From assembly GCA_019745005.1 (NCBI GenBank), contig JAIETO010000003.1:1-60925 (forward strand): a stretch of DNA of 60,925 nt, read 5' to 3'. Every line of letters starts with the position of its first letter. The first letter of the stretch is position 1. Source of the DNA: Burkholderiaceae bacterium. Lineage in GTDB: Bacteria > Pseudomonadota > Gammaproteobacteria > Burkholderiales > Burkholderiaceae_D. The position numbers and the translations under genes are program-made. A model generated the notes under the pieces. It did not search any database and was not told the origin of the DNA. It saw nothing but the letters and a program-made list of their open reading frames with translations. Below, piece after piece: positions 1 to 60,925 of this stretch.

Positions 1-190
1 CCCCAGCTATGACTTCAATGATGACTTGCTACCGATAGGTGCTACATATTGGGTGCGATTGGCGGAGGCTTATTTGCCAAAGTAGCTTGCGCATAACGCC
101 GTCAAAGGTATTTTTAATGGCGCAAAAGGACAGATTAAGATTATCTGATTTTTGGATACCCCCAACTTTTTTGATTTTTTTATGGCCTTT

Positions 191-237
191 TGCGCTTGTA
201 AGTAAAGCATTTCTTAAAAATACACGCCATAGCATAC
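191..237. repeat. Extragenic repeat, GCGCTT-type, copy 1
   Basis: Short extragenic motif that begins TGCGCTTGTAAGTAAAGC and ends CATAGCATACG. It matches copies at 6828, 14148, 18089, 26106, 40874 and 58557. It lies just upstream of the corA start, and I see no coding function. Confidence 0.6.
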
Positions 238-290
238 GTTTTTTCGAGCTTCATTTGCCGTTAAAACACATTATTTCAGGACAATTCCCC

Positions 291-1256
291 ATGCTAATCA
301 ACTGTGTTGCCTATCAAGACGGACGTAAGCTTTCCGATATTCCGGTTGCGGCGATTAGCGACTTCGTGGAGCGCAAAGACTGCTTTGTTTGGGTCGCTCT
401 GCGTGATGCAAGCGATGAGGAGCTACAGCAAATGCAGATGGAATTTGGTCTGCATGAGTTGGCAGTGGAAGATGCTAGTCACGGACATCAGCGCCCTAAA
501 ATCGAAGAGTACGGTGGTTCCTTATTTGCCGTAATTCATACAGTTGAATTGATTACTGGCGATGTGCAAGTCGGCGAGTTAAATATTTTCGTAGGTGATA
601 ACTTTGTACTTTCTGTGCGCAATCGTTGTCAGCAGAATTTTTTGGGCGTGCGTGCGCGCTGCGAGCGCGAACCGCATTTGCTCAAGCATGGCTCGGCCTT
701 TGTGTTTTATGCTTTGATGGATGCCGTGGTGGATCGATACTTCCCCGTGGTGGATGCACTCGAAGCGGAACTTGAGTTGATTGAAGAACAGATTTTTTCA
801 AAAGGTAGTGAGCGTGCAAACATTCAACGTTTGTACGAATTGAAGCGCAAGATTATGGTGGTCAAGCACGCGATTACGCCGCTGATGGAGGCTACCAGTA
901 AGTTGTTTGGCGGCCGTGTTCCGGCACTTTGTGAAGATACGCAAGAGTATTTCCGTGACGTCTATGACCACTTATATCGCATCAATACGTCGATTGAAAC
1001 AATACGCGACACCATTAGCACGGCGATTCAGGTCAATCTTTCGATGGTCGCAATCGATGAAAGCGAAGTCAATAAACGCTTAGCGGCGTGGGCCGCAATT
1101 TTTGGTGTGGCAACTGCGTTTGCTGGCATTTGGGGCATGAACTTTAAAGCCATGCCTGAACTGGAATGGGCATACGGCTATCCGATGGCGCTTGGTCTCA
1201 TGGTTGGCGTCTGCGGTTATTTGTATTACCGATTCCGTAAAACAGGATGGCTGTAG
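291..1256 (+). CDS. corA: CorA family magnesium/cobalt transporter
   Basis: Inner-membrane channel for Mg2+ (and Co2+), a homopentamer in characterised family members. The 321-residue product has a long cytoplasmic N-terminal domain. It ends in two membrane helices, roughly residues 262-281 and 297-315, with the family signature GMN at the end of the first (IWGMNF), followed by the usual short positive tail. The frame stays open upstream to position 39. The ATG at 291 is preferred because AGGACA stands 8-10 bases before it and family members start near this point (MLINCVAY). The upstream segment overlaps an extragenic repeat and is not protein-like. It is a single gene, convergent with comM, and the stop codons of the two genes are 20 bases apart. 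Confidence 0.93.
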   Translation: MLINCVAYQDGRKLSDIPVAAISDFVERKDCFVWVALRDASDEELQQMQMEFGLHELAVEDASHGHQRPKIEEYGGSLFAVIHTVELITGDVQVGELNIFVGDNFVLSVRNRCQQNFLGVRARCEREPHLLKHGSAFVFYALMDAVVDRYFPVVDALEAELELIEEQIFSKGSERANIQRLYELKRKIMVVKHAITPLMEATSKLFGGRVPALCEDTQEYFRDVYDHLYRINTSIETIRDTISTAIQVNLSMVAIDESEVNKRLAAWAAIFGVATAFAGIWGMNFKAMPELEWAYGYPMALGLMVGVCGYLYYRFRKTGWL

Positions 1257-1278
1257 GCGATTTATCAATGTTGAAGGC

Positions 1279-2805
1279 TTAATGCTCCCGCAAAGCGCGG
1301 CGATATTGTATGGCTTCAGCCACATGTGCTTGGGCGATTGTCTCGGCACCAGCTAAATCGGCGATTGTGCGGGCAACTTTTAACACGCGATGGTAGGCGC
1401 GAGCTGACCAGTTAAGTTTAGTCATGGCGCTGCGCAGTAATTGTTCAGCCGCCGCATCAGGCTGGCAGTAGCTGTCAATTTCTCGCGTGTTGAGCAGATT
1501 ATTGGCTTTTGCCTGCCGTGCTAATTGCCGCTCAAATGCTCGCTCCACTCGGGCTTGAATCAGCACGCTGGATTCACCGTCCGCTTGTTTTAACAAATCC
1601 GCATGCGGTAAAGCGCCGACTTGAATTTGCATATCAATGCGATCCAATAAAGGGCCAGAAATTTTGTCTTGGTAGCGCGCGATCATGTCTGGGGTACAGC
1701 GGCATTTGCCGTTGCTGTGGCCGTAGTAGCCGCAGGGGCAGGGGTTCATCGCTGCAATCAACTGAAAACGCGCAGGGAAATCGGCTTGCTTGGCAGCGCG
1801 TGAAATGGTGATGTGGCCTGACTCTAAAGGTTCTCGCAATACCTCCAATACCTTACGATCAAACTCCGGCAATTCATCAAGAAATAGAACGCCGCGATGG
1901 GCGAGGGATATTTCACCTGGGCGCGGCGTACCACCACCACCGACCAGCGCAACGCCAGACGCAGTGTGATGCGGAGATCGAAATGGGCGTACCTTCCATT
2001 TCGCAATCGCAAAGCCACTGGTTAAAGATTGCACTGCGGCGGATTCCAAGGCTTCTTGATCAGTCATGGTGGGCAAAATGCCAGCAAAGCGCGCCGCCAG
2101 CATCGATTTGCCTGTGCCGGGCGGTCCCACCATGATGACGCTGTGATTGCCTGCTGCGGCGACTTCGAGAGCGCGCTTGGCTTGTAGTTGGCCTTTTACG
2201 TCACTAAAATCGGCATAGTCCGGGCGCACCGTGGTGTTGCGTACTTGATGGCGGGCGATTCTCGCCTCCGCATCCACACCAGCGAAATGCGCGCAGACCT
2301 GCAGTAAGGAGTCCGCTGGGTAGATGACCGCGTCACTCACCAGCGCCGCCTCGTCTGCATTCGCACCGGGCACAATGAAAGCGCGTGGCGCTTCGCGGCT
2401 GCCGTCGCTACGCTTGCAGATCGCAAAGGTCATCGCCAAAGCGCCGCGTATTGGGCGCAATTCGCCAGAGAGTGACAATTCACCCGCGAACTCGTATTGG
2501 TCTAAGGCATCGGCAGGAATTTGCCCCGAAGCAGCCAAAATACCGAGCGCGATTGGCAAATCAAAACGCCCAGATTCTTTCGGTAAATCGGCGGGAGCAA
2601 GATTGACAGTGATGCGCTTCGCCGGAAATTCGAAACGTGCGTTCTGCAGTGCCGCGCGCACGCGATCTTTCGATTCCTTCACCTCAGTCTCGGGCAGGCC
2701 GACGATGGTGAAGCTAGGTAAACCGTTTGCGAGATGTACTTCGACAGTGACTTCTGGCGCATCCATGCCGCTTAGGGCGCGGCTTTTTAGGACGGCGAGT
2801 GACAT
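1279..2805 (-). CDS. comM: YifB/ComM family Mg-chelatase-like AAA+ ATPase
   Basis: 508 residues, full length for the family. In naturally transformable bacteria ComM is a hexameric helicase that promotes branch migration during integration of incoming DNA. Many non-competent species keep it, so competence is not implied. The N-terminal third is a Lon-S5-like fold (starts MSLAVLKSRAL). A Walker A motif GPPGTGKSMLA lies near residue 228, Walker B is GVLFLDELPEF, and a Cys cluster CPCGYYGHSNGKCRC follows. The C-terminal Mg-chelatase lid contains RAYHRVLKVARTIADL. The ATG shares one base with the ubiK stop, so the two genes are probably one transcript with coupled translation. Confidence 0.95.
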   Translation of the reverse strand: MSLAVLKSRALSGMDAPEVTVEVHLANGLPSFTIVGLPETEVKESKDRVRAALQNARFEFPAKRITVNLAPADLPKESGRFDLPIALGILAASGQIPADALDQYEFAGELSLSGELRPIRGALAMTFAICKRSDGSREAPRAFIVPGANADEAALVSDAVIYPADSLLQVCAHFAGVDAEARIARHQVRNTTVRPDYADFSDVKGQLQAKRALEVAAAGNHSVIMVGPPGTGKSMLAARFAGILPTMTDQEALESAAVQSLTSGFAIAKWKVRPFRSPHHTASGVALVGGGGTPRPGEISLAHRGVLFLDELPEFDRKVLEVLREPLESGHITISRAAKQADFPARFQLIAAMNPCPCGYYGHSNGKCRCTPDMIARYQDKISGPLLDRIDMQIQVGALPHADLLKQADGESSVLIQARVERAFERQLARQAKANNLLNTREIDSYCQPDAAAEQLLRSAMTKLNWSARAYHRVLKVARTIADLAGAETIAQAHVAEAIQYRRALREH

Positions 2806-3047
2806 TAAGCCTCTGTTTTGGGTGTTTCTAGGGCGGCCAGGCGTGCCTCTAATGCCTCAAGTTTCGCACGGGTTTTTGCTAACACTTGCGCTTGAATATC
2901 AAATTCTTCGCGTGTGACCAGATCAAGTTTGGCAAAACCTTGATTCATCATCGCTTTGACATTTTTTTCTATGTCTTTCGCGGGGGAGTTTTCCAAGACT
3001 TGGTTGATCTTGGCTTGCATGTCATTAAAAAAGTTGGTCTTATCCAT
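2805..3047 (-). CDS. ubiK: UbiK-family ubiquinone biosynthesis accessory factor (BMFP domain)
   Basis: 80-residue acidic helical protein. Its C-terminal half is a trimeric coiled coil typical of the BMFP/YqiC family (EEFDIQAQVLAKTRAKLEAL). In Escherichia coli UbiK binds UbiJ and supports late steps of aerobic ubiquinone synthesis. Role here is by homology only, since no other ubi genes are in the window. A strong GAGGAA ribosome site precedes the ATG, and the gene sits directly upstream of comM in the same orientation, overlapping it by one base. Confidence 0.88.
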   Translation of the reverse strand: MDKTNFFNDMQAKINQVLENSPAKDIEKNVKAMMNQGFAKLDLVTREEFDIQAQVLAKTRAKLEALEARLAALETPKTEA

Positions 3048-3073
3048 GGCTTTTCCTCGTTACGTATTTGAAA

Positions 3074-3090
3074 TGCGTCAAATTGGTGCA
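3074..3090. promoter_or_regulatory. Predicted NtrC binding site 1
   Basis: TGCGTCAAATTGGTGCA closely fits the NtrC consensus TGCACCNNNNTGGTGCA, with two mismatches in the left half and a perfect right half. It lies about 300 bases upstream of the predicted sigma-54 start point, a distance compatible with an enhancer site. A second match begins 45 bases further on. Confidence 0.65.
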
Positions 3091-3118
3091 GTTAATTGAA
3101 TTGTGGCAAAATCGAATT

Positions 3119-3135
3119 TGCATTCTTTTGGTGCA
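3119..3135. promoter_or_regulatory. Predicted NtrC binding site 2
   Basis: TGCATTCTTTTGGTGCA fits TGCACCNNNNTGGTGCA with two mismatches and a perfect TGGTGCA half. Centre-to-centre spacing from site 1 is 45 bases, about four helical turns, as expected for cooperative binding on one DNA face. A weaker half-site (AGCACCGTCTTGG) lies at 3254-3266, nearer the promoter. Confidence 0.65.
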
Positions 3136-3361
3136 TAGGCGAAACGCAGGCTTGTGAAAGGCTACCAGCAAGATTCATAACACCGCGCCAGCCACTTGTT
3201 TCATTCTTCATATCAGAGTCAACATCATATCGTAATACGGGGTCATCCTACGTAGCACCGTCTTGGAAGAGGTGGTTTCATGATGTTTCGCGCTTTTCGT
3301 TTCACACCTCTACCGCAAAAAAAGCATTGTTTCACCACGAAATATGTCTTGTCGTTTTGAC

Positions 3362-3378
3362 TTGGCACGACTCCTGCT
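3362..3378 (+). promoter_or_regulatory. Sigma-54 (-24/-12) promoter of the porin-glnK-amtB operon
   Basis: TTGGCACGACTCCTGCT matches the RpoN consensus TGGCACG-N4-TTGC(A/T) at all but one base. The invariant GG (3364-3365) and GC (3376-3377) have the required 12-base periodicity. Predicted start is near 3389, some 50 bases before the porin ATG. With the upstream NtrC-type sites this indicates expression under nitrogen limitation. Confidence 0.82.
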
Positions 3379-3441
3379 AAGTAGTTTTTGAGGCGACTAA
3401 ACCAAATTTTATTCATCTTTACTTCAACTAAGGGAAACACA

Positions 3442-4203
3442 ATGAAAAAATTACTACTTTGCGCCGCATTAGCATCATGTTTCGCGACTTCCGCCGCGTA
3501 TGCGGAAGAAGCCAAACCTGCCGAACCGAAGCCAGATAATGAGGTCGCCTTTAACGTAGGCGTCGCGACGGAATACCGTTTCCGTGGCGTTTCTCAAACC
3601 CGTAACGACCCCTCCGTACAAGGTGGCGCCGATTACGTGAATAACCCAACTGGCTTGTATGCAGGGATTTGGGCTTCATCAATTAAATGGATTAAAGATG
3701 CGGGCGGCGGCGGCAACGCAGAAATCGATATCTACGGTGGTATCAAGGGCGAAGTGATCAAAGACGTGTCGTATGACGTGGGTGTGCTCACTTACGTTTA
3801 TCCGTCTAACCACCTTGGGCGCGTTCCCGGTTTCACCAATGCCGCGACGACTGAACTATATGGTCAACTGGGCTATGGCCCCTTTTACGCAAAATACTCC
3901 CATTCTGTGACAGACACGTTTGGCTTTGTCGATAGTAAAAACAGTGGCTACGTTGATTTAGGAGCCAACGTTGAATTGACCGATTGATTTACCCTCAATC
4001 TGCACGTAGGTCGGCAATTCTTCAAGAACAACGGTGCGTATTCCTATACCGATTGGAAAGTCGGTTTGACCAAGGAATTCTTCGGCCTGACGTTCAACCT
4101 TGCCGCAGTAGGCACCGACGCGACTAAGCGCTTGTATGTGACGCCAAAAGGCGACCCAACCGCGAAAGCGCGTGTGGTTCTACTCGTTTCTAAATATTTT
4201 TAA
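3442..4203 (+). pseudogene. TorF-family putative porin (NlmA-like), interrupted by an in-frame TGA
   Basis: Outer-membrane beta-barrel protein of the family that precedes glnK-amtB in related betaproteobacteria (nlmA in Herbaspirillum). The ATG at 3442 follows AAGGGAAAC and begins a clear signal peptide (MKKLLLCAALASCFATSAAYA). The barrel starts VAFNVGVATEYRFRGVSQT. The frame hits TGA at 3985-3987 after ANVELTD. It then continues in the same frame for 71 more codons of typical barrel sequence (FTLNLHVGRQFF to VVLLVSKYF) to TAA at 4201. So the gene is full length (253 codons) apart from one stop; relatives suggest a glycine there, so GGA to TGA is the simplest change. The truncated product would lack the last strands and its C-terminal phenylalanine. 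glnK starts 15 bases after the true end. Sequencing error is possible. Confidence 0.85.
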
Positions 4204-4557
<354 letters not shown>

Positions 4558-4575
4558 TTCGGAAGAGGACATTTC

Positions 4576-6135
4576 ATGAAAAAACTACTCGTAAAAGCCC
4601 TTGCAGCCAGCGCTTTGTTGCTGTCGGCAGGACTCTTTTCCTCAAGTATGGCGGCTGATGAAGTTGCGGCTGCATCTGCACCTGCTGTAAGCGCATCCAG
4701 TCCGGTCGCAACGGCAGCATCAGGCGCAGAAGTGGCCGCACCCGCTGCTGCCCCTGCCGTCGCTAGTACAGAAGCGGCGCCCGCAGCACCGGCCGCTGCT
4801 GCACCGACGCCAAACAAAGGCGATACCGCATGGATGATGGTGGCAACCATGTTGGTGATCTTGATGACCATACCAGGCTTGGCGCTGTTCTACGGCGGTT
4901 TGGTGCGGTCAAAAAATATGCTGTCGATTTTGATGCAGGTGTTTATGATTTTTGCCGTGATCATCGTGCTGTGGTGCGTTTATGGTTATTCGCTCGCGTT
5001 CACTGAGAAAAACGCCTTCTTTGGTTCATTCGATCGTTTGTTCTTAAACGGTATATGGGATCCAGCGAAAGCGTCATTCAGTACAGCCGCAACGTTCAGT
5101 AAAGGTGTGGTTATTCCTGAGTTTGTGTATGTTGCATTCCAAGCGACGTTTGCTGCGATCACTTGCGGCCTGATTATTGGTGCTTTTGCAGAGCGCGCAA
5201 AGTTCACGGCAGTTTTGGCTTTCATCGTCTTATGGTTCACTTTCAGTTACTTGCCGATTGCCCACATGGTGTGGTTCTGGACTGGTCCTGATGCCATCAA
5301 AGATGCGGCGACTGCCACAAGTGAAGGTTTGAAAGCGGGTTTCTTGTTCCAAAAAGGCGCTCTCGACTTCGCTGGTGGTACAGTCGTGCATATCAACGCG
5401 GCTGTCGCTGGCTTAATTGGCGCATTTTTAATTGGTAAGCGTGTCGGCTACGGCAAAGAATCAATGGCTCCACATTCATTGACAATGACAATGATCGGTG
5501 CGTCCTTGTTGTGGGTGGGCTGGTTTGGTTTCAACGCTGGATCTGCCTTAGAAGCTGGTGACGTCGCTGCCTTGGCTTTCATTAACACGCTGTTAGCTAC
5601 GGCTGCTGCCACCGTATCATGGGTGTTCGGCGAGTGGATGACAAAAGGCAAGCCTTCGATGTTGGGCGGCGCGTCAGGCGCGGTGGCTGGTTTGGTCGCG
5701 ATCACACCTGCTTGTGGTTTCGTGGGGCCGATGGGCGCCTTAATCATCGGTCTATCCGCTGGTCTGGTCTGCTTGTGGGGCGTGAATGGTCTGAAGCGCT
5801 TGCTGGGTGCTGATGATTCACTCGACGTGTTCGGCGTGCACGGCGTGGGCGGTATCTTGGGCGCGTTGTTGACAGGCGTTTTCGCGGCACCTTCTTTAGG
5901 CGGTCAAGGTATTTTTGACTATGTGACCAACAAAATGTCTGCTGATCCCTATTCCATTATTGGCCAAGTCACAACGCAGGCGACTGCAGTTGGTGTAACG
6001 ATAGTTTGGTCAGGCGTGGTGTCCTTGGTTGCCTACAAGTTGGTTGATGTGTTGATCGGCTTGCGTGTACCAGAAGACGAAGAGCGCGAAGGCTTGGATA
6101 TTACTAGCCACGGTGAAACGGCCTACCACGCTTAA
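4576..6135 (+). CDS. amtB: Ammonium transporter AmtB with long Ala/Pro-rich N-terminal extension
   Basis: 519-residue inner-membrane ammonium channel, a homotrimer in known members. A signal peptide (MKKLLVKALAASALLLSAG) is followed by about 55 residues of almost pure Ala/Pro/Ser/Val. The eleven-helix Amt core then starts at DTAWMMVATMLVILMTIPGLALFYGGLVR. The twin pore histidines are visible in VVHINAAVAGL and FGVHGVGGILGALLTG. The C-terminal cytoplasmic tail (EDEEREGLDITSHGE) is the region that contacts GlnK. GGAAGAGGA precedes the ATG. Last gene of the porin-glnK-amtB operon, followed by a strong terminator. The low-complexity extension probably lies in the periplasm; its role is unknown. 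Confidence 0.95.
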   Translation: MKKLLVKALAASALLLSAGLFSSSMAADEVAAASAPAVSASSPVATAASGAEVAAPAAAPAVASTEAAPAAPAAAAPTPNKGDTAWMMVATMLVILMTIPGLALFYGGLVRSKNMLSILMQVFMIFAVIIVLWCVYGYSLAFTEKNAFFGSFDRLFLNGIWDPAKASFSTAATFSKGVVIPEFVYVAFQATFAAITCGLIIGAFAERAKFTAVLAFIVLWFTFSYLPIAHMVWFWTGPDAIKDAATATSEGLKAGFLFQKGALDFAGGTVVHINAAVAGLIGAFLIGKRVGYGKESMAPHSLTMTMIGASLLWVGWFGFNAGSALEAGDVAALAFINTLLATAAATVSWVFGEWMTKGKPSMLGGASGAVAGLVAITPACGFVGPMGALIIGLSAGLVCLWGVNGLKRLLGADDSLDVFGVHGVGGILGALLTGVFAAPSLGGQGIFDYVTNKMSADPYSIIGQVTTQATAVGVTIVWSGVVSLVAYKLVDVLIGLRVPEDEEREGLDITSHGETAYHA

Positions 6136-6188
6136 TCAACAAGTGGAAAAAGTGCCGAAGTTAATTGGCAAAAACAAGATTGTTTTGG

Positions 6189-6214
6189 AACGCCTCTTCG
6201 GAGGCGTTTTTTTT
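6189..6214 (+). terminator. Rho-independent terminator after amtB
   Basis: Perfect 8-bp stem AACGCCTC / GAGGCGTT with TTCG loop, followed by a T-run. It lies 54 bases past the amtB stop and closes the nitrogen operon. Confidence 0.92.
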
Positions 6215-6255
6215 GCGTGAATGATCCATGAGAAGCCGACCGGCGGCGAGCCAAA

Positions 6256-6388
6256 GAGACCTCTGCATAACTTACTGCGCCGCCGAATTTTGGTTCTGCG
6301 ACACCGGCTACCGTGGTCGCTGACCAGTCTTACAGGTGCGCTTCTCGAACCAAAATTCGACCGCTCGCGGCAGTTATACAGAGGCCTC
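6256..6388. mobile_element. 133-bp palindromic element, copy 1 (non-autonomous)
   Basis: Ends in inverted repeats GAGACCTCTGCATAACT and its imperfect complement ATACAGAGGCCTC, with long internal complementarity (GAATTTTGGTTC against GAACCAAAATTC). Same length as the copy at 52739-52871 and clearly related to it (opposite orientation). No coding capacity. Target duplication is not evident, so this copy is probably old. It would fold into a long hairpin if transcribed. Confidence 0.8.
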
Positions 6389-6457
6389 CCTAAAGCGATT
6401 TTAAAAGAAGCGATCACTACGCTGTTAACTAAGCAATTAACTCCGCAATTTATTATC

Positions 6458-6709
6458 CTAGAAACGGCAGTTGGACAGGTTCGAGTGTGCGTTTTTCTGG
6501 CTTTCTGGCAAGGCGCGACAACGACGCAACCTTCATGTTGCTAGGCGGAGGGTATTCCTTTGGAATGCCGAAATAGTCCAGAGAGCCAGAAAAATGTGCA
6601 ATCGCGCCTGTAGCGTTCTCACCAAAACGGTGAGCATTATTAACAATGAAATTCTGTTGAAGAACAGGGACTTAATTGAAGTTTGAAGCGGTCAACTGCC
6701 GTTTCTAGG
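6458..6709. mobile_element. 252-bp MITE-like element with 17-bp perfect terminal inverted repeats and 5-bp target duplication
   Basis: Begins CCTAGAAACGGCAGTTG and ends with its exact complement CAACTGCCGTTTCTAGG. Immediately outside both ends is ATTAT (6453-6457 and 6710-6714), a direct repeat of the kind left by transposition. Inner inverted repeats are also present (TTTTTCTGGCTTTCTGG near 6491 against CCAGAGAGCCAGAAAAA near 6582). There is no transposase and no convincing open frame, so the element must have been moved by a related insertion sequence elsewhere. The family cannot be named from this window. Confidence 0.85.
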
Positions 6710-6827
6710 ATTATGCGTCCAAGCCCGCGGCAACTTTTGAAATCGGCGCCGTGCGATTCGCTTCACACGCCACTTTTAGATGTGTTTTAAAAGATACTCG
6801 TCAAAAAATTAAATAAATATACGCTTA

Positions 6828-6875
6828 TGCGCTTATTGGTAAAGCATTTCGTAAAAATACACATAAGAGTATAGA
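6828..6875. repeat. Extragenic repeat, GCGCTT-type, copy 2
   Basis: TGCGCTTATTGGTAAAGC followed by ATTTCGTAAAAATACAC; very close to copy 1 at 191, with which it shares the whole middle section. Intergenic. Confidence 0.55.
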
Positions 6876-6961
6876 CTGTGAGCAGCTCTTGGTGAGTGAG
6901 CTTGATGCTTAGTTGCAGGCTTATTTTTCCACATCAATCGAGCGCAATTGGTTCCGCGCTT

Positions 6962-6986
6962 GGTATGCCAAATAGATTGGCATACC
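6962..6986. repeat. Perfect 10-bp inverted repeat
   Basis: GGTATGCCAA, 5-base loop, TTGGCATACC. There is no T-run, so it is not a typical terminator. The ATGCC/GGCAT arms recur in the copies of the GCGCTT-type repeat at 40851 and 58580. Together with the four elements before it, this explains most of the 965-base gap between amtB and the TPR gene; I see no gene in that gap. Confidence 0.5.
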
Positions 6987-7053
6987 CACTTTCCTGAGGC
7001 GCATCACCCTGATAACGCGACCCAAGGCTCATGGTGAAGGCGGAACGTGAGGC

Positions 7054-7085
7054 AAAAAAAATGGAACCAGACGGTTCCATTTTTA
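7054..7085 (-). terminator. Rho-independent terminator of the TPR protein gene
   Basis: On the minus strand, ATGGAACC, short loop, GGTTCCAT and a long T-run, 20-odd bases past the stop at 7101. The plus strand also carries T residues after the stem, so it may work in both directions. Confidence 0.88.
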
Positions 7086-7100
7086 TTAAATTATGCCAGA

Positions 7101-8414
7101 TCACTCTTTGCGAACCAGTAACCAATAACGGCCAATATCGGCAGACCCATCAGTGCCTTGCAAGGATTTAAAAATCTCAGTCGCCTTCGCACGATTTCCA
7201 CCCTGCAAATACGCCATACCCAAATGCAACTTGGCCTCATCGACAGACTTTAAGCCGCCCCTAGCAATACCTTGCTCCATCAGAGCGATACCACGTTCAA
7301 CTTGGCCGTTAATTACAAAGTTGTAGCCCGTATTTACCAATCCAATTCCATTTTTCGCTGCTTTTGCCGAAGCTTCACCCGCATCTAAAGATTTCAAATC
7401 ATCGGCCGCTTGTTTGTTGACCTTGTCACGCAAAATTTTGTGTTTGGCAGCGTCTTTACCCGTGCCCAACATATTGGCAGCGTAACCCGCATCAACCACT
7501 TTTTTGGCTTCGGTAGGCAAGCCCGCTAACAAAGCGAGGTCAGCAAATTCAGCGAATTGCGCTCCTTCTTCTAGAGTATCTGTCGCTAACAGAAGACGGT
7601 AATAATCAATACGCAACCGGTCTGAAAAGCCTGGCTTGTTGGGCAAGCGATAAATCAGATCAGCCCAAAATTCCTTTTTTGGATAATGCGTCACCATACG
7701 CTCTAAAACGCTGACGTAGCCCACCATATCTTTTTGCTTCAAGTAACTGCTGATTAGAAGATGCAATTTGTCATAGCTTGGAACCCGATTCGCCGCGTCA
7801 TCTGCTTGAATTTGCCGATTAACTTCCGCGATGGTGCCGGGGAAATCCTCTTGCAAATAAAAAATCCGTGCCAGCAAATTTTGCATCTGCGCATTGTCTG
7901 CATCTAATGCCAAATAACGCTTGGTCCATTCTTTCGATTTGTCGTAACGCTTCTCGTTAAAGTAGCTACCAGCAGCACCTTCGGTGAAGCGCAACACTTC
8001 CGCTTTTGACAGATAGCCGCTCTTGATCATCGCATCAAAAACGTTGGCTAACTCGTCGATGTTATTGGTTGCTGAGGCGACGATGGCAATCAAGCGATTG
8101 ATCTGAAATTGTTCGTAGTTGGTTTTTTTATCGAACGCATTAAGAATTTTTATTTTCTCTTGCGCTTCTGGATACTGTTTATTTGTGAGAAGCGTCTGCG
8201 TTTCGTTGAAGGTTTTTACCATCTCATTGCGTACGAATTCCTGTTTTTCTGTCGATGGTTTTTCGTTAGCTGGAACCTTGATTTCTTGACTTCTATTCGA
8301 GGGTGGTTCGGTCCCAGACGCTTGCGCGTTACCGAGCACGAAAGGGGCAGCACCAAGGGCAAACAATAAATGGGCAAGCAAGCTTGGGAAACGCGGCTGA
8401 GTTTTGTTTTTCAT
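7101..8414 (-). CDS. Secreted tetratricopeptide-repeat protein
   Basis: 437 residues. The N-terminal signal peptide (SLLAHLLFALGAAPFVLGNAQA) predicts export to the periplasm. The rest is helical and repeat-like, with TPR-type helices visible in YFNEKRYDKSKEWTKRYLALD, LLARIFYLQEDFPGTIAEV, and near the end AKLHLGMAYLQGGNRAKATEIFKSL. No enzyme motif is seen, so a scaffold or binding role is likely but unproven. It is divergent from the exosortase-like gene at 8808 with a 393-base gap, which may or may not be meaningful; TPR proteins do occur in exosortase/exopolysaccharide loci. Followed by a clear terminator. Base composition is more AT-rich than the core genes on either side. Confidence 0.75.
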   Translation of the reverse strand: MKNKTQPRFPSLLAHLLFALGAAPFVLGNAQASGTEPPSNRSQEIKVPANEKPSTEKQEFVRNEMVKTFNETQTLLTNKQYPEAQEKIKILNAFDKKTNYEQFQINRLIAIVASATNNIDELANVFDAMIKSGYLSKAEVLRFTEGAAGSYFNEKRYDKSKEWTKRYLALDADNAQMQNLLARIFYLQEDFPGTIAEVNRQIQADDAANRVPSYDKLHLLISSYLKQKDMVGYVSVLERMVTHYPKKEFWADLIYRLPNKPGFSDRLRIDYYRLLLATDTLEEGAQFAEFADLALLAGLPTEAKKVVDAGYAANMLGTGKDAAKHKILRDKVNKQAADDLKSLDAGEASAKAAKNGIGLVNTGYNFVINGQVERGIALMEQGIARGGLKSVDEAKLHLGMAYLQGGNRAKATEIFKSLQGTDGSADIGRYWLLVRKE

Positions 8415-8807
8415 AATTTATCTAAAAAATGACGATATTGAAATGAGATGCAAGCAAACGAATCCCGCCTCTAGCAACTCCCTAAATTGGTATAAGGGAT
8501 TTTATTACATCTTGTTGTGCAACACGGAGAATTCATCGTGTGACGCGCTGCATCTTATGTGCACCTGCAGCAAAGCTACCTACTAAAGACAAAACCATGC
8601 TTTTAACTATGTTGCCTTTGTTAGGAGATTGGGTGCCTGTGTTGAGTAAGCCTAAAGCAGCGAACCATTTTTTAGCTCGTAATCAAATTCAAGAATAAAA
8701 AACCAATAAAAATGACTTTTTGCAGACCAATAAAACACGAATAAAATACGCTTAGCGCAAAAAGCAGCCTTTAATGATTCGAGAAGAGAAATTGCGACAA
8801 TTGATTA
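8415..8807. other. Intergenic gap between divergent TPR and exosortase-like genes
   Basis: AT-rich. It must hold the promoters of both divergent genes. It contains a repeated ACCAATAAAA (about 8700 and 8726). A 60-codon frame at 8404 has no ribosome site and does not look like protein. No RNA gene was recognised. Confidence 0.5.
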
Positions 8808-10391
8808 ATGTCGCAAATCGTTACAAATGGAATGAAAAGAATGAACAACAATGAAGTAACGAGAGAAGATGAACTCATGTTTTCTTGGAAAGCGGTGTTC
8901 GTGCTTTGTATCTTTGTCGTACAGTTTCTTCTGTATGCGGAAACTGCACAGTCGATTGTTTTAACTTGGCAGAGCTCGCCAGCGTTTGCTGTGGGTTATG
9001 TCATTGCACCTATTTCCGCGTTGCTAATCTGGCAGCGTCGGGATATTTTTAGATCAATTCAGATTAGGCCATTTTGGCCAGCGTCACCAATTTTGATCAT
9101 ATTGGGCTTCGCGTGGCTGTTGGCTGACTTCGCTAAAGTTCAGGCGATTCAACAATGCATTTTTGTCGGTTTTGTTCCAATCTTTTTATTGCTTTTTTGG
9201 GGTAGACGTTTGACTTGGGAAATGGTGTTTCCGTTATCGTTTTTGTTATTTGCTATTCCTTTTGGGGCGATCTTGACATCTCCACTTATTGAATTTGCCG
9301 CAAATTTAACTTTTGCCGCGCTTCAGTCATGGGGTCTAACTGTAGCGCGAAATGGGTCTTATATTAGTGTTCCAACAGGCAGCCTCCCACTCGCCGAGAC
9401 ATTCGCCGATCTAAGCTATGTGTTTTTTTTCATACCCCTTTGCACCCTTTTTGCGTATCTGATGTATCAATCCAACTTGAAACGCATGCTATTCATTTTT
9501 ACGTCGATTTTTGCGCTTGTACTTGCACTTATTCTTGGTGTGCTGATTAATATTTTTACTCCTGATGTAAACACGTCTCGGGGAAGCATCGGATCGATTA
9601 GGGCGCTTTCTGGTTGTTTGTTTGTAGGTTTTATGATTTTGCTGATTTTTTGGCTTGGTGGCTTTAAGCGCGACACTAGTTCAGCAAATGCGAGATTGCT
9701 TAGATCCAGCGACGTAGAGACAATCAAGCCAGTAAGTACAAAATCACTATTTGCGGTGTTATTTTTCGCAGTCTTTATCCTAGCGATTTGGCCGATTTAT
9801 TCTACTTACGTGGCGTCTATAGATGATAAGAAATCGACTGTAGCACTTGCTGCATTACACGTAACTTGGTTGCCTACAAATGAGTCGATCAAGTGGAGGC
9901 CAGCCTATCATCACGCGCATTCAACTTTTGATGAGGCGTACCAGCGCGATTGGTATCGTGTCGGTTTGTCGATTCGCTACTATAAAAATCAAACCAAGGA
10001 CGCTCACTTAGTCAGTTCAGCAAATGGTTTGACCCCTGAAAAAGATGGTGGCTGGCGTCTGCTTGGGAGCGCGATTCGGGGTGAGGGTTCTGATGCGGGT
10101 TTTCTAAGGCTGATCGAGACTCGTGTGCAAGATAAGGCTGGACAGAATTTTTTGGTTTGGCAAACTTATTGGGTCGACCAAACGCTGACTGTAAGCCCTC
10201 TCTTCGCTCAATTGTTGCAAGCGCGGTCAAAGCTATTTCTTAAAGGTGATGATGGCGCTGCAATTTTTATTTATGCGCGTTTTGTTGAAAATCCAGAGGA
10301 GGCTCGAATTTCAATGCGCCCCTTTTTAAAATCCAACATGCAGCAAATTAGCGATGAATTAGCGGGATTTAAGTCTGGCACCTCCAAATAA
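8808..10391 (+). CDS. Degenerate exosortase A / EpsI-domain fusion membrane protein
   Basis: 527 residues: about eight membrane helices (residues 28-285), one more at 312-333, then a soluble domain (345-520). Topology, length and local motifs match exosortase XrtA-EpsI fusions: GSLPLAETFADLSYV aligns with the exosortase AEACSGLRYL region, and MILLIFWLGGF with the family's last helix. The tail WLPTNESIKWRPAY ... SIRYYKNQTKDAHLVSSANGL is the EpsI (DUF3485) pattern. The key residues are missing. The catalytic Cys position is F199, the Arg of GLR is S203, the NGLR motif reads LILG (241-244), and the DHxxYGW His region reads SIRALSGC, with R265 at the His position. Peptidase/transferase activity is therefore unlikely. 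No PEP-CTERM protein is nearby. The start is uncertain: ATG at 8808, 8832 or 8841. AT-rich codon use suggests relaxed selection or transfer. Confidence 0.7.
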   Translation: MSQIVTNGMKRMNNNEVTREDELMFSWKAVFVLCIFVVQFLLYAETAQSIVLTWQSSPAFAVGYVIAPISALLIWQRRDIFRSIQIRPFWPASPILIILGFAWLLADFAKVQAIQQCIFVGFVPIFLLLFWGRRLTWEMVFPLSFLLFAIPFGAILTSPLIEFAANLTFAALQSWGLTVARNGSYISVPTGSLPLAETFADLSYVFFFIPLCTLFAYLMYQSNLKRMLFIFTSIFALVLALILGVLINIFTPDVNTSRGSIGSIRALSGCLFVGFMILLIFWLGGFKRDTSSANARLLRSSDVETIKPVSTKSLFAVLFFAVFILAIWPIYSTYVASIDDKKSTVALAALHVTWLPTNESIKWRPAYHHAHSTFDEAYQRDWYRVGLSIRYYKNQTKDAHLVSSANGLTPEKDGGWRLLGSAIRGEGSDAGFLRLIETRVQDKAGQNFLVWQTYWVDQTLTVSPLFAQLLQARSKLFLKGDDGAAIFIYARFVENPEEARISMRPFLKSNMQQISDELAGFKSGTSK

Positions 10392-10578
10392 GCCCAGCAA
10401 TTTCACTGATAGCGAATTAGTTTTCTAAAGAGGAACTAACTCAGGATTAGACTGCGTTCTTTTTACATATGTTATCCGTATCAAAAGAAAAAACCAATAG
10501 CATTGTTTCTTCTTTTACCTGTTTAAAAAAATCTTTTTTTCGATATGGGTGTACGCGAAGATTTTTGAATTAATGTAA

Positions 10579-10723
10579 GGAAACCCTGATCAAGTTACTG
10601 CGCTGCCAAATTTCGAATCTGCGGCACCCGTAACGGTGCCCGCTACGGTGCTCGTTGTACAGTCGTACAGGTCCGCTTCTCGATCCAAACTTTGACCGCT
10701 TGCTACACTTAATCAGAGCTTCC
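10579..10723. mobile_element. 145-bp palindromic element, copy 2
   Basis: Diverged relative of the 133-bp element. It starts GGAAACCCTGATCAAGT and ends with the partly complementary TTAATCAGAGCTTCC. Internal blocks GTACAGTCGTACAGGT and CCGCTTCTCGATCCAAA match copies 1 and 3. It overlaps the last 11 bases of the yigZ-family gene and supplies its stop codon. The rest of the gap from 10392 to 10578 shows nothing recognisable. Confidence 0.72.
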
Positions 10724-11303
10724 TTAAGCCTTTGACCAACCTTCCTTTGAGCTGTTGTTTTAAGAGAGATTCAAACGCATCGACCATCGCAACCCGAAGA
10801 CGCAGGTCTAATTGAACCTGTTGTTGGTATTCAGCGCGTAACAAGACGACATTGTTCTGTTCGCATAGGCGACGCACCATTGCTTCGTCGGCGAAGGGGA
10901 CGAGGTAGCGCAGGTCGATGGTGTTTTCTATTTCGATGAGCGTAGCGACTTTGCAGGCTTCAGAAATCGCTTGGCCATAGGCGCGGCTTAGGCCACCGGC
11001 GCCTAATTTGATGCCGCCCCAATAGCGCACCACGACAGCTAAGACGTGATGGAGTTGCTTATGCGTGAGCACGTTGTACATGGGCTTGGCGGCAGTGCCT
11101 GAAGGTTCACCATCGTCATCAAGGCCAGAGTCGCCATCGCACAGCAAGACCCAGCAAACATGCACTGCATTGGGATGTTCGCGCCGAATTTGCTCTAAAG
11201 TCGTGCGTGCTTCGGCGCGGTTACTTACAGGATAAAGTTGGCCGAGAAAGCGACTTTTTTTAATCTCGATCTCGGCATTGGCCTTGGTGGCTAACTTAAA
11301 CAT
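10713..11303 (-). CDS. yigZ: YigZ / IMPACT-family protein
   Basis: 196 residues. The N-terminal UPF0029 domain carries the family signature KKSRFLGQLYPVSN and DDGEPSGTAAKPMYNVL, then VLAVVVRYWGGIKLGAGGLSRAYG. A small C-terminal ferredoxin-like domain follows. The family is related to eukaryotic IMPACT; no enzymatic reaction is firmly established. The final residues (KGLRKL) and the TGA come from the edge of a palindromic element, so the natural C-terminus may have been slightly altered. It lies 51 bases downstream of ettA on the same strand and could be cotranscribed. Confidence 0.88.
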   Translation of the reverse strand: MFKLATKANAEIEIKKSRFLGQLYPVSNRAEARTTLEQIRREHPNAVHVCWVLLCDGDSGLDDDGEPSGTAAKPMYNVLTHKQLHHVLAVVVRYWGGIKLGAGGLSRAYGQAISEACKVATLIEIENTIDLRYLVPFADEAMVRRLCEQNNVVLLRAEYQQQVQLDLRLRVAMVDAFESLLKQQLKGRLVKGLRKL

Positions 11304-11354
11304 GCTGGAACCCAGCGGGGAAGCTGGGCATGGCGCTTACCTTAATCAAGTTGA

Positions 11355-13022
11355 TTAAGTGGTTAAGGGCTTATAGCGAATACGCTTGGGCTTTGCCCCT
11401 TCTTCACCTAAGCGTTTTTTCTTGTCGGCTTCGTATTCTTGGTAGTTGCCATCAAAGAAGCTAACTTGTGAGTTTCCTTCAAAGGCCAAAATATGCGTGG
11501 CGATACGATCTAAGAACCAGCGATCATGCGAAATCACCATGACGCTGCCAGCAAATTCCAATAGCGCGTCTTCTAGCGCGCGCAAGGTTTCTACGTCGAG
11601 ATCGTTTGATGGTTCATCGAGTAACAGCACGTTGCCGCCTTGTAGCAGAGTTTTTGCCAAATGCAAACGACCGCGTTCACCGCCCGATAAATTGCCCACG
11701 ATTTTTTGTTGATCGCCGCCTTTGAAATTGAAGCGACCAAGATAGGCGCGCGATGGCATTTCGAAGCGACCTACTGTCAAAATATCTGCACCATTTGCCA
11801 CGTCTTCAAACACCGTTTTGGTATTGCCCAAATCTTCACGCGATTGGTCAACCAAAGAAATTTTTGCCGTTTGACCTAACACCACTTCGCCGCTATCGGG
11901 TTGTTCCAAGCCTTTGATCATTTTGAACAGGGTGGATTTACCAGCGCCGTTCGGGCCGATGATGCCGACGATGGCGCCGGGTGGAATTTTGAAACTGAGG
12001 TTGTCGATTAATAAGCGATCACCAAACGCTTTCGAGACGTTTTTGAATTCGATGACTTCGTTCCCTAAGCGCTCGGCAACGGGAATAAAAATCTCCTGCG
12101 TCTCGTTACGCTTTTGGTATTCGTGTTCGCTCATTTCGTTGAAGCGGGCTAAACGCGCCTTGCTCTTTGCTTGGCGCGCTTTTGGGTTTTGCCGTGACCA
12201 TTCTAATTCTTTCTGTAGCGCTTTTTGGCGCGCAGATTCAGTCGCTTCTTCTTGCTTTAAGCGCGCTTGCTTTTGATCTAACCACGAACTGTAATTGCCC
12301 TTCCAAGGAATGCCGTGGCCGCGATCCAGTTCCAAAATCCATTCAGCAGCGTTGTCCAAGAAATAGCGGTCATGGGTAATCGCCACCACGGTGCCGGGGA
12401 AACGCAACAAAAACTGTTCTAACCAGTCTACAGATTCGGCATCCAAATGGTTGGTGGGCTCGTCTAACAAAAGCATGTCGGGTTTTGATAACAGCAAACG
12501 GCACAGAGCCACGCGGCGTTTTTCGCCACCCGACAAAACACCAATCTTCGCGTCCCACGGCGGCAAGCGTAAAGCGTCTGCCGCCATTTCTAGTTGCAGC
12601 TCAACGTTGTCACCTGAGGAAGCAGAGATGATGGCTTCTAAGCGTGCTTGTTCGTTCGCTAGCGCGTCAAAATCCGCATCTTCCTCTGCATACGCGGCGT
12701 ACACCAATTCGAGTTTTGCTTTGGCCTCAAACACTTCGCCTAACGCACCTTCTACCGCCTGCCGCACCGTTTGTTCGGGGTCAAGTTGCGGCTCCTGCGG
12801 TAAGTAACCGATGTTCAAATTCGGCATTGGTACGGCTTCGCCCTGAATATCCTTGTCAATCCCCGCCATGATCTTGAGTAGAGAAGATTTACCAGAGCCA
12901 TTTAAACCCAGCACGCCAATTTTTGCGCCAGGAAAAAATGAGAGAGAGATGTCTTTGAGAATTTGACGCTTGGGCGGAACAATCTTGCCAACGCGGTTCA
13001 TGGTGTAGACGTAATTTGCCAT
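11355..13022 (-). CDS. ettA: Energy-dependent translational throttle protein EttA (ABC-F)
   Basis: 555 residues, the family's length. It is a soluble ABC-F ATPase that binds the ribosomal E site and gates entry into elongation according to ATP/ADP ratio. It has two ABC cassettes: Walker A GLNGSGKSSLLK with signature LSGGEKRRVALCRLLL, and Walker A GPNGAGKSTLFK with signature LSGGERGRLHLAKTLL. Walker B is LLLDEPTNHLDAE and LLLDEPSNDLDVE. Between them is the basic P-site tRNA interaction motif linker (SRQNPKARQAKSKARLARF). The start MANYVYTMNRVGKIVPPK is that of EttA rather than Uup or YheS. No membrane segments. Confidence 0.96.
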   Translation of the reverse strand: MANYVYTMNRVGKIVPPKRQILKDISLSFFPGAKIGVLGLNGSGKSSLLKIMAGIDKDIQGEAVPMPNLNIGYLPQEPQLDPEQTVRQAVEGALGEVFEAKAKLELVYAAYAEEDADFDALANEQARLEAIISASSGDNVELQLEMAADALRLPPWDAKIGVLSGGEKRRVALCRLLLSKPDMLLLDEPTNHLDAESVDWLEQFLLRFPGTVVAITHDRYFLDNAAEWILELDRGHGIPWKGNYSSWLDQKQARLKQEEATESARQKALQKELEWSRQNPKARQAKSKARLARFNEMSEHEYQKRNETQEIFIPVAERLGNEVIEFKNVSKAFGDRLLIDNLSFKIPPGAIVGIIGPNGAGKSTLFKMIKGLEQPDSGEVVLGQTAKISLVDQSREDLGNTKTVFEDVANGADILTVGRFEMPSRAYLGRFNFKGGDQQKIVGNLSGGERGRLHLAKTLLQGGNVLLLDEPSNDLDVETLRALEDALLEFAGSVMVISHDRWFLDRIATHILAFEGNSQVSFFDGNYQEYEADKKKRLGEEGAKPKRIRYKPLTT

Positions 13023-13254
13023 TTTATCTTTGGTTGTGGTGAAGAAGATGTGCGCAAGGATACCTTATTTGCGGACGAAAATCCTAGAGAAAGAGCGTGT
13101 CGCTAACGGGCATTTCTAGGTGCGTGCATAGGACGACGCAAAGGACATTGTGGCAAATCAAGTTGTATGAATTGCCTACGTGCTTGGGGTTATTTGCAAC
13201 AAAAAATAACTCCGCAGTAAAAAAATCAAGCGAAGGGCTTGCACTTGATCTTGC

Positions 13255-13268
13255 TCAAAGAAGCCAAT
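13255..13268. promoter_or_regulatory. FNR/ANR-type box upstream of ompW
   Basis: TTGATCTTGCTCAA matches the FNR consensus TTGAT-N4-ATCAA at 9 of 10 defined bases. A plausible -10 hexamer TACACT lies at 13291-13296, giving a start near 13303 and placing the box centre at about -41.5, the class II activator position. Confidence 0.68.
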
Positions 13269-13320
13269 TACATGCGGCGATACACTGAACCCATCAATTA
13301 CGTGAAACGAGGAAAGCAAA

Positions 13321-13962
13321 ATGAAAACAGCAATTAAAAAATCTCTGGTAGCAAGCGTGGCAGGTGTTGTGGGCATGGTAGGTTTTGCCAGCAGTGTTGC
13401 AGCACAAACCGTTGATAAAGATGCGCCTTGGTTAGTACGAGCCAGAGCAGTGTATCTTGATACACGCAATGCCTCAGACCCTGTTGGTGGTGTCGGCGCC
13501 GCTGATCGCGTGGATGTCAGCAACAAAACTATTCCAGAAGTCGATATCTCGTATTTCTTTGCGCCGAATTGGGCAGCAGAATTGATTTTGACTTATCCGC
13601 AAAAACATAACGTGACCCTAGATGGCACGAAGATAGGCACACTGAGACATTTGCCACCGACACTCACCGTGCAGTACCATTTTGCCCCCACAGGTGCGAT
13701 CAATCCCTACTTAGGCGCTGGTGTGAATTACACCAACATCTCCCACGTGAATTTGCTCAATGGCGCGGGACGTTTGGAGCGCAATAGTTTTGGATATGCC
13801 TTGCAGGCAGGTGTGGATTTTAAGATTGATAAAAATTGGTCATTCAATCTCGATATCAAGAAAGTGTCATTGCGCAGCGACTTGAGTATTTCTGGTGCCT
13901 ACGTCAGTGAATTGAAGCTCGACCCTTGGTTATTTGGCGCAGGCGTTGGCTATCGCTTCTAA
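13321..13962 (+). CDS. ompW: OmpW family outer-membrane protein
   Basis: 213 residues: signal peptide (KKSLVASVAGVVGMVGFASSVAAQ), then an eight-stranded barrel. Family patterns are DAPWLVRARAVYL, IPEVDISYFFAPNWAAELILTYPQKHNV, LPPTLTVQYHF, INPYLGAGVNYT and the terminal PWLFGAGVGYRF ending in Phe. OmpW forms a narrow hydrophobic channel; in several proteobacteria it is induced under oxygen limitation, which fits the FNR-type box upstream. ACGAGGAAAGCAAA precedes the ATG. Single gene, divergent from ettA. Confidence 0.95.
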   Translation: MKTAIKKSLVASVAGVVGMVGFASSVAAQTVDKDAPWLVRARAVYLDTRNASDPVGGVGAADRVDVSNKTIPEVDISYFFAPNWAAELILTYPQKHNVTLDGTKIGTLRHLPPTLTVQYHFAPTGAINPYLGAGVNYTNISHVNLLNGAGRLERNSFGYALQAGVDFKIDKNWSFNLDIKKVSLRSDLSISGAYVSELKLDPWLFGAGVGYRF

Positions 13963-13964
13963 CT

Positions 13965-14032
13965 CGATTTCTAAAGCGATCGTGTCTGTCTGCGGTTCGT
14001 CGCCTAGACACAATTGATTTGGAAATGAAATA
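13965..14032. repeat. Palindromic ATTTCTAAAG-type extragenic repeat, copy 1 (short)
   Basis: Begins 3 bases past the ompW stop. ATTTCTAAAGCGATCGTGTCT pairs imperfectly with AGACACAATTGATTTGGAAAT. The copies at 25337 and 52650 are longer by a central insertion of about 35 bases. It may act as the ompW transcript 3' hairpin. Confidence 0.7.
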
Positions 14033-14147
14033 AGTGTTTTAGCTAGTTGTTGAACATCGTAGCTGGTGCAGGGGAGCGTGAGTTGGTACTTCGGTTAATG
14101 AGTGCCATTTCACATACTCCCCATTTTCTTTTGTATTTCTTGTTGTT

Positions 14148-14192
14148 TGCGCTTTTCAGTTAAGCGCTATCAATAATTACTGCGCTATGTAT
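14148..14192. repeat. Extragenic repeat, GCGCTT-type, degenerate copy 3
   Basis: TTGCGCTTTTCAGTTAAGCGC, an inverted repeat resembling GCGCTTTTAAATAAAGCGC, then CTGCGCTATGTATG. Weaker than the other copies. Otherwise the gap 13963-14267 holds only this and the preceding palindrome. Confidence 0.4.
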
Positions 14193-14267
14193 GTCATTTT
14201 TTAGTGAAATGAACAAGTTTCACCTGCGCTATTTTCAACTAGAACGATTTGCTGACATCGATGAGCT

Positions 14268-14774
14268 CTAGTTCGTGTCGGTGATGGCTAAGCGATCAAT
14301 CTTGCCGCCCTTGTTGTAGCTCATGGCAAGCATCATGACTCCCCCATCAAACTTCAAGCGATAACGATAATGCCGGTCTTCGCCATCAACCGCGCGTGCC
14401 AGCAATTGCAGTTGTTTTAGCGAACCCAGCCTTTGCATGGCGGTGCGCATTTGTTGCAGTGCCGTTGGCAAAACAGCGGCCTGTGCTTTTGCAGTAAAAG
14501 CGTCGGGTGATATGCGGTTGTCGATAATGTTTTGCACCAGCAAGCGAATGTCTTCCGTAACCTTGGGCTCGTTGTCGGGTATGCCGGCAATGTCAGGCGT
14601 TGCCGTGGCGTTTGGTGACGCCGCTGTTTGCGATTCGGTAGCGCTAAGCATGTTGCTCGATTCAGCGCTTACGCTGCAGCCACTACAGTTGAACGCCAGC
14701 GCAAGTAGCGCGCTCATCGTACAAATCTTACTTTGCCTTGTGCGCGAGATTGACTTCATCGGATTCTTACTCAT
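14268..14774 (-). CDS. Small exported protein of unknown function, third gene of the phosphoesterase-kinase operon
   Basis: 168 residues from the ATG at 14774, chosen because it overlaps the kinase stop as ATGA; an upstream in-frame ATG at 14807 would overlap the kinase by 37 bases. The N-terminus has a hydrophobic stretch (KICTMSALLALAFNCSGCSVSAESS) that is a signal peptide. A lipidated Cys is possible but the lipobox (CSGC) is poor. After a Ser/Thr/Ala/Pro linker, residues 60-168 form a small alpha-beta domain (ISPDAFTAKAQAAVLPTALQQMRTAMQRLG ... YRYRLKFDGGVMMLAMSYNKGGKIDRLAI). This resembles small periplasmic ligand-binding domains of the NTF2-like kind seen beside hydrolases. Function not recognised. 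Confidence 0.75.
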   Translation of the reverse strand: MSKNPMKSISRTRQSKICTMSALLALAFNCSGCSVSAESSNMLSATESQTAASPNATATPDIAGIPDNEPKVTEDIRLLVQNIIDNRISPDAFTAKAQAAVLPTALQQMRTAMQRLGSLKQLQLLARAVDGEDRHYRYRLKFDGGVMMLAMSYNKGGKIDRLAITDTN

Positions 14775-16285
14775 GTTGTACTCGCTTTGACCACCGTGAC
14801 AGTGCATTCAGCCAGCGCAACCACTTGGGCAGAAACGCTGCCAAGGTAACGGCGGATTGATGAACTACCGCGTGAGCCGATCACAATATGATCCACACCA
14901 TTCTTATGCGCGAAATCAATCACTGCGCTTGCGGCGTCATTCGCTTCAAGCACATGGAAACTGATTTTTTCGCCTTTGATTTGCAAAGGACGCGCCCAAT
15001 GTTTTAGTTCGACTAATTGTTTGACGTGAATATTTTGTCCGTCTCGCAGCAAGCTTTCATCCATGCCAAAGCGACTGGTTTTGCGCACGGTGATGCAAGC
15101 GAGGCGCGCACCCGGTTCGGTAAATAAAAGCCGCCTGACTTCTTGCCGCAATTGTTCCGTTAAAGTCGCGCTGCTATTACTCAGGTCGAGCGCAGCAACG
15201 ATTATAGGTGCGCGGGATAACTGTTCGGCGACCGATTGTTGCGCGAACGGTTCCGCACCAGCCGCTTGAAAGCGCCGCTTCAGTACCGCCATCGCACCGT
15301 CCTGTTCGGTTTTTGATGCACGTTCGGTCAAGCTGATTTGGCTCGGGTCCTGCAAGGCAAAAGCAAGTTGCGCGGCAGATTCAAAACGCGCAGCGGGGTC
15401 GACTTCCAAGCAACGCAGAATCACTTCCTGTAGCCAAGGTGGAATTGCCGCATTGTGCTTGCGCGGCGGAATCGGGTCGCGATACAAACGCTTGCGCAAG
15501 CCCGCCACGCCGCTGGGGTTGCCGAAAGGTCGTTCGCCCGTTGCAAGGTGGTAGAGCAACACGCCAAGGGCGAATTGATCGCTATGGGGTTCGTTGCGCA
15601 CGCCCAAGACTTGCTCGGGCGAGATGTAGGGACCGGTGCCCAAAGGCAGACGAAATTCTTCCGCCAGCAAGTCCGGTAACTTGTCGTGGCGCGAAAGTCC
15701 AAAATCAATCAATACCGCATCGCCGTTTGGGCGAAACATAATATTGCTGGGTTTGAGATCTAAGTGAATCACATGCTGCCGATGCAAATCTTGTAGGGCT
15801 TGCGCCACCTTAATGCCGATTTGCACCACTTCCTCAATCGGCAGCGGTGCTGCGTCAAAACGGGTGCGCAACGACGTGCCAGCAATTTGTTCCATCACGA
15901 TGTAAGGCTGCGCCTCAAAGTCGCCAGAGGCGATGTACTGGGGCACGTGTTGGCCTTTGAGCTTGGGCATGATCATTTGCTCAACCTCAAACGCCACAAT
16001 CGCCGTTGGGTCATCGCTAGTAAACAGCAAGGGCACTTTCATGATCAAGGGCAAGAGCGTGCTTGAGGGTTTTTCCGCATTCTGGGTTTTCTGCGGGCGT
16101 TGACGCAAATCTGTCACGCGCCACAAGGCTGCCATACCGCCCACATGCAGTTTTTCTTCTAAGCGATAACCGTCAAACTCCATGCCGATTTTTAAGCGTT
16201 GATGACCCTCTGGCGTGGCTGATGTCGCTGCCGCATCTAAGCGCGCATCGTTTGGTGTTGAATTGGGGGCGTCGCTGTCTTGCAT
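14771..16285 (-). CDS. Serine/threonine protein kinase fused to a universal stress protein domain
   Basis: 504 residues from the ATG at 16285, one base after the upstream gene's stop and behind GGTGA; an alternative ATG at 16312 adds nine residues. The Hanks-type kinase domain covers about 30-310: ATP lysine in LIMKVPLLF, catalytic loop HVIHLDLKPSNIMF, DFG in LIDFGLSRH, and activation/P+1 region GTGPYISPEQVLG. The loop reads HLD, not HRD, so it is a non-RD kinase, usually not dependent on activation-loop phosphorylation. No membrane helix, unlike many bacterial Hanks kinases. Residues about 355-504 are a UspA fold ending in the nucleotide motif GSRGSSSIRRYLGSVSAQVV. It is cotranscribed with a phosphoesterase upstream and an exported protein downstream. 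Targets unknown. Confidence 0.85.
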   Translation of the reverse strand: MQDSDAPNSTPNDARLDAAATSATPEGHQRLKIGMEFDGYRLEEKLHVGGMAALWRVTDLRQRPQKTQNAEKPSSTLLPLIMKVPLLFTSDDPTAIVAFEVEQMIMPKLKGQHVPQYIASGDFEAQPYIVMEQIAGTSLRTRFDAAPLPIEEVVQIGIKVAQALQDLHRQHVIHLDLKPSNIMFRPNGDAVLIDFGLSRHDKLPDLLAEEFRLPLGTGPYISPEQVLGVRNEPHSDQFALGVLLYHLATGERPFGNPSGVAGLRKRLYRDPIPPRKHNAAIPPWLQEVILRCLEVDPAARFESAAQLAFALQDPSQISLTERASKTEQDGAMAVLKRRFQAAGAEPFAQQSVAEQLSRAPIIVAALDLSNSSATLTEQLRQEVRRLLFTEPGARLACITVRKTSRFGMDESLLRDGQNIHVKQLVELKHWARPLQIKGEKISFHVLEANDAASAVIDFAHKNGVDHIVIGSRGSSSIRRYLGSVSAQVVALAECTVTVVKASTT

Positions 16286-16286
16286 C

Positions 16287-17030
16287 TTATTCACCGGCGA
16301 GTAAGCGTTCACCTAAAACGGCAGGCAGACCCGCCGCGATAATTTTGTTGGCCGCCGCCTCCGCGTCATACGGCACACGATGAAAGCTCAGCTCAGCCGC
16401 CTCGCTGTCGTACACAGCATAACAAGCGGCTGGGTTGCCATCACGGGGTTGCCCTACCGAGCCAGGAATCGCTAGCCAGCGGCGCTGTTTGCTCAAAGGA
16501 ATACTGGTGTCTGCGCTGGGCGTAAAGCTGCCAGTTTTGCCGGTAAGGGTCATGTGATACAGGCTAGGCATGTGGACATGGCCGCAAAACGTTACACGCG
16601 CTTTGCTGGCATGGAAGCTACGCATCGCTTCCATGACGCCGTCAATGTATTCCCAACTTTCAGGCGCCCAAGCATTCGCGTGCACTAAGAGTACATCATC
16701 TAACTCGATGGTAAATGGTAGCGCCCGTATATAAGCCAGATGTTTCTCATCCAACTGCGCCAACGTCCACATCACGACTTTGTAGGCCACATGATTCATG
16801 CCTTGCTTGTCGTCCAGCAATAGTGCCTGATCATGATTGCCGATCAGCACGTAAGCGCCCCGTTCGGCATACGCCATGACGGTATCCATCACCCATACAG
16901 GGTCAGCGCCATAACCCACCAAGTCACCGAGAAATGCGTAGTCAGTTACGTGTTGCGATTCGGCATGTTCCAAGCAAGCGGTGAGGGCTTCGCGGTTCGC
17001 ATGCAGGTCAGTTAGTAGGGCGAGGCGCAT
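16287..17030 (-). CDS. Calcineurin-like metallophosphoesterase
   Basis: 247 residues with the complete metallophosphoesterase motif set: LLTDLHANREAL (DxH), FLGDLVGYGADP (GDxxG), LIGNHDQAL (GNHD), VHANAWAPESW (His), and FCGHVHMPSLY (GHxH). Two divalent metals would be bound. Cytoplasmic, no signal. The family includes phosphoprotein phosphatases and nucleotide phosphodiesterases, and the sequence does not distinguish these. Being translationally adjacent to the kinase-Usp gene (stop one base before its ATG), it may reverse the kinase's action; this is inference. Confidence 0.87.
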   Translation of the reverse strand: MRLALLTDLHANREALTACLEHAESQHVTDYAFLGDLVGYGADPVWVMDTVMAYAERGAYVLIGNHDQALLLDDKQGMNHVAYKVVMWTLAQLDEKHLAYIRALPFTIELDDVLLVHANAWAPESWEYIDGVMEAMRSFHASKARVTFCGHVHMPSLYHMTLTGKTGSFTPSADTSIPLSKQRRWLAIPGSVGQPRDGNPAACYAVYDSEAAELSFHRVPYDAEAAANKIIAAGLPAVLGERLLAGE

Positions 17031-17134
17031 GGGTTTTCGTCAGGAAAGAGTGTCAACAAAAGGAGGAAATTCACCGCACCATCTTAACGCCAATACCTAA
17101 CTACAGGCTTACAAATTTGAGGGCGGATTTGCGA

Positions 17135-17845
17135 TCATCCCGCGCCGCTTACAAACTCTTCGTATCCCCGTGCGCGCAAGGCGCAAGCAGGGCACGTGCC
17201 GCAGCCATAACCCCAAGCATGCAAGCTGCCGCGCTCGCCCAAATAGCAGGTATGCGTATCACTACGAATCAGGTCAACCAAGGGCTGACCACCTAAATCT
17301 TGCGCGAGCGTCCATGTTTGCGCTTTGTTGATCCACATCAAGGGCGTCTCCAATTTCAAGCGCGTTGCCATGCCGAGATTGAGGGCGACCTGCAAGGCTT
17401 TCATACTGTCGTCGCGGCAATCGGGGTAGCCGGAATAATCTGTCTCACACATGCCACCCACCAACACATTTAAGTTACGTCGATACGCCAAGGTGGCGGC
17501 CACCAACATGAACATCAGGTTGCGGCCAGGTACAAAGGTGTTCGGTAAACCATTTTCCTGCATGGTGATGGCAATGTCCGCGGTCATTGCCGTGTGTGAG
17601 AGTTGCGAAATGAGGCCAAGATCAATCACATGATCTTCACCCAAACGCTGCGCCCAATCGTTCGATAAAGTACGCATCTTGGCCAGCAACTTGGGGCGCA
17701 TGCTTAACTCGATGGCATGACGCTGGCCATAATCAAAACCAATCGTTTCCACGCGCGCGTAACGGCTTAAAGCCCAAGCGAGGCAGGTCGTAGAATCTTG
17801 CCCGCCGCTAAAAAGTACCAGTGCGCTGTCGTTGTTTGAGTGCAT
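17135..17845 (-). CDS. queC: 7-cyano-7-deazaguanine synthase QueC
   Basis: 236 residues. Converts 7-carboxy-7-deazaguanine, with ammonia and ATP, to preQ0 in the queuosine pathway. The N-terminal PP-loop [18 protein letters not shown] binds ATP. The C-terminal zinc site has four cysteines in [22 protein letters not shown]. No other que genes are in the window, and I see no preQ1 riboswitch-like pseudoknot upstream. Same strand as the phosphoesterase operon with a 104-base gap, so probably separately transcribed. Confidence 0.96.
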
Positions 17846-17940
17846 AGAAAAATGAGTCCGATGAATGCATAGAAGGAAGCCCCGATGCTAACGCTTCTTT
17901 TGCCTAGGCGCAAAGTCTTCAGTTGATTGCTTTAAAAACT

Positions 17941-17975
17941 CGCCGCAGAGACGCGGAGGGCGCAGAGAAAAATCT
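17941..17975. repeat. GC-rich CGCAGAGACGCGGAGG repeat, half copy
   Basis: CGCCGCAGAGACGCGGAGGG followed by CGCAGAG. It matches one arm of the inverted repeat at 25468-25540. Motifs of this type are scattered in many bacterial genomes. Function unknown. Confidence 0.5.
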
Positions 17976-18088
17976 TTTGTTTCGCGTCGCTCCGGCAGTC
18001 TATGGTGAGATCTCGATGCAATTGAAATCAATATTCGCTCTGAAGAGGTCAGGAAAAATCATATACTCATTAAAGTATAAAAATAAGG

Positions 18089-18142
18089 TGCTTTTAAAAT
18101 AAGCGCGATGTGCGCTATTTTTTAGCATACTGCTCATTTTTT
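18089..18142. repeat. Extragenic repeat, GCGCTT-type, copy 4
   Basis: TGCTTTTAAAATAAGCGCG, then GCGCTATTTTTTAGCATACTGC. Closest to copies at 58557 and 26106. It sits in the 526-base gap between queC and the unknown exported protein gene. That gap contains this repeat and the GC-rich motif, with no gene seen. Confidence 0.6.
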
Positions 18143-18371
18143 GAATATTTTGTGGACCTTAGTCTAGCGTGATTGACTGCTTTATTGACGGCGTGAAAGT
18201 GTTGATTATTAGCTCAATTTATTCGATGCTTAGTCGCATTTCGGCATATCATGGCGAGGTGTTTAGCTTATTTTTGCTGCCTGTTGAGCCTAAGAAATAT
18301 TTCAACCAGCTTGGTGCTCGAAGAAGTAGGGTGGCCTTCAATGATGGTCTGATGATTTGAGGAGCGGTCTC

Positions 18372-19766
18372 ATGAAATTGCGTCACGTCCAAGCCAAATC
18401 TCAAGCAGCAATCACACTGTGTTGCTCTCTTGTTGCGCTGCTGTCCACGTCCACCCTGACGTTTGCAGCTGAGCAAAGCAAGGTCAGCAAGCCGGGCAGT
18501 GCTAACCCCAAGTCCATTAATCAGATCATCAAACCACCAATCGCTTACGCGTATATCGATCTGGCCACCAACTCGAGTGACCTGCCCGGCGGTAACTTAA
18601 TCGAGGCCGCATCGAAAGGCGGAAAATCAGGCGGCTTATTTGGTGCTTTGGGTGGCTTGGCACGCGGCGCGGTGGGCTCATCCGATCGCGGGAATACCTT
18701 TGGCAATACCAAGGCGATGGGGTTTGCCAGCGGGCGCTTCATGGATGTGTCGGTTAACTCTGTGAAAAACAGTGGGTTGGCAGAAGCCACGCAAACACTG
18801 CCCAGTGGTATGAACTTGGGTGAATCATTGAAGTTAGTCGCCCCCATTCCCGACAAACCAGTCGCATCGACCCCAGTCGATGACAGCCCAGTAGAACCAA
18901 GTTACGAAAAACCAAAAGGCAAAATTTCGCTGTACTGGGGCTGTGGCGAGAACATAAGGGCGGGCCAACCGCGCACCATTGATGTGGCAAACGCTTCCAT
19001 TGATGAGTACGCGAAATTTTTCGTGGCGCGCGGCAAAACCACGAAAGGTGCACGTTCTCAGCCTGGCTCTCCTGCTTGGCCGAATAAGGATGATGATCGC
19101 AAAGTACCGGAAACCGCGTCGCTGGTGGGACAGCACAGCTTTGTTGGCAACGGCATTCCTGACAGCTTCAAGCTGAATTTAGCCGCAGCGCAAGATCTAA
19201 TGCCAGCGATTGAATTGAGCCAAACCAAAAATGAAGGCAGTGTGCGTTTAGAGTGGAAAAGCATAGACCAAGCACGCGGCTATTTCATCAGCGTATTAGG
19301 TGGGCAAGCAAGCGGTGCCCAAAGCAATGGCACAAAATCGAGCGGCGATAAAACAAGCAGCGCCGAGGGTGCAGAATTGGTGATTTGGACCTCCAGCGAA
19401 CTGGCCGATTTTGGCTTTGGCCTGACAGATTACCAGCCCAACGCCGATGTCGATAAATGGGTGCACGAGAAAGTAATCTTGCCGCCAAGCGTGACGAAGT
19501 GTGAGGTACCCAAAGGCATATTTGGCGAGCGCGGCGGCGGCATTTTGCGCATGATTGCGTATGGTGCCGAAACCGTATTTGTGCATCCACCAAGGCCAAC
19601 TGATCCCAAAGTCACATGGGAACAAGAGTGGCAAGCGAAGGTGCGTTTGAAATCGACCACCACCTCAATCCTGGGCGGCATGGGCGACGCCGAGACGCGC
19701 AAAAAGGACAAAGAAGAAAAGAAAAAGAAACCCACCGATTTGCTAAAGGGTTTATTTGGCGGTTGA
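18372..19766 (+). CDS. Large exported protein of unknown function
   Basis: 464 residues; the ATG at 18372 is behind TGAGGAG. Signal peptide (AAITLCCSLVALLSTSTLTFAAE) predicts export. Visible landmarks: a Gly-rich stretch SKGGKSGGLFGALGGLARG (about 75-95), a beta-rich middle with ISLYWGCGENIRAGQP (about 190), a fibronectin-like strand run SVRLEWKSIDQARGYFISVLGGQ (about 290), and a lysine-rich tail RKKDKEEKKKKPTDLLKGLFGG. The pattern 'EWxxIxxARGYF' is that of beta-sandwich adhesion-type domains. A single gene between queC and the DUF3108 pair, convergent with the latter. No family name can be given. The strong ribosome site and clean signal peptide argue that it is a real gene. Confidence 0.78.
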   Translation: MKLRHVQAKSQAAITLCCSLVALLSTSTLTFAAEQSKVSKPGSANPKSINQIIKPPIAYAYIDLATNSSDLPGGNLIEAASKGGKSGGLFGALGGLARGAVGSSDRGNTFGNTKAMGFASGRFMDVSVNSVKNSGLAEATQTLPSGMNLGESLKLVAPIPDKPVASTPVDDSPVEPSYEKPKGKISLYWGCGENIRAGQPRTIDVANASIDEYAKFFVARGKTTKGARSQPGSPAWPNKDDDRKVPETASLVGQHSFVGNGIPDSFKLNLAAAQDLMPAIELSQTKNEGSVRLEWKSIDQARGYFISVLGGQASGAQSNGTKSSGDKTSSAEGAELVIWTSSELADFGFGLTDYQPNADVDKWVHEKVILPPSVTKCEVPKGIFGERGGGILRMIAYGAETVFVHPPRPTDPKVTWEQEWQAKVRLKSTTTSILGGMGDAETRKKDKEEKKKKPTDLLKGLFGG

Positions 19767-19918
19767 ATTGATTTGATGATTCAAACAAGCCAAGCCTTCC
19801 AAACCTCAGGCGCAGAGCAGCAAGAATAAGAAGGAATTGCCAATATCGATCTTGCTGTGTGCCTTTTGTAGTTGGCTGAAAACTCTTCCCACAGTGCTAG
19901 GGAGTAAGCGCAATCAGG

Positions 19919-20707
19919 CTATTCACGTGGGCTAGCAAGGGTTTTGATCGCGCTAAGCGTTTGCTCCACGTGCCCACCGTCAGCATCGGTAAAGCTGATT
20001 TTGGCTGGATACCATTCCAGGTTTGGCGCGAGCCAAATGTCGATTTGCTGTTCCTTGTTGGCGCTCGCTTGCACCTTCGTAAGATGGACGGCGTTGATTG
20101 CGCCCATTGGGCTTTGTAAGACTTCCATGCCGACGACGTTCAGCGTCCAAAGGTCAATATCGCGCCTTCCAACAACCCAAATCTGATGTGTTTGCCCCGC
20201 AGCAAACTGCTCATTTCTTTGCCGCGCGAGCCAGCATAATTGCCAAACAATACTGGTACGGTCTTGTTCGTTGCCCTTTAATTTCACGCTGCTGGCCGCG
20301 TCGCTAAATTGCACTTGGCCGCTAATGCGATCTAAAACACCATTGCTCTCTGGTTTATTGAGGCGTTTTTCAGAAAATTTCTCTGGCGCTAATCCTTGGT
20401 CGTTAAGCGCACCTTGGCTGCGCGCTTCGAGAATTTTCCCTAGCAAGATGACGCGCGTTTCCGAATGAATTTGGTAATGCACAGCGTCCGATTCGTCCTT
20501 GGTCAGCCACTTAACAATCGCCTCTCCGCTTAGGGGTATGCCATGTTGCACGGCTTTGATTTGATAATGGAGTTCGGCATTCGGCGGCAAATTACTTGCG
20601 CAATAAGCCTTGGCTTGAGCGAGTGCGAGCAGCGTAATTCCTAGCGCTAACCGCACAGCGGCTTGGTGGGATTTGATGGTACTAAAAATGGCGATAATAT
20701 TTTTCAT
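19919..20707 (-). CDS. DUF3108 domain exported protein (second of a pair)
   Basis: 262 residues: signal peptide (AAVRLALGITLLALAQAKAYCAS), then a beta-rich DUF3108 domain. Family-type features are ELHYQIKAVQHGIPLSGEAIVKW, FSEKRLNKPESNGVLDRISGQVQF, QDRTSIVWQLCWLARQR, the DLWTLNVVGMEVLQSPMGAINAVHL segment and the close IDIWLAPNLEWYPAKISFTDADGGHVEQTL. The fold is presumed periplasmic; the function is not established. It follows the other DUF3108 gene by 6 bases and shares its domain plan, so the pair probably arose by duplication and acts together. Confidence 0.85.
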   Translation of the reverse strand: MKNIIAIFSTIKSHQAAVRLALGITLLALAQAKAYCASNLPPNAELHYQIKAVQHGIPLSGEAIVKWLTKDESDAVHYQIHSETRVILLGKILEARSQGALNDQGLAPEKFSEKRLNKPESNGVLDRISGQVQFSDAASSVKLKGNEQDRTSIVWQLCWLARQRNEQFAAGQTHQIWVVGRRDIDLWTLNVVGMEVLQSPMGAINAVHLTKVQASANKEQQIDIWLAPNLEWYPAKISFTDADGGHVEQTLSAIKTLASPRE

Positions 20708-20713
20708 AATCTT

Positions 20714-21865
20714 CTAGTGCGTGATTTTGGTCACGGTTTGTGTCGTGATATTGCCATTGCGTTCAGTATTCGTTATTTGTACCGGGTACCAACCCAAGCT
20801 AGGTGCAAACCAGAGATCTAAGCGCGAATTGTAGGAGCCTGGACGAGGTGGACGGACAAGATGCCAAGTCTGTAGCGTGCCTAGCTTACTCTCGATCATC
20901 TCTTGGCCCACCACTACAAACAGAAACGGCAAAGCGTCGCGTTCTTCTGCCACTTGAATCAAAATCTCCCTACCTACGTAAAACTGCTTCTCGTCGGCAT
21001 TGCCGATGGCGGCTAGTTGCATGACGACGCTCGCTTTGTCTTGTGCTCCCGCTTCCATCGTAATTTTTTTGCTCGTGGCAGAAAAACTGATGAGCTTATC
21101 CTCATGTTGAAAATGGGTGGCCGTTTCAGCACGGCGCAAGCGCGCTTCCGTACTGGTTTCGGGCGCAATGCCGTTTTCTCCCAAGCGTCCAACGCTGCTG
21201 AGTTTGTATAAGTTGACACGAGCCAGCACGAAACTCACACTCGCCTCGATATTCAATTCGTATCGATCTTCACTATTTTTCCACGTCAAACTTGCTGCAC
21301 CGAGGCCTGTTCTGCCACTTTCTTCCTTGCGTGTGACGAGCATCTCCAAATGCGCCGATGCGAGCGGTTTGACGACCAATGTGGGCGCTGGCGCGGCGGC
21401 TTCTTTTGGTACTTCTGCTGACTCTTTTGGGGTCACTATGTTGATGCTAGCGGTTGCTGCAGTATCAGATTTCTCAGCGCCCTGTGCTGCTACCGTATTG
21501 AGTTGGTCAACTTTTTCTTCTAGTGGGGGCTGCTCATCTGGCGTGTTAAAGATATTGTTTGAGGTATGGACACTCGCCGAGCCTACGCTGCGCAGCGCTT
21601 GCCGCTCCGATTGAGGGAGGCGCTGCGGACGACTCTTCGCGGCTGGCACTCGCGCGCTAAATTGATCAGTTTGGCGCTGACTTTGATCTTCTTCCATGCT
21701 AATGGCAATGATTCGCTCCTGTTGTTCGTTGATAGCAACGGGGCGTGTAGGTAACTCGATGAATAGTAGGGCAAAAAAATGCAACAGAAGCGACGCAAAC
21801 ACAAAGCGAAAATATCGTTTTGTATTGATAAGTAGGGGCGGCAAGGTAGCTTGATTCAATGGCAT
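20714..21865 (-). CDS. DUF3108 domain protein with N-terminal membrane anchor (first of a pair)
   Basis: 383 residues from the ATG at 21865 (MPLNQATLPPLL); an ATG at 21901 would add twelve, and neither has a clear ribosome site. One membrane helix near the start (YFRFVFASLLLHFFALLFIEL) is followed by a low-complexity periplasmic linker rich in Ser, Glu, Ala and Pro, an arrangement like TonB. The C-terminal 210 residues are a DUF3108 domain (SLTWKNSEDRYELNIEASVSF ... DKASVVMQLAAIGN ... LDLWFAPSLGWYPVQITNTERNGNITTQTV). This aligns well with the product of the gene 6 bases downstream. An envelope role is likely; nothing more specific can be shown. Confidence 0.83.
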   Translation of the reverse strand: MPLNQATLPPLLINTKRYFRFVFASLLLHFFALLFIELPTRPVAINEQQERIIAISMEEDQSQRQTDQFSARVPAAKSRPQRLPQSERQALRSVGSASVHTSNNIFNTPDEQPPLEEKVDQLNTVAAQGAEKSDTAATASINIVTPKESAEVPKEAAAPAPTLVVKPLASAHLEMLVTRKEESGRTGLGAASLTWKNSEDRYELNIEASVSFVLARVNLYKLSSVGRLGENGIAPETSTEARLRRAETATHFQHEDKLISFSATSKKITMEAGAQDKASVVMQLAAIGNADEKQFYVGREILIQVAEERDALPFLFVVVGQEMIESKLGTLQTWHLVRPPRPGSYNSRLDLWFAPSLGWYPVQITNTERNGNITTQTVTKITH

Positions 21866-21901
21866 ATTGTTAGTGTAAACGGTCTCGCCAAATAGCTGCA
21901 T

Positions 21902-22235
21902 TGCGAGGCACGGTTAGCAATTTGAAAAATGCTTTTTCGACGTGCTACCTACACGTCCGATCCGCATGCTGATTGGCTTGCGCAGAACATAATGAAAACC
22001 TTTCGCTTGTTCTTCTCCTTCGAACTTAGAAGGCATTTTCAAAATGGTTTTAAGGTGATTGACGGCATCACTGTCCTCATGCAAGATAGACAGCCTTTGT
22101 GGTTCGGGTAAAGGGGAATAAGTGCCCCTAGATTTACCACCAAGATATTTGCCGTGAACTACTGGGCACGACTGATGATTCGTTTATCGATGCCGTTTTC
22201 GCCGTCTTTACTTTATCGCAGAAGGAGTAAGCAGA
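21902..22235. other. Intergenic gap between DUF3108 pair and phaM
   Basis: Divergent promoter region. A 60-codon open frame (21929-22111) has no ribosome site and shows no protein character. No repeat of the families described here and no RNA gene were recognised. Confidence 0.4.
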
Positions 22236-23246
22236 ATGAGCGCTCAATTTCAAAACAATGATTTTGCTGGCATGTCGGGCTTATCGGGCATGAACGACCC
22301 GCTGGGCTTCGTCAAGAAGTTGTGGGGCGATATGCAATTACCCGGCATGGTGACGCCGACCATTTCTGTTGATGAATTAGATAAGAAAATTCAAGATCTC
22401 AAAACCGTTGAGTCATGGTTGAACGTCAACATGAACATGCTCAAAGGCACCATCCAAGCCTTAGAAGTACAAAGAGCCACGATTTCCACCTTAAAAACCA
22501 TGGGCGAGAATTTTGCCCAACAGATGAAGGCGGCCACTCCAGCCCCTAACTCTAGTGCAAGCACGCCATCAACCTCGACAACAATTAACGAATCTTGGCC
22601 TCATTCTTCGCAAGCAAAAGAATCCGATGTGAAAGAGGGGACAAATGCGAATTGGCCTATGCCAAATGCCGCCCAAGCAGCGCCGATACCGGCGAAAGAA
22701 CCCGCCTCACCACCTGAAGTAACGCCAGAAGTGTTGCCAGAAATAACATCGCCACCAGTTGAAAAAGAGGCGTCAAATGCCAGCAAAGCGGCAAGCGGCG
22801 AGGCGAAAGCAACTCCAGTCGCGGCAAATGCGCAGGGCAGTGCCCCTTTCTCGAATCCAGCCGCATGGTGGAATGTGCTGCAAGATCAATTTAAGCAAGC
22901 GCTGACAAAAGCCATGGAGTCTGAACAGTTGGCGAATTTGGTGAAATCCACTACAACAAAAACGGCGGATGCGAAATCAAAAGCGCCGCATGTTCCTTTC
23001 CCTGCGCCGCGTGGAAATCCCATAGCAAAAGCGAGGTCAACAGCAACTCGCACAGCGACTACAACAAGCAAGTCAACAAAGCCAGCTAAGCCCGCCACAA
23101 GCAATAGCGCGAAACCGAAAGCAGCAGTGAAAAAATCCAGCGCACCAAAAGTTGCTGCAAAGACCGCACCAGCAGCAAAACCAAAAGCCACCACAAGCAC
23201 GAAAAAAACGGGTGTGCGCACAGCCAGCAAATCAAGCTCGAAATAA
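22236..23246 (+). CDS. phaM: PhaM-type polyhydroxyalkanoate granule regulatory protein
   Basis: 336 residues. In Ralstonia PhaM activates PHA synthase PhaC1 and ties granules to the nucleoid so they segregate at division. The N-terminal family block is intact (PLGFVKKLWGDMQLPGMVTPTISVDELDKKIQDLKTVESWLNVN, residues 22-65), followed by a coiled coil. The middle is Ala/Pro/Ser-rich and disordered. The C-terminal 90 residues are histone-H1-like, rich in Lys, Ala, Pro and Ser (repeats like AKPKAAVKKSSAPKVAAK), the DNA-binding part. GAAGGAG precedes the ATG. It implies that the organism makes PHA, though no pha synthase gene is in the window. Confidence 0.9.
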   Translation: MSAQFQNNDFAGMSGLSGMNDPLGFVKKLWGDMQLPGMVTPTISVDELDKKIQDLKTVESWLNVNMNMLKGTIQALEVQRATISTLKTMGENFAQQMKAATPAPNSSASTPSTSTTINESWPHSSQAKESDVKEGTNANWPMPNAAQAAPIPAKEPASPPEVTPEVLPEITSPPVEKEASNASKAASGEAKATPVAANAQGSAPFSNPAAWWNVLQDQFKQALTKAMESEQLANLVKSTTTKTADAKSKAPHVPFPAPRGNPIAKARSTATRTATTTSKSTKPAKPATSNSAKPKAAVKKSSAPKVAAKTAPAAKPKATTSTKKTGVRTASKSSSK

Positions 23247-23307
23247 TTAGTTCGCCCAAGTGCAATTGAATCTGGCGCACATGGCGTTATCAAACCAAAC
23301 TCAATAA

Positions 23308-25332
<2,025 letters not shown>

Positions 25333-25336
25333 ATTC

Positions 25337-25438
25337 ATTCCATTTCTAAAGCTATCGTGTCGTTGTTGCCTTCACCTTGCCGTGCTACAGCACTGTCTGC
25401 GGTTCGTCGCCTAGACACAATTGATTTTGAATTGGAAT
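25337..25438. repeat. Palindromic ATTTCTAAAG-type extragenic repeat, copy 2 (full)
   Basis: 102 bases, ends ATTCCATTTCTAAAGC and the complementary GATTTTGAATTGGAAT, with internal GTGTC/GACAC pairing. It begins 5 bases past the fadH stop. Nearly identical over much of its length to the copy at 52650, allowing for the insertion there. Confidence 0.8.
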
Positions 25439-25467
25439 CACTGGACGAGTAGAAATTAAAAACAGGT

Positions 25468-25540
25468 TTGCCGCAAAGACGCAGAGGGAAAACAAAAAGT
25501 TTTCCTTTTGTCGTTCTCTGCGCCCTTTGCGTCTCCGCGT
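25468..25540. repeat. GC-rich CGCAGAG inverted repeat, full copy
   Basis: Left arm GCCGCAAAGACGCAGAGGGA and right arm TCTGCGCCCTTTGCGTCTCC are complementary with a few mismatches, around an inner GGAAAAC/GTTTTCC stem. Would form a long hairpin between fadH and the NTF2-like gene. Confidence 0.65.
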
Positions 25541-25576
25541 TGGGTGGGTTTAATGCGTTGATTATTTAGAAGCGAG

Positions 25577-26008
25577 ATGAAGATGAATCAAGCCACGCCA
25601 GCCGTAAAGACTTCGCTACAACTTTGGCACGACATGATCGCCACGGGTGACCTGTCGCGTTTGCATGAAATTGTCGAAAACGATGCTGTGTTTCGCTCGC
25701 CGATGGCGTTTAAACCTTATGCGGGCGACATGGCTGTGATCATGATACTTACCACGGTAAGTAAAGTGTTTCAGGAGTTTCGTTACGAACGTACGTTTGT
25801 TTCTGAAGACGGCTTGAATCTGACCTTAGAATTTTCCGCGAAGGTAGGGGACAAATCGCTCAAGGGTGTCGATCTGATTCGCTTTAACGCCAATGGAAAA
25901 ATCATTGAGTTTGAGGTCATGGTCAGGCCGATGAGTGCTCTGCAAGCACTGGGTGGTGAAATGGCCGCGCGCTTAGCTGCTTTTATGCCGACATCCTCAT
26001 CTAGCTAG
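25577..26008 (+). CDS. NTF2-like / SnoaL-type small protein
   Basis: 143 residues, cytoplasmic. One cone-shaped NTF2-like domain: LQLWHDMIATGDLSRLHEIVENDAVFRSPM at the start, the strand pair YERTFVSEDGLNLTLEFSAKVGDKSLKGVDLIRFNANGKIIEFEVMVRP, then a helix with MSALQALGGEMAARLAAFM. This C-terminal block is typical of the nuclear transport factor 2 family proteins common in proteobacteria. Members include isomerases and hydrolases, but no substrate can be assigned. Starts at 25577 or at the second Met, 25583; both have purine-rich leaders. Confidence 0.85.
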   Translation: MKMNQATPAVKTSLQLWHDMIATGDLSRLHEIVENDAVFRSPMAFKPYAGDMAVIMILTTVSKVFQEFRYERTFVSEDGLNLTLEFSAKVGDKSLKGVDLIRFNANGKIIEFEVMVRPMSALQALGGEMAARLAAFMPTSSSS

Positions 26009-26105
26009 GTTCAAGTCGACCGGTTCGGCAAGCTTCGATTTCCAGCGCCTCGACTCATAGCTAAGCGCCGCATTAATGTAATACCCCCATTGGTATTAAT
26101 TGGTT

Positions 26106-26170
26106 GTGCTTATAAATAAAGCGTAAAAGGCATAGTTTTAAAGCATACTGCCACTTTTTTAAAAAAGCGC
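26106..26170. repeat. Extragenic repeat, GCGCTT-type, copy 5
   Basis: TGCTTATAAATAAAGCGT, then GGCATAGTTTTAAAGCATACTGCC and a T-rich end. It abuts the stop codon of the lpxO-like gene at 26171 and on that strand could contribute to transcript end formation. Confidence 0.62.
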
Positions 26171-27079
26171 TTAACTTAAAAAGAACCAAGCCAACAAGCC
26201 GCCAAACAAAATCCACTTCAACACGTAGTACCAGAAACGACTTTTCGCTTTGATCTTTTTACCCGCCAGTCGCACCACTTGTACATAGCGAAATACCCGA
26301 TTCAGACCACCCGTGCGATCACCCTCTTTGTTCGGCGCGGCTGCTGCACCAATCAAGTAGCGACTGATAAAGTTGTTAACCCAACGTGCTGGGGCGAACC
26401 ACATGGGGCGCTGAATATCGCAAAACAAAATGATGCGGTTATGGTTAGTGGTGTTTTCGGCGTAGTGCAAATAGGTCTCGTCGAAAATTACGGCTTCGCC
26501 ATCGCGCCAGCTGTAGTTTTCGCCGTCGACATTCAGGTAACACTGATCGTCGTTTGGGGTGAGTAAGCCTAAGTGGTAGCGCACCGAGCCTGCAAACGGA
26601 TCGCGATGCCGTACTAAGCGGCTACCAGGAGGAAGTGCGGCAAACATCGCCGCTTTTACACAGGGAAATTCCTTTAGCAAGGCCGTGGTGTAAGGGCACA
26701 GTTGTGCCGCTGAGGGGTGCGCTTCGTCATACCATTTCAAATAGAAACGCTTCCACCCCGTTTTGAAGAATGAATTGAACCCCAAATCATCGTAACGGTC
26801 AGATGCTTTGATGTCGCCCGTATCAAACATGCGCTCGGCTTCGGCACGAATGTTTTGCCAATTTGCCGTGAGGCGCTCCAACTCGGGAAAATCCTCAAGC
26901 GGTAAATAAGGGCGAGCAGGCACTTTAGAAAAAAGATACATGAAGCAGTTGATTGGTGCCATGAAGGTGGAATGGTCACTCAATTGGCGCCAAAACCCAA
27001 GCCGAACACGGCCACGGTAATGGATATAAATGGTCGATAAAACGAAAGCGACCAAAATGGCAATTTTGATGGGAGACAT
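26171..27079 (-). CDS. lpxO: LpxO-type lipid A hydroxylase (aspartyl/asparaginyl beta-hydroxylase family)
   Basis: 302 residues. LpxO is a Fe(II)/2-oxoglutarate dioxygenase of the inner membrane's cytoplasmic side that hydroxylates the secondary acyl chain of lipid A. N-terminal anchor (IKIAILVAFVLSTIYIHYRG) and a C-terminal helix (FWYYVLKWILFGGLLAWFFLS). Catalytic-domain landmarks are the first iron histidine in RLVRHRDPFAGSVRYHLGLLTP, YSWRDGEAVIFDETYLHYAENTT with the second His, then HNRIILFCDIQRPMWF, the 2-oxoglutarate-binding strand. AAGGAAATTTT precedes the ATG. A role in modifying the outer membrane is likely; which fatty acid is modified cannot be told. Confidence 0.9.
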   Translation of the reverse strand: MSPIKIAILVAFVLSTIYIHYRGRVRLGFWRQLSDHSTFMAPINCFMYLFSKVPARPYLPLEDFPELERLTANWQNIRAEAERMFDTGDIKASDRYDDLGFNSFFKTGWKRFYLKWYDEAHPSAAQLCPYTTALLKEFPCVKAAMFAALPPGSRLVRHRDPFAGSVRYHLGLLTPNDDQCYLNVDGENYSWRDGEAVIFDETYLHYAENTTNHNRIILFCDIQRPMWFAPARWVNNFISRYLIGAAAAPNKEGDRTGGLNRVFRYVQVVRLAGKKIKAKSRFWYYVLKWILFGGLLAWFFLS

Positions 27080-27382
27080 AAAATTTCCTTAGCGCAACGG
27101 ACATTTGTAACATCGATGTTACCGGTGTAAATAAATGACTCATGCGAAACAGCAAATGAAGATTCAGCATGATAGTCCTTTTCAGGCGTGCTGATAGACG
27201 CAACTCGCAGGATGTTTGCCGCTAGCCTCATAACAAAGTGGTTAAAAATAGTGGTTATTTTTTAATTTTTTTGACGACTGGTGTCGATGTGGCATTGCAA
27301 CAGACACAGGGCAAGTCAGTGAAAAGCACTCATCTTCCTGTTAAAATGCACAAAGTTAATCGAAATCCAATTTAAGGCACGC
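27080..27382. other. Divergent intergenic region between lpxO and the ferritin-like gene
   Basis: Contains the short inverted pair AACATCGATGTTACCGGTG near 27110 and AT-rich stretches that could hold promoters for both genes. No gene or repeat family member seen. Confidence 0.4.
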
Positions 27383-28246
27383 ATGCTTTACCCAGAATTA
27401 TTTAAATCACTTGAGCAAGTTCGTTGGAACATGGACACCGATATTCCATGGGATGAATACGACGCCAGCAAGCTCACGCCCGAACAAGCGCAGACTATCA
27501 AAATGAACGCAATTACGGAGTGGTCGGCACTGCCTGCCACTGAAATGTTTTTGCGTGACAATCGCAACGACAGCGACTTCTCCGCTTTCATGTCGATTTG
27601 GTTTTTTGAAGAGCAAAAACATTCTTTGGTGTTGATGGAGTATTTGCGCCGTTTTCATCCTGAGCTGGTGCCAACCGAGGCCGAATTAGATAAAGTGCGC
27701 TTCGAGTTTGACCCGGCACCACCGTTAGAAACCTTGATGCTGCATTTTTGTGGTGAGATCCGCCTAAATCATTGGTACCGCTGCGCGTCAGACTGGCATA
27801 CCGAACCGGTGATTAAGCAAATCTACAAAATCATCAGCCAAGATGAAGCACGCCACGGCGGCGCGTATTTACGCTACATGAAAAAAGCCTTAACGGAAGT
27901 GGGCGATACAGCACATGCTGCGTTCGCCAAGATTGGCGTGTTAATGGCGTCGGCACGACGTACAGAGAAGCCGCTGCACCCCACCAATTTGCACGTGAAT
28001 CAAGCACTTTTCCCCAATGACACCGTACAAAGCCGTTTACCTGATCCAGAATGGTTGGAACGCTGGTTAGACGCACAAATCAAGTTTGACGGCGTGTGGG
28101 AACAGAAAGTGGTCGAACGTATTTTGCATAATTTATCGCTCTTGTTTGAACGGCAATTTGAAACGGTGCAGGACTTAAATCGCTATCGCAAAGAAGTGTC
28201 GCAGCGCCTGATCGCAGCAGAACTACCAACACCCAACGCAGCGTAG
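27383..28246 (+). CDS. Ferritin-like diiron protein (acyl-ACP desaturase/ribonucleotide-reductase superfamily)
   Basis: 287 residues, all helical, cytoplasmic. Four diiron helices can be traced: EWSALPATEMFLRD (first Glu), FFEEQKHSLVLMEYL (EExxH), CGEIRLNHWYRCASDW (third Glu), and SQDEARHGGAYLRYM (DEARH). This is the metal-ligand order of ferritin-like oxygenases, with spacing closest to acyl-ACP desaturase-type proteins. Some relatives are annotated only as ferritin-like domain proteins, so substrate is open. The start is supported by AAGGCACGC. It is divergent from lpxO, with which it might share an envelope-lipid role; that is speculative. Followed by a strong terminator. Confidence 0.82.
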   Translation: MLYPELFKSLEQVRWNMDTDIPWDEYDASKLTPEQAQTIKMNAITEWSALPATEMFLRDNRNDSDFSAFMSIWFFEEQKHSLVLMEYLRRFHPELVPTEAELDKVRFEFDPAPPLETLMLHFCGEIRLNHWYRCASDWHTEPVIKQIYKIISQDEARHGGAYLRYMKKALTEVGDTAHAAFAKIGVLMASARRTEKPLHPTNLHVNQALFPNDTVQSRLPDPEWLERWLDAQIKFDGVWEQKVVERILHNLSLLFERQFETVQDLNRYRKEVSQRLIAAELPTPNAA

Positions 28247-28306
28247 TTCAGAAAAGCACCGTAACCGTGTTTTAATCGCATAGCGTCAAGCGAATGCTTT
28301 AGAATT

Positions 28307-28336
28307 AAGCGAGGCTATTTTGCCTCGCTTTTTTTA
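28307..28336 (+). terminator. Rho-independent terminator after the ferritin-like gene
   Basis: Perfect 9-bp stem AAGCGAGGC / GCCTCGCTT with loop TATTTT and a T-tract, 60 bases past the stop. Confidence 0.93.
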
Positions 28337-28446
28337 TTGCTCGTTCAATTGCAAGATTGTTTGCTGAATTGGTCAAGCCAAAAATGTTCGAAACGCACGC
28401 TGCATTTTGATGCAGAACTCCTATGCTACTAAAACGATAATCAGTT

Positions 28447-28914
28447 ATGAGTAACCAAGAAGAATCGGCGGCGTTACAGCAAAGCCTTGCAAGTCTGCCG
28501 CGCCCCATTGTGATGACGAATGGCGTGTTCGATATTCTGCACCGTGGTCATGTCACCTATCTAGCCGCAGCGAAGAAACTGGGCGCGTCTTTAGTGGTGG
28601 CAGTGAATACGGACGCATCGGTCAAGCGATTAGGAAAAGGCGATGACCGGCCCGTTAACACCTGTGCGGATAGGATAGCGGTGTTAGAAGCATTAAGAGC
28701 TGTTGATTTGGTTTTTTCGTTCGAAGAAGATACGGCTTTAGCTGCAGTCAACGCGGTTCGGCCAGATATTTATGTGAAGGGCGGCGATTACCAAATGGAT
28801 GCCATCCCTGAAGGAAAAGCAGTGCTGGCCTATGGCGGACAAGTGGCGGCAATTGCGTTTGAATTTGACCGTTCAACCAGCCAACTATTGAATAAAGTGC
28901 GCGCTCAATCTTAA
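28447..28914 (+). CDS. rfaE2: D-glycero-beta-D-manno-heptose 1-phosphate adenylyltransferase
   Basis: 155 residues, matching the stand-alone adenylyltransferase half of HldE. Forms ADP-heptose for the lipopolysaccharide inner core. The nucleotidyltransferase fold is shown by VMTNGVFDILHRGHVTYLAAAKKLG (the HxGH motif), VAVNTDASVKRLGKG, RIAVLEALRAVDLV, IYVKGGDYQ and the closing FDRSTSQLLNKVRAQS. The separate kinase (RfaE1) must lie elsewhere. It ends 13 bases before a short coupled frame and the Hpt gene, so they could share a transcript. Confidence 0.95.
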   Translation: MSNQEESAALQQSLASLPRPIVMTNGVFDILHRGHVTYLAAAKKLGASLVVAVNTDASVKRLGKGDDRPVNTCADRIAVLEALRAVDLVFSFEEDTALAAVNAVRPDIYVKGGDYQMDAIPEGKAVLAYGGQVAAIAFEFDRSTSQLLNKVRAQS

Positions 28915-28927
28915 CGAGGAAAATGGC

Positions 28928-29011
28928 ATGTTCCGCGTCGTTGATGTTTTTCAAATGCAGAAAGCAAATGTGACGCGTTACCGAAACGCGATGATGGGAG
29001 TGCTTCGATGA
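28928..29011 (+). CDS. Possible 27-residue leader peptide coupled to the Hpt gene
   Basis: MFRVVDVFQMQKANVTRYRN is followed by AMMGVLR and TGA. GAGGAAAATGG gives a good ribosome site. Its stop overlaps the next start exactly as ATGA (29008-29011), the classic coupling arrangement used repeatedly in this window. No homolog recognised. Either a real small protein, or a translated leader that controls ribosome access to the Hpt gene, or chance. Confidence 0.4.
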   Translation: MFRVVDVFQMQKANVTRYRNAMMGVLR

Positions 29012-29775
29012 AAGAAGTCAAAGCCATGCTGGCGGCCTTGCGTTTGAATTATTTACGCGATCTGCCCTCCCATATCGACGAATTAGAAGAGTTAGTGCTT
29101 GAGTTGGAACGCGAAGGTTTTGACCTTGAGCGTTGCCGCGAATTGTATCGGCGCGTGCATAGTTTGAAAGGCAGCGGGGGCACTTACGGCATGCACACTT
29201 TGTCCGACGTCTGCCACCCGTTTGAAGATTGCTTATCAAACCTCATCGAGCAACCCAATTTGTTGAAGAGCAGCTTCTTGCCCTTGGCCCTGCAATACAT
29301 CGATTTATTGCGCCAGGTTGTAACGATTTATAGCGACGGCGCAGAACCTGGCGCAGAAACGAAACAAGCGCTTCAAGCATTGCGACTTTCATCATCCAAA
29401 GCGAGTTTGTCAGCCCTGCTGGTAGAGGGCTCCGAAGTGATTGCTGGCTTACTTAAAGATGTGTTGAAGGACCAAGGTTTTAGGATTGAGATATTCGACG
29501 ATGGCTATCTGGCACTAGGACGAGCCTTGTCAGAGCACTTTGATTTGATCGCCACCAGCCAAGAAACCAAGCGCTTAAATGGACAAGCACTGATCAGTGC
29601 CGTACAAAAATCGAGCCTCCGTACCAGCGTCACTAAAACAATTCTAATGACGAGCATGCAAACCAAAGCCGGTGCGGGTGGGCCGGATTTTGTGTTGCAT
29701 AAAGATGCACAACTAAAAGAAAAATTTCGTGCGATCGTGCAAGAACTCGTGCACGCGCATCAACTGCCCAGCTAA
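29008..29775 (+). CDS. Histidine-phosphotransfer (Hpt) protein with degenerate receiver-like domain
   Basis: 255 residues. The N-terminal Hpt domain (1-115) has the phosphorylatable His51 in [18 protein letters not shown]. The C-terminal part (about 131-250) has the secondary-structure pattern of a response-regulator receiver ([37 protein letters not shown] ... [23 protein letters not shown] ... [11 protein letters not shown] ... [20 protein letters not shown]). At the phosphoacceptor position it reads FDLIATSQE, with no Asp at the strand end, and the N-terminal acidic pair is replaced (LLVEGSE). It is therefore a pseudo-receiver. Convergent with cheB (4-base overlap of the stops), so it likely belongs to the chemosensory system as a phosphate sink or adaptor; inference. 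Confidence 0.8.
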
Positions 29776-30869
29776 CGATATTTTTTGCTGAAGTCTTCTA
29801 TCATGCCGCCAATTTGCGACAAGGGCAGTATCTTGTCTACCGCGCCTAATTTAACCGCTTCTTTGGGCATGCCGTAGACGACACAACTTTTTTCGTCTTG
29901 CGCGATCGTTTCAGCACCTGCGTCATGCATTTCTTTTAGACCGAGTGCACCATCGTCACCCATGCCGGTCATGATAATGCCCAACGCATTTCGCCCTGCA
30001 CACTTAGCGACTGTGCGAAATAGCACATCGACTGATGGCCGGTGCCGATTAACTGGTGGCGCATCTAAAATTTCAACGTGATACTGTGCGCCCTTTTGTT
30101 TGACCACCATGTGCCGACCGCCAGGCGCGATTAAGGCGCGCCCCGGAATAACACGATCTCCGTTTTTTGCTTCTAAAACTTCAAGCTCACACACTTGGTT
30201 TAACCTGTCGGCGAAAGCGGCAGTAAATACCTCTGGCATATGCTGCACTATGACCATGCCGGCCACAGTGCGGGAAAGCGTCCTTAGCACCACCTCCAAG
30301 GCTTGCGTGCCCCCCGTGGAAGTGCCGATGGCAATTAATTTCTCTGTGGTCACACTGAGATTCGCCGCCCCAAGTTCATGCAGCGTAGGTGGTGTGATCA
30401 CCGCATCCATTGAAAGCTTGGCGGGCACATTGCTCATCATTGCCATGGCTTTCATATGGCGCATATCCGAGGCGGCAGCCTCTTTCACAACGTGAATGAT
30501 GTCAACAGCATCTTGCTCGAAGAAGTTTTTTAAGCCACCACGCGGTTTGGTAATGATAGAAATAGCGCCCGCCGCCATCGCTTGCATGGATGTCGCGCAA
30601 GCATTGCTGGTAAGACTAGAACAGATGATGACGGCAGTGGGTCGCACCGACATAATCTTTTTCAAGAACGAAATGCCATCCATGCGCGGCATTTCAACAT
30701 CCAAAATAATCACGTCAGGCCACTTCACATTCATTTTGTCCATGGCGAAAATAGGATCTGATGCAGCAGCGATGACTTCGATTTCTGCATCTTTATTCAA
30801 GATATTGGTTAAGACTTGCCGAACTACGGCGGAGTCATCTACCAACATCACATTGATCTTCTTTTTCAT
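29772..30869 (-). CDS. cheB: Chemotaxis-specific protein-glutamate methylesterase/glutamine deamidase CheB
   Basis: 365 residues from ATG 30869, which overlaps the cheD stop as ATGA. Removes methyl groups from receptor glutamates in adaptation. The receiver domain (1-125) has [14 protein letters not shown] and phospho-Asp in [14 protein letters not shown], with KPRGG near its end. The C-terminal esterase (175-365) has the catalytic Ser in [15 protein letters not shown], His in [18 protein letters not shown] and Asp in [15 protein letters not shown]. All residues needed for activity are present. Last gene of the minus-strand chemosensory operon. Confidence 0.96.
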
Positions 30870-31360
30870 GGCGTTATCATCTTCTCGACGTGCTTCACCC
30901 AAACATCGCCCGACCAGCAGTCGAACATAATGTTTCTTCTGCCATTGCCGCCCATATGTTCGTTCATGATTTGAAAGCCATGTTTGGCGAGCAGTTCTTT
31001 TCCAGCGAGTACATTGCGATCAGGCACAGAAAATACGCGTTTGTCTTGATCAGGAAACTGGTTACCGCCGCCGAATATTTTGGCGTGGTATTCGCTAGGT
31101 TTGGTGAACGATTTTTTGATTTCTTGTAAAAAAAGTTGAATCACATCTGCCGCAAAGCGACCATCAAGTTCTAGTGACGTCGTGCGCCGCGTCCGCTCCG
31201 GCAGCATGTAGTGACACATGCCGCCAATCAGCTTTTGTGGGTGCCAAATCGTGATCGCCACGCAAGAACCAAGTATGGTGCGAATACGCGTATCGCGGTC
31301 GCCGAAATAAAATTCGCCCGGTTGCAAAAAAATATCGATGTAAAAGTTAGGCGCTGTCAT
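30866..31360 (-). CDS. cheD: Chemoreceptor glutamine deamidase CheD
   Basis: 164 residues. Deamidates receptor glutamines and in many systems interacts with CheC-type phosphatases or receptors. The catalytic Cys lies in [12 protein letters not shown], and the His in [10 protein letters not shown]; a Thr follows in the family's third motif. [21 protein letters not shown] and the closing [16 protein letters not shown] are typical. Between cheR and cheB, overlapping cheB by four bases. No CheC or CheZ gene is visible in the cluster. Confidence 0.94.
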
Positions 31361-31400
31361 GGCTTCGCATTTGTGTTTGCGCTTGGGCGCGACATCTCGG

Positions 31401-32267
31401 TTATCTTGGGCCTGGTTGGGTTTGCGTATATTGGTAAATTGAGGGGCTTAAGGCTATCAAGGGCGTGTCTAAACCGTTCAAGGTTTCCGAGTGGCTGATC
31501 ATAAAATAACCACCTGGGCGCAACAATTCGACCAAGCGTTGAATCAATTTCTGCTTTGTATCGTGACTAAAATAAATCATGACATTGCGCAAAAAGATCA
31601 CATCAAACATGCCAAGGTCTGGCAGGTGTTGGTTCAAGTTTGCTACGCGAAAATTCACCTTAGCCCGTAATGCCTTGTCAATCAAAAGAAAGTCGGTGTA
31701 TTCATCGCGGCCTTTCAAGCAATACTTTCGCAGCATCGCACGAGGAATTTTCTCGCTCGCCGCTAGCGGATACAGTGCACGCTTGGCTTTGTCAACGACA
31801 CGAGTGGAAATATCGGTGCCTAGTACCTCCCAATTTCCCGCGGGGAAAAATTCGGCGGCGCACATAGCAATACTATATGCCTCTTCGCCACTAGAACTTG
31901 CCGCACTCCAAATACGAAACGGGCGCGCCTCTTTGTGCAGTGGAAAAACCTGTCGGCTTAGAAAATCGAAATGCTTATTTTCACGAAAAAAATAAGTTTC
32001 GTTGGTGGTGAGTAAATCAATCGCCATGGTTGTTTCGTCTTCATAACCCGGCGCACCAAGCAATTTGAAATAGTCGCTGTAGTTGTTGAGCTTGCGAAAA
32101 CGTAGGCGTTTGTCTAGTCGCCCCATCACTAAGGCTTGTTTGCTATTGTTTAAACTGATGCCAGCTCGCTCGAACAAAAAGCGTGAAATCCAGTCGAATT
32201 CACTCTTGGTCAGCGGCGCTGGCGTTCCTACGCTGGTTGCCCGTGCAGATCTTGACGGCAGGTTCAT
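31401..32267 (-). CDS. cheR: Chemoreceptor methyltransferase CheR
   Basis: 288 residues. S-adenosylmethionine-dependent methylation of receptor glutamates. The N-terminal helical domain starts near LTKSEFDWISRFLFERAGISL. The catalytic domain shows TTNETYFFRENKHFDFL, the SAM loop FRIWSAASSSGEEAYSIAM, VLGTDISTRVVDKAKRALY, and FDVIFLRNVMIYF. No TPR extension. It starts 27 bases after cheW. The C-terminal receptor tail binding subdomain between conserved motifs looks normal. Confidence 0.96.
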   Translation of the reverse strand: MNLPSRSARATSVGTPAPLTKSEFDWISRFLFERAGISLNNSKQALVMGRLDKRLRFRKLNNYSDYFKLLGAPGYEDETTMAIDLLTTNETYFFRENKHFDFLSRQVFPLHKEARPFRIWSAASSSGEEAYSIAMCAAEFFPAGNWEVLGTDISTRVVDKAKRALYPLAASEKIPRAMLRKYCLKGRDEYTDFLLIDKALRAKVNFRVANLNQHLPDLGMFDVIFLRNVMIYFSHDTKQKLIQRLVELLRPGGYFMISHSETLNGLDTPLIALSPSIYQYTQTQPGPR

Positions 32268-32293
32268 TGAAGACGCTAACTAAGCCCAGTTTG

Positions 32294-32866
32294 TTAATCG
32301 ATTTGACTTTGTGTTTTGCCGGCAGAATCTGTTTCATTGAGGCCTTGTGCGATACCCGCCATTTCTTGCATTGACAGCACTTGTTCGAGTTTAAGCACGA
32401 CAATAAATTTTCCGTTTTGCTTGGCCATGCCGCTGATGAAGTCGGGCCGAACTTGAGCACCAAACGAGGGTGGTGGTTCTATATCGCTAGCGTCAATATC
32501 GACCACTTCATTGACTGCATCCACCATGATGCCCAGTTGCTGAAGCTCGTCATCTTCTTGTGGTAGTTCCACCAAAACAATGCTGGTGCGACGGGCAACG
32601 CTGGTAAGCCCCCGCCCGAAGCGGGCAGCGAGGTCAATCACGGGAACTACTCGCCCTCGCAAATTGATGACGCCACGCACAAAAGTGGGCATCATAGGTA
32701 CGCTGGTCAACTCACCAAACTGAATGATCTCTTTGATGTTGACGATACTCAACGCATACGTATCACCCATCAACATAAAAGTTAAGTACTGTGCTGTATC
32801 CACCTGTTGCGCAACCCCTGTTGCGACGAGGCGCGTTCCAGACTTGTTCTCAATCACGGCTCCCAT
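32294..32866 (-). CDS. cheW: Chemotaxis coupling protein CheW
   Basis: 190 residues. It links receptors to CheA through an SH3-like double barrel: YLTFMLMGDTYALSIVNIKEIIQFGELTSVPMMPTFVRGVINLRGRVVPVIDLAARFG, then VDAVNEVVDIDASDIEPPPSFGAQVRPDFISGMAKQNGKFIVVLKLEQVL. It has a 25-residue N-terminal extension before the domain and a 25-residue tail after it. GAGGTGG precedes the ATG. It lies 9 bases after the large receptor gene and is clearly cotranscribed. Confidence 0.95.
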   Translation of the reverse strand: MGAVIENKSGTRLVATGVAQQVDTAQYLTFMLMGDTYALSIVNIKEIIQFGELTSVPMMPTFVRGVINLRGRVVPVIDLAARFGRGLTSVARRTSIVLVELPQEDDELQQLGIMVDAVNEVVDIDASDIEPPPSFGAQVRPDFISGMAKQNGKFIVVLKLEQVLSMQEMAGIAQGLNETDSAGKTQSQID

Positions 32867-32875
32867 GGACCACCT

Positions 32876-35590
32876 CTAAAATCGTTCAAATTTCGATTCA
32901 TCGACGCCTACCATGGGTAGGTTTCTCGGGCGCTTGGTGTTCTTGATATGTCGGCCCTGCCCGTTACTAAACGAGGCTTGATGTGGGTGTCTATTGGTTT
33001 TTTCTTCGAAGGCATCGTGCGGCGCGTGGCGGCCATTTTGCCCAATATCAAAAAAGCCAATGAGATCCATGAGTTGTTCCGCTTGGCTGGTCATTTCCTC
33101 AGAGGTAGCAGCTAATTCCTCGCTTGACGACGCGTTTTGCTGCGTAATTTGGTTCATCTGATTCATCGCCATATTAATTTGGCCAACCCCCGCTGATTGC
33201 TCTTGTGAAGCGGCGGCAATCTCTTGTACCAAGTCCGAAGTGCGGCCTATGCCGGGCACGATATCGTCGATTAAGCTGCCCGCGCGTTCGGCTGTCTTCA
33301 CACTGCCGCTTGCCAGGTCACCAATTTCTCGTGCGGCGATTTGGCTGCGTTCTGCTAGCTTACGCACTTCCGCCGCAACCACAGCAAAGCCTTTGCCATG
33401 CTCACCTGCGCGTGCTGCTTCAATCGCGGCGTTTAATGCCAGCATATTGGTTTGGTAGGCGATGTCGTCAATGATGCTAATTTTTGAGGCGATCTCTTTC
33501 ATCGCTGAGACGGTATGTCGGACTGCTTCGCCACCTTCGTTCGCTTCTTTCGATGCTTTGCCGGCAATACCATCAGTGACCTTCGCATTTTCAGCATTTT
33601 GATTAATGCCCGCTGCCATTTGCTCGATACTGGCGCTGGTTTCTTCTACACTGGCCGCTTGTTCGCTGGCTGCTTGCGAGAGCGATTGGGAGGTCGCACT
33701 GATTTGTTCGGCTGCATTGGAAAGCGCATCCGTTGCGTTAATGACGTCCGCCACAATTTGCGATAACTTCTCAACGGTGTCATTGCTGGCGACTTTAAGC
33801 GCCTCAAAGGTGCCAGAAAACTCTTTGTCGATAGACTGGGTGAGATCGCCTTCCGCCATCGCTGCAAGTACGCGCAACAATTCATTTAAGGCTTCTTCAT
33901 TGGTCGCGACTAATCGATTCACATTCACGCTAAGCGCCTTAAAGAATCCCGTTTTGTCCGCTTCGTTGATGCGCAAAGAAAAGTCACCCAGTACCGCTTT
34001 TTCAACAATATGGGCGACTTCTCTCTCAACGCCAACCTCCGCGGTTCTATCGGTCCACTCAAGCACAGTGCCGAGGCGATCACCAGCAGCATTGAAGACG
34101 GGACTTAAGGCAGAGGCGAAGATTTTTGAACTAATGCTTAATTGCTCACGATGGGTGGCAGCGAGATTGCTGAGGAGTTGTTTATGTTCTGTGGTGTGCC
34201 CGTGCAATTCGTCCGTCGTTGAACCGATCAGATTACCCGCATTAAAAGTCGGAATGGTCTGTCGAATATCAGTTTCTGCTCCGCGCAACATATTTTGCAT
34301 GGCGTTGTTGGCATAGATCACTTTCCTATCGTTATCCGCCAGCATCACGTTGGTTGAGACGTTGTCTAAAGCGATGCGAATTCGCAAATTTTCGTTGGCA
34401 ATCTTTTCCGCTTGTTCAACGTTCATGCGAATATTGTTAACCATCGTTTGTAAGCTGGCGGCGATACTGCTTTCATCATTGTCGCGCAGTTGAATGGTGG
34501 CATTTAAATCACCATCAGCAACTTGTCGGGCAAACTTGACGACTGCAGTGGGTTCTTGACCAATTTGGCGAATAATCATGCTGATCATGAACCAAGCCAA
34601 AAACACCACGATACCAAGCAACAAGCCACTCAGGATCAGCGTGTTCGTGCGTGCTGTTTTCGCCTCTTTGACGCGCCAGCTCGTTCTACTCTCTAGTTCT
34701 TTGATAAGTGATTGTCCAAATGCGTAGTTGCCGTCGATGACGGTGGTCATGCGTTGAAAATAAACTTTCGGATCGAGTTCAATTTTTCCTTTTTCGACGA
34801 TTTCTTCACGTACCAATTGCATGGCTTCAGTGACCAAGGCTTGTTGCTCTTTAAATTTTGCTCCGATCGTCGGCGCGTAATCAGCGTTTGCTGCGAGTAA
34901 CTTGTCGACGGTGAGTTGCACACGCTCTTGCCGGTCTTTCACGAGTGCAAGCTTCGCCCCTAAAATTTCTCTGTCAACCGCCGAGATTTGCTTTTTACCT
35001 AAAATAAATGCACCCGTTGCTCTGGCTAATCCAATTTCTTCAGTCCACCGTAAGACGGTGTCGGTGGCTAAATTCATGAGGAAGTAACTGGAGCCATCTG
35101 GGCTAAGAAGCAAGCCACTGCGATCAGCAATCGCGTCGACAAGGTTAATTATTTCTCGGATAATTTCTGTATGTTTTTCTAGACTCTCAGGCGCATTCAG
35201 TGTGTCTTTTTGGGCACTGAGCGCGAGCCAATGTTGCTTAATTTTGAGCGCCTCATCATCGAGTTTTAAGGATGATTGTGCTTTGATACTCGCGATCAGC
35301 GCATCCGCAGCCGCGTTGACTTCCAAAGTCGCCGCATCTCGCTGTGATAAAAGCGAATTGCTGCCATTGAGCACCGCGCCGTTTAGTCCTCGGTGTTTTT
35401 GCAACAACTGCATCATGCGGGCAGCGCTTGGTACGGTGGTCGCGCCATTGTATTCGCCTGCTGCGATCTCGACATCAGATGAAATACTTTTCAGAAATAG
35501 ATAAAAAGGCAGACCGGCGAGACCCAGCACGAAGATGCCAACCAGAACAAATTTCTGCCACATTTTCCAAGATTCGATGCGTGATTTCAT
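32876..35590 (-). CDS. Methyl-accepting chemotaxis protein with PAS and HAMP domains
   Basis: 904 residues. Of two ATGs six bases apart (35596 and 35590), the second is correctly placed behind TAGGAA. Membrane helix at about 13-31, a helical periplasmic sensor of about 280 residues ([29 protein letters not shown], resembling nitrate/nitrite-sensing-type helical bundles), second helix [23 protein letters not shown]. Then follow HAMP ([21 protein letters not shown]), a PAS-type domain ([25 protein letters not shown]), a second HAMP-like piece ([21 protein letters not shown]) and the signalling hairpin with tip [36 protein letters not shown]. The C-terminus ends KFERF, an aromatic-xx-aromatic tail reminiscent of the NWETF tether for CheR/CheB. 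Signal unknown. Confidence 0.93.
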
Positions 35591-35664
35591 GGTCATTTCC
35601 TATTTTTTAAAACTACTATTGGAACAATCTCACAATGTCTTGCTGGTCCGTCAGGCGAGTAAAT

Positions 35665-37893
35665 TTAATGTTCTAAATCGACACCAATGCGATGATGGCG
35701 TTGTTGTTCGCGCCGTAAATGATGTCTTAGCATTGTCGGCACACTGAGTATGAGTGCGACTTCACCATTGGCGAGTATGGTCGAGCCGCCGATACCTTGA
35801 ATATGCCCAAAAAGCGTGCCTAGTGGTTTGATTACGGTTTGAAACTCACCCATTAACTGGTCAACGATTAAGCCTGTTTTATTGCCATGGTCACCCACCA
35901 CAACGATATTTTGACGACGCGGTAAGTCGCCTTTGATATCAAAGTAATTGCGCAGCCGAATGAAAGGTAGTACCTCGCCGCGTAAGTCCATGAAATCGTG
36001 CGAAGCGAACTGTGCAGGAAGTTCAAGGCACTCAATCACTTGATCAAGCGGGATAACAAAACAGGCGTCTGCAACACTCACCAAGAAGCCATCGATAATT
36101 GCCAACGTAAGGGGCAGACGAATGCGCATGGTGGTGCCTACACCGAGCTGGCTTTCAATGTCGATGGTGCCGCGCAAAGCATTGACATTGCGCTTAACCA
36201 CATCCATGCCGACACCTCGGCCAGACAAGTTGGAAACCTGCTCGGCGGTCGAGAAGCCTGCTTCAAAAATGAGGTTGTAAATGTCTTTATCGCTGAGCAT
36301 TTCATCGTTGCTTACTAAGCCTCGCTCGATGGCTTTAGCCAGAATTTTTTCGCGATTCAGCCCGCCGCCATCATCACTGACTTCAATGACGATGCTGCCA
36401 GAATCATGAAATGCGTTGAGGCGTAATGTGCCATGTGGCGGCTTGCCCCGTGCCGCTCTTATTGCCGCAGATTCAATCCCGTGATCCATAGAGTTACGCA
36501 CCAGATGCATGAGCGGGTCGCCAATTTTCTCAACGATGGTTTTATCGACTTCTGTGTCGCCGCCTGCAATTTCTAACTGGATATCTTTATCGAGTTCAAG
36601 ACTCACATCACGTACGACGCGCTGAAACCGGCTAAAAGTGCTGCCAATGGGAACCATGCGCAATTGCAGCGCACTATCGCGCACCTCTTCAACCAAGCGC
36701 ATGACCTCGCTTGCCGACTCTGATAGCGCTGCGTCTTTAAAGCTAGTGGCGCGCAAATTGGTGCTTGCCCCTGCGATGACCAGCTCCCCGACGAGATCGA
36801 TTAATCGATCTAAGCGTTCCGCATCAACACGGATATTTTGCTTCTCGCGCGCTTTGGTTTCTCTGACTTGTTGCTGTTTGTTCAGCGCCGCATTCAGTAA
36901 TGGTTGTTGCAGCATTTCTTGCTTGACGAGGATTTCGCCTAGCGGTTCCTCTTTTTGCCTATCGTTGGTAGCCGTAAATTCATGCGCGGCACTTGATTTT
37001 TGTAAGCGTAAGCATTCGGCTAATTCGTGCTTGGTTAATACGCCACTCTTGATCAGAATCTCGCCCAACATGTCGGCGTCATCGGGCAAATGGCGGATGA
37101 TGTCGATGTACTCATCAATCTTGCTGTTGGGTGGAACGATGCGTATCGTGCTTTCTTCGCGAATAAATTCGAAGACATTTTCAATAGCTTCTTTTGTCGC
37201 GCTACTTTTTAAAACCACTTCGAAGCCGAGATAGCAGGTTTCCGCATCCATCTCTTCTAATGACGGTAGAGCATCAGCAATTGTGACGAGATTGATTACA
37301 TCGCCCAAGGTGCTGAGGTAGCGAATAAAAGAGAGTGGGTCCATGCCGTTGCGCAGGCAATCTGGTCCGAAGCGCAGCGACAAATACCAGTTGCCCGTGT
37401 CGACGACACCGCCGCCGCTCGCCTCTGGCTCTTGTTGAGTGCCACTTGAGATGACTAAATGCTGGGAATTTGCCTCGCCACTTTCAGGTCCGTTGAGGAA
37501 ACGGCGAAGTTGTTTGTGGATTGCAGCGCCTTGCGCGCTTTGCTCGGCGGTTTCCTGCGTCTTTCCTTTTGCAACCGCTTCGACCAGATTGGCGATGTGA
37601 TCGCGCGCCGGCAGTAGTGTGGCGATGAGTTGTGAGGACACGCTAATCTCGTGATTACGCAACATGTCGAGTACGCTTTCGACCACATGCGTAAATTGCA
37701 CAATATGCTCTAGCCCGAATAAGCCAGAAGAACCTTTGATCGTATGCGCTGCACGAAAAATCGCGCCAATGGCATCGTTGGGGTGCTCGTCATGTTCTAA
37801 ACCTAAAAGATGATCTTCCATGTCTTGCAACAGCTCGCGACTTTCTACGACAAAAGTCTCAAGTGCTGCTTTCATTTCATCTTCGAAGTTCAT
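35665..37893 (-). CDS. cheA: Chemotaxis histidine kinase CheA with unusual linker
   Basis: 742 residues. Hpt domain with phosphorylated His50 (FRAAHTIKGSSGLFG). Residues about 165-270 form a P2-like domain (WYLSLRFGPDCLRNGMDPLSFIRYLSTLGDV). Between this and the dimerisation helices are two copies of an MshEN-like motif, LGEILIKSGVLTKHELAECL and LGEILVKQEMLQQPLLNAAL. Then P3 (RVDAERLDRLIDLVGELVIAG), the kinase (MHLVRNSMDHGIES, VSDDGGGLNREKI, GRGVGMDVVKRNV) and a CheW-like P5 domain (MRIRLPLTLAIIDGFLV). Complete and presumably active. It lies between the STAS gene and the receptor gene. Confidence 0.96.
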   Translation of the reverse strand: MNFEDEMKAALETFVVESRELLQDMEDHLLGLEHDEHPNDAIGAIFRAAHTIKGSSGLFGLEHIVQFTHVVESVLDMLRNHEISVSSQLIATLLPARDHIANLVEAVAKGKTQETAEQSAQGAAIHKQLRRFLNGPESGEANSQHLVISSGTQQEPEASGGGVVDTGNWYLSLRFGPDCLRNGMDPLSFIRYLSTLGDVINLVTIADALPSLEEMDAETCYLGFEVVLKSSATKEAIENVFEFIREESTIRIVPPNSKIDEYIDIIRHLPDDADMLGEILIKSGVLTKHELAECLRLQKSSAAHEFTATNDRQKEEPLGEILVKQEMLQQPLLNAALNKQQQVRETKAREKQNIRVDAERLDRLIDLVGELVIAGASTNLRATSFKDAALSESASEVMRLVEEVRDSALQLRMVPIGSTFSRFQRVVRDVSLELDKDIQLEIAGGDTEVDKTIVEKIGDPLMHLVRNSMDHGIESAAIRAARGKPPHGTLRLNAFHDSGSIVIEVSDDGGGLNREKILAKAIERGLVSNDEMLSDKDIYNLIFEAGFSTAEQVSNLSGRGVGMDVVKRNVNALRGTIDIESQLGVGTTMRIRLPLTLAIIDGFLVSVADACFVIPLDQVIECLELPAQFASHDFMDLRGEVLPFIRLRNYFDIKGDLPRRQNIVVVGDHGNKTGLIVDQLMGEFQTVIKPLGTLFGHIQGIGGSTILANGEVALILSVPTMLRHHLRREQQRHHRIGVDLEH

Positions 37894-37915
37894 GCGCGCT
37901 CCGTGAGTGCATCGT

Positions 37916-38197
37916 TTAAGTCAAAATAATTTGATCGCCGAACGCGATGGTCATGTTGGTCATTTCCAAAATATCTAACACTGCTTTGCTATGCATGACA
38001 TAACTGAGCTTCTTACTCTTTTTTGCCGCTTCTGTTTTGAGCGCGATTAGTATTTGCAAGCCAGCGCTATCCATTTCATTGATTTGCGCAAGATTGAGTT
38101 CTAGTTCCGAGTCGCGGTCGAGAAGCGCATGCAGTGCAGCTTTCTCTGCCGCGGCAGTGTAGATAGTAAGCTCGCCTGAGATGGCATGTTTGAGCAT
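37916..38197 (-). CDS. STAS domain protein (anti-sigma-factor antagonist type)
   Basis: 93 residues, one STAS domain: GELTIYTAAAEKAALHALLDRDSELELNLAQINEMDSAGLQILIALKTEAAKKSKKLSYV. The serine of the phosphorylation loop is present (EMDSAGLQIL, equivalent to SpoIIAA). STAS proteins bind switch-kinase partners, but none is visible here. In some chemosensory clusters a STAS protein takes the place of an adaptor between receptor and CheA output. It is 22 bases upstream of cheA and 12 bases after cheY, so it belongs to this operon. Confidence 0.9.
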   Translation of the reverse strand: MLKHAISGELTIYTAAAEKAALHALLDRDSELELNLAQINEMDSAGLQILIALKTEAAKKSKKLSYVMHSKAVLDILEMTNMTIAFGDQIILT

Positions 38198-38209
38198 GAC
38201 CGATCGACC

Positions 38210-38578
38210 TTAAGGCAAAATTAATTTTGAGACAGCCGCTAACATTTGTGCGGGCTGAAATGGTTTTACGACCCAAGCTTTTGCGCCCGCAGCTTGACCT
38301 TGTAATTTTTTTCCTTCTTGCGATTCGGTCGTCAGCATGATGATGGGCGTAAATTTATACATCGGCAGTTTCTTGACTTCTTGGACGAATGTAATGCCAT
38401 CCATATTCGGCATGTTGACATCCGAAATAATCAAATGAACTTTTTGCCCCGTCAATTTCGCGAGTGCATCAACGCCATCTGCGCCTTCAATCACCGTATA
38501 ACCTGCACCGCGCAAGGCAAGGCTGACAACTTGTCGAACCGATGCGGAGTCATCCACAACTAAAACAGTTTTTGACAT
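38210..38578 (-). CDS. cheY: Single-domain response regulator CheY-like
   Basis: 122 residues from ATG 38578 behind TATGAGGTC; an upstream alternative start lacks a ribosome site. Receiver domain only: VLVVDDSASVRQVVSLALRGAGY with the acidic pair, phospho-Asp in HLIISDVNMPNMDGITF, Thr in IIMLTTES, Lys in WVVKPFQPAQM. Target could be flagellar motor, pili or another output; this cannot be told. In the operon directly before the STAS gene. Confidence 0.94.
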   Translation of the reverse strand: MSKTVLVVDDSASVRQVVSLALRGAGYTVIEGADGVDALAKLTGQKVHLIISDVNMPNMDGITFVQEVKKLPMYKFTPIIMLTTESQEGKKLQGQAAGAKAWVVKPFQPAQMLAAVSKLILP

Positions 38579-38611
38579 ACTGACCTCATAAAAAAATCGG
38601 TACAAAAAAGT

Positions 38612-39985
38612 CTAAAAAAACGTAATGTCGGCATCCGGTTCAGCAGCCGATGAAGCGCTTTCATTGGCATTTTTGGGTGTCGCTGACCGTGTATTAGTGT
38701 GCCCAGCCCGTTGGTCATTCATCGTGTAGTAATTTTCCAATTCGCGCATCCAAGCCGCAACATCAATCACGTCTTTTTCGTCTTCAAGCGCGAGGAGCAA
38801 CTTGCTCATATCTCTGTCGAGTACGTCTAGCATTTGGCTTACGCGGTCTTGATACTGTAGGGTGATGAGCAGATTTTCCACGTCTTTGCGTATAACCTCT
38901 CCCTGGCTGCGCATTTTTTCTGCCGCTTCGCCGAGATTTTGCACGTGCCCAAGAACTTGTTTCACCACAGTGCCCGACTTATATAGCTGTGTGCGATCTT
39001 TTTCGTTTGCCCGCTGCGCCGTTTGCAGTGTAGTCTTGACGATTTCGGTGACTTGGTTGACGCGCTCGGTGATGGTTTTTCCCGTTTCGGCAGAGATGGC
39101 GGAGAGGCGCCGCACTTCGCTGGCAACCACCGCGAAACCTCGCCCATGTTCACCCGCACGTGCGGCTTCAATCGAGGCGTTAATGGCGAGCAAATTGGTT
39201 TGTGCCGCTATCACGCCAACACTATGTGCCATGTCTTTGAGATCTGCCGTAAAGTTTGCTAAGTTACCAATTGATTCGAGCAGGCTGCTTTTGCTGGCAA
39301 TCATTGATTCTAAATGCTCAATCACTGGCTGCAATTCTTCCTGACACATACGCAGCAAATTAATGGTTGTCATGTGTTGTTCTGATTCGCCTTCGCCCGT
39401 GCTGCTTCCAAAGCCCGCCTCATCAAATTGTTTGATAAGCGACGCGAAACTATCAATCAATTGGGCGACCGCGTCCTCAGTCTGTGTTTTTACTTGCAGT
39501 ACGTGGTGCTGCCAAACAGGGAGCACGGACTGCAAAAGGGGGCTTTGCAGATCGCTGGTGTGAGGGCTTTGTGCACCGGTAGTCGTTGGTTCAGTCGCAT
39601 TTGCGTTACTGCTTTGCTCACGAGAGGCACGCGTGAGGTCTGTTTCGAGATCGGTATTGCCCAGTTGAGGTTCGGCGTTGAAGCTATCAATGATGTCAAC
39701 CGCCGCGCCCGACCCTGTGGCGTTGAGCGATGCCCGTGCCGGTTGCGTAGAGACTTCTGTGACCTCGTCGTCTTCCTTCCTCTCTCTTAGTACTCGTAAG
39801 CGCAGCGACACACCCGTGGTCACTACGATCCCTAAAAAAGAAATCGCAGTGAGCCAAGAGAATTTAGAGAAAAGTGGCAGACTCGCTAAAACGACGATAA
39901 GGGCGGGTAGGACGAATGTGGACCGAATGACACCGGTTTGCTTAGTCACTTTGGTAAGGCGTAAAGGCAAATCGCTTGCGTGCAT
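38612..39985 (-). CDS. Methyl-accepting chemotaxis protein with membrane hairpin and no periplasmic sensor
   Basis: 457 residues from ATG 39985 behind AAGGA; the longer frame begins with TTG only. Two adjacent membrane helices ([42 protein letters not shown]) leave no periplasmic domain. A long variable cytoplasmic stretch follows (about 75-165), then the signalling domain with the tip [30 protein letters not shown]. The C-terminal part contains a helix run [31 protein letters not shown]. This architecture suggests a cytoplasmic or membrane-state signal or a partner-supplied input. First gene of the operon; transcribed from the gap 39986-40410. Confidence 0.92.
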
Positions 39986-40410
39986 TATTGATCCTTGTAC
40001 GGTCAACTGCTTAATAAAACTTCACTTATTTTTTTTCCAAAAAAAATGCTGTGTCAGTTTTGTTGCTTTTTCGATTCGTGCTGAATTGTTTTAATTCCGG
40101 CTTACTTTTTTGCGTCGCTACATGAGCCGCCTATGGCTCAACGATTTTCGATATGAAACCCTAACAGGAAAGCAAATATACCCGATTTATACTGTAACCC
40201 ACGTCAAGCTTCTAGGAATTTTCTTGCATTTAACAATATTTGAAATCTCTGTGCGTGATGCTCGCTTACACTTCGTACATTGAACCTCTTGCGACAGTCT
40301 TGCTTTTTAATCTTGAGTCGTGGTTTCGCTTGCGCTTCGCTTAGGGTTTTTATTATCGTATAAAAAAATAATGAATCGTTTCTAAACTGATGATAGTCGG
40401 GAAAAGTCGA
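39986..40410. other. Divergent promoter region of the chemosensory operon and the stand-alone regulator
   Basis: About 425 bases, AT-rich. It must contain both promoters. The direct runs GAAACC and TTTCGATTCG are unremarkable. No gene and no repeat family member was recognised. Confidence 0.45.
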
Positions 40411-40821
40411 ATGAGCCAAATACGAAAAATTCGCGTCGTCATTATTGAAGACTTTGAAATGACGCGTACCTTGTTAAAAATCATACTTCGCGGTGATGAG
40501 TTCGAGGTGGTCGGCGAAGCGGGCGATGGTTTGGAAGGCGTACAGCTATGCCAGCAGTTGCAGCCGGACATGGTGTTCATCGATGTCATCATGCCCAAGT
40601 TGAACGGGCTCGATGCCTTGCCAGAAATTCGCGCAATTCTGCCACATGCCAACATCATTATGGTGACGGGCAACGAAGACGAGGATGTTGTCAGCAAGGC
40701 GATGCAATTGGGAGCAAACGCCTATATCGTCAAACCTTTCAACAGTGCTAGCGTATTGGAGACGATGCAGGTAGCACGCCAGAAGTTTATCTTGCGTAAC
40801 CCAGCCATGCGTGGTACGTGA
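40411..40821 (+). CDS. Stand-alone CheY-like response regulator
   Basis: 136 residues from ATG 40411 after GGGAAAAG; an in-frame ATG at 40390 has no ribosome site. Complete receiver: RVVIIEDFEMTRTLLKIILRG, phospho-Asp in DMVFIDVIMPKLNGLDAL, Thr in IIMVTGNE, Lys in AYIVKPFNSASVLETM. No output domain. It is divergent from the chemosensory operon and is a likely second regulator of the same system. Confidence 0.93.
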   Translation: MSQIRKIRVVIIEDFEMTRTLLKIILRGDEFEVVGEAGDGLEGVQLCQQLQPDMVFIDVIMPKLNGLDALPEIRAILPHANIIMVTGNEDEDVVSKAMQLGANAYIVKPFNSASVLETMQVARQKFILRNPAMRGT

Positions 40822-40920
40822 TGCCACCTTTAAAAATATAAAAAGTGGCAGTATGCCAAAAAATACCTGGTTTTGCGCTTTTAAATAAGGCGCTTCTAAA
40901 AAATACTATTGGCAGTATGT
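40822..40920. repeat. Extragenic repeat, GCGCTT-type, copy 6, with hairpins
   Basis: First a stem GCCACCTTT / AAAGTGGC right after the regulator stop, which may terminate transcription. Then GTATGCCAAAAAATA and the core TGCGCTTTTAAATAAGGCGC, ending AAAAAATACTATTGGCAGTATG. The outer GGCAGTATG segments are direct repeats 60 bases apart, so the copy may be composite. Confidence 0.65.
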
Positions 40921-40936
40921 GGTTTTATTGCTGTAA

Positions 40937-41407
40937 TTATGCGCCGCCTGCAAATCCATTTTGCCGCCACGCTTCATAAACCACGATGGCGACCGTATTC
41001 GACAAATTCAAACTGCGGTTGTCTGGGCGCATCGGCAGGCGTATGCGCTGTTGGGTTGGAAATGAGTTGCGCAGTTCAGTCGCCAAGCCTCGCGTTTCCG
41101 CGCCAAACACAAAATAGTCGCCGGGCACAAATTGGGCGGCGGCGAATGAAGAGGAGCCATGCGTGGTCATTGCAAACATGCGTTCGGGTGCTGGCGACTC
41201 AGCAAGTAAAAATGCTTGCCAATCCTTATGCACTTTCATGTTGGCGTATTCGTGGTAATCCAGTCCCGCGCGTTTCAGTTTGCTGTCCTCTAAAGGAAAT
41301 CCCAGGGGCTCGATCAAGTGAAGTTGCGCGCCAGTGTTGGCACAGAGGCGGATTATATTCCCCGTGTTAGGAGGGATTTCTGGTTCGACTAAAACGACAT
41401 TAAACAA
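40937..41407 (-). CDS. trmL: tRNA (cytidine(34)-2'-O)-methyltransferase TrmL
   Basis: 156 residues, SPOUT family. Methylates the ribose of nucleotide 34 in leucine tRNAs. Start by TTG at 41407: the canonical N-terminus (FNVVLVEPEIPPNTGNIIRLCANTG) begins there, AAAGGATAAG is correctly spaced before it, and no in-frame ATG exists nearby. The knot motifs PGDYFVFGAETRGLATELR and IRLPMRPDNRSLNLSNTVAIVVYEAWRQ are intact. comF is 18 bases upstream on the same strand. Confidence 0.95.
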   Translation of the reverse strand: MFNVVLVEPEIPPNTGNIIRLCANTGAQLHLIEPLGFPLEDSKLKRAGLDYHEYANMKVHKDWQAFLLAESPAPERMFAMTTHGSSSFAAAQFVPGDYFVFGAETRGLATELRNSFPTQQRIRLPMRPDNRSLNLSNTVAIVVYEAWRQNGFAGGA

Positions 41408-41425
41408 AACTTATCCTTTCGGTTT

Positions 41426-42226
41426 TTAATGGAGCGGTGTGCGTGCGACGACGAAATTGGTGATACGTTTGGCACCAAATCTCTTCAGTGTGCCGGCGAT
41501 TTCATCAAGCGTGGTGCCGGTGGTCATCACGTCGTCGACCACGCCTATGTGTCGATCTTTGACGGCATCCATCGCACTGCTGTCAACCGCGAAAGCGCGG
41601 CGTATATTTTTATGCCTTTGATCGGGATGCAAACTACTTTGTGCCAAGGTATGGCGTGTGCGCATCAGTAGACGTGGCATCAATTTCACACCGAGCTGCG
41701 CTGCAAACGGTTTGGCAATTTCTAGTGATTGATTAAAGCCTCGCTCAGATAAACGTTGTAGACTCAGTGGAACGGGGCAAATGAGCTCTGGCATGGGAAG
41801 CTCAATTTCGCGCAAAGCGGCATCGCGCAACGCGCTTGCGAGCACGGGCGCAAGTGCCAGTTGGTGTAGAAACTTTAAGGCGATCAGTAATTGGTCGTTT
41901 GGTGCCGCATATGTTGTCGCCACAACTGTCCGTTCGAATTGTGGGGGCGACTTCAGGCAAGCGCCACATCGTTGAGAGCCGTGATGCTGTTCCAGCTCAA
42001 TCGCGCAACAATGACAGCGTGCGCTGGTTGACTGAGTAAATTGGGAGTAACAGGCGTCGCAAATTGCTGACGCACCTTCGATACCACATAGCGCGCAGGG
42101 CGATGGAAGTGCGCTTAGCCCGCTGTTCTGTAAAATTCGCAATAATGTGTGGCGTAAATTTTGCATTGCTACGGTGTTTCTGGATATCCCTAATTGCTTG
42201 AACTGCGTCTCGTCAGTTGTATTCAC
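41426..42226 (-). CDS. comF: ComF family phosphoribosyltransferase-like protein
   Basis: 266 residues if started at GTG 42226, 246 from the ATG at 42166; neither has a convincing ribosome site, so the start is uncertain. A zinc-finger part with CxxC pairs (CALCGIEGASAICDAC, CHCCAIELEQHHGSQRCGAC) precedes a type I phosphoribosyltransferase fold with the PRPP loop IGVVDDVMTTGTTLDEIAGTL. ComF is needed for DNA uptake in competent species; outside those its role is unclear. It is divergent from bioC, the usual arrangement in this group. Confidence 0.9.
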   Translation of the reverse strand: MNTTDETQFKQLGISRNTVAMQNLRHTLLRILQNSGLSALPSPCALCGIEGASAICDACYSQFTQSTSARCHCCAIELEQHHGSQRCGACLKSPPQFERTVVATTYAAPNDQLLIALKFLHQLALAPVLASALRDAALREIELPMPELICPVPLSLQRLSERGFNQSLEIAKPFAAQLGVKLMPRLLMRTRHTLAQSSLHPDQRHKNIRRAFAVDSSAMDAVKDRHIGVVDDVMTTGTTLDEIAGTLKRFGAKRITNFVVARTPLH

Positions 42227-42517
42227 ATGCTCGTCGAACTTGTATTGCTGGTGACATTATTACATTGTGGTTCGTCTTGAAACAGCTCAAGCCCAGATTT
42301 CCTAGCAGGCGCGCTTGCGGTGCTACTTGTGTGCTGGCAGCGCATTTTCGATCATTTTTGCTGCTTTTCGTTGTCAATAGCTCGCTATTGACGCCTCATT
42401 CGCAACAAAACTGGCTCGAAAAATGTTCCGCCATCATCACAAATCCTAATGCAAAATCTGGGTTGAAAACAGTTGATAAATTTTTTGAAAGTTTCGTTCT
42501 CATGAAGTGTTGTTGCG
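42227..42517. other. Divergent comF-bioC intergenic region
   Basis: No BirA-type operator (TTGTAAAC inverted repeat) seen. AT-rich stretch before bioC. Nothing else recognised. Confidence 0.35.
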
Positions 42518-43426
42518 ATGGATAGCGCGCCGATCAAACTTGAGCGGGTGGTGAGTCTTTTCTCGACGCCAGAAAAAGTATCGACCTCGACTTTTTTACG
42601 ACGGGAGATCGCGCAACGCATGCGCGAAAAGCTAGAGCTGGTCAATATCGAGCCGTCCGCTGTGCTGGATGCGGGCTGTGGGGAGGGCGACGATTTTGCG
42701 CCACTGAGCGAACATTTTCCAAAAGCGCAAATCATTGGGCTGGATGCGGCTCCCGCCATGTTGCGTTTAGCTTCCCAGCGACAGCGAGAATTGGGTGGCG
42801 CATTGGATCGCTTGTTTGCGAAGTTTACGCGCAAATGGAACGGTGCCAATAAGCCGCCGCAGCTCATGTGCGCTGATTTTGCGAAAACGCCATTAGCTGA
42901 TGGCTCGGTTGATGTCGTGTGGTCAAATCTTGCGCTGCATTGGCATCCTCGTCCAGACGAGGTGTTTGCCGAATGGCACCGTATCTTGCGCAAAGATGGG
43001 TTGTTGATGTTTTCCTGCTTTGGACCCGACAGTTTGATCGAAGTGCGCAAGGCGTTTGCTGCCGTTGACGATCATCATCATTGTTTGCCTTTTGTTGACA
43101 TGCATGATTTTGGCGACATGTTGGTGAAGGCGGGGTTTTCCAGCCCTGTCATGGACATGGAGAAGCTGACGCTGACCTATGCAGACAGTGAGCAATTGTT
43201 GTCTGAGGTGCGCAGTTTGGGGGGCAATCCGCTTGATTCGCGCAGCCGAGGTTTGTTGGGGCGCGCTGGCTATCGTCGGCTAAAAAATGCCTTCGAAGCG
43301 CAACGCAATACCGAAAATCGCCTCCCGTTGACGATTGAAGTCATTTACGGCCACGCGTTCCGACCTACCGCGCGCAAACTCGGCAGCGGCGAGGCGATTG
43401 TGCGATTTGATCGCCCGAAAAAATAG
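42518..43426 (+). CDS. bioC: BioC-type malonyl-ACP O-methyltransferase
   Basis: 302 residues. SAM-dependent methyltransferase that methylates malonyl-ACP to start biotin synthesis. Motif I is AVLDAGCGEGDDFAPLSEHF, motif II IIGLDAAPAMLRLASQRQ, then SVDVVWSNLALHWHPRPDEVFAEWHRILRKDGLLMFSCFGPDSLIEVRKAF. This segment (SNLALHW, FSxFGPDSLxE) is characteristic of BioC. The end TARKLGSGEAIVRFDRPKK is normal. The rest of the bio pathway is not in the window. Confidence 0.88.
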   Translation: MDSAPIKLERVVSLFSTPEKVSTSTFLRREIAQRMREKLELVNIEPSAVLDAGCGEGDDFAPLSEHFPKAQIIGLDAAPAMLRLASQRQRELGGALDRLFAKFTRKWNGANKPPQLMCADFAKTPLADGSVDVVWSNLALHWHPRPDEVFAEWHRILRKDGLLMFSCFGPDSLIEVRKAFAAVDDHHHCLPFVDMHDFGDMLVKAGFSSPVMDMEKLTLTYADSEQLLSEVRSLGGNPLDSRSRGLLGRAGYRRLKNAFEAQRNTENRLPLTIEVIYGHAFRPTARKLGSGEAIVRFDRPKK

Positions 43427-43698
43427 ACCGCGTGGGGTAGGCGGTATTTTTTACCCCAAGCAAACAAAAATAGGTTTTCTTCGTCTGTCAAGCGTCGAAT
43501 TTGCTCGTTGCATATCAGTTGCTAATCACCCTTCTCGGCATCGGAAACAGTGCATTTTCCTTGATGCCCCACAGGTTTAAGCCTTATACTCTCGCAGTTG
43601 TGGAAGTTGCTTTGGCGCATCTAGGCACTTCTTTAAAGTAGGTTGGGTCACAACTGAGCCTAATCTTAAAAGAATATTTATTGGGTTTTGGGGAAATC

Positions 43699-44871
43699 AT
43701 GAAACAGGCAAAACGATTACATTCGTTCATGTTGGGCGCCTCGATGTTGGCAGCAAGTTTGCCGACTTGGGCGGTGGTAGATAGTGAAGGCGGTCCAGCA
43801 GTGCGCCAATTGAATTTGCAAACGCCTGCCACACAAATCGCAGCACAAATTTATTCTTTACATAATTTGATGCTGATTATTTGCTTGGTGATTTTCGTTG
43901 CCGTGTTTGGTGTGATGTTTTACTCCATCTTTAAACACCGCAAATCGGTCGGGCATAAACCAGCTACCTTTCATGAAAGTACAACTGTCGAGATTCTGTG
44001 GACGATTGTGCCTTTTATTATCGTCATTGCCATGGCGCTTCCCGCCACAAAAACTGTGGTTTCAATGAAGGATACCTCCAACGCTGACATCACCATTAAA
44101 GCAACGGGCATGCAGTGGAAATGGGGTTATGACTACCTCAAAGGAGAGGGCGAGGGGATTTCGTTCTTGTCAACTTTAAGCACGCCACGTACGCAAGTCG
44201 GTGCGCCCGGCGTTGCTCCAGTAGACGCGCGCGGCAATAATTATTTGATGGAAGTGGATAATCAGGTTGTCGTTCCAGTCAATAAAAAAGTGCGGATTAT
44301 TACTACGGCAAATGACGTGATTCACTCATGGTCTATCCCCGCTTTTGGTGTCAAACAAGATGCGATACCTGGATTTGTGCGCGATACCTGGTTTAAGGCT
44401 GAGCGTGTTGGTATTTATCGTGGTTTTTGCTCTGAACTTTGTGGCAAAGAGCATGCGTTCATGCCTATCGTGGTGAATGTAGTTTCCGACGCGGATTACA
44501 AAACTTGGGTCGATACCAAGAAGAAGGAAATGGCAGCGAAAGCTGATGACCCAAGCAAAGTGTGGACGGTCGATGAATCAAAACAGCGCGGGCAAAAAGT
44601 CTATGAAGCGAATTGCACCGTATGTCATCAAGCAAACGGTAAAGGTGTACCGGGTGCGTTCCCAGCGTTGGATGGTTCCGCATTGGTGAATGGGCCAAAA
44701 GAAGCGCAAATCAATATTTTGCTCAACGGTAAAAATGCGATGCCGGCATGGAAGGCGACGCTCTCAGATACGGAGATTGCCGCTGTTATCACCTATACAC
44801 GAAATAATTGGTCGAACAAGGCAGCAGAGAATATCGTGCAGCCTTCCGATGTCTTAGCTGCGCGTAAGTAA
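43699..44871 (+). CDS. coxB: Cytochrome c oxidase subunit II with fused cytochrome c domain
   Basis: 390 residues from ATG 43699 behind GGGGAAATC; the longer frame begins with TTG. Signal peptide, then two membrane helices ([25 protein letters not shown] and [19 protein letters not shown]). The CuA domain carries [17 protein letters not shown] and [12 protein letters not shown] with the two bridging Cys, His and Met. A C-terminal class I cytochrome c module has the haem site [19 protein letters not shown] and axial Met in [13 protein letters not shown]. This makes the enzyme caa3-type, receiving electrons through its own haem c. First gene of the oxidase cluster. Confidence 0.97.
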
Positions 44872-44888
44872 TTGAACAGGAGATTGAA

Positions 44889-46487
44889 ATGAGCACCACA
44901 ACAATCGATCACGCACATGATCACGCGCATGATGATCATGCTCACGAGATGCCTCACGGTTGGAGGCGTTACCTATACGCGACGAACCATAAAGATATCG
45001 GCAATCTTTATTTATGGTTCGCATTCACGATGTTGATGACGGGCGGCGTGATGGCTTTGATCATTCGCAGCGAGTTGTTTCAGCCAGGCTTACAGCTTGT
45101 GCAGCCAGAGTTTTTTAATCAACTCACGACGATGCATGGTCTGATCATGGTGTTTGGCGCCATCATGCCAGCGTTTGTGGGATTCGCGAACTGGATGATT
45201 CCTTTGCAAATCGGCGCGTCAGATATGGCGTTTGCGCGGATGAATAACTTCTCCTTTTGGCTCATGCCGCCAGCAGCAATATTGTTGATGGGTTCGTTTT
45301 GGGTGCCAGGCGGCGCGACCGCAGCGGGTTGGACTTTGTATGCGCCACTCTCAACACAAATGGGACCAGGTATGGATATGGCGATTTTCGCGATTCATAT
45401 CATGGGTGCGTCATCCATTATGGGTTCGATCAACATCATCACGACCATCTTGAACATGCGCGCTCCGGGCATGACCTTGATGAAAATGCCGATGTTTTGC
45501 TGGACTTGGTTGATCACTGCCTATTTGTTGATTGCGGTAATGCCCGTGTTGGCAGGCGCAATTACGATGACATTGACTGACAGACATTTTGGAACCTCAT
45601 TTTTCAATGCAGCAGGCGGTGGTGATCCAGTGATGTACCAGCATATTTTCTGGTTCTTCGGTCATCCAGAGGTATACATTATGATTCTGCCGGCGTTTGG
45701 AATCGTTTCACAAATTGTTCCCGCATTTGCACGTAAGCCGCTATTTGGTTATGCATCGATGGTCTATGCGACTGCCTCGATTGCGATCTTGTCGTTCATC
45801 GTTTGGGCGCATCACATGTTCACCACAGGTATGCCCGTCACGGCGCAATTGTTCTTTATGTACGCCACCATGCTGATTTCAGTACCAACTGGTGTGAAAG
45901 TGTTCAACTGGGTTGCGACCATGTGGAAAGGGTCAATGACTTTTGAAACGCCGATGTTGTTCGCGGTGGGCTTTATCTTCGTATTCACAATGGGTGGCTT
46001 CACTGGTTTGATTTTGGCCGTGACGCCTATCGATATTCAATTACAAGACACTTATTATGTGGTTGCCCACTTCCATTACGTTTTGGTTGCGGGTTCCTTG
46101 TTTGCCTTGTTTGCTGGCTTCTACTATTGGAGTCCGAAGTGGACAGGCTTCATGTACAACGAACTGCGCGGTAAGATCCATTTTTGGGGTTCGTTAATTT
46201 TCTTTAATATCACATTCTTCCCTATGCATTTCTTGGGCTTGGCCGGTATGCCTCGTCGTTACGCTGATTACCCAGCGCAATTCACCGACTTTAACCAAGT
46301 TGCGACGCTTGGCGCATTTGGTTTCGGTTTGATGCAAGTGTATTTCTTGGTGGCCGTTGTTTTGCCATGCATTAAGGGCGGTTTGGCTGCGCCAGCAAGG
46401 CCTTGGGAAGGTGCCGATGGCTTGGAGTGGACAGTACCAAGTCCTGCGCCTTTCCATACCTTTGAAGAACCACCAGAATTTAAATAA
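44889..46487 (+). CDS. ctaD: Cytochrome c oxidase subunit I
   Basis: 532 residues, twelve membrane helices. Binds haem a, haem a3 and CuB and pumps protons. Haem a ligand His in [14 protein letters not shown], the CuB His and crosslinked Tyr in [18 protein letters not shown], the HHMFTTGM pair, and the haem ligands in [14 protein letters not shown]. The glutamate of the D-channel is in GHPEVY. A His-rich N-terminus ([17 protein letters not shown]) could bind copper or other metals. AGGAGATTGAA precedes the ATG. It follows coxB by 17 bases. Confidence 0.97.
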
Positions 46488-46531
46488 TTGTCAGTGGTTT
46501 TGACATCCGCGCCACAATAGATAAGCTGATT

Positions 46532-46639
46532 ATGAAGAATGAGAAAAAATCCAATAACACGCGAACGGCGCTGATTTTGTTTTCAGTGGCATTGGTTTTT
46601 TTCATTGGCGTTATTGTTAAACAAAGTTTGTTGCGCTGA
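46532..46639 (+). CDS. Cytochrome oxidase small assembly protein (35 residues)
   Basis: MKNEKKSNNTRTALILFSVA, then LVFFIGVIVKQSLLR and TGA: one basic N-terminal stretch and one membrane helix. Its size, topology and position between ctaD and ctaG match the tiny assembly protein found there in Burkholderiales. No strong ribosome site, though it ends 17 bases before ctaG. Too short for most gene finders. Confidence 0.75.
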   Translation: MKNEKKSNNTRTALILFSVALVFFIGVIVKQSLLR

Positions 46640-46656
46640 AGTGCTAGGGTTGATGC

Positions 46657-47244
46657 ATGTCTGTTGAGAAAACTAGCAATAATTCGCTCACCAAGCAGCT
46701 TAATGCGGTGATGTTCGGCAAATTGCTTGTCGTAGCAGTCGTTATGTTGGGTTTTGGCTATGCCTTGGTGCCAATTTACAAGCAAATTTGTGAATTGACG
46801 GGTGTCAATGTGTTGACCGTACAAAGCGAATTGGCCAAGCCGCCAAAGAACTCGCAGATCGATTTGAGTAGAGAGATCACGGTTGAATTTGATGCGAATA
46901 CGCAAGGGCCATGGCGCTTTCGCCCTGTCGTTTCTAGCCTCAAGGTACATCCCGGTGAGATGGCGCAAGTCGTGTACGAGGTTGTAAATAAGCAGGCGTT
47001 CAAAATGAACGCGCAAGCGATTCCAAGTTACGCGCCTCAGCAGGCTAGTCCTTACTTTAAGAAGGTTGAGTGCTTTTGTTTTAAGCAGCAAACCTTAGAG
47101 GCGAATGAAGCGCGGCAAATGCCGGTGATGTTCTTCATTGATCCTGCTTTACCTAAAGACGTGAAAACAATTACGCTTTCTTATACGTTTTTCCAGGTTG
47201 GCGTTCCCCAAAAATTAAGTGCTTTAGGTTCGCCGAATGGATAA
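46657..47244 (+). CDS. ctaG: Cytochrome c oxidase assembly protein CtaG (Cox11)
   Basis: 195 residues, one N-terminal membrane helix (VMFGKLLVVAVVMLGFGYALVPIYKQICELTGV) and a periplasmic immunoglobulin-like domain. It delivers copper to the CuB centre of subunit I. The copper-binding CFCF motif is present in KVECFCFKQQTLEANE, and MPVMFFIDPALPKDVKTITLSYTFF is typical of the end. It overlaps the next gene by eight bases. Confidence 0.96.
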   Translation: MSVEKTSNNSLTKQLNAVMFGKLLVVAVVMLGFGYALVPIYKQICELTGVNVLTVQSELAKPPKNSQIDLSREITVEFDANTQGPWRFRPVVSSLKVHPGEMAQVVYEVVNKQAFKMNAQAIPSYAPQQASPYFKKVECFCFKQQTLEANEARQMPVMFFIDPALPKDVKTITLSYTFFQVGVPQKLSALGSPNG

Positions 47245-47452
47245 GGAAATACCCGCAGCACAAAGGAAGTTGTCGTTTCTCGCAACATTGCGCGCCGTAT
47301 TTTGGTCATTCCTAGGAATTAGAAAAAAAAGCGACTACGAAAAAGATGCTGCGAAATTGAATCCTGTTCATGTAATTATCGCGGGTTTCATCGGCGCAGC
47401 AGTGTTTATTACTTCATTGATTTTGATCGTAAAGTACGTCGTCGGAAAATAG
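47237..47452 (+). CDS. DUF2970 domain membrane protein
   Basis: 71 residues: the DUF2970 domain (SFLATLRAVFWSFLGIRKKSDYEKDAAKLNPVHVIIAGFIGAAVFITSLILIVKYVVG), one membrane helix at the end. Standard occupant of this position in betaproteobacterial oxidase clusters; function unknown, assembly or stability is assumed. Overlaps ctaG by eight bases. Confidence 0.93.
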   Translation: MDKEIPAAQRKLSFLATLRAVFWSFLGIRKKSDYEKDAAKLNPVHVIIAGFIGAAVFITSLILIVKYVVGK

Positions 47453-47488
47453 CAGTTTTAGTTTACATATTGTATTTGGGAGATGGAG

Positions 47489-48349
47489 ATGAGTTCTCAT
47501 TCAGTAAAGGCACCTTATTATTTCGTGCCTGCAGCGTCTAAATGGCCCGTATTGGCTGGTTCATCCTTGCTACTCACGATGTTAGGTGCGTCTGCTTGGG
47601 TAAACAGTGTGCCTGGCGGTGCTTATCTGAATATGGCAGGCATCGTTTTTACGCTATTTGTTCTCTACAAGTGGTTTGGCGACGCGATATCTGAGTCTGA
47701 AGGTGGGCAATACAACGCGAGGGTGGACGTTTCCTTCCGTTGGAGTATGAGTTGGTTTATTTTTTCTGAAGTGATGTTCTTCGGCGCTTTTTTTGGCGCG
47801 CTCTTTTATGCTCGCAGCATTTCCATGCCTTGGTTGGCAGACTTGGATCACAAAGTTTTGTGGCCTGATTTCGCAGCGCAATGGGGCAACACTGGCCCCG
47901 CCGGAACGATCGAGTCATTTCAAACGATGACACCATTTCCGATTCCGACAATAAACACCGCCTTACTGCTAACGTCTGGGGTTACCTTGACGATTGCTCA
48001 CCACGCTCTCCGAGCCGGCGAGCGCGCAAAAACAGCGATTTGGTTGTTTGCAACGATACTCTTAGGCGCAGTGTTTATGGGTTTCCAAGCTTACGAATAT
48101 TATGAGGCGTACCAACATCTCAATTTGAAGTTAACTTCGGGTATTTACGGTTCGACCTTTTTCTTACTGACTGGCTTCCATGGTTTCCATGTCACTATGG
48201 GTGCGATCATGTTATCGGTTGTGTTGTATCGCGTGCTGAAAGGACACTTCACGCCTGAGCATCATTTTGCTTTTGAAGGTGCAGCTTGGTATTGGCACTT
48301 TGTTGACGTTGTTTGGCTTGGCTTGTACGTCGTGGTTTACTGGCTGTAA
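47489..48349 (+). CDS. ctaE: Cytochrome c oxidase subunit III
   Basis: 286 residues from ATG 47489, behind GGAGATGGAG; an ATG six bases upstream is possible. Seven membrane helices. Landmarks are RWSMSWFIFSEVMFFGAFFGALFYAR, TPFPIPTINTALLLTSGVTLTIAHHAL, STFFLLTGFHGFHVTMGAIML and AWYWHFVDVVWLGLYVVVYWL. Subunit III stabilises the proton-pumping core. Ends before a strong terminator, so the structural operon coxB to ctaE stops here. Confidence 0.97.
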   Translation: MSSHSVKAPYYFVPAASKWPVLAGSSLLLTMLGASAWVNSVPGGAYLNMAGIVFTLFVLYKWFGDAISESEGGQYNARVDVSFRWSMSWFIFSEVMFFGAFFGALFYARSISMPWLADLDHKVLWPDFAAQWGNTGPAGTIESFQTMTPFPIPTINTALLLTSGVTLTIAHHALRAGERAKTAIWLFATILLGAVFMGFQAYEYYEAYQHLNLKLTSGIYGSTFFLLTGFHGFHVTMGAIMLSVVLYRVLKGHFTPEHHFAFEGAAWYWHFVDVVWLGLYVVVYWL

Positions 48350-48368
48350 CTCGTTCTGTACCAAAAGA

Positions 48369-48394
48369 AAGCCGCACTGTGGTGCGGCTTTTTT
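48369..48394 (+). terminator. Rho-independent terminator after ctaE
   Basis: Stem GCCGCAC / GTGCGGC with loop TGTG, flanked by A's and a T-run; 20 bases past ctaE. A's on the left may let it also terminate the minus-strand gene that ends at 48416. Confidence 0.93.
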
Positions 48395-48415
48395 ATTGCG
48401 AACTTGTTACAGGCC

Positions 48416-48616
48416 TTATCGAATGCCAGTGGGTTGAATAAGACCAAAATGGTGTGCGACTAGAATTAAGAGAAACAGGCTAATCGAGAACCCCACGCGA
48501 AACGCTAGTGCTTTGACAGTTCGGTTACTTTTTCCTTTGTCACGCATGAGATAAACCAATGCGGAACCTAGGCTCAAAAAAATGAGCAGGAACGCAATAG
48601 CGACAATAATTTTCAT
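48416..48616 (-). CDS. Twin-transmembrane-helix protein (DUF2909 type)
   Basis: 66 residues with two membrane helices (IIVAIAFLLIFLSLGSALVYLMRDKG and VGFSISLFLLILVAHHFGLI) joined by a basic loop. Found in reverse orientation between subunit III and surf1 in many Burkholderiales. Function unknown. Its promoter would lie in the 38-base gap shared with surf1. Confidence 0.9.
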   Translation of the reverse strand: MKIIVAIAFLLIFLSLGSALVYLMRDKGKSNRTVKALAFRVGFSISLFLLILVAHHFGLIQPTGIR

Positions 48617-48654
48617 AATAAGAATTTAGAAATGAAAGTGTCATTGTAAACCTT

Positions 48655-49365
48655 ATGAGATTTCAACTTCGTCTTATTCCTTTTGTTGTGACGGTTTTAC
48701 TTTGCGCCGTGGGCATCTCGCTTGGACAATGGCAGACGCAGCGGGCTGAGCAAAAAGAGGCAATGGCATTGCTTGCTGCTCAGCAAAGTCGATTACCACC
48801 AATCGCGTTGACAAGTCCGTTACCTGAAAATCTTCAAGTTGAACGGCGCGAACTTGTACTTGAAGGTGATTTCGTAAGCGAGTGGCCCTTGTACTTAGAT
48901 AATCGGCCGCATCACGGTGTTGCTGGGTTTTATGTGTTGATGCCATTTCGACTAAAAGGAAGTGAACTTCACGTGATGATTGTGCGTGGTTGGCAAGCAC
49001 GTAATCCCAACAATCGAACGAATCTTCCGACATTAAGAACACCATCCGAGACGTTACAAATCAGGGGCGTTGCACGGCAGCAGCTTGATAAAGTTTTGCA
49101 ATTGGGTACGCAGGAAGCTTATGCAAAAGCTGCGATAATTCAGAATGTGGATTTGAAGGAATTTCAGACGCAAACCAAACTGAGATTTGCAGATTTTTTT
49201 GTTGAACAAACTTCGCTAGTCGACGATGGTCTTCAGCGCGATTGGCTCAAACCTAGTGTAGGTGCAGATAAACACCGTGCCTACGCCTTTCAGTGGTATG
49301 CACTCGCCATCATGGCGCTTATTTTTTTTGTAGTAACAGGATTTCGACGTGGAAAAAACCAGTAA
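48655..49365 (+). CDS. SURF1 family haem a3 assembly protein
   Basis: 236 residues with one membrane helix at each end (FQLRLIPFVVTVLLCAVGISLGQWQ and AYAFQWYALAIMALIFFVVTGFR). Family motifs LGQWQTQRAEQKEAM, LDNRPHHGVAGFYVLMPFRL and MIVRGWQARN are clear. SURF1 helps place haem a in the oxidase active site. It overlaps the next gene by 17 bases. Confidence 0.95.
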   Translation: MRFQLRLIPFVVTVLLCAVGISLGQWQTQRAEQKEAMALLAAQQSRLPPIALTSPLPENLQVERRELVLEGDFVSEWPLYLDNRPHHGVAGFYVLMPFRLKGSELHVMIVRGWQARNPNNRTNLPTLRTPSETLQIRGVARQQLDKVLQLGTQEAYAKAAIIQNVDLKEFQTQTKLRFADFFVEQTSLVDDGLQRDWLKPSVGADKHRAYAFQWYALAIMALIFFVVTGFRRGKNQ

Positions 49366-49945
49366 CAATCAAACTAAAAAGGGTCGCTTAAAGTTATTTT
49401 TAGTGCTCGCCGTGTGTGCTGCGCCAATGATACTTTCGTATCTGACCTATTTTGTAATCAAGCCTAGCGGACGAACGAATTACGGAACAATTCTCGACCC
49501 GAGATCGTATCCCTTACCAAAACTTGGTGGGCACTTGCTTGGCGGCGATGCCAAAGAATTGGATGCCTACAAGGGAAAGTGGATCATGCTGCAGGTTGAT
49601 ACGGGTGATTGCAACGAGCGCTGCAAGAAGAAGTTGTATGACATGCGCCAATTGCGCACAGCGCAAGGCAAGGAAATGGAGCGTATCGAACGTGTCTGGT
49701 TGATTATCGACGATAGCCCAGTCGATACGGTTTTACTACGCGAATATGACGGTACAAGAATTTTGCGAGTTGATGGCGCACTCCTAAAGAAATGGCTCCC
49801 GACCGAACCAGGCACGGAGTTGAACGACCACATGTACATGATTGACCCGCTCGGTAATCTCATGATGCGTTTTCCGAAAGCTGCCGATCCGAACAAGATC
49901 AAGAAGGATATTTCCAAGCTATTGCGTGCGTCGGCGATTGGCTAA
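49349..49945 (+). CDS. Membrane-anchored SCO-like thioredoxin-fold protein of the cox cluster
   Basis: 198 residues, GTG start at 49349 behind AACAGGA, inside the surf1 3' end; no in-frame ATG fits. Anchor helix LKLFLVLAVCAAPMILSYLTYFVI, then a thioredoxin fold with GKWIMLQVDTGDCNERCKKKLYDMRQL. The CNERC pair matches the CxxxC copper site of SCO1, but it lacks the typical downstream His context (here LNDHMYMIDPLGNLMMRF). Relatives in Burkholderiales are often mis-named cytochrome oxidase subunit I. Probable role is copper or thiol handling during oxidase assembly. Confidence 0.85.
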   Translation: MEKTSNNQTKKGRLKLFLVLAVCAAPMILSYLTYFVIKPSGRTNYGTILDPRSYPLPKLGGHLLGGDAKELDAYKGKWIMLQVDTGDCNERCKKKLYDMRQLRTAQGKEMERIERVWLIIDDSPVDTVLLREYDGTRILRVDGALLKKWLPTEPGTELNDHMYMIDPLGNLMMRFPKAADPNKIKKDISKLLRASAIG

Positions 49946-49947
49946 TA

Positions 49948-51036
49948 ATGAAGCTTGTCATCCAACTCGCATTGATTGGTCTTACGGTCGCTTCATTGGT
50001 GCTGATACAACTCGCACTTGCGCGACGTGAAGACAAGTACAAAAAGCTCATCGCAATCACCGTTTTTTTGACCTTTGATTTGATCGTATTTGGTGCTTTT
50101 ACGCGGCTAACCGATTCAGGCTTGGGCTGTCCGGATTGGCCAGGTTGCTACGGTGAATCGAATCCTTTTCTTGCGCATGACGCTATTCACGCTGCGCATA
50201 CCGAGATGCCGACCGGCCCCGTGAGTTTGCGCAAAGCGTGGATAGAAATGATCCACCGCTATTTAGCGATGACGGTAGGTATTTTGATTGTCGTGCAAAT
50301 GGTCATGGCATGGGTTAAACGCGCGTCTATTCGACAGTCGCCATGGATGCCAACTTTTCTATTTTTTTTGGTCTGCGTGCAAGGGGCGTTTGGTGCGTGG
50401 ACGGTCACGCTCAAGTTACAACCAGTCATTGTGACCATCCATCTGGTATTGGGGATGGCGCTTCTAGCTTGTTTGGTCTGGTCGCATCAGTGGGAGCAAG
50501 GTGTTCCTCAGGTTTTGCTGCCGAAACCAAGCTTACTCAAGTGGCTTGCATCCGTATCGCTGTGCGTCGTTTTCATGCAACTCGCTCTAGGGGCGTGGGT
50601 GAGCACGAACTATGCGGCGCTCGCCTGTTTGGATTTCCCATTATGCCAAGGCGCATGGATCCCCGAGATGGATTTTGAGCATGGCTTTACGCTATGGCGA
50701 CAATTAGGCCAAAAAGCAAACGGTGAATATTTAACTTTTTCTGCCTTGGTAGCAATCCATTGGGTGCATAGGAATTTTGCGTTTCTCGTTGCTGCTTTGC
50801 TGTTATCGACCGCGTGGTCAGCGCGGAAATTGCCTGGGCTTCAGCAAGTGAGCTTAGCTCTGTTTGCGGTGCTTGGTATGCAATTCATGACGGGCCTAGC
50901 GACTATTTTCTTCTCATGGCCCTTGTCTATCGCTGTTCTGCACAATGCAGGTGCCGCACTCTTAGTGTCTCTGTTGTGCGTGTTAAACTTCCGTGTTTTC
51001 CGCGGCGCCCAAGTAACAAGCCCGCAAGTTAGTTAA
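49948..51036 (+). CDS. ctaA: Haem A synthase CtaA (Cox15)
   Basis: 362 residues, eight membrane helices. It oxidises haem O to haem A. Motifs: [21 protein letters not shown] near the start, [18 protein letters not shown] with the first haem His, [62 protein letters not shown] and [14 protein letters not shown]. Three bases after the SCO-like gene. Confidence 0.96.
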
Positions 51037-51074
51037 TACGTACTTTAATCAGTAAGACCGTTAATAAGCAATTC

Positions 51075-51959
51075 ATGACCACACTCAGCCTAGCTCCCAA
51101 TCGTTTCGCGCAATACTGGGCGCTGACCAAGCCACGCGTTACGCAACTGGCTGTATTTTGCGCCGTGATCGGCATGTTTTTAGCCACGCCAACCCTACCA
51201 GATTGGCCTACTGTGCTCGCCGCCACGGCTGGCATTTGGCTGCTGGCTGGTGCGGCATTTGCGGTTAATTGCTTAGTGGAGCGCGAGATCGATTCACGCA
51301 TGGCACGCACTGCGCGCCGCCCTAGCGCTCAAGGTGAAATCACCGCGCAGCAAATTCTCTTGTTTTCGGGTGCCATTGGCGGTATCGGCATGTGGGTGCT
51401 GAACACTTTTGTGAATCCGCTGACGATGTGGCTCACGTTTGCCACTTTTGTTGGGTACGCTGTCATTTACACGATTATTTTGAAGCCCTCGACGCCGCAG
51501 AATATCGTCATCGGTGGCTTATCAGGGGCAATGCCGCCCGCCTTAGGATGGGCAGCGATTGCAAATGACGTACCGATGCAAGCTTGGTTGTTAGTGTTGA
51601 TCATTTTCGTTTGGACACCGCCGCATTTCTGGGCTTTGGCCATGTACCGGCGAGATGACTATGCGAAATCTGGGCTACCGATGCTTCCTATCACCCATGG
51701 TGGCGAATTCACCCGATTCCATATTTGGCTGTATACGATTGCTTTGTTTGCTACGACCATGTTGCCGTTTGCAGTGCAAATGAGTGGGCTGATCTACTTA
51801 ATCTCGGCGGTTCTTCTCGGTTTGATCTTCTTGTGGTTTTCTTGGCAAATCTACCGGTCTTATAACGACATATTGGCGCGTAAAACGTTTGCCTTCTCCA
51901 TTATTTACTTGGCTCTGCTTTTTGCCGCGCTGCTGATTGATCACTACATTAAGTTATGA
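51075..51959 (+). CDS. ctaB: Protohaem IX farnesyltransferase (haem O synthase)
   Basis: 294 residues, UbiA prenyltransferase superfamily, nine helices. Adds farnesyl to haem b, giving haem O, the substrate of CtaA just upstream. First Asp-rich-type motif [19 protein letters not shown], and [28 protein letters not shown] with the second conserved site. Its stop overlaps the next start as ATGA. Confidence 0.97.
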
Positions 51960-52606
51960 ACCTAGCTCTTAATTTGAATTGGGCAACACTATCGCCTCGC
52001 ATAAAAAGTGCAGTTATGGCGATCTTGTTACCGCTCGCAATTGCCGTAACAGTTGGTGTTGGTCTAAGCGCCTGTTCTAATCCAAGTGAGCAATTTCAGA
52101 ATACGGATCTGACGGGACTCGACTATGCAAAAGATTTTGCGCTGACCGACCACAATGGTAAGCCTCGCACCTTAGCTGATTTCAAAGGCAAAATTGTCGT
52201 GATATTTTTTGGCTTTACGCAGTGCCCCGATGTGTGTCCGACCACGATGGCAGAAATGGCGGGCGTGATGAAGCAACTTGAGCCAGATGCGGAAAAAGTG
52301 CAGGTGCTTTTCGTGACAGTTGATCCTGAGCGCGATACGCAAGCCTTGTTAGCTGCCTACGTCCCCAATTTTGATTCCCGTTTTTTGGGGCTTTACGGCG
52401 ATAAAGCGGCAACCGATAAAGTAGCGAAAGAGTTTAAAGTCTTTTATCAAAAGGTGCCCGGAAAAACCCCAGAAAGCTACACCGTAGATCATACGGCGGG
52501 TAGTTATGTGTTTGATCAACAAGGCAGAATTCGGCTGTTTTTGCGGCATGGGCAGGCAGGAAGTGCTGAGATGATCACGCATGACTTAAAACTGCTACTC
52601 AAGTAA
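51956..52606 (+). CDS. SCO1/SenC family copper chaperone
   Basis: 216 residues. N-terminal hydrophobic segment ending in a lipobox ([12 protein letters not shown]), so probably a lipoprotein on the periplasmic face. The thioredoxin fold has the copper site [19 protein letters not shown] and the His in [21 protein letters not shown]. It delivers copper to the CuA centre of subunit II. It overlaps ctaB (ATGA). Last gene of the haem/copper part of the cluster. Confidence 0.95.
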
Positions 52607-52649
52607 GTGACCGTGCGCTCTAGCCTTTCTAAAGCACGCCGACAACCAA

Positions 52650-52889
52650 ATTCCATTTCTAAAGCTATCGTGTCGATGTTGCCTTCGCCTTGCCGTGCTG
52701 CAGCACTGCATGCGACTCGCCGTCTAGACACAATTGAAGAGACCTCTGCACAACTGTAGCGAGCGGTCGAAGTTCGGTTCGAGAAGCGCACCTGTACGAC
52801 TGTACAGCGAGCACGGTAGCCGGAGTCGCAGAACCGAAATTCGGGCGCGCAGTAAGTTGTGCAGAGGTCTCTTGAATTGGACATGGAAT
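52650..52889. repeat. Palindromic ATTTCTAAAG-type extragenic repeat, copy 3, split by an insertion
   Basis: Left part (52650 to about 52738) starts ATTCCATTTCTAAAGC and matches the 25337 copy closely. Right part (52872-52889) TTGAATTGGACATGGAAT supplies the other end. Between them sits the 133-bp palindromic element. Removing it and one TTGAA restores a continuous element. Confidence 0.82.
52739..52871. mobile_element. 133-bp palindromic element, copy 3, inserted in another repeat
   Basis: Ends GAGACCTCTGCACAACT and the complement AGTTGTGCAGAGGTCTC (perfect apart from the innermost base). The arms remain largely complementary for about 42 bases. TTGAA lies directly outside both ends (52734-52738 and 52872-52876), consistent with a 5-bp target duplication. 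Freshest copy in the window. No coding capacity. Confidence 0.85.
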
Positions 52890-52900
52890 AAGTAGGCATA

Positions 52901-52928
52901 AAAAAAGCACTCCGAAAAGTGCTTTTTT
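52901..52928. terminator. Bidirectional terminator between the SCO gene and rpoH
   Basis: Stem AAAAAGCACT / AGTGCTTTTT with loop CCGAAA. It has A's before and T's after, so it serves rpoH on the minus strand (stop 52950) and transcription from the oxidase side. Confidence 0.9.
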
Positions 52929-52949
52929 ATTGTCCAAAAACCGTCTTGT

Positions 52950-53849
52950 TTAGGAAAAATCGGCCAGTGTCGTTTTCATTTTCTTCAGTGCGGCGACTTC
53001 GATTTGCCGAATACGCTCTGCAGATACACCATATTCATCGGCCAGTTCGTGCAAAGTCGCGCCGGAACCATCGTCATTTTTTAACCACCGCGCCTCGATC
53101 ACGTGACGTGAGCGAGCATCAAGTTTCGCCAAAGCGGACTCAATACCAGTGCTCTGTAAGCGGTCAAATTGCTGCGCTTCGATAATTTGCGTTGGTTCAT
53201 CTACCTCGGTTTTGAGATAGGCAATCGGTGCAAACGTATCATCATCGTCGTCACTAGGCGCATCTAAAGTGATGTCACGGCCTGATAAACGCATTTCCAT
53301 TTCAATCACTTCTTCGCGCTTCACGTCTAACTTCTTCGCGAGAGATTGAATTTGGGTTTGCGACATCGAATCCAGACCTTCTTTATGGCTACGCAAATTA
53401 AAGAACAACTTGCGCTGTGCTTTAGTGGTTGCCACTTTCACTAGGCGCCAGTTCTTTAAAATGTACTCGTGCATTTCCGCTTTAATCCAGTGCATGGCAT
53501 ACGAAACCAAGCGCACACCCTGATCAGGATCGAAGCGTTTTACGGCTTTCATCAAGCCAATATTGCCTTCTTGAATTAAGTCGGCATGTGGCAAGCCGTA
53601 GCCCAAATAGCCACGTGCGATCGAAACGACCAAGCGAAGATGTGACATAACCATTTGTTGCGCTGCGCTTAAGTCATTGTTGTTACGCAAACGTGTTGCC
53701 AAGTCAATTTCTTGCTCGGCGGTCAACATTGGTAAACGATTGACGGCAGAAATATAGGCGTCGATATTGCCTAAACTACCTGTGAAGCCCAATACCATTG
53801 CGGTATTGTCGGATGCCAAGTTCATATTCATTGTCGCACTGCTGGTCAT
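52950..53849 (-). CDS. rpoH: RNA polymerase heat-shock sigma factor RpoH (sigma-32)
   Basis: 299 residues. Region 1.2/2 core: LTAEQEIDLATRLRNNNDLSAAQQMVMSHLRLVVSIARGYLGYGLPHADLIQEGNIGLMKAVKRFDP. The sigma-32-specific RpoH box QRKLFFNLR is present, then region 4 with LHELADEYGVSAERIRQIEVAALKKMK. AGGAGTACCAA precedes the ATG. A CIRCE element stands 80 bases upstream, so transcription is probably controlled by HrcA as well. Monocistronic, with its own terminator. Confidence 0.97.
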   Translation of the reverse strand: MTSSATMNMNLASDNTAMVLGFTGSLGNIDAYISAVNRLPMLTAEQEIDLATRLRNNNDLSAAQQMVMSHLRLVVSIARGYLGYGLPHADLIQEGNIGLMKAVKRFDPDQGVRLVSYAMHWIKAEMHEYILKNWRLVKVATTKAQRKLFFNLRSHKEGLDSMSQTQIQSLAKKLDVKREEVIEMEMRLSGRDITLDAPSDDDDDTFAPIAYLKTEVDEPTQIIEAQQFDRLQSTGIESALAKLDARSRHVIEARWLKNDDGSGATLHELADEYGVSAERIRQIEVAALKKMKTTLADFS

Positions 53850-53928
53850 TTGGTACTCCTATTCTGCAAAACATCAAAGCGATCGAAATACAGATTTTTG
53901 CTGATGTTATTCGGTTCAGGGGTAAATA

Positions 53929-53955
53929 TTAGCACTCTACTGCGTTGAGTGCTAA
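53929..53955. promoter_or_regulatory. CIRCE element (HrcA operator) upstream of rpoH
   Basis: TTAGCACTC, 9-base spacer, GAGTGCTAA: an exact match to the CIRCE consensus in both 9-base arms and in spacing. It lies 80-106 bases upstream of the rpoH start, on the promoter side. HrcA binding here would couple the HrcA and sigma-32 heat-shock circuits. Confidence 0.93.
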
Positions 53956-54189
53956 TAATCATAAATTATAAGTTAAATACCTTGTGAAAGCTTTTGCGTA
54001 AAAGTAACGCTTTTTGTACGGATGCTTATTCTTTGAGTGTTTCTACGCAGAAAAGTTTCATGCTTGGCGAAGTCGACTTGTAGTCAACTCCGAACAAGTC
54101 TGTTCTTTGGCACCGTTTTAAACCCATGTGCAAAATCATTCTGTGCGTTGCTGCACATGGTGGAGCCCTGTGTGGGCTGCAACTACGCA
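53956..54189. other. Gap between ftsX end and rpoH promoter
   Basis: Holds a 63-codon minus-strand frame (54026-54217) that overlaps ftsX and has no ribosome site; I do not accept it as a gene. A weak stem AGCCC/GGGCT lies near 54165 without a T-run. Nothing else recognised. Confidence 0.4.
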
Positions 54190-55104
54190 TTAACGGGTGC
54201 GTTGAAGTTGCCGCCAAGCTGATAGAAACGCGCCTAGCAAGCCCAGCCCTAGGCTAACGATCAGTAAAATCGCGCTGGGAAGCATCGCCAAGGGGCGTAA
54301 TTGAAAATCTGAGCCGTACAGTTTTACAAAATCAGCGATGGCTGTATTCAAAGGGCCTAAACCAAGCGCGATCCCGCCTAAGGCCAATGCACAGGCGAGT
54401 AGGCCTAAACCAGCGCCGGTGTAGTAATACGGTTGCCTGATAAAGCTATTGGTTGCACCTAGAAGTCGGCTTACGGCAATTTCTGCTTGATGCGACATCA
54501 CTTGCAAGCGCGTTGCATTAAAAACCACCACGATCACAACTATTCCCAAGGTAAGCGCTAGAAAAATGAGTCCAACTTGTAATATTTGCACAAATGCTGA
54601 TAAACGATTCACCCATGCCGAATCGACTTGCACCAAATCAACATCGCTAATCTTCTTCAGTCGTTCCATTAGAGCGGGGATCCGTACCGCATCTTCCGCA
54701 TTGAGCGATATCACATACGCGTCCGGTAAGGGGTTATTTCCCAGGGTGGCGAGCAATTCGGCGAGATCGGAGCTTCCTTCCATGTCAGCCAGCGCTTTTT
54801 CTTTTGGAGTGAAGCGCAGGCTCGCTGTCACATTCAGCTCTTTTAATGATTGCTTAATTGGCCCTGCCGCCGCATTGGCCGCACCGCGAGTGCTTGTAGT
54901 TTTAAGGAAAACGCTGACTTCGGGATTAATCGCGAGTTGCTTCGCGACCGGACGAATGTTGTCGATCAGCGTTAAGCCAGCGATTGGTAGAGCAAGCGCG
55001 ATGGCGACGACCAATACGTTAAACAAGAAATTACCAGGACCGGCGCGTACGTGAGACGCTGCGACCTTGATCGCGTGCGCATGCTGTCTGAGCCAAAGAT
55101 TCAT
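54190..55104 (-). CDS. ftsX: Cell division ABC transporter permease FtsX
   Basis: 304 residues from ATG 55104, which overlaps the ftsE stop as ATGA. Four membrane helices: FLFNVLVVAIALALPIAGLTL, FVQILQVGLIFLALTLGIVVIVVVFNATRLQV, GLGLLACALALGGIALGLGPL and LPSAILLIVSLGLGLLGAFLSAW. A large periplasmic loop between the first two would activate cell-wall amidases via EnvC-type partners. Works with FtsE at the division site. Confidence 0.95.
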   Translation of the reverse strand: MNLWLRQHAHAIKVAASHVRAGPGNFLFNVLVVAIALALPIAGLTLIDNIRPVAKQLAINPEVSVFLKTTSTRGAANAAAGPIKQSLKELNVTASLRFTPKEKALADMEGSSDLAELLATLGNNPLPDAYVISLNAEDAVRIPALMERLKKISDVDLVQVDSAWVNRLSAFVQILQVGLIFLALTLGIVVIVVVFNATRLQVMSHQAEIAVSRLLGATNSFIRQPYYYTGAGLGLLACALALGGIALGLGPLNTAIADFVKLYGSDFQLRPLAMLPSAILLIVSLGLGLLGAFLSAWRQLQRTR

Positions 55105-55799
55105 GATTGTCTCCCCGTCGCTGGTGGCGCCTGCATGGCAGATTCCCACGTCTTGCTGATGCTGCCCCGATTCAGAAAGATGACCCGACTCGATTGTTCA
55201 AACAAATGATCGTCATGGCTAGAGATAATGCAGGTCACACCAGCACTTTGAAACGCTTTCAGCGTAGAAATAACGAGTTGGGCATTCTCTTTGTCGAGAA
55301 ATGCGGTAGGTTCATCGGCCAAAATCACTTCGGGCCGATTCACTATCGCCCGTGCGATGGCCACCCGTTGCTGTTCGCCACCAGATAAAGAAAGGGGAGA
55401 TTGACGTTCCCGTCCCGCTAGATTAACCCGCTCCAGCGCGACCAAGGCGCGCGCCTTTGCTTCATGCGCAGACGCACCAACCACAGTCATGGGCAACATC
55501 ACGTTTTCCAAAATATTTCGATCAGCGAGCAAAGCATGGTCTTGCAAAATCAGGCCAAGTCGACGGCGAAAGTAAGGCAAGCTGCTAGACTTCAATTTGC
55601 CGATGTCTTGCCCATTAAAACTCACCGTTCCTGAGCTAGGTTTCTCGATACCGGCAATCAGCTTTAACAACGTCGATTTACCTGCGCCAGAGGGTCCCGC
55701 CAAAAATATCAATTCGCCAGAGTTGATTTCCAACGAGATGTCCAGCAATGCGGGTGCATCGTTGGCATAGACCTTACTGACTGCATGAAATTTAATCAT
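55101..55799 (-). CDS. ftsE: Cell division ATP-binding protein FtsE
   Basis: 232 residues. ABC ATPase: Walker [16 protein letters not shown]-loop [12 protein letters not shown], signature [15 protein letters not shown], Walker [14 protein letters not shown], switch His in [12 protein letters not shown]-terminus [25 protein letters not shown] is that of FtsE. Located 38 bases downstream of ftsY and coupled to ftsX, the conserved ftsY-ftsE-ftsX order. Confidence 0.97.
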
Positions 55800-55837
55800 G
55801 GGGAATCGTCGGCTCCAGTGAATAAATTGTTTTCGTT

Positions 55838-56851
55838 TTACGCACCAAGCAAAGCATCGACAAACTCTCCCGCATTGAAGGCCTGCAAATCTTCAATTTG
55901 CTCACCAACGCCAATAAAGTAAACGGGTATAGGACGCGTCTTGGCAATTGCCGCTAGCACACCGCCTTTTGCTGTTCCATCGAGTTTAGTGATGATTAAG
56001 CCCGTGAGCCCAAGCGCATCATCAAAGGCTTTCACTTGTGCTAAGGCATTTTGGCCCGTATTGCCGTCGATCACCAACAGAACTTCGTGCGGCGCAGTGC
56101 TTAGGCCTTTCGCAATCACGCGTCTGATTTTTTTGAGTTCTTCCATCAAGTGCAGTTGTGTAGGAAGACGGCCTGCTGTATCCACCATCACCACGTTGAT
56201 GCCGCGTGCCGTGGCCGAAGCGACGGCGTCAAACGCCACTGCTGCGGGGTCCCCAGATTCCTGCGCGATGACCGTAATCCCATTGCGGTCGCCCCACACG
56301 CTCAACTGTTCACGCGCCGCAGCGCGGAAGGTGTCACCCGCCGCTAACAACACGGTTTGCTGGTGTTTCTGTAAATGCTTGGCTAACTTGCCGATCGTGG
56401 TGGTTTTGCCCGCGCCGTTCACGCCCGTAATCATCATCACCAAAGGTTGGAATCGTCCTAGCTCCAAGGGTTTTTGCAGCGGCGATAACATCGCAAGTAA
56501 CAGACGTTTAAGCGCAAGGCGCACTTGTTCGGCGTCTGTTAAGTTCTCATCCTTTACAACGCGTTTTAAGCTTGTCAGCAAAAATTCCGTTGCCTCCACG
56601 CCCGCATCCGAGGTGAGCAAGGCAGCTTCAAGTTCTTCGTATAAATCTTCATCGATTTTTGCACCGACAAAGAGACGAGAAAAGTTGCTAGAAGTTTTTG
56701 CTAAACCAATCTTTAAGCGCGAAATCCATGAGCTTTTTGGCGCAGTTGCCGCGTCAGTTTCTGCCTTTGCAGGTGGCTGCGTCGCTGTGTTTGATGTTGC
56801 CGTTAAATCAGGCGTGTCGACTGGAGGCTTTTTCTTAAAAAAACTGAACAT
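55838..56851 (-). CDS. ftsY: Signal recognition particle receptor FtsY
   Basis: 337 residues. GTPase that docks the signal recognition particle to the membrane. A short acidic/Ala-rich A domain, then the N domain (RLKIGLAKTSSNFSRLFVGAKIDEDLYEELEAALL) and G domain: G1 GVNGAGKTTTIGKLA, DTFRAAAREQL, G3 VDTAGRLPTQ, G4 ITKLDGTAKGG. The A domain is short compared with that of Escherichia coli. Divergent from rsmD, 100 bases apart. Confidence 0.97.
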   Translation of the reverse strand: MFSFFKKKPPVDTPDLTATSNTATQPPAKAETDAATAPKSSWISRLKIGLAKTSSNFSRLFVGAKIDEDLYEELEAALLTSDAGVEATEFLLTSLKRVVKDENLTDAEQVRLALKRLLLAMLSPLQKPLELGRFQPLVMMITGVNGAGKTTTIGKLAKHLQKHQQTVLLAAGDTFRAAAREQLSVWGDRNGITVIAQESGDPAAVAFDAVASATARGINVVMVDTAGRLPTQLHLMEELKKIRRVIAKGLSTAPHEVLLVIDGNTGQNALAQVKAFDDALGLTGLIITKLDGTAKGGVLAAIAKTRPIPVYFIGVGEQIEDLQAFNAGEFVDALLGA

Positions 56852-56951
56852 CGATATGGGCTTTGGAAGAGTGGTCTGCGGGTTAAAATGCTGTCATTCT
56901 AACAGACGCACAGATGCATTTTTATGCTGAGGAAAAGGTAAGTTTTAAGAC

Positions 56952-57635
56952 ATGTCAAAGCCAACAAAAAAAGCCACCACCCCACGTCAACCCGTGCATG
57001 GACGCCAACATCGCCACCAAGTACGTATTATTGGCGGACAGTGGAAGCGTACTGTCTTGGACGTGATTACCGCAGAAGGTCTGCGTCCCACACCAGATCG
57101 AGTGCGTGAAACCTTGTTTAATTGGCTGAATCATCAACTCCATAGCAATTGGCTGGGCGTTACCTGTCTCGATTTATTTGCAGGCAGTGGCGCCTTGGGT
57201 TTTGAAGCGGCGAGCCGAGGCGCAGAAAAGGTCGTCATGGTTGAAGTAGCCGGCGCTGCATGCCAACAATTGCACGACGTCTGCACAAAGCTGCAAGCCA
57301 CCCAAGTTCAGATCAAACGTGCAGACGCAAATCGAGTGCTTCCGCAAATGCAAGCGGCCGGCGAAAAATTTGATGTGATTTTTCTTGACCCACCCTTTGG
57401 TAAGGATAGCCTGGCGACACTTTTGCCTGCTTGTTTGCCGCTATTAAAGCCCAATGGCTTGCTGTATGCCGAATCCGAATTGCCGCTCCATTTGCCAAAA
57501 GAGACCACCATGCGCGACGATTTGCCTTGGTGCGCAGGATGGGAGCTATTGCGTGCTGATCAAGCTGGCTTGGTGCATTTCCATCTGTTGCGCGCAAGTC
57601 GCCCTGCGCTAGACGGTACAGAAATTAAGGCATAA
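56952..57635 (+). CDS. rsmD: 16S rRNA (guanine(966)-N(2))-methyltransferase RsmD
   Basis: 227 residues. Basic N-terminal tail (KPTKKATTPRQPVHGRQHRHQ), then VRIIGGQWKRTVLDVITAEGLRPTPDRVRETLFNWL, SAM motif CLDLFAGSGALGFEAASRGA, VMVEVAGAACQQL and the catalytic DPPF in DVIFLDPPFGKDSL. Typical gene pair rsmD-coaD follows. Confidence 0.96.
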   Translation: MSKPTKKATTPRQPVHGRQHRHQVRIIGGQWKRTVLDVITAEGLRPTPDRVRETLFNWLNHQLHSNWLGVTCLDLFAGSGALGFEAASRGAEKVVMVEVAGAACQQLHDVCTKLQATQVQIKRADANRVLPQMQAAGEKFDVIFLDPPFGKDSLATLLPACLPLLKPNGLLYAESELPLHLPKETTMRDDLPWCAGWELLRADQAGLVHFHLLRASRPALDGTEIKA

Positions 57636-57771
57636 TGCGGCTTCCGGAGGACTTTAACAATTGTTTATACCTATTTCAGGCCACCCGGTTTACATTTTCG
57701 GCTTAACCGCAATGACCCGTTCGCGCCAAATATTGATCTTTTGACCTAACCAAGAAAACCAAGGAATTAAC

Positions 57772-58257
57772 ATGGTGACAGCCGTATACCCAGGAACATT
57801 TGATCCGCTAACGCGTGGGCATGAAGATTTGGTGCGCCGAGCGTCGGGTTTATTCGATACTTTGGTAGTGGGTGTGGCAGACAGCAAGAACAAAAAACCT
57901 TTTTTTAGCCTAGACGAGCGACTGACGATTGCCAACGAAGTCTTGGGCCATTACCCCAATGTGCGCGTGGAAAGTTTTTCTGGTTTGTTGAAAGATTTTG
58001 TGCGAAAAAATGACGCCCGCGTGATCGTGCGTGGCTTACGCGCCGTTTCGGACTTTGAATACGAATTTCAAATGGCAGGGATGAATCGTTATCTGTTGCC
58101 TGATGTTGAAACACTGTTTCTTACACCGTCTGACCAATATCAATTTATCTCAGGCACCATCGTGCGTGAGATTGCCATGTTAGGTGGCGATGTCTCGAAG
58201 TTTGTTTTCCCTTCGGTGGATAAGTGGCTGAAACAAAAAATTGCCAACTTGGGATAA
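57772..58257 (+). CDS. coaD: Phosphopantetheine adenylyltransferase CoaD
   Basis: 161 residues. Penultimate step of coenzyme A synthesis. Nucleotidyltransferase motif [19 protein letters not shown], then [42 protein letters not shown] and [23 protein letters not shown], all as in known CoaD. 136 bases after rsmD and 6 bases before the ferredoxin gene. Confidence 0.97.
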
Positions 58258-58527
<270 letters not shown>

Positions 58528-58556
58528 TTTGCATACCCCTAGTAGCATTATCTCAA

Positions 58557-58612
58557 TGCGCTTTTAAATAAAGCGCGATCATGCCTATTTTTTGGCATAC
58601 TCCCAGTAAATT
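58557..58612. repeat. Extragenic repeat, GCGCTT-type, copy 7
   Basis: TGCGCTTTTAAATAAAGCGC is an inverted repeat (GCGCTTT / AAAGCGC). The next stem ATGCC / GGCAT has an AT-rich loop, then ACTCCCAG. Best copy of the family; it lies past the ferredoxin gene. Confidence 0.68.
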
Positions 58613-58690
58613 AAATTTTTCGTAAGATTTTCATGGTCGTTGCGTAGTCTTCCTATGCGCAACGCGGGTGTGGTTTTTTGGCTAGCTTTT

Positions 58691-59905
58691 TTAAATTAAG
58701 CCTAGGCAAACTTGATTGCGCCCATTGCGTTTTGCTTGGTACAAGGCTTTATCGGCGCGCCAAAGTAGGTCTTCCGCACAGGTGCTGATATCGTCTTGGT
58801 GCTGGTTCTCGTGTAGTGTGGCTAGACCGATTGAAATGCTAGTCGAACAGGTATCTGCCATCGTGAGCAGGAAGGGTTTTTCGGCGATGCTTTGACGGAT
58901 ACGCTCTGCCACCATGAGTGCATCTGCTTGGTTGGTATTGACCAAGATGACGACGAACTCTTCGCCGCCAAAGCGGCCCACCGTATCGTGGGAGCGTAAT
59001 TCTTTCTTTATGCGCCCAGCAACTTCTTTAAGCACGTCATCGCCACCTTGGTGCCCGTGTTCATCATTAATTTTTTTGAAAAAATCAATATCCAAATAGA
59101 GACAGGCGATGTTGTAGTTTTGCCGGCGGGAACGACCGATTTCTTCAAGCAAACGTTGCTCCACAAAGCGCCGATTACTGACGTTGGTGAGCGCGTCGGT
59201 TAGGCCAATATGTGTCAGCCGCTCGCGATTCATCACGTTTTCGAGGCAAATTGAAATGATGGCAGCCATGCGCTCGATGAAGTCCGTGCCCAGATTCGGA
59301 TTGAAGCGCTCAGCATCGACACTGCCCATAATCAAACTGCCAAACAAAGTTCCCTGCCGGAGTAGGGGAACGATGGCGATGCTACTAGGCGGTCGATCAG
59401 TCGACGGCAACAAATGCCCGTGCAATTTGGCGTCGAAGCGGCTTAAAACAGACTTTGTTAGGGCTTCACCATCGAGGTTAAAGTCAGCGACAGATTTAGC
59501 AAACAGCAGGCAAGGGTATTCGTCATGCGCGATTTCTAAGTCTGACAATATCTGCTTTAAATTGTTCTGGTTTTCTAATAATGTCAGCGAGACAAAATCA
59601 AGCTCTGAAATTTGTTTGAGCGTATTAAAAATCGTGTCGAGTAAATCACGAAAACAGACTGCACCGATGAGCTTTAACTCTAACGCTTGATGACGTTTTA
59701 AGATGTGCTGATTTAACCGTGCCTGCTCTAGCAAGTCTTGCAATTGCTGCTTGAGTGACTGATTCAAGGCCTCAACGTCGGGCGTCGCTACGTCGCGCGT
59801 CGCCACGCCGGGCGTCGCTACGCCGGGCGTCGCCACGCCGGGCGTCGCCACGCCTGAAGTATCGGGCTTCGTAGGCAAATGATTAGCTTGTTTCGACATG
59901 GACAT
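58691..59905 (-). CDS. Diguanylate cyclase (GGDEF) with GAF-like domain and pentapeptide repeat
   Basis: 404 residues from ATG 59905; a GTG start nine bases upstream and an ATG at 59899 are possible. Residues about 15-45 are a GVATP pentapeptide repeat, then a coiled coil (LNQSLKQQLQDLLEQARLNQHILKRHQALELKL). A GAF-type domain (about 75-230) follows, then GGDEF (240-404) with LYLDIDFFKKINDEHGHQGGDDVL and active site RFGGEEFVVIL. The RSHD before it fits the RxxD inhibitory I-site. It should make cyclic di-GMP from GTP with product inhibition. Cytoplasmic. The signal sensed is unknown. Confidence 0.93.
   Translation of the reverse strand: MSMSKQANHLPTKPDTSGVATPGVATPGVATPGVATRDVATPDVEALNQSLKQQLQDLLEQARLNQHILKRHQALELKLIGAVCFRDLLDTIFNTLKQISELDFVSLTLLENQNNLKQILSDLEIAHDEYPCLLFAKSVADFNLDGEALTKSVLSRFDAKLHGHLLPSTDRPPSSIAIVPLLRQGTLFGSLIMGSVDAERFNPNLGTDFIERMAAIISICLENVMNRERLTHIGLTDALTNVSNRRFVEQRLLEEIGRSRRQNYNIACLYLDIDFFKKINDEHGHQGGDDVLKEVAGRIKKELRSHDTVGRFGGEEFVVILVNTNQADALMVAERIRQSIAEKPFLLTMADTCSTSISIGLATLHENQHQDDISTCAEDLLWRADKALYQAKRNGRNQVCLGLI
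59776..59850 (-). repeat. 15-bp tandem repeat inside the diguanylate cyclase gene
   Basis: Five units of CGCCGGGCGTCGCCA with few changes, coding for GVATP-type pentapeptides. The unit keeps the reading frame, so copy number can vary without a frameshift. Confidence 0.9.
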
Positions 59906-59935
59906 TTCGTTCACTCGGGTTTAACAGTGCGTCGC

Positions 59936-60808
59936 TCAAAATGCGATTTGTAGGTCAAGCTCAGCGCCACGCTGAAGTATGCCACCTTCGCCTTGCTGCA
60001 GTATCACATTCATGCCAAAAGTCACCGCATCGTCAACTAAGGGATTCACACGGTAGGTCTGCAGCATGTCCACTGGATTCGGCCCCACCTCGCCTGAGAC
60101 TTGGTCAACTGCAGGCATGGGGCAACGGGGGCAAGGTTTGACGGGTTTGAGAACAATACTGGCAGCGTCATTGCCGAAGCTTAGGGATTCTGCGTAGTCT
60201 TCTTCAAATGCCTCACATCCCTCAATCACCAAGTTGGGGCGGAAGCGGTTCATGGGAACGGCGTCTAGTCCCTTTTTTATCAGCTTTTCATTTAAGTCGT
60301 CGAGCGACGCTTGGCCGATCAAGAGCATGGGGAAGCCGTCAGAAAAATGCGTGGGAATTTCTTGCCCTGCCACCCAACGACTGCTGGCGATGCGTGAAGC
60401 TGTGGGATCAAAGCGCACCAAGCGACAAGGCACGCCAAGCGCAGAGCTAAACCAATTTGCCGCCTCATCCCCCGCATCATCAGCATTGAGCACATCGTCC
60501 CACACTTGCACTTGTCGCGTCGCCTTGTTTGCTTTAGCCGTGCGCTGAATCGGTAAGCTCAGCGTGGGGAAATTGGCAGATGCGGCAAAGTGCAGGTGTA
60601 ATTCATCGCCAACAATGCTGGGCCGTATGGCCGCCATTTTGGGATACTCGCGCTGCGTAATAAACATGCCCTGCGCATCTACCAACATCCATTCTCGATC
60701 GTACACGCCAGAAAAGTACAAACCTTTCGCCGTGACCTGTGCCGATTCAAATGCAATGCCTGCGCACGATTTTATTGGGTAGAGCGTGAGTTCGGTCAAA
60801 CGTGGCAT
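59936..60808 (-). CDS. MOSC domain protein (YcbX-like)
   Basis: 290 residues from ATG 60808; a TTG at 60826 is possible. N-terminal MOSC_N barrel (LTELTLYPIKSCAGIAFESAQVTAKGLYFSGVYDREWMLVDAQGMFITQREYPKMA) then the MOSC domain with FSDGFPMLLIGQASLDDLNEKL, MNRFRPNLVIEG and the Cys/Pro-rich segment PVKPCPRCPMPAVDQVSGE. Such proteins bind molybdenum cofactor and reduce N-hydroxylated compounds. Here the conserved Cys is present. Stands alone, and 31 bases separate it from the diguanylate cyclase gene downstream. Confidence 0.92.
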   Translation of the reverse strand: MPRLTELTLYPIKSCAGIAFESAQVTAKGLYFSGVYDREWMLVDAQGMFITQREYPKMAAIRPSIVGDELHLHFAASANFPTLSLPIQRTAKANKATRQVQVWDDVLNADDAGDEAANWFSSALGVPCRLVRFDPTASRIASSRWVAGQEIPTHFSDGFPMLLIGQASLDDLNEKLIKKGLDAVPMNRFRPNLVIEGCEAFEEDYAESLSFGNDAASIVLKPVKPCPRCPMPAVDQVSGEVGPNPVDMLQTYRVNPLVDDAVTFGMNVILQQGEGGILQRGAELDLQIAF

Positions 60809-60873
60809 GGGTCTATCCAAGGTCAAAGTGCGAGGAAAGAAAGCAGTGCGTGCTTAGAATTGGCATCATACCT

Positions 60874-60925
60874 GAGACCTTTGCGTAAGGTAGCGAGCAG
60901 TCGATGTTTGATTCCTGTTCCGGTC
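60874..60925. mobile_element. 133-bp palindromic element, copy 4, cut by the window end
   Basis: GAGACCTTTGCGTAAGGTAG matches the left end of copy 3, and the next bases GCGAGCAGTCGATGTTTGATTC match its arm. The rest lies outside the window. The gap before it, from 60827, holds nothing else. Confidence 0.6.

Follow-up and report, generated by a model that had tools for sequence, protein, structure and literature searches.

In this study, we describe a gene encoding an exosortase A (XrtA)-EpsI fusion that has lost its active site with an intact reading frame. It lies in a stretch of 60,925 nucleotides (the window) from a bacterium whose genus we infer to be Undibacterium. The protein is a homologue of an active enzyme with the catalytic residues lost in the alignment, i.e. 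a pseudoenzyme, and is called pseudo-exosortase here. We consider it probable that this dead exosortase has been kept as a membrane-tethered EpsI protein and is an in-place descendant of xrtA, after the surrounding gene island was lost or moved.

The open reading frame comprises 527 codons without internal stops, so that the intact frame of the original prediction was borne out by the ORF check (Table 1). The product matched Exosortase_EpsH (PF09721) over residues 38–284 with 115.7 bits (Pfam cut-off 25.7) and DUF3485/EpsI (PF11984) over residues 321–515 with 78.6 bits (cut-off 26.1). The NCBIfam models for EpsI (TIGR02914; 81.1 bits, cut-off 42.8) and for the generic exosortase (TIGR02602; 120 bits, cut-off 105.55) were passed, and the XrtA model (TIGR03109) gave 160.6 bits, which is under its cut-off of 208. 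Judged by PF09721, TIGR02602 and the helical structure model, the multi-helix EpsH scaffold is present. Met24 may be the true start of the protein. A search for a sigma-54 box upstream of the gene found none, promoter and terminator scans gave no excess over shuffled sequences, and the window had no match in Rfam. The host assembly has a size of 3.84 Mb in 321 contigs and is 83.7% complete. Elsewhere in the window, the gene at 14771–16312 (−) encodes a fusion of a protein kinase domain with a universal stress protein domain, and two adjoining genes at 19919–21901 (−) each encode a DUF3108.

Table 1. Features of the window, with positions counted from its first nucleotide, and the evidence for each.
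Feature	Position	Strand	Evidence
Pseudo-exosortase: XrtA-EpsI fusion, active site lost, frame intact	8808..10391	+	ORF, PF09721, PF11984, TIGR02602, TIGR02914
Met24, alternative start codon	8877..8879	+	GAGAGAAG 8 bases upstream; canonical proteins start nearby (sequence, alignment)
Exosortase (EpsH) domain, residues 38–284	8919..9659	+	PF09721
Catalytic half, residues 193–288	9384..9671	+	Alignment with 115 relatives
Helix running into EpsI domain, residues 311–338	9738..9821	+	AlphaFold2 model
Soluble EpsI/DUF3485 domain, residues 339–527	9822..10388	+	Conservation like canonical XrtA; model pLDDT 91.9
Exported TPR protein; island border in G034, G041, G032	7101..8414	−	Pfam; gene order in relatives
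Protein taken to be YigZ-like; other island border	10713..11303	−	Homology to relatives computed
Protein taken to be EttA-like ABC-F, adjoining YigZ	11355..13022	−	Homology to relatives computed
Dispersed hairpin repeat, copy 1, left of TPR-pseudo-exosortase segment	6254..6383	+	
Dispersed hairpin repeat, copy 2, right of pseudo-exosortase	10577..10718	+	
Dispersed hairpin repeat, copy 3	52739–52873		

For the analysis of the active site, relatives were taken from scans of the genus, the family and the order and from 80 named loci. In total, 147 loci were examined and 144 of them had a match of more than 300 residues; L016, a fragment in which Cys and NGLR are intact, and the loci L017 and L018 gave no match and were left out, and 115 sequences were obtained after dereplication. 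The residues C199, S200, G201, R203, N241, R244, D264, and H265 were each present in 115 of 115 aligned relatives, and the pseudo-exosortase carries F199, A200, D201, S203, L241, G244, I264, and R265 at these positions. Also, H62 (115/115 relatives) is replaced by V and H253 (113/115) by D. The four replacements named in the original prediction, F199, S203, G244, and R265 for Cys, Arg, Arg, and His, are thus exact by alignment, and an alignment restoring Cys, Arg, and His was not seen, the protein differing from all 115 relatives. In contrast, the suggested check for a clade missing the same residues was negative, as the loss is common to none of the 115. The available excerpt of Haft et al. 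2006 (PMC1569441) lists six family-wide invariant exosortase residues (C-x-G, N-x-x-R, H-x-x-x-G), of which the pseudo-exosortase retains one, the last Gly (G269).

Having lost the Cys nucleophile and both helper positions, the pseudo-exosortase would no longer be able to cleave PEP-CTERM proteins. The position of His265 in exosortases presumably corresponds to that of Arg253 in the archaeosortase ArtA. Mutagenesis of ArtA identified Cys173, Arg214, and Arg253 as critical, as summarized in the accessible part of a review (PMC9263693).

Three lines of evidence support the descent of the pseudo-exosortase from XrtA: the fusion architecture, trees joining it to the XrtA proteins of G034 and G039 (genomes of the genus are numbered with G), and its position in the xrtA interval of relatives. 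This favors the exosortase A origin proposed originally over an unrelated membrane protein. For the site-mixture tree, 40 of 116 rows were hand-picked from the family-level group and three column sets were used. The G034/G039 grouping was obtained in all three; SH-aLRT values were 95 when the catalytic half was excluded, 76 when it was included, and 91 for EpsI alone. FastTree with all 116 rows recovered this placement for EpsI only (0.96); without the catalytic half, it grouped the protein with 25 sequences from outside Undibacterium (0.82), and with the catalytic half beside two others (0.19) within a 22-row group containing Undibacterium. The terminal branch is long (1.57 vs. a median of 0.27). 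A forced grouping with all seven Undibacterium XrtAs was not rejected in two cases (p-AU 0.278 and 0.476) and was rejected for EpsI alone (0.035); in the site-mixture tree, Solimicrobium and Sapientia, other Oxalobacteraceae, fall among these seven sequences. In a tree of the TPR gene from 20 of 42 genomes, the host was nested (1.0) with the XrtA-bearing genomes G014, G031, G034, G035, and G039, with support of only 0.58 for its nearest neighbor inside this group.

Full-length identity of the pseudo-exosortase to five Undibacterium XrtA proteins is 32–37%. Scans of the family (392 genomes) and the order (399 genomes) yielded no match above 39% identity among the matches listed, and 30 loci from each were retrieved; these scans and that of the genus (43 genomes) overlap in their draws, and the residues were checked in the 115 aligned sequences only. 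Ten further exosortases were matched in the genus scan, and each has the Cys motif (the G031 sequence ends before the His). In an exact-peptide scan of genome contigs for orthologues sharing the loss, 37 stretches came up and none was confirmed; a profile scan yielded 280 confirmed stretches, and the 80 loci kept from these were all canonical. So far, the pseudo-exosortase is a singleton from one assembly among the sequences examined, and no clade of dead exosortases was found among the aligned relatives.

The genomic position was analyzed by comparison with the relatives. In the window, the pseudo-exosortase gene is alone in the 2.3 kb between the divergent TPR gene, starting at 8414, and the YigZ gene (−), ending at 10713. 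In G034, G041, and G032, the relatives that allowed its extent to be measured, the same interval is an island of 58–77 kb holding xrtA. In G034, a single contig carries TPR (−) at 0.3–1.6 kb, PrsK at 12.7 kb, xrtA (+) at 37.7 kb, YigZ (−) at 59.3 kb, and EttA (−) at 62.3 kb. In G041, the order is TPR (−, end at 22.7 kb), xrtA (−, 77.4 kb), and YigZ (−, 99.9 kb), and in G032 it is EttA (+, 182 kb), xrtA (+, 209.6 kb), and TPR (+, 254 kb), where YigZ was not met. In G014, G016, and G035, xrtA directly follows YigZ, and the TPR gene is about 300 kb off (G014), has no orthologue found (G016), or is located on another contig (G035); G031 and G039 have TPR and xrtA on separate contigs. The orientation of the pseudo-exosortase gene is that of xrtA in G034 and is inverted relative to G014, G016, and G035. 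Seven species without xrtA were also examined. Four are compact, with TPR, YigZ, and EttA within a few kb (G013, G017, G018) or with TPR and EttA (G024), and three have neither YigZ nor EttA near TPR (G006, G015, G036). The EttA-like protein showed 96–99% identity in the 10 relatives where it was met; two further matches with 29% and 21% identity are other ABC proteins.

From the gene order in relatives, it follows that the pseudo-exosortase occupies the xrtA place without its island; the exopolysaccharide gene neighborhood of XrtA is absent around it. The original description of a gene standing alone beside a divergent exported TPR protein holds for the neighbor, as recovered by Pfam, and for the sole gene between TPR and YigZ, but this isolation reflects the loss or relocation of an island.

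An intergenic repeat of about 140 bp is dispersed over the window in three copies and folds into a long hairpin (z −5.8 in copy 1). In 244 loci (2.44 Mb with overlaps, own loci included), it was found in none of the loci of other genomes. The two copies flanking the TPR-pseudo-exosortase segment might have served in the island loss.

In the 83.7%-complete host assembly, neither another PF09721 match or canonical exosortase nor TIGR03108 or PrsK was found, and PrsR and PrsT did not appear above cut-off. All eight XrtA-bearing relatives have exosortase, TIGR03108, PrsK, PrsR, and PrsT. PEP-CTERM proteins are present: seven matches at E ≤ 1 were obtained in the host genome, all on other contigs, in agreement with the original observation that the window has no PEP-CTERM gene. 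Five host matches were obtained at E ≤ 0.001, where no control genome was positive, and six above cut-off at E ≤ 1, a limit at which 2 of the 14 controls exceeded the cut-off as well. Six of the proteins were readable, five with textbook tails, and one was cut by a contig end. A genome-wide search for PEP-CTERM proteins and an active exosortase, as proposed originally, was thus positive for the former (six) and negative for the latter within the assembly. The sorting machinery was either lost recently or lies within the missing sixth of the genome.

Within the genus, PEP-CTERM matches at E ≤ 0.001 occurred in 12 of 42 genomes, namely the eight with XrtA, the host, G030, G036, and G023; the last (56% complete) has 10 matches together with PrsK and PrsR. 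G030 and G036 (96% and 100% complete) have 3 and 1 matches, respectively, without exosortase, PrsK, or TIGR03108, and the one PEP-CTERM gene tested in each carries a sigma-54-like box (10 and 11 of 13). Since these two genomes carry PEP-CTERM genes without the system, loss of the sorting machinery with PEP-CTERM leftovers is suggested to occur in the genus. In the host, four of the six PEP-CTERM genes have a −24/−12-like box of at least 10 of 13 (shuffle p 0.00–0.04); one of the remaining two has no box and one has too little upstream DNA. For comparison, 18 control genes were picked from 40 matches in G034, G014, and G016, of which G014 and G016 share orthologues; 15 of them scored at least 10, two at unlikely positions (−333 and −12). 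Sigma-54 control of a PEP-CTERM gene has been published for Aquincola, according to the part of the article available (PMC9850573). In G014 and G016, both single-contig genomes, PrsK is more than 200 kb away from xrtA. These two also have a second exosortase of another type with 319 aa (L018 in G014, L017 in G016), in which C-x-G, N-x-x-R, and H-x-x-x-G are intact; among the 43 genus genomes, this type is confined to them.

Change along the protein is uneven. Of the alignment columns with at least 95% conservation, the pseudo-exosortase kept 27/34 in the N-terminal half, 16/47 in the catalytic half, and 7/8 in EpsI. With at least 80% conservation, 43/59, 21/66, and 24/29 were kept (Fisher 6e-6 and 5e-6 for the N-terminal half and EpsI, each against the catalytic half), and with at least 99%, 16/22, 10/31, and 1/1, the last being a single column. 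Canonical proteins treated by leave-one-out at 95% kept mean fractions of 0.99 (N-terminal), 0.99 (catalytic), and 0.96 (EpsI), with minima of 0.79, 0.89, and 0.22; the N-terminal fraction of the pseudo-exosortase equals the lowest canonical value. For the catalytic half, mean identity to the seven canonical Undibacterium copies is 28%, against 85% among canonical pairs. The corresponding values are 47% and 71% for the N-terminal half and 34% and 45% for EpsI, where identity to the outgroup goes from 33 to 29%. The catalytic half, normally the slowest part by identity, is now the fastest-changing one, and the pace of EpsI is little altered. Hydrophobic columns were largely retained in all three regions (59/62, 42/49, and 35/38).

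A second comparison assumed the ancestral state to be known where five Undibacterium XrtA agree, and separated outgroup-conserved from less conserved sites. In EpsI, the kept/lost counts of the pseudo-exosortase were 12/1 at outgroup-conserved and 25/18 at other sites, close to those of the canonical controls Undibacterium Jales W-56 (12/1, 26/17) and U. terreum (13/0, 33/10). In the catalytic half, they were 19/36 and 3/17 vs. 55/0, 16/4 (Jales W-56) and 54/1, 16/4, and in the N-terminal half 28/9 and 28/24 vs. 37/0, 45/7 and 37/0, 42/10. By these counts, the N-terminal half is intermediate and appears to be relaxed, too. The contrast between conserved and variable sites inside single regions was weak (p 0.046, 0.15, 0.042); in the N-terminal half and EpsI pooled, conserved sites were retained more than variable ones (Fisher 0.004). 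Drawn from one sequence, the pattern fits long selection for a membrane-bound EpsI protein and would also be compatible with a recent release from selection. The EpsI-like domain keeps its pattern as originally noted, and the lean to function expressed there gains support from the uneven loss, the normal EpsI conservation, and the absence of stops.

The full AlphaFold2 model reached a pLDDT of 81 and a pTM of 0.79. If the very first residues are disregarded, confidence was lowest in loop 253–261, the expected last active-site loop. The EpsI domain modelled alone is given in Table 1. No solved structure matched the profile of the whole fusion at E ≤ 0.01, and none matched the full model or the EpsI-domain model at E ≤ 1e-3 in Foldseek. 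The best solved match of the EpsI domain, a weak one, consisted of several chains of SciW (6xrr; E 2.2e-3, probability 1.00, TM 0.36/0.44), an entry whose title describes the protein as bound to a transmembrane domain. We take SciW to be an Eag chaperone. The next matches were PsbP, a PA94 protein, Mog1, and LpqN, with START-domain proteins interspersed at worse E; SciW and these four presumably belong mostly to one fold group. The Eag-like match is a weak hint toward a binding role of EpsI: should this fold be correct, hydrophobic tails would be possible ligands of EpsI, and a protein combining a dead exosortase and a live EpsI could be a holder of PEP-CTERM proteins.

Taken together, we probably see the in-place descendant of an Undibacterium xrtA whose surrounding polysaccharide/PEP-CTERM island was lost, or moved off, in the host lineage. 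The ability to cleave PEP-CTERM proteins would have gone with the active site, and selection would persist mostly on the EpsI domain, as indicated by the substitution pattern. The remaining helices are predicted to hold EpsI in the membrane, given the kept hydrophobicity and the model. The role would be non-catalytic: the protein would bind PEP-CTERM proteins, perhaps by way of the hydrophobic tails, or else a polysaccharide partner, and leave them uncleaved. As a tentative and rather doubtful specification, the protein may act as a membrane-bound EpsI chaperone or anchor retaining uncleaved PEP-CTERM proteins in the inner membrane.

A point against the preferred reading is that the PEP-CTERM genes appear maintained, consistent with an active exosortase that is absent from the 83.7%-complete assembly. 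The pseudo-exosortase could then partner with or regulate this second XrtA, encoded on a relocated island, as a dead homologue tuning or scaffolding the live enzyme. The tails and sigma-54-like boxes of the host PEP-CTERM proteins speak for this, as does the distance between PrsK and xrtA in G014 and G016, by which parts of the system move. However, the assembly holds no canonical exosortase, TIGR03108, or PrsK and no PrsR or PrsT above cut-off, the pseudo-exosortase occupies the place of xrtA itself in relatives, and no dead/live pair was found in the other 42 genomes of the genus, as the second exosortase in G014 and in G016 is of the other type with intact motifs. We regard such a partnership as possible without being likely. 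The relic alternative, in which selection on xrtA ended with the loss of the island and the gene drifts with its frame open by chance, is improbable. It would agree with the five hallmark families not found in the host assembly, with the catalytic half as the most changed part and a relaxed N-terminal half, and with the leftovers persisting in G030 and G036. Unselected decay was simulated from the G034 gene (40 runs per level, substitutions only, one starting gene, no indels) and gave mean stop numbers (minimum) of 6.4 (2) at 80% identity, 10.7 (4) at 60%, and 16.6 (8) at 37%, compared with zero stops observed. Against drift also stand the unevenness of the loss across regions and the better retention of conserved sites in the pooled N-terminal half and EpsI, although a mixed history of long selection followed by recent release would slip past these decay tests.

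It is very improbable that the protein is enzymatically active through a relocated or different set of residues, e.g. D201, S203, D253, and R265. Polar residues do occupy several former active-site positions, and R265 stands in place of His; Arg253 is among the critical residues of ArtA in the review excerpt cited above (PMC9263693). But the Cys is now Phe, Arg244 is now Gly, loop 253–261 is of low model confidence, and the catalytic half appears degraded rather than rebuilt, as far as a single sequence can tell.

Compared with known systems, the pseudo-exosortase shares with XrtA (TIGR03109; PF09721 plus PF11984/TIGR02914) the full-length two-domain architecture, the N-terminal membrane scaffold, the EpsI domain, and the genomic site; it differs in its replaced catalytic residues and XrtA score under cut-off, in having no adjoining polysaccharide genes, and in the prs genes not found in the assembly. 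Inactive rhomboids such as the iRhoms are pseudoenzymes of membrane proteases in which the scaffold is kept, the catalytic residues are lost, and a binding role is likely; the pseudo-exosortase would be alike in these respects and differs in family and fold. Eag chaperones, which serve type VI secretion effectors, are cytosolic, whereas EpsI is predicted to be periplasmic, and apart from the weak structural match no sequence relation has been shown. In Methylobacillus sp. 12S, EpsI is a separate protein encoded downstream of epsH, as stated in the excerpt of Haft et al. 2006 (PMC1569441). The two share the EpsI domain, with family-typical conservation in the pseudo-exosortase, but that of Methylobacillus is a protein of its own beside a live exosortase and the one described here is carried on a dead exosortase. 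A catalytically dead exosortase was not found in the open-licence literature, as far as titles and abstract openings tell.

EpsI has accompanied exosortases since their first description and had 'no known function' as of 2006 according to the same excerpt (Haft et al. 2006, PMC1569441); titles and abstract openings of the open-licence literature yielded no paper on its function. In the gene described here, the protease half is lost and the EpsI half is evolving normally, a natural separation of the two, which suggests that EpsI is worth keeping alone. Thereby, the old question of EpsI function becomes approachable by simple complementation. The host further suggests that genes for PEP-CTERM proteins, with their promoters, can be retained in genomes in which no sorting machinery is found. 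If the pseudo-exosortase were indeed a holder of PEP-CTERM proteins, EpsI would be the substrate-binding part of exosortase systems, workable without the protease.
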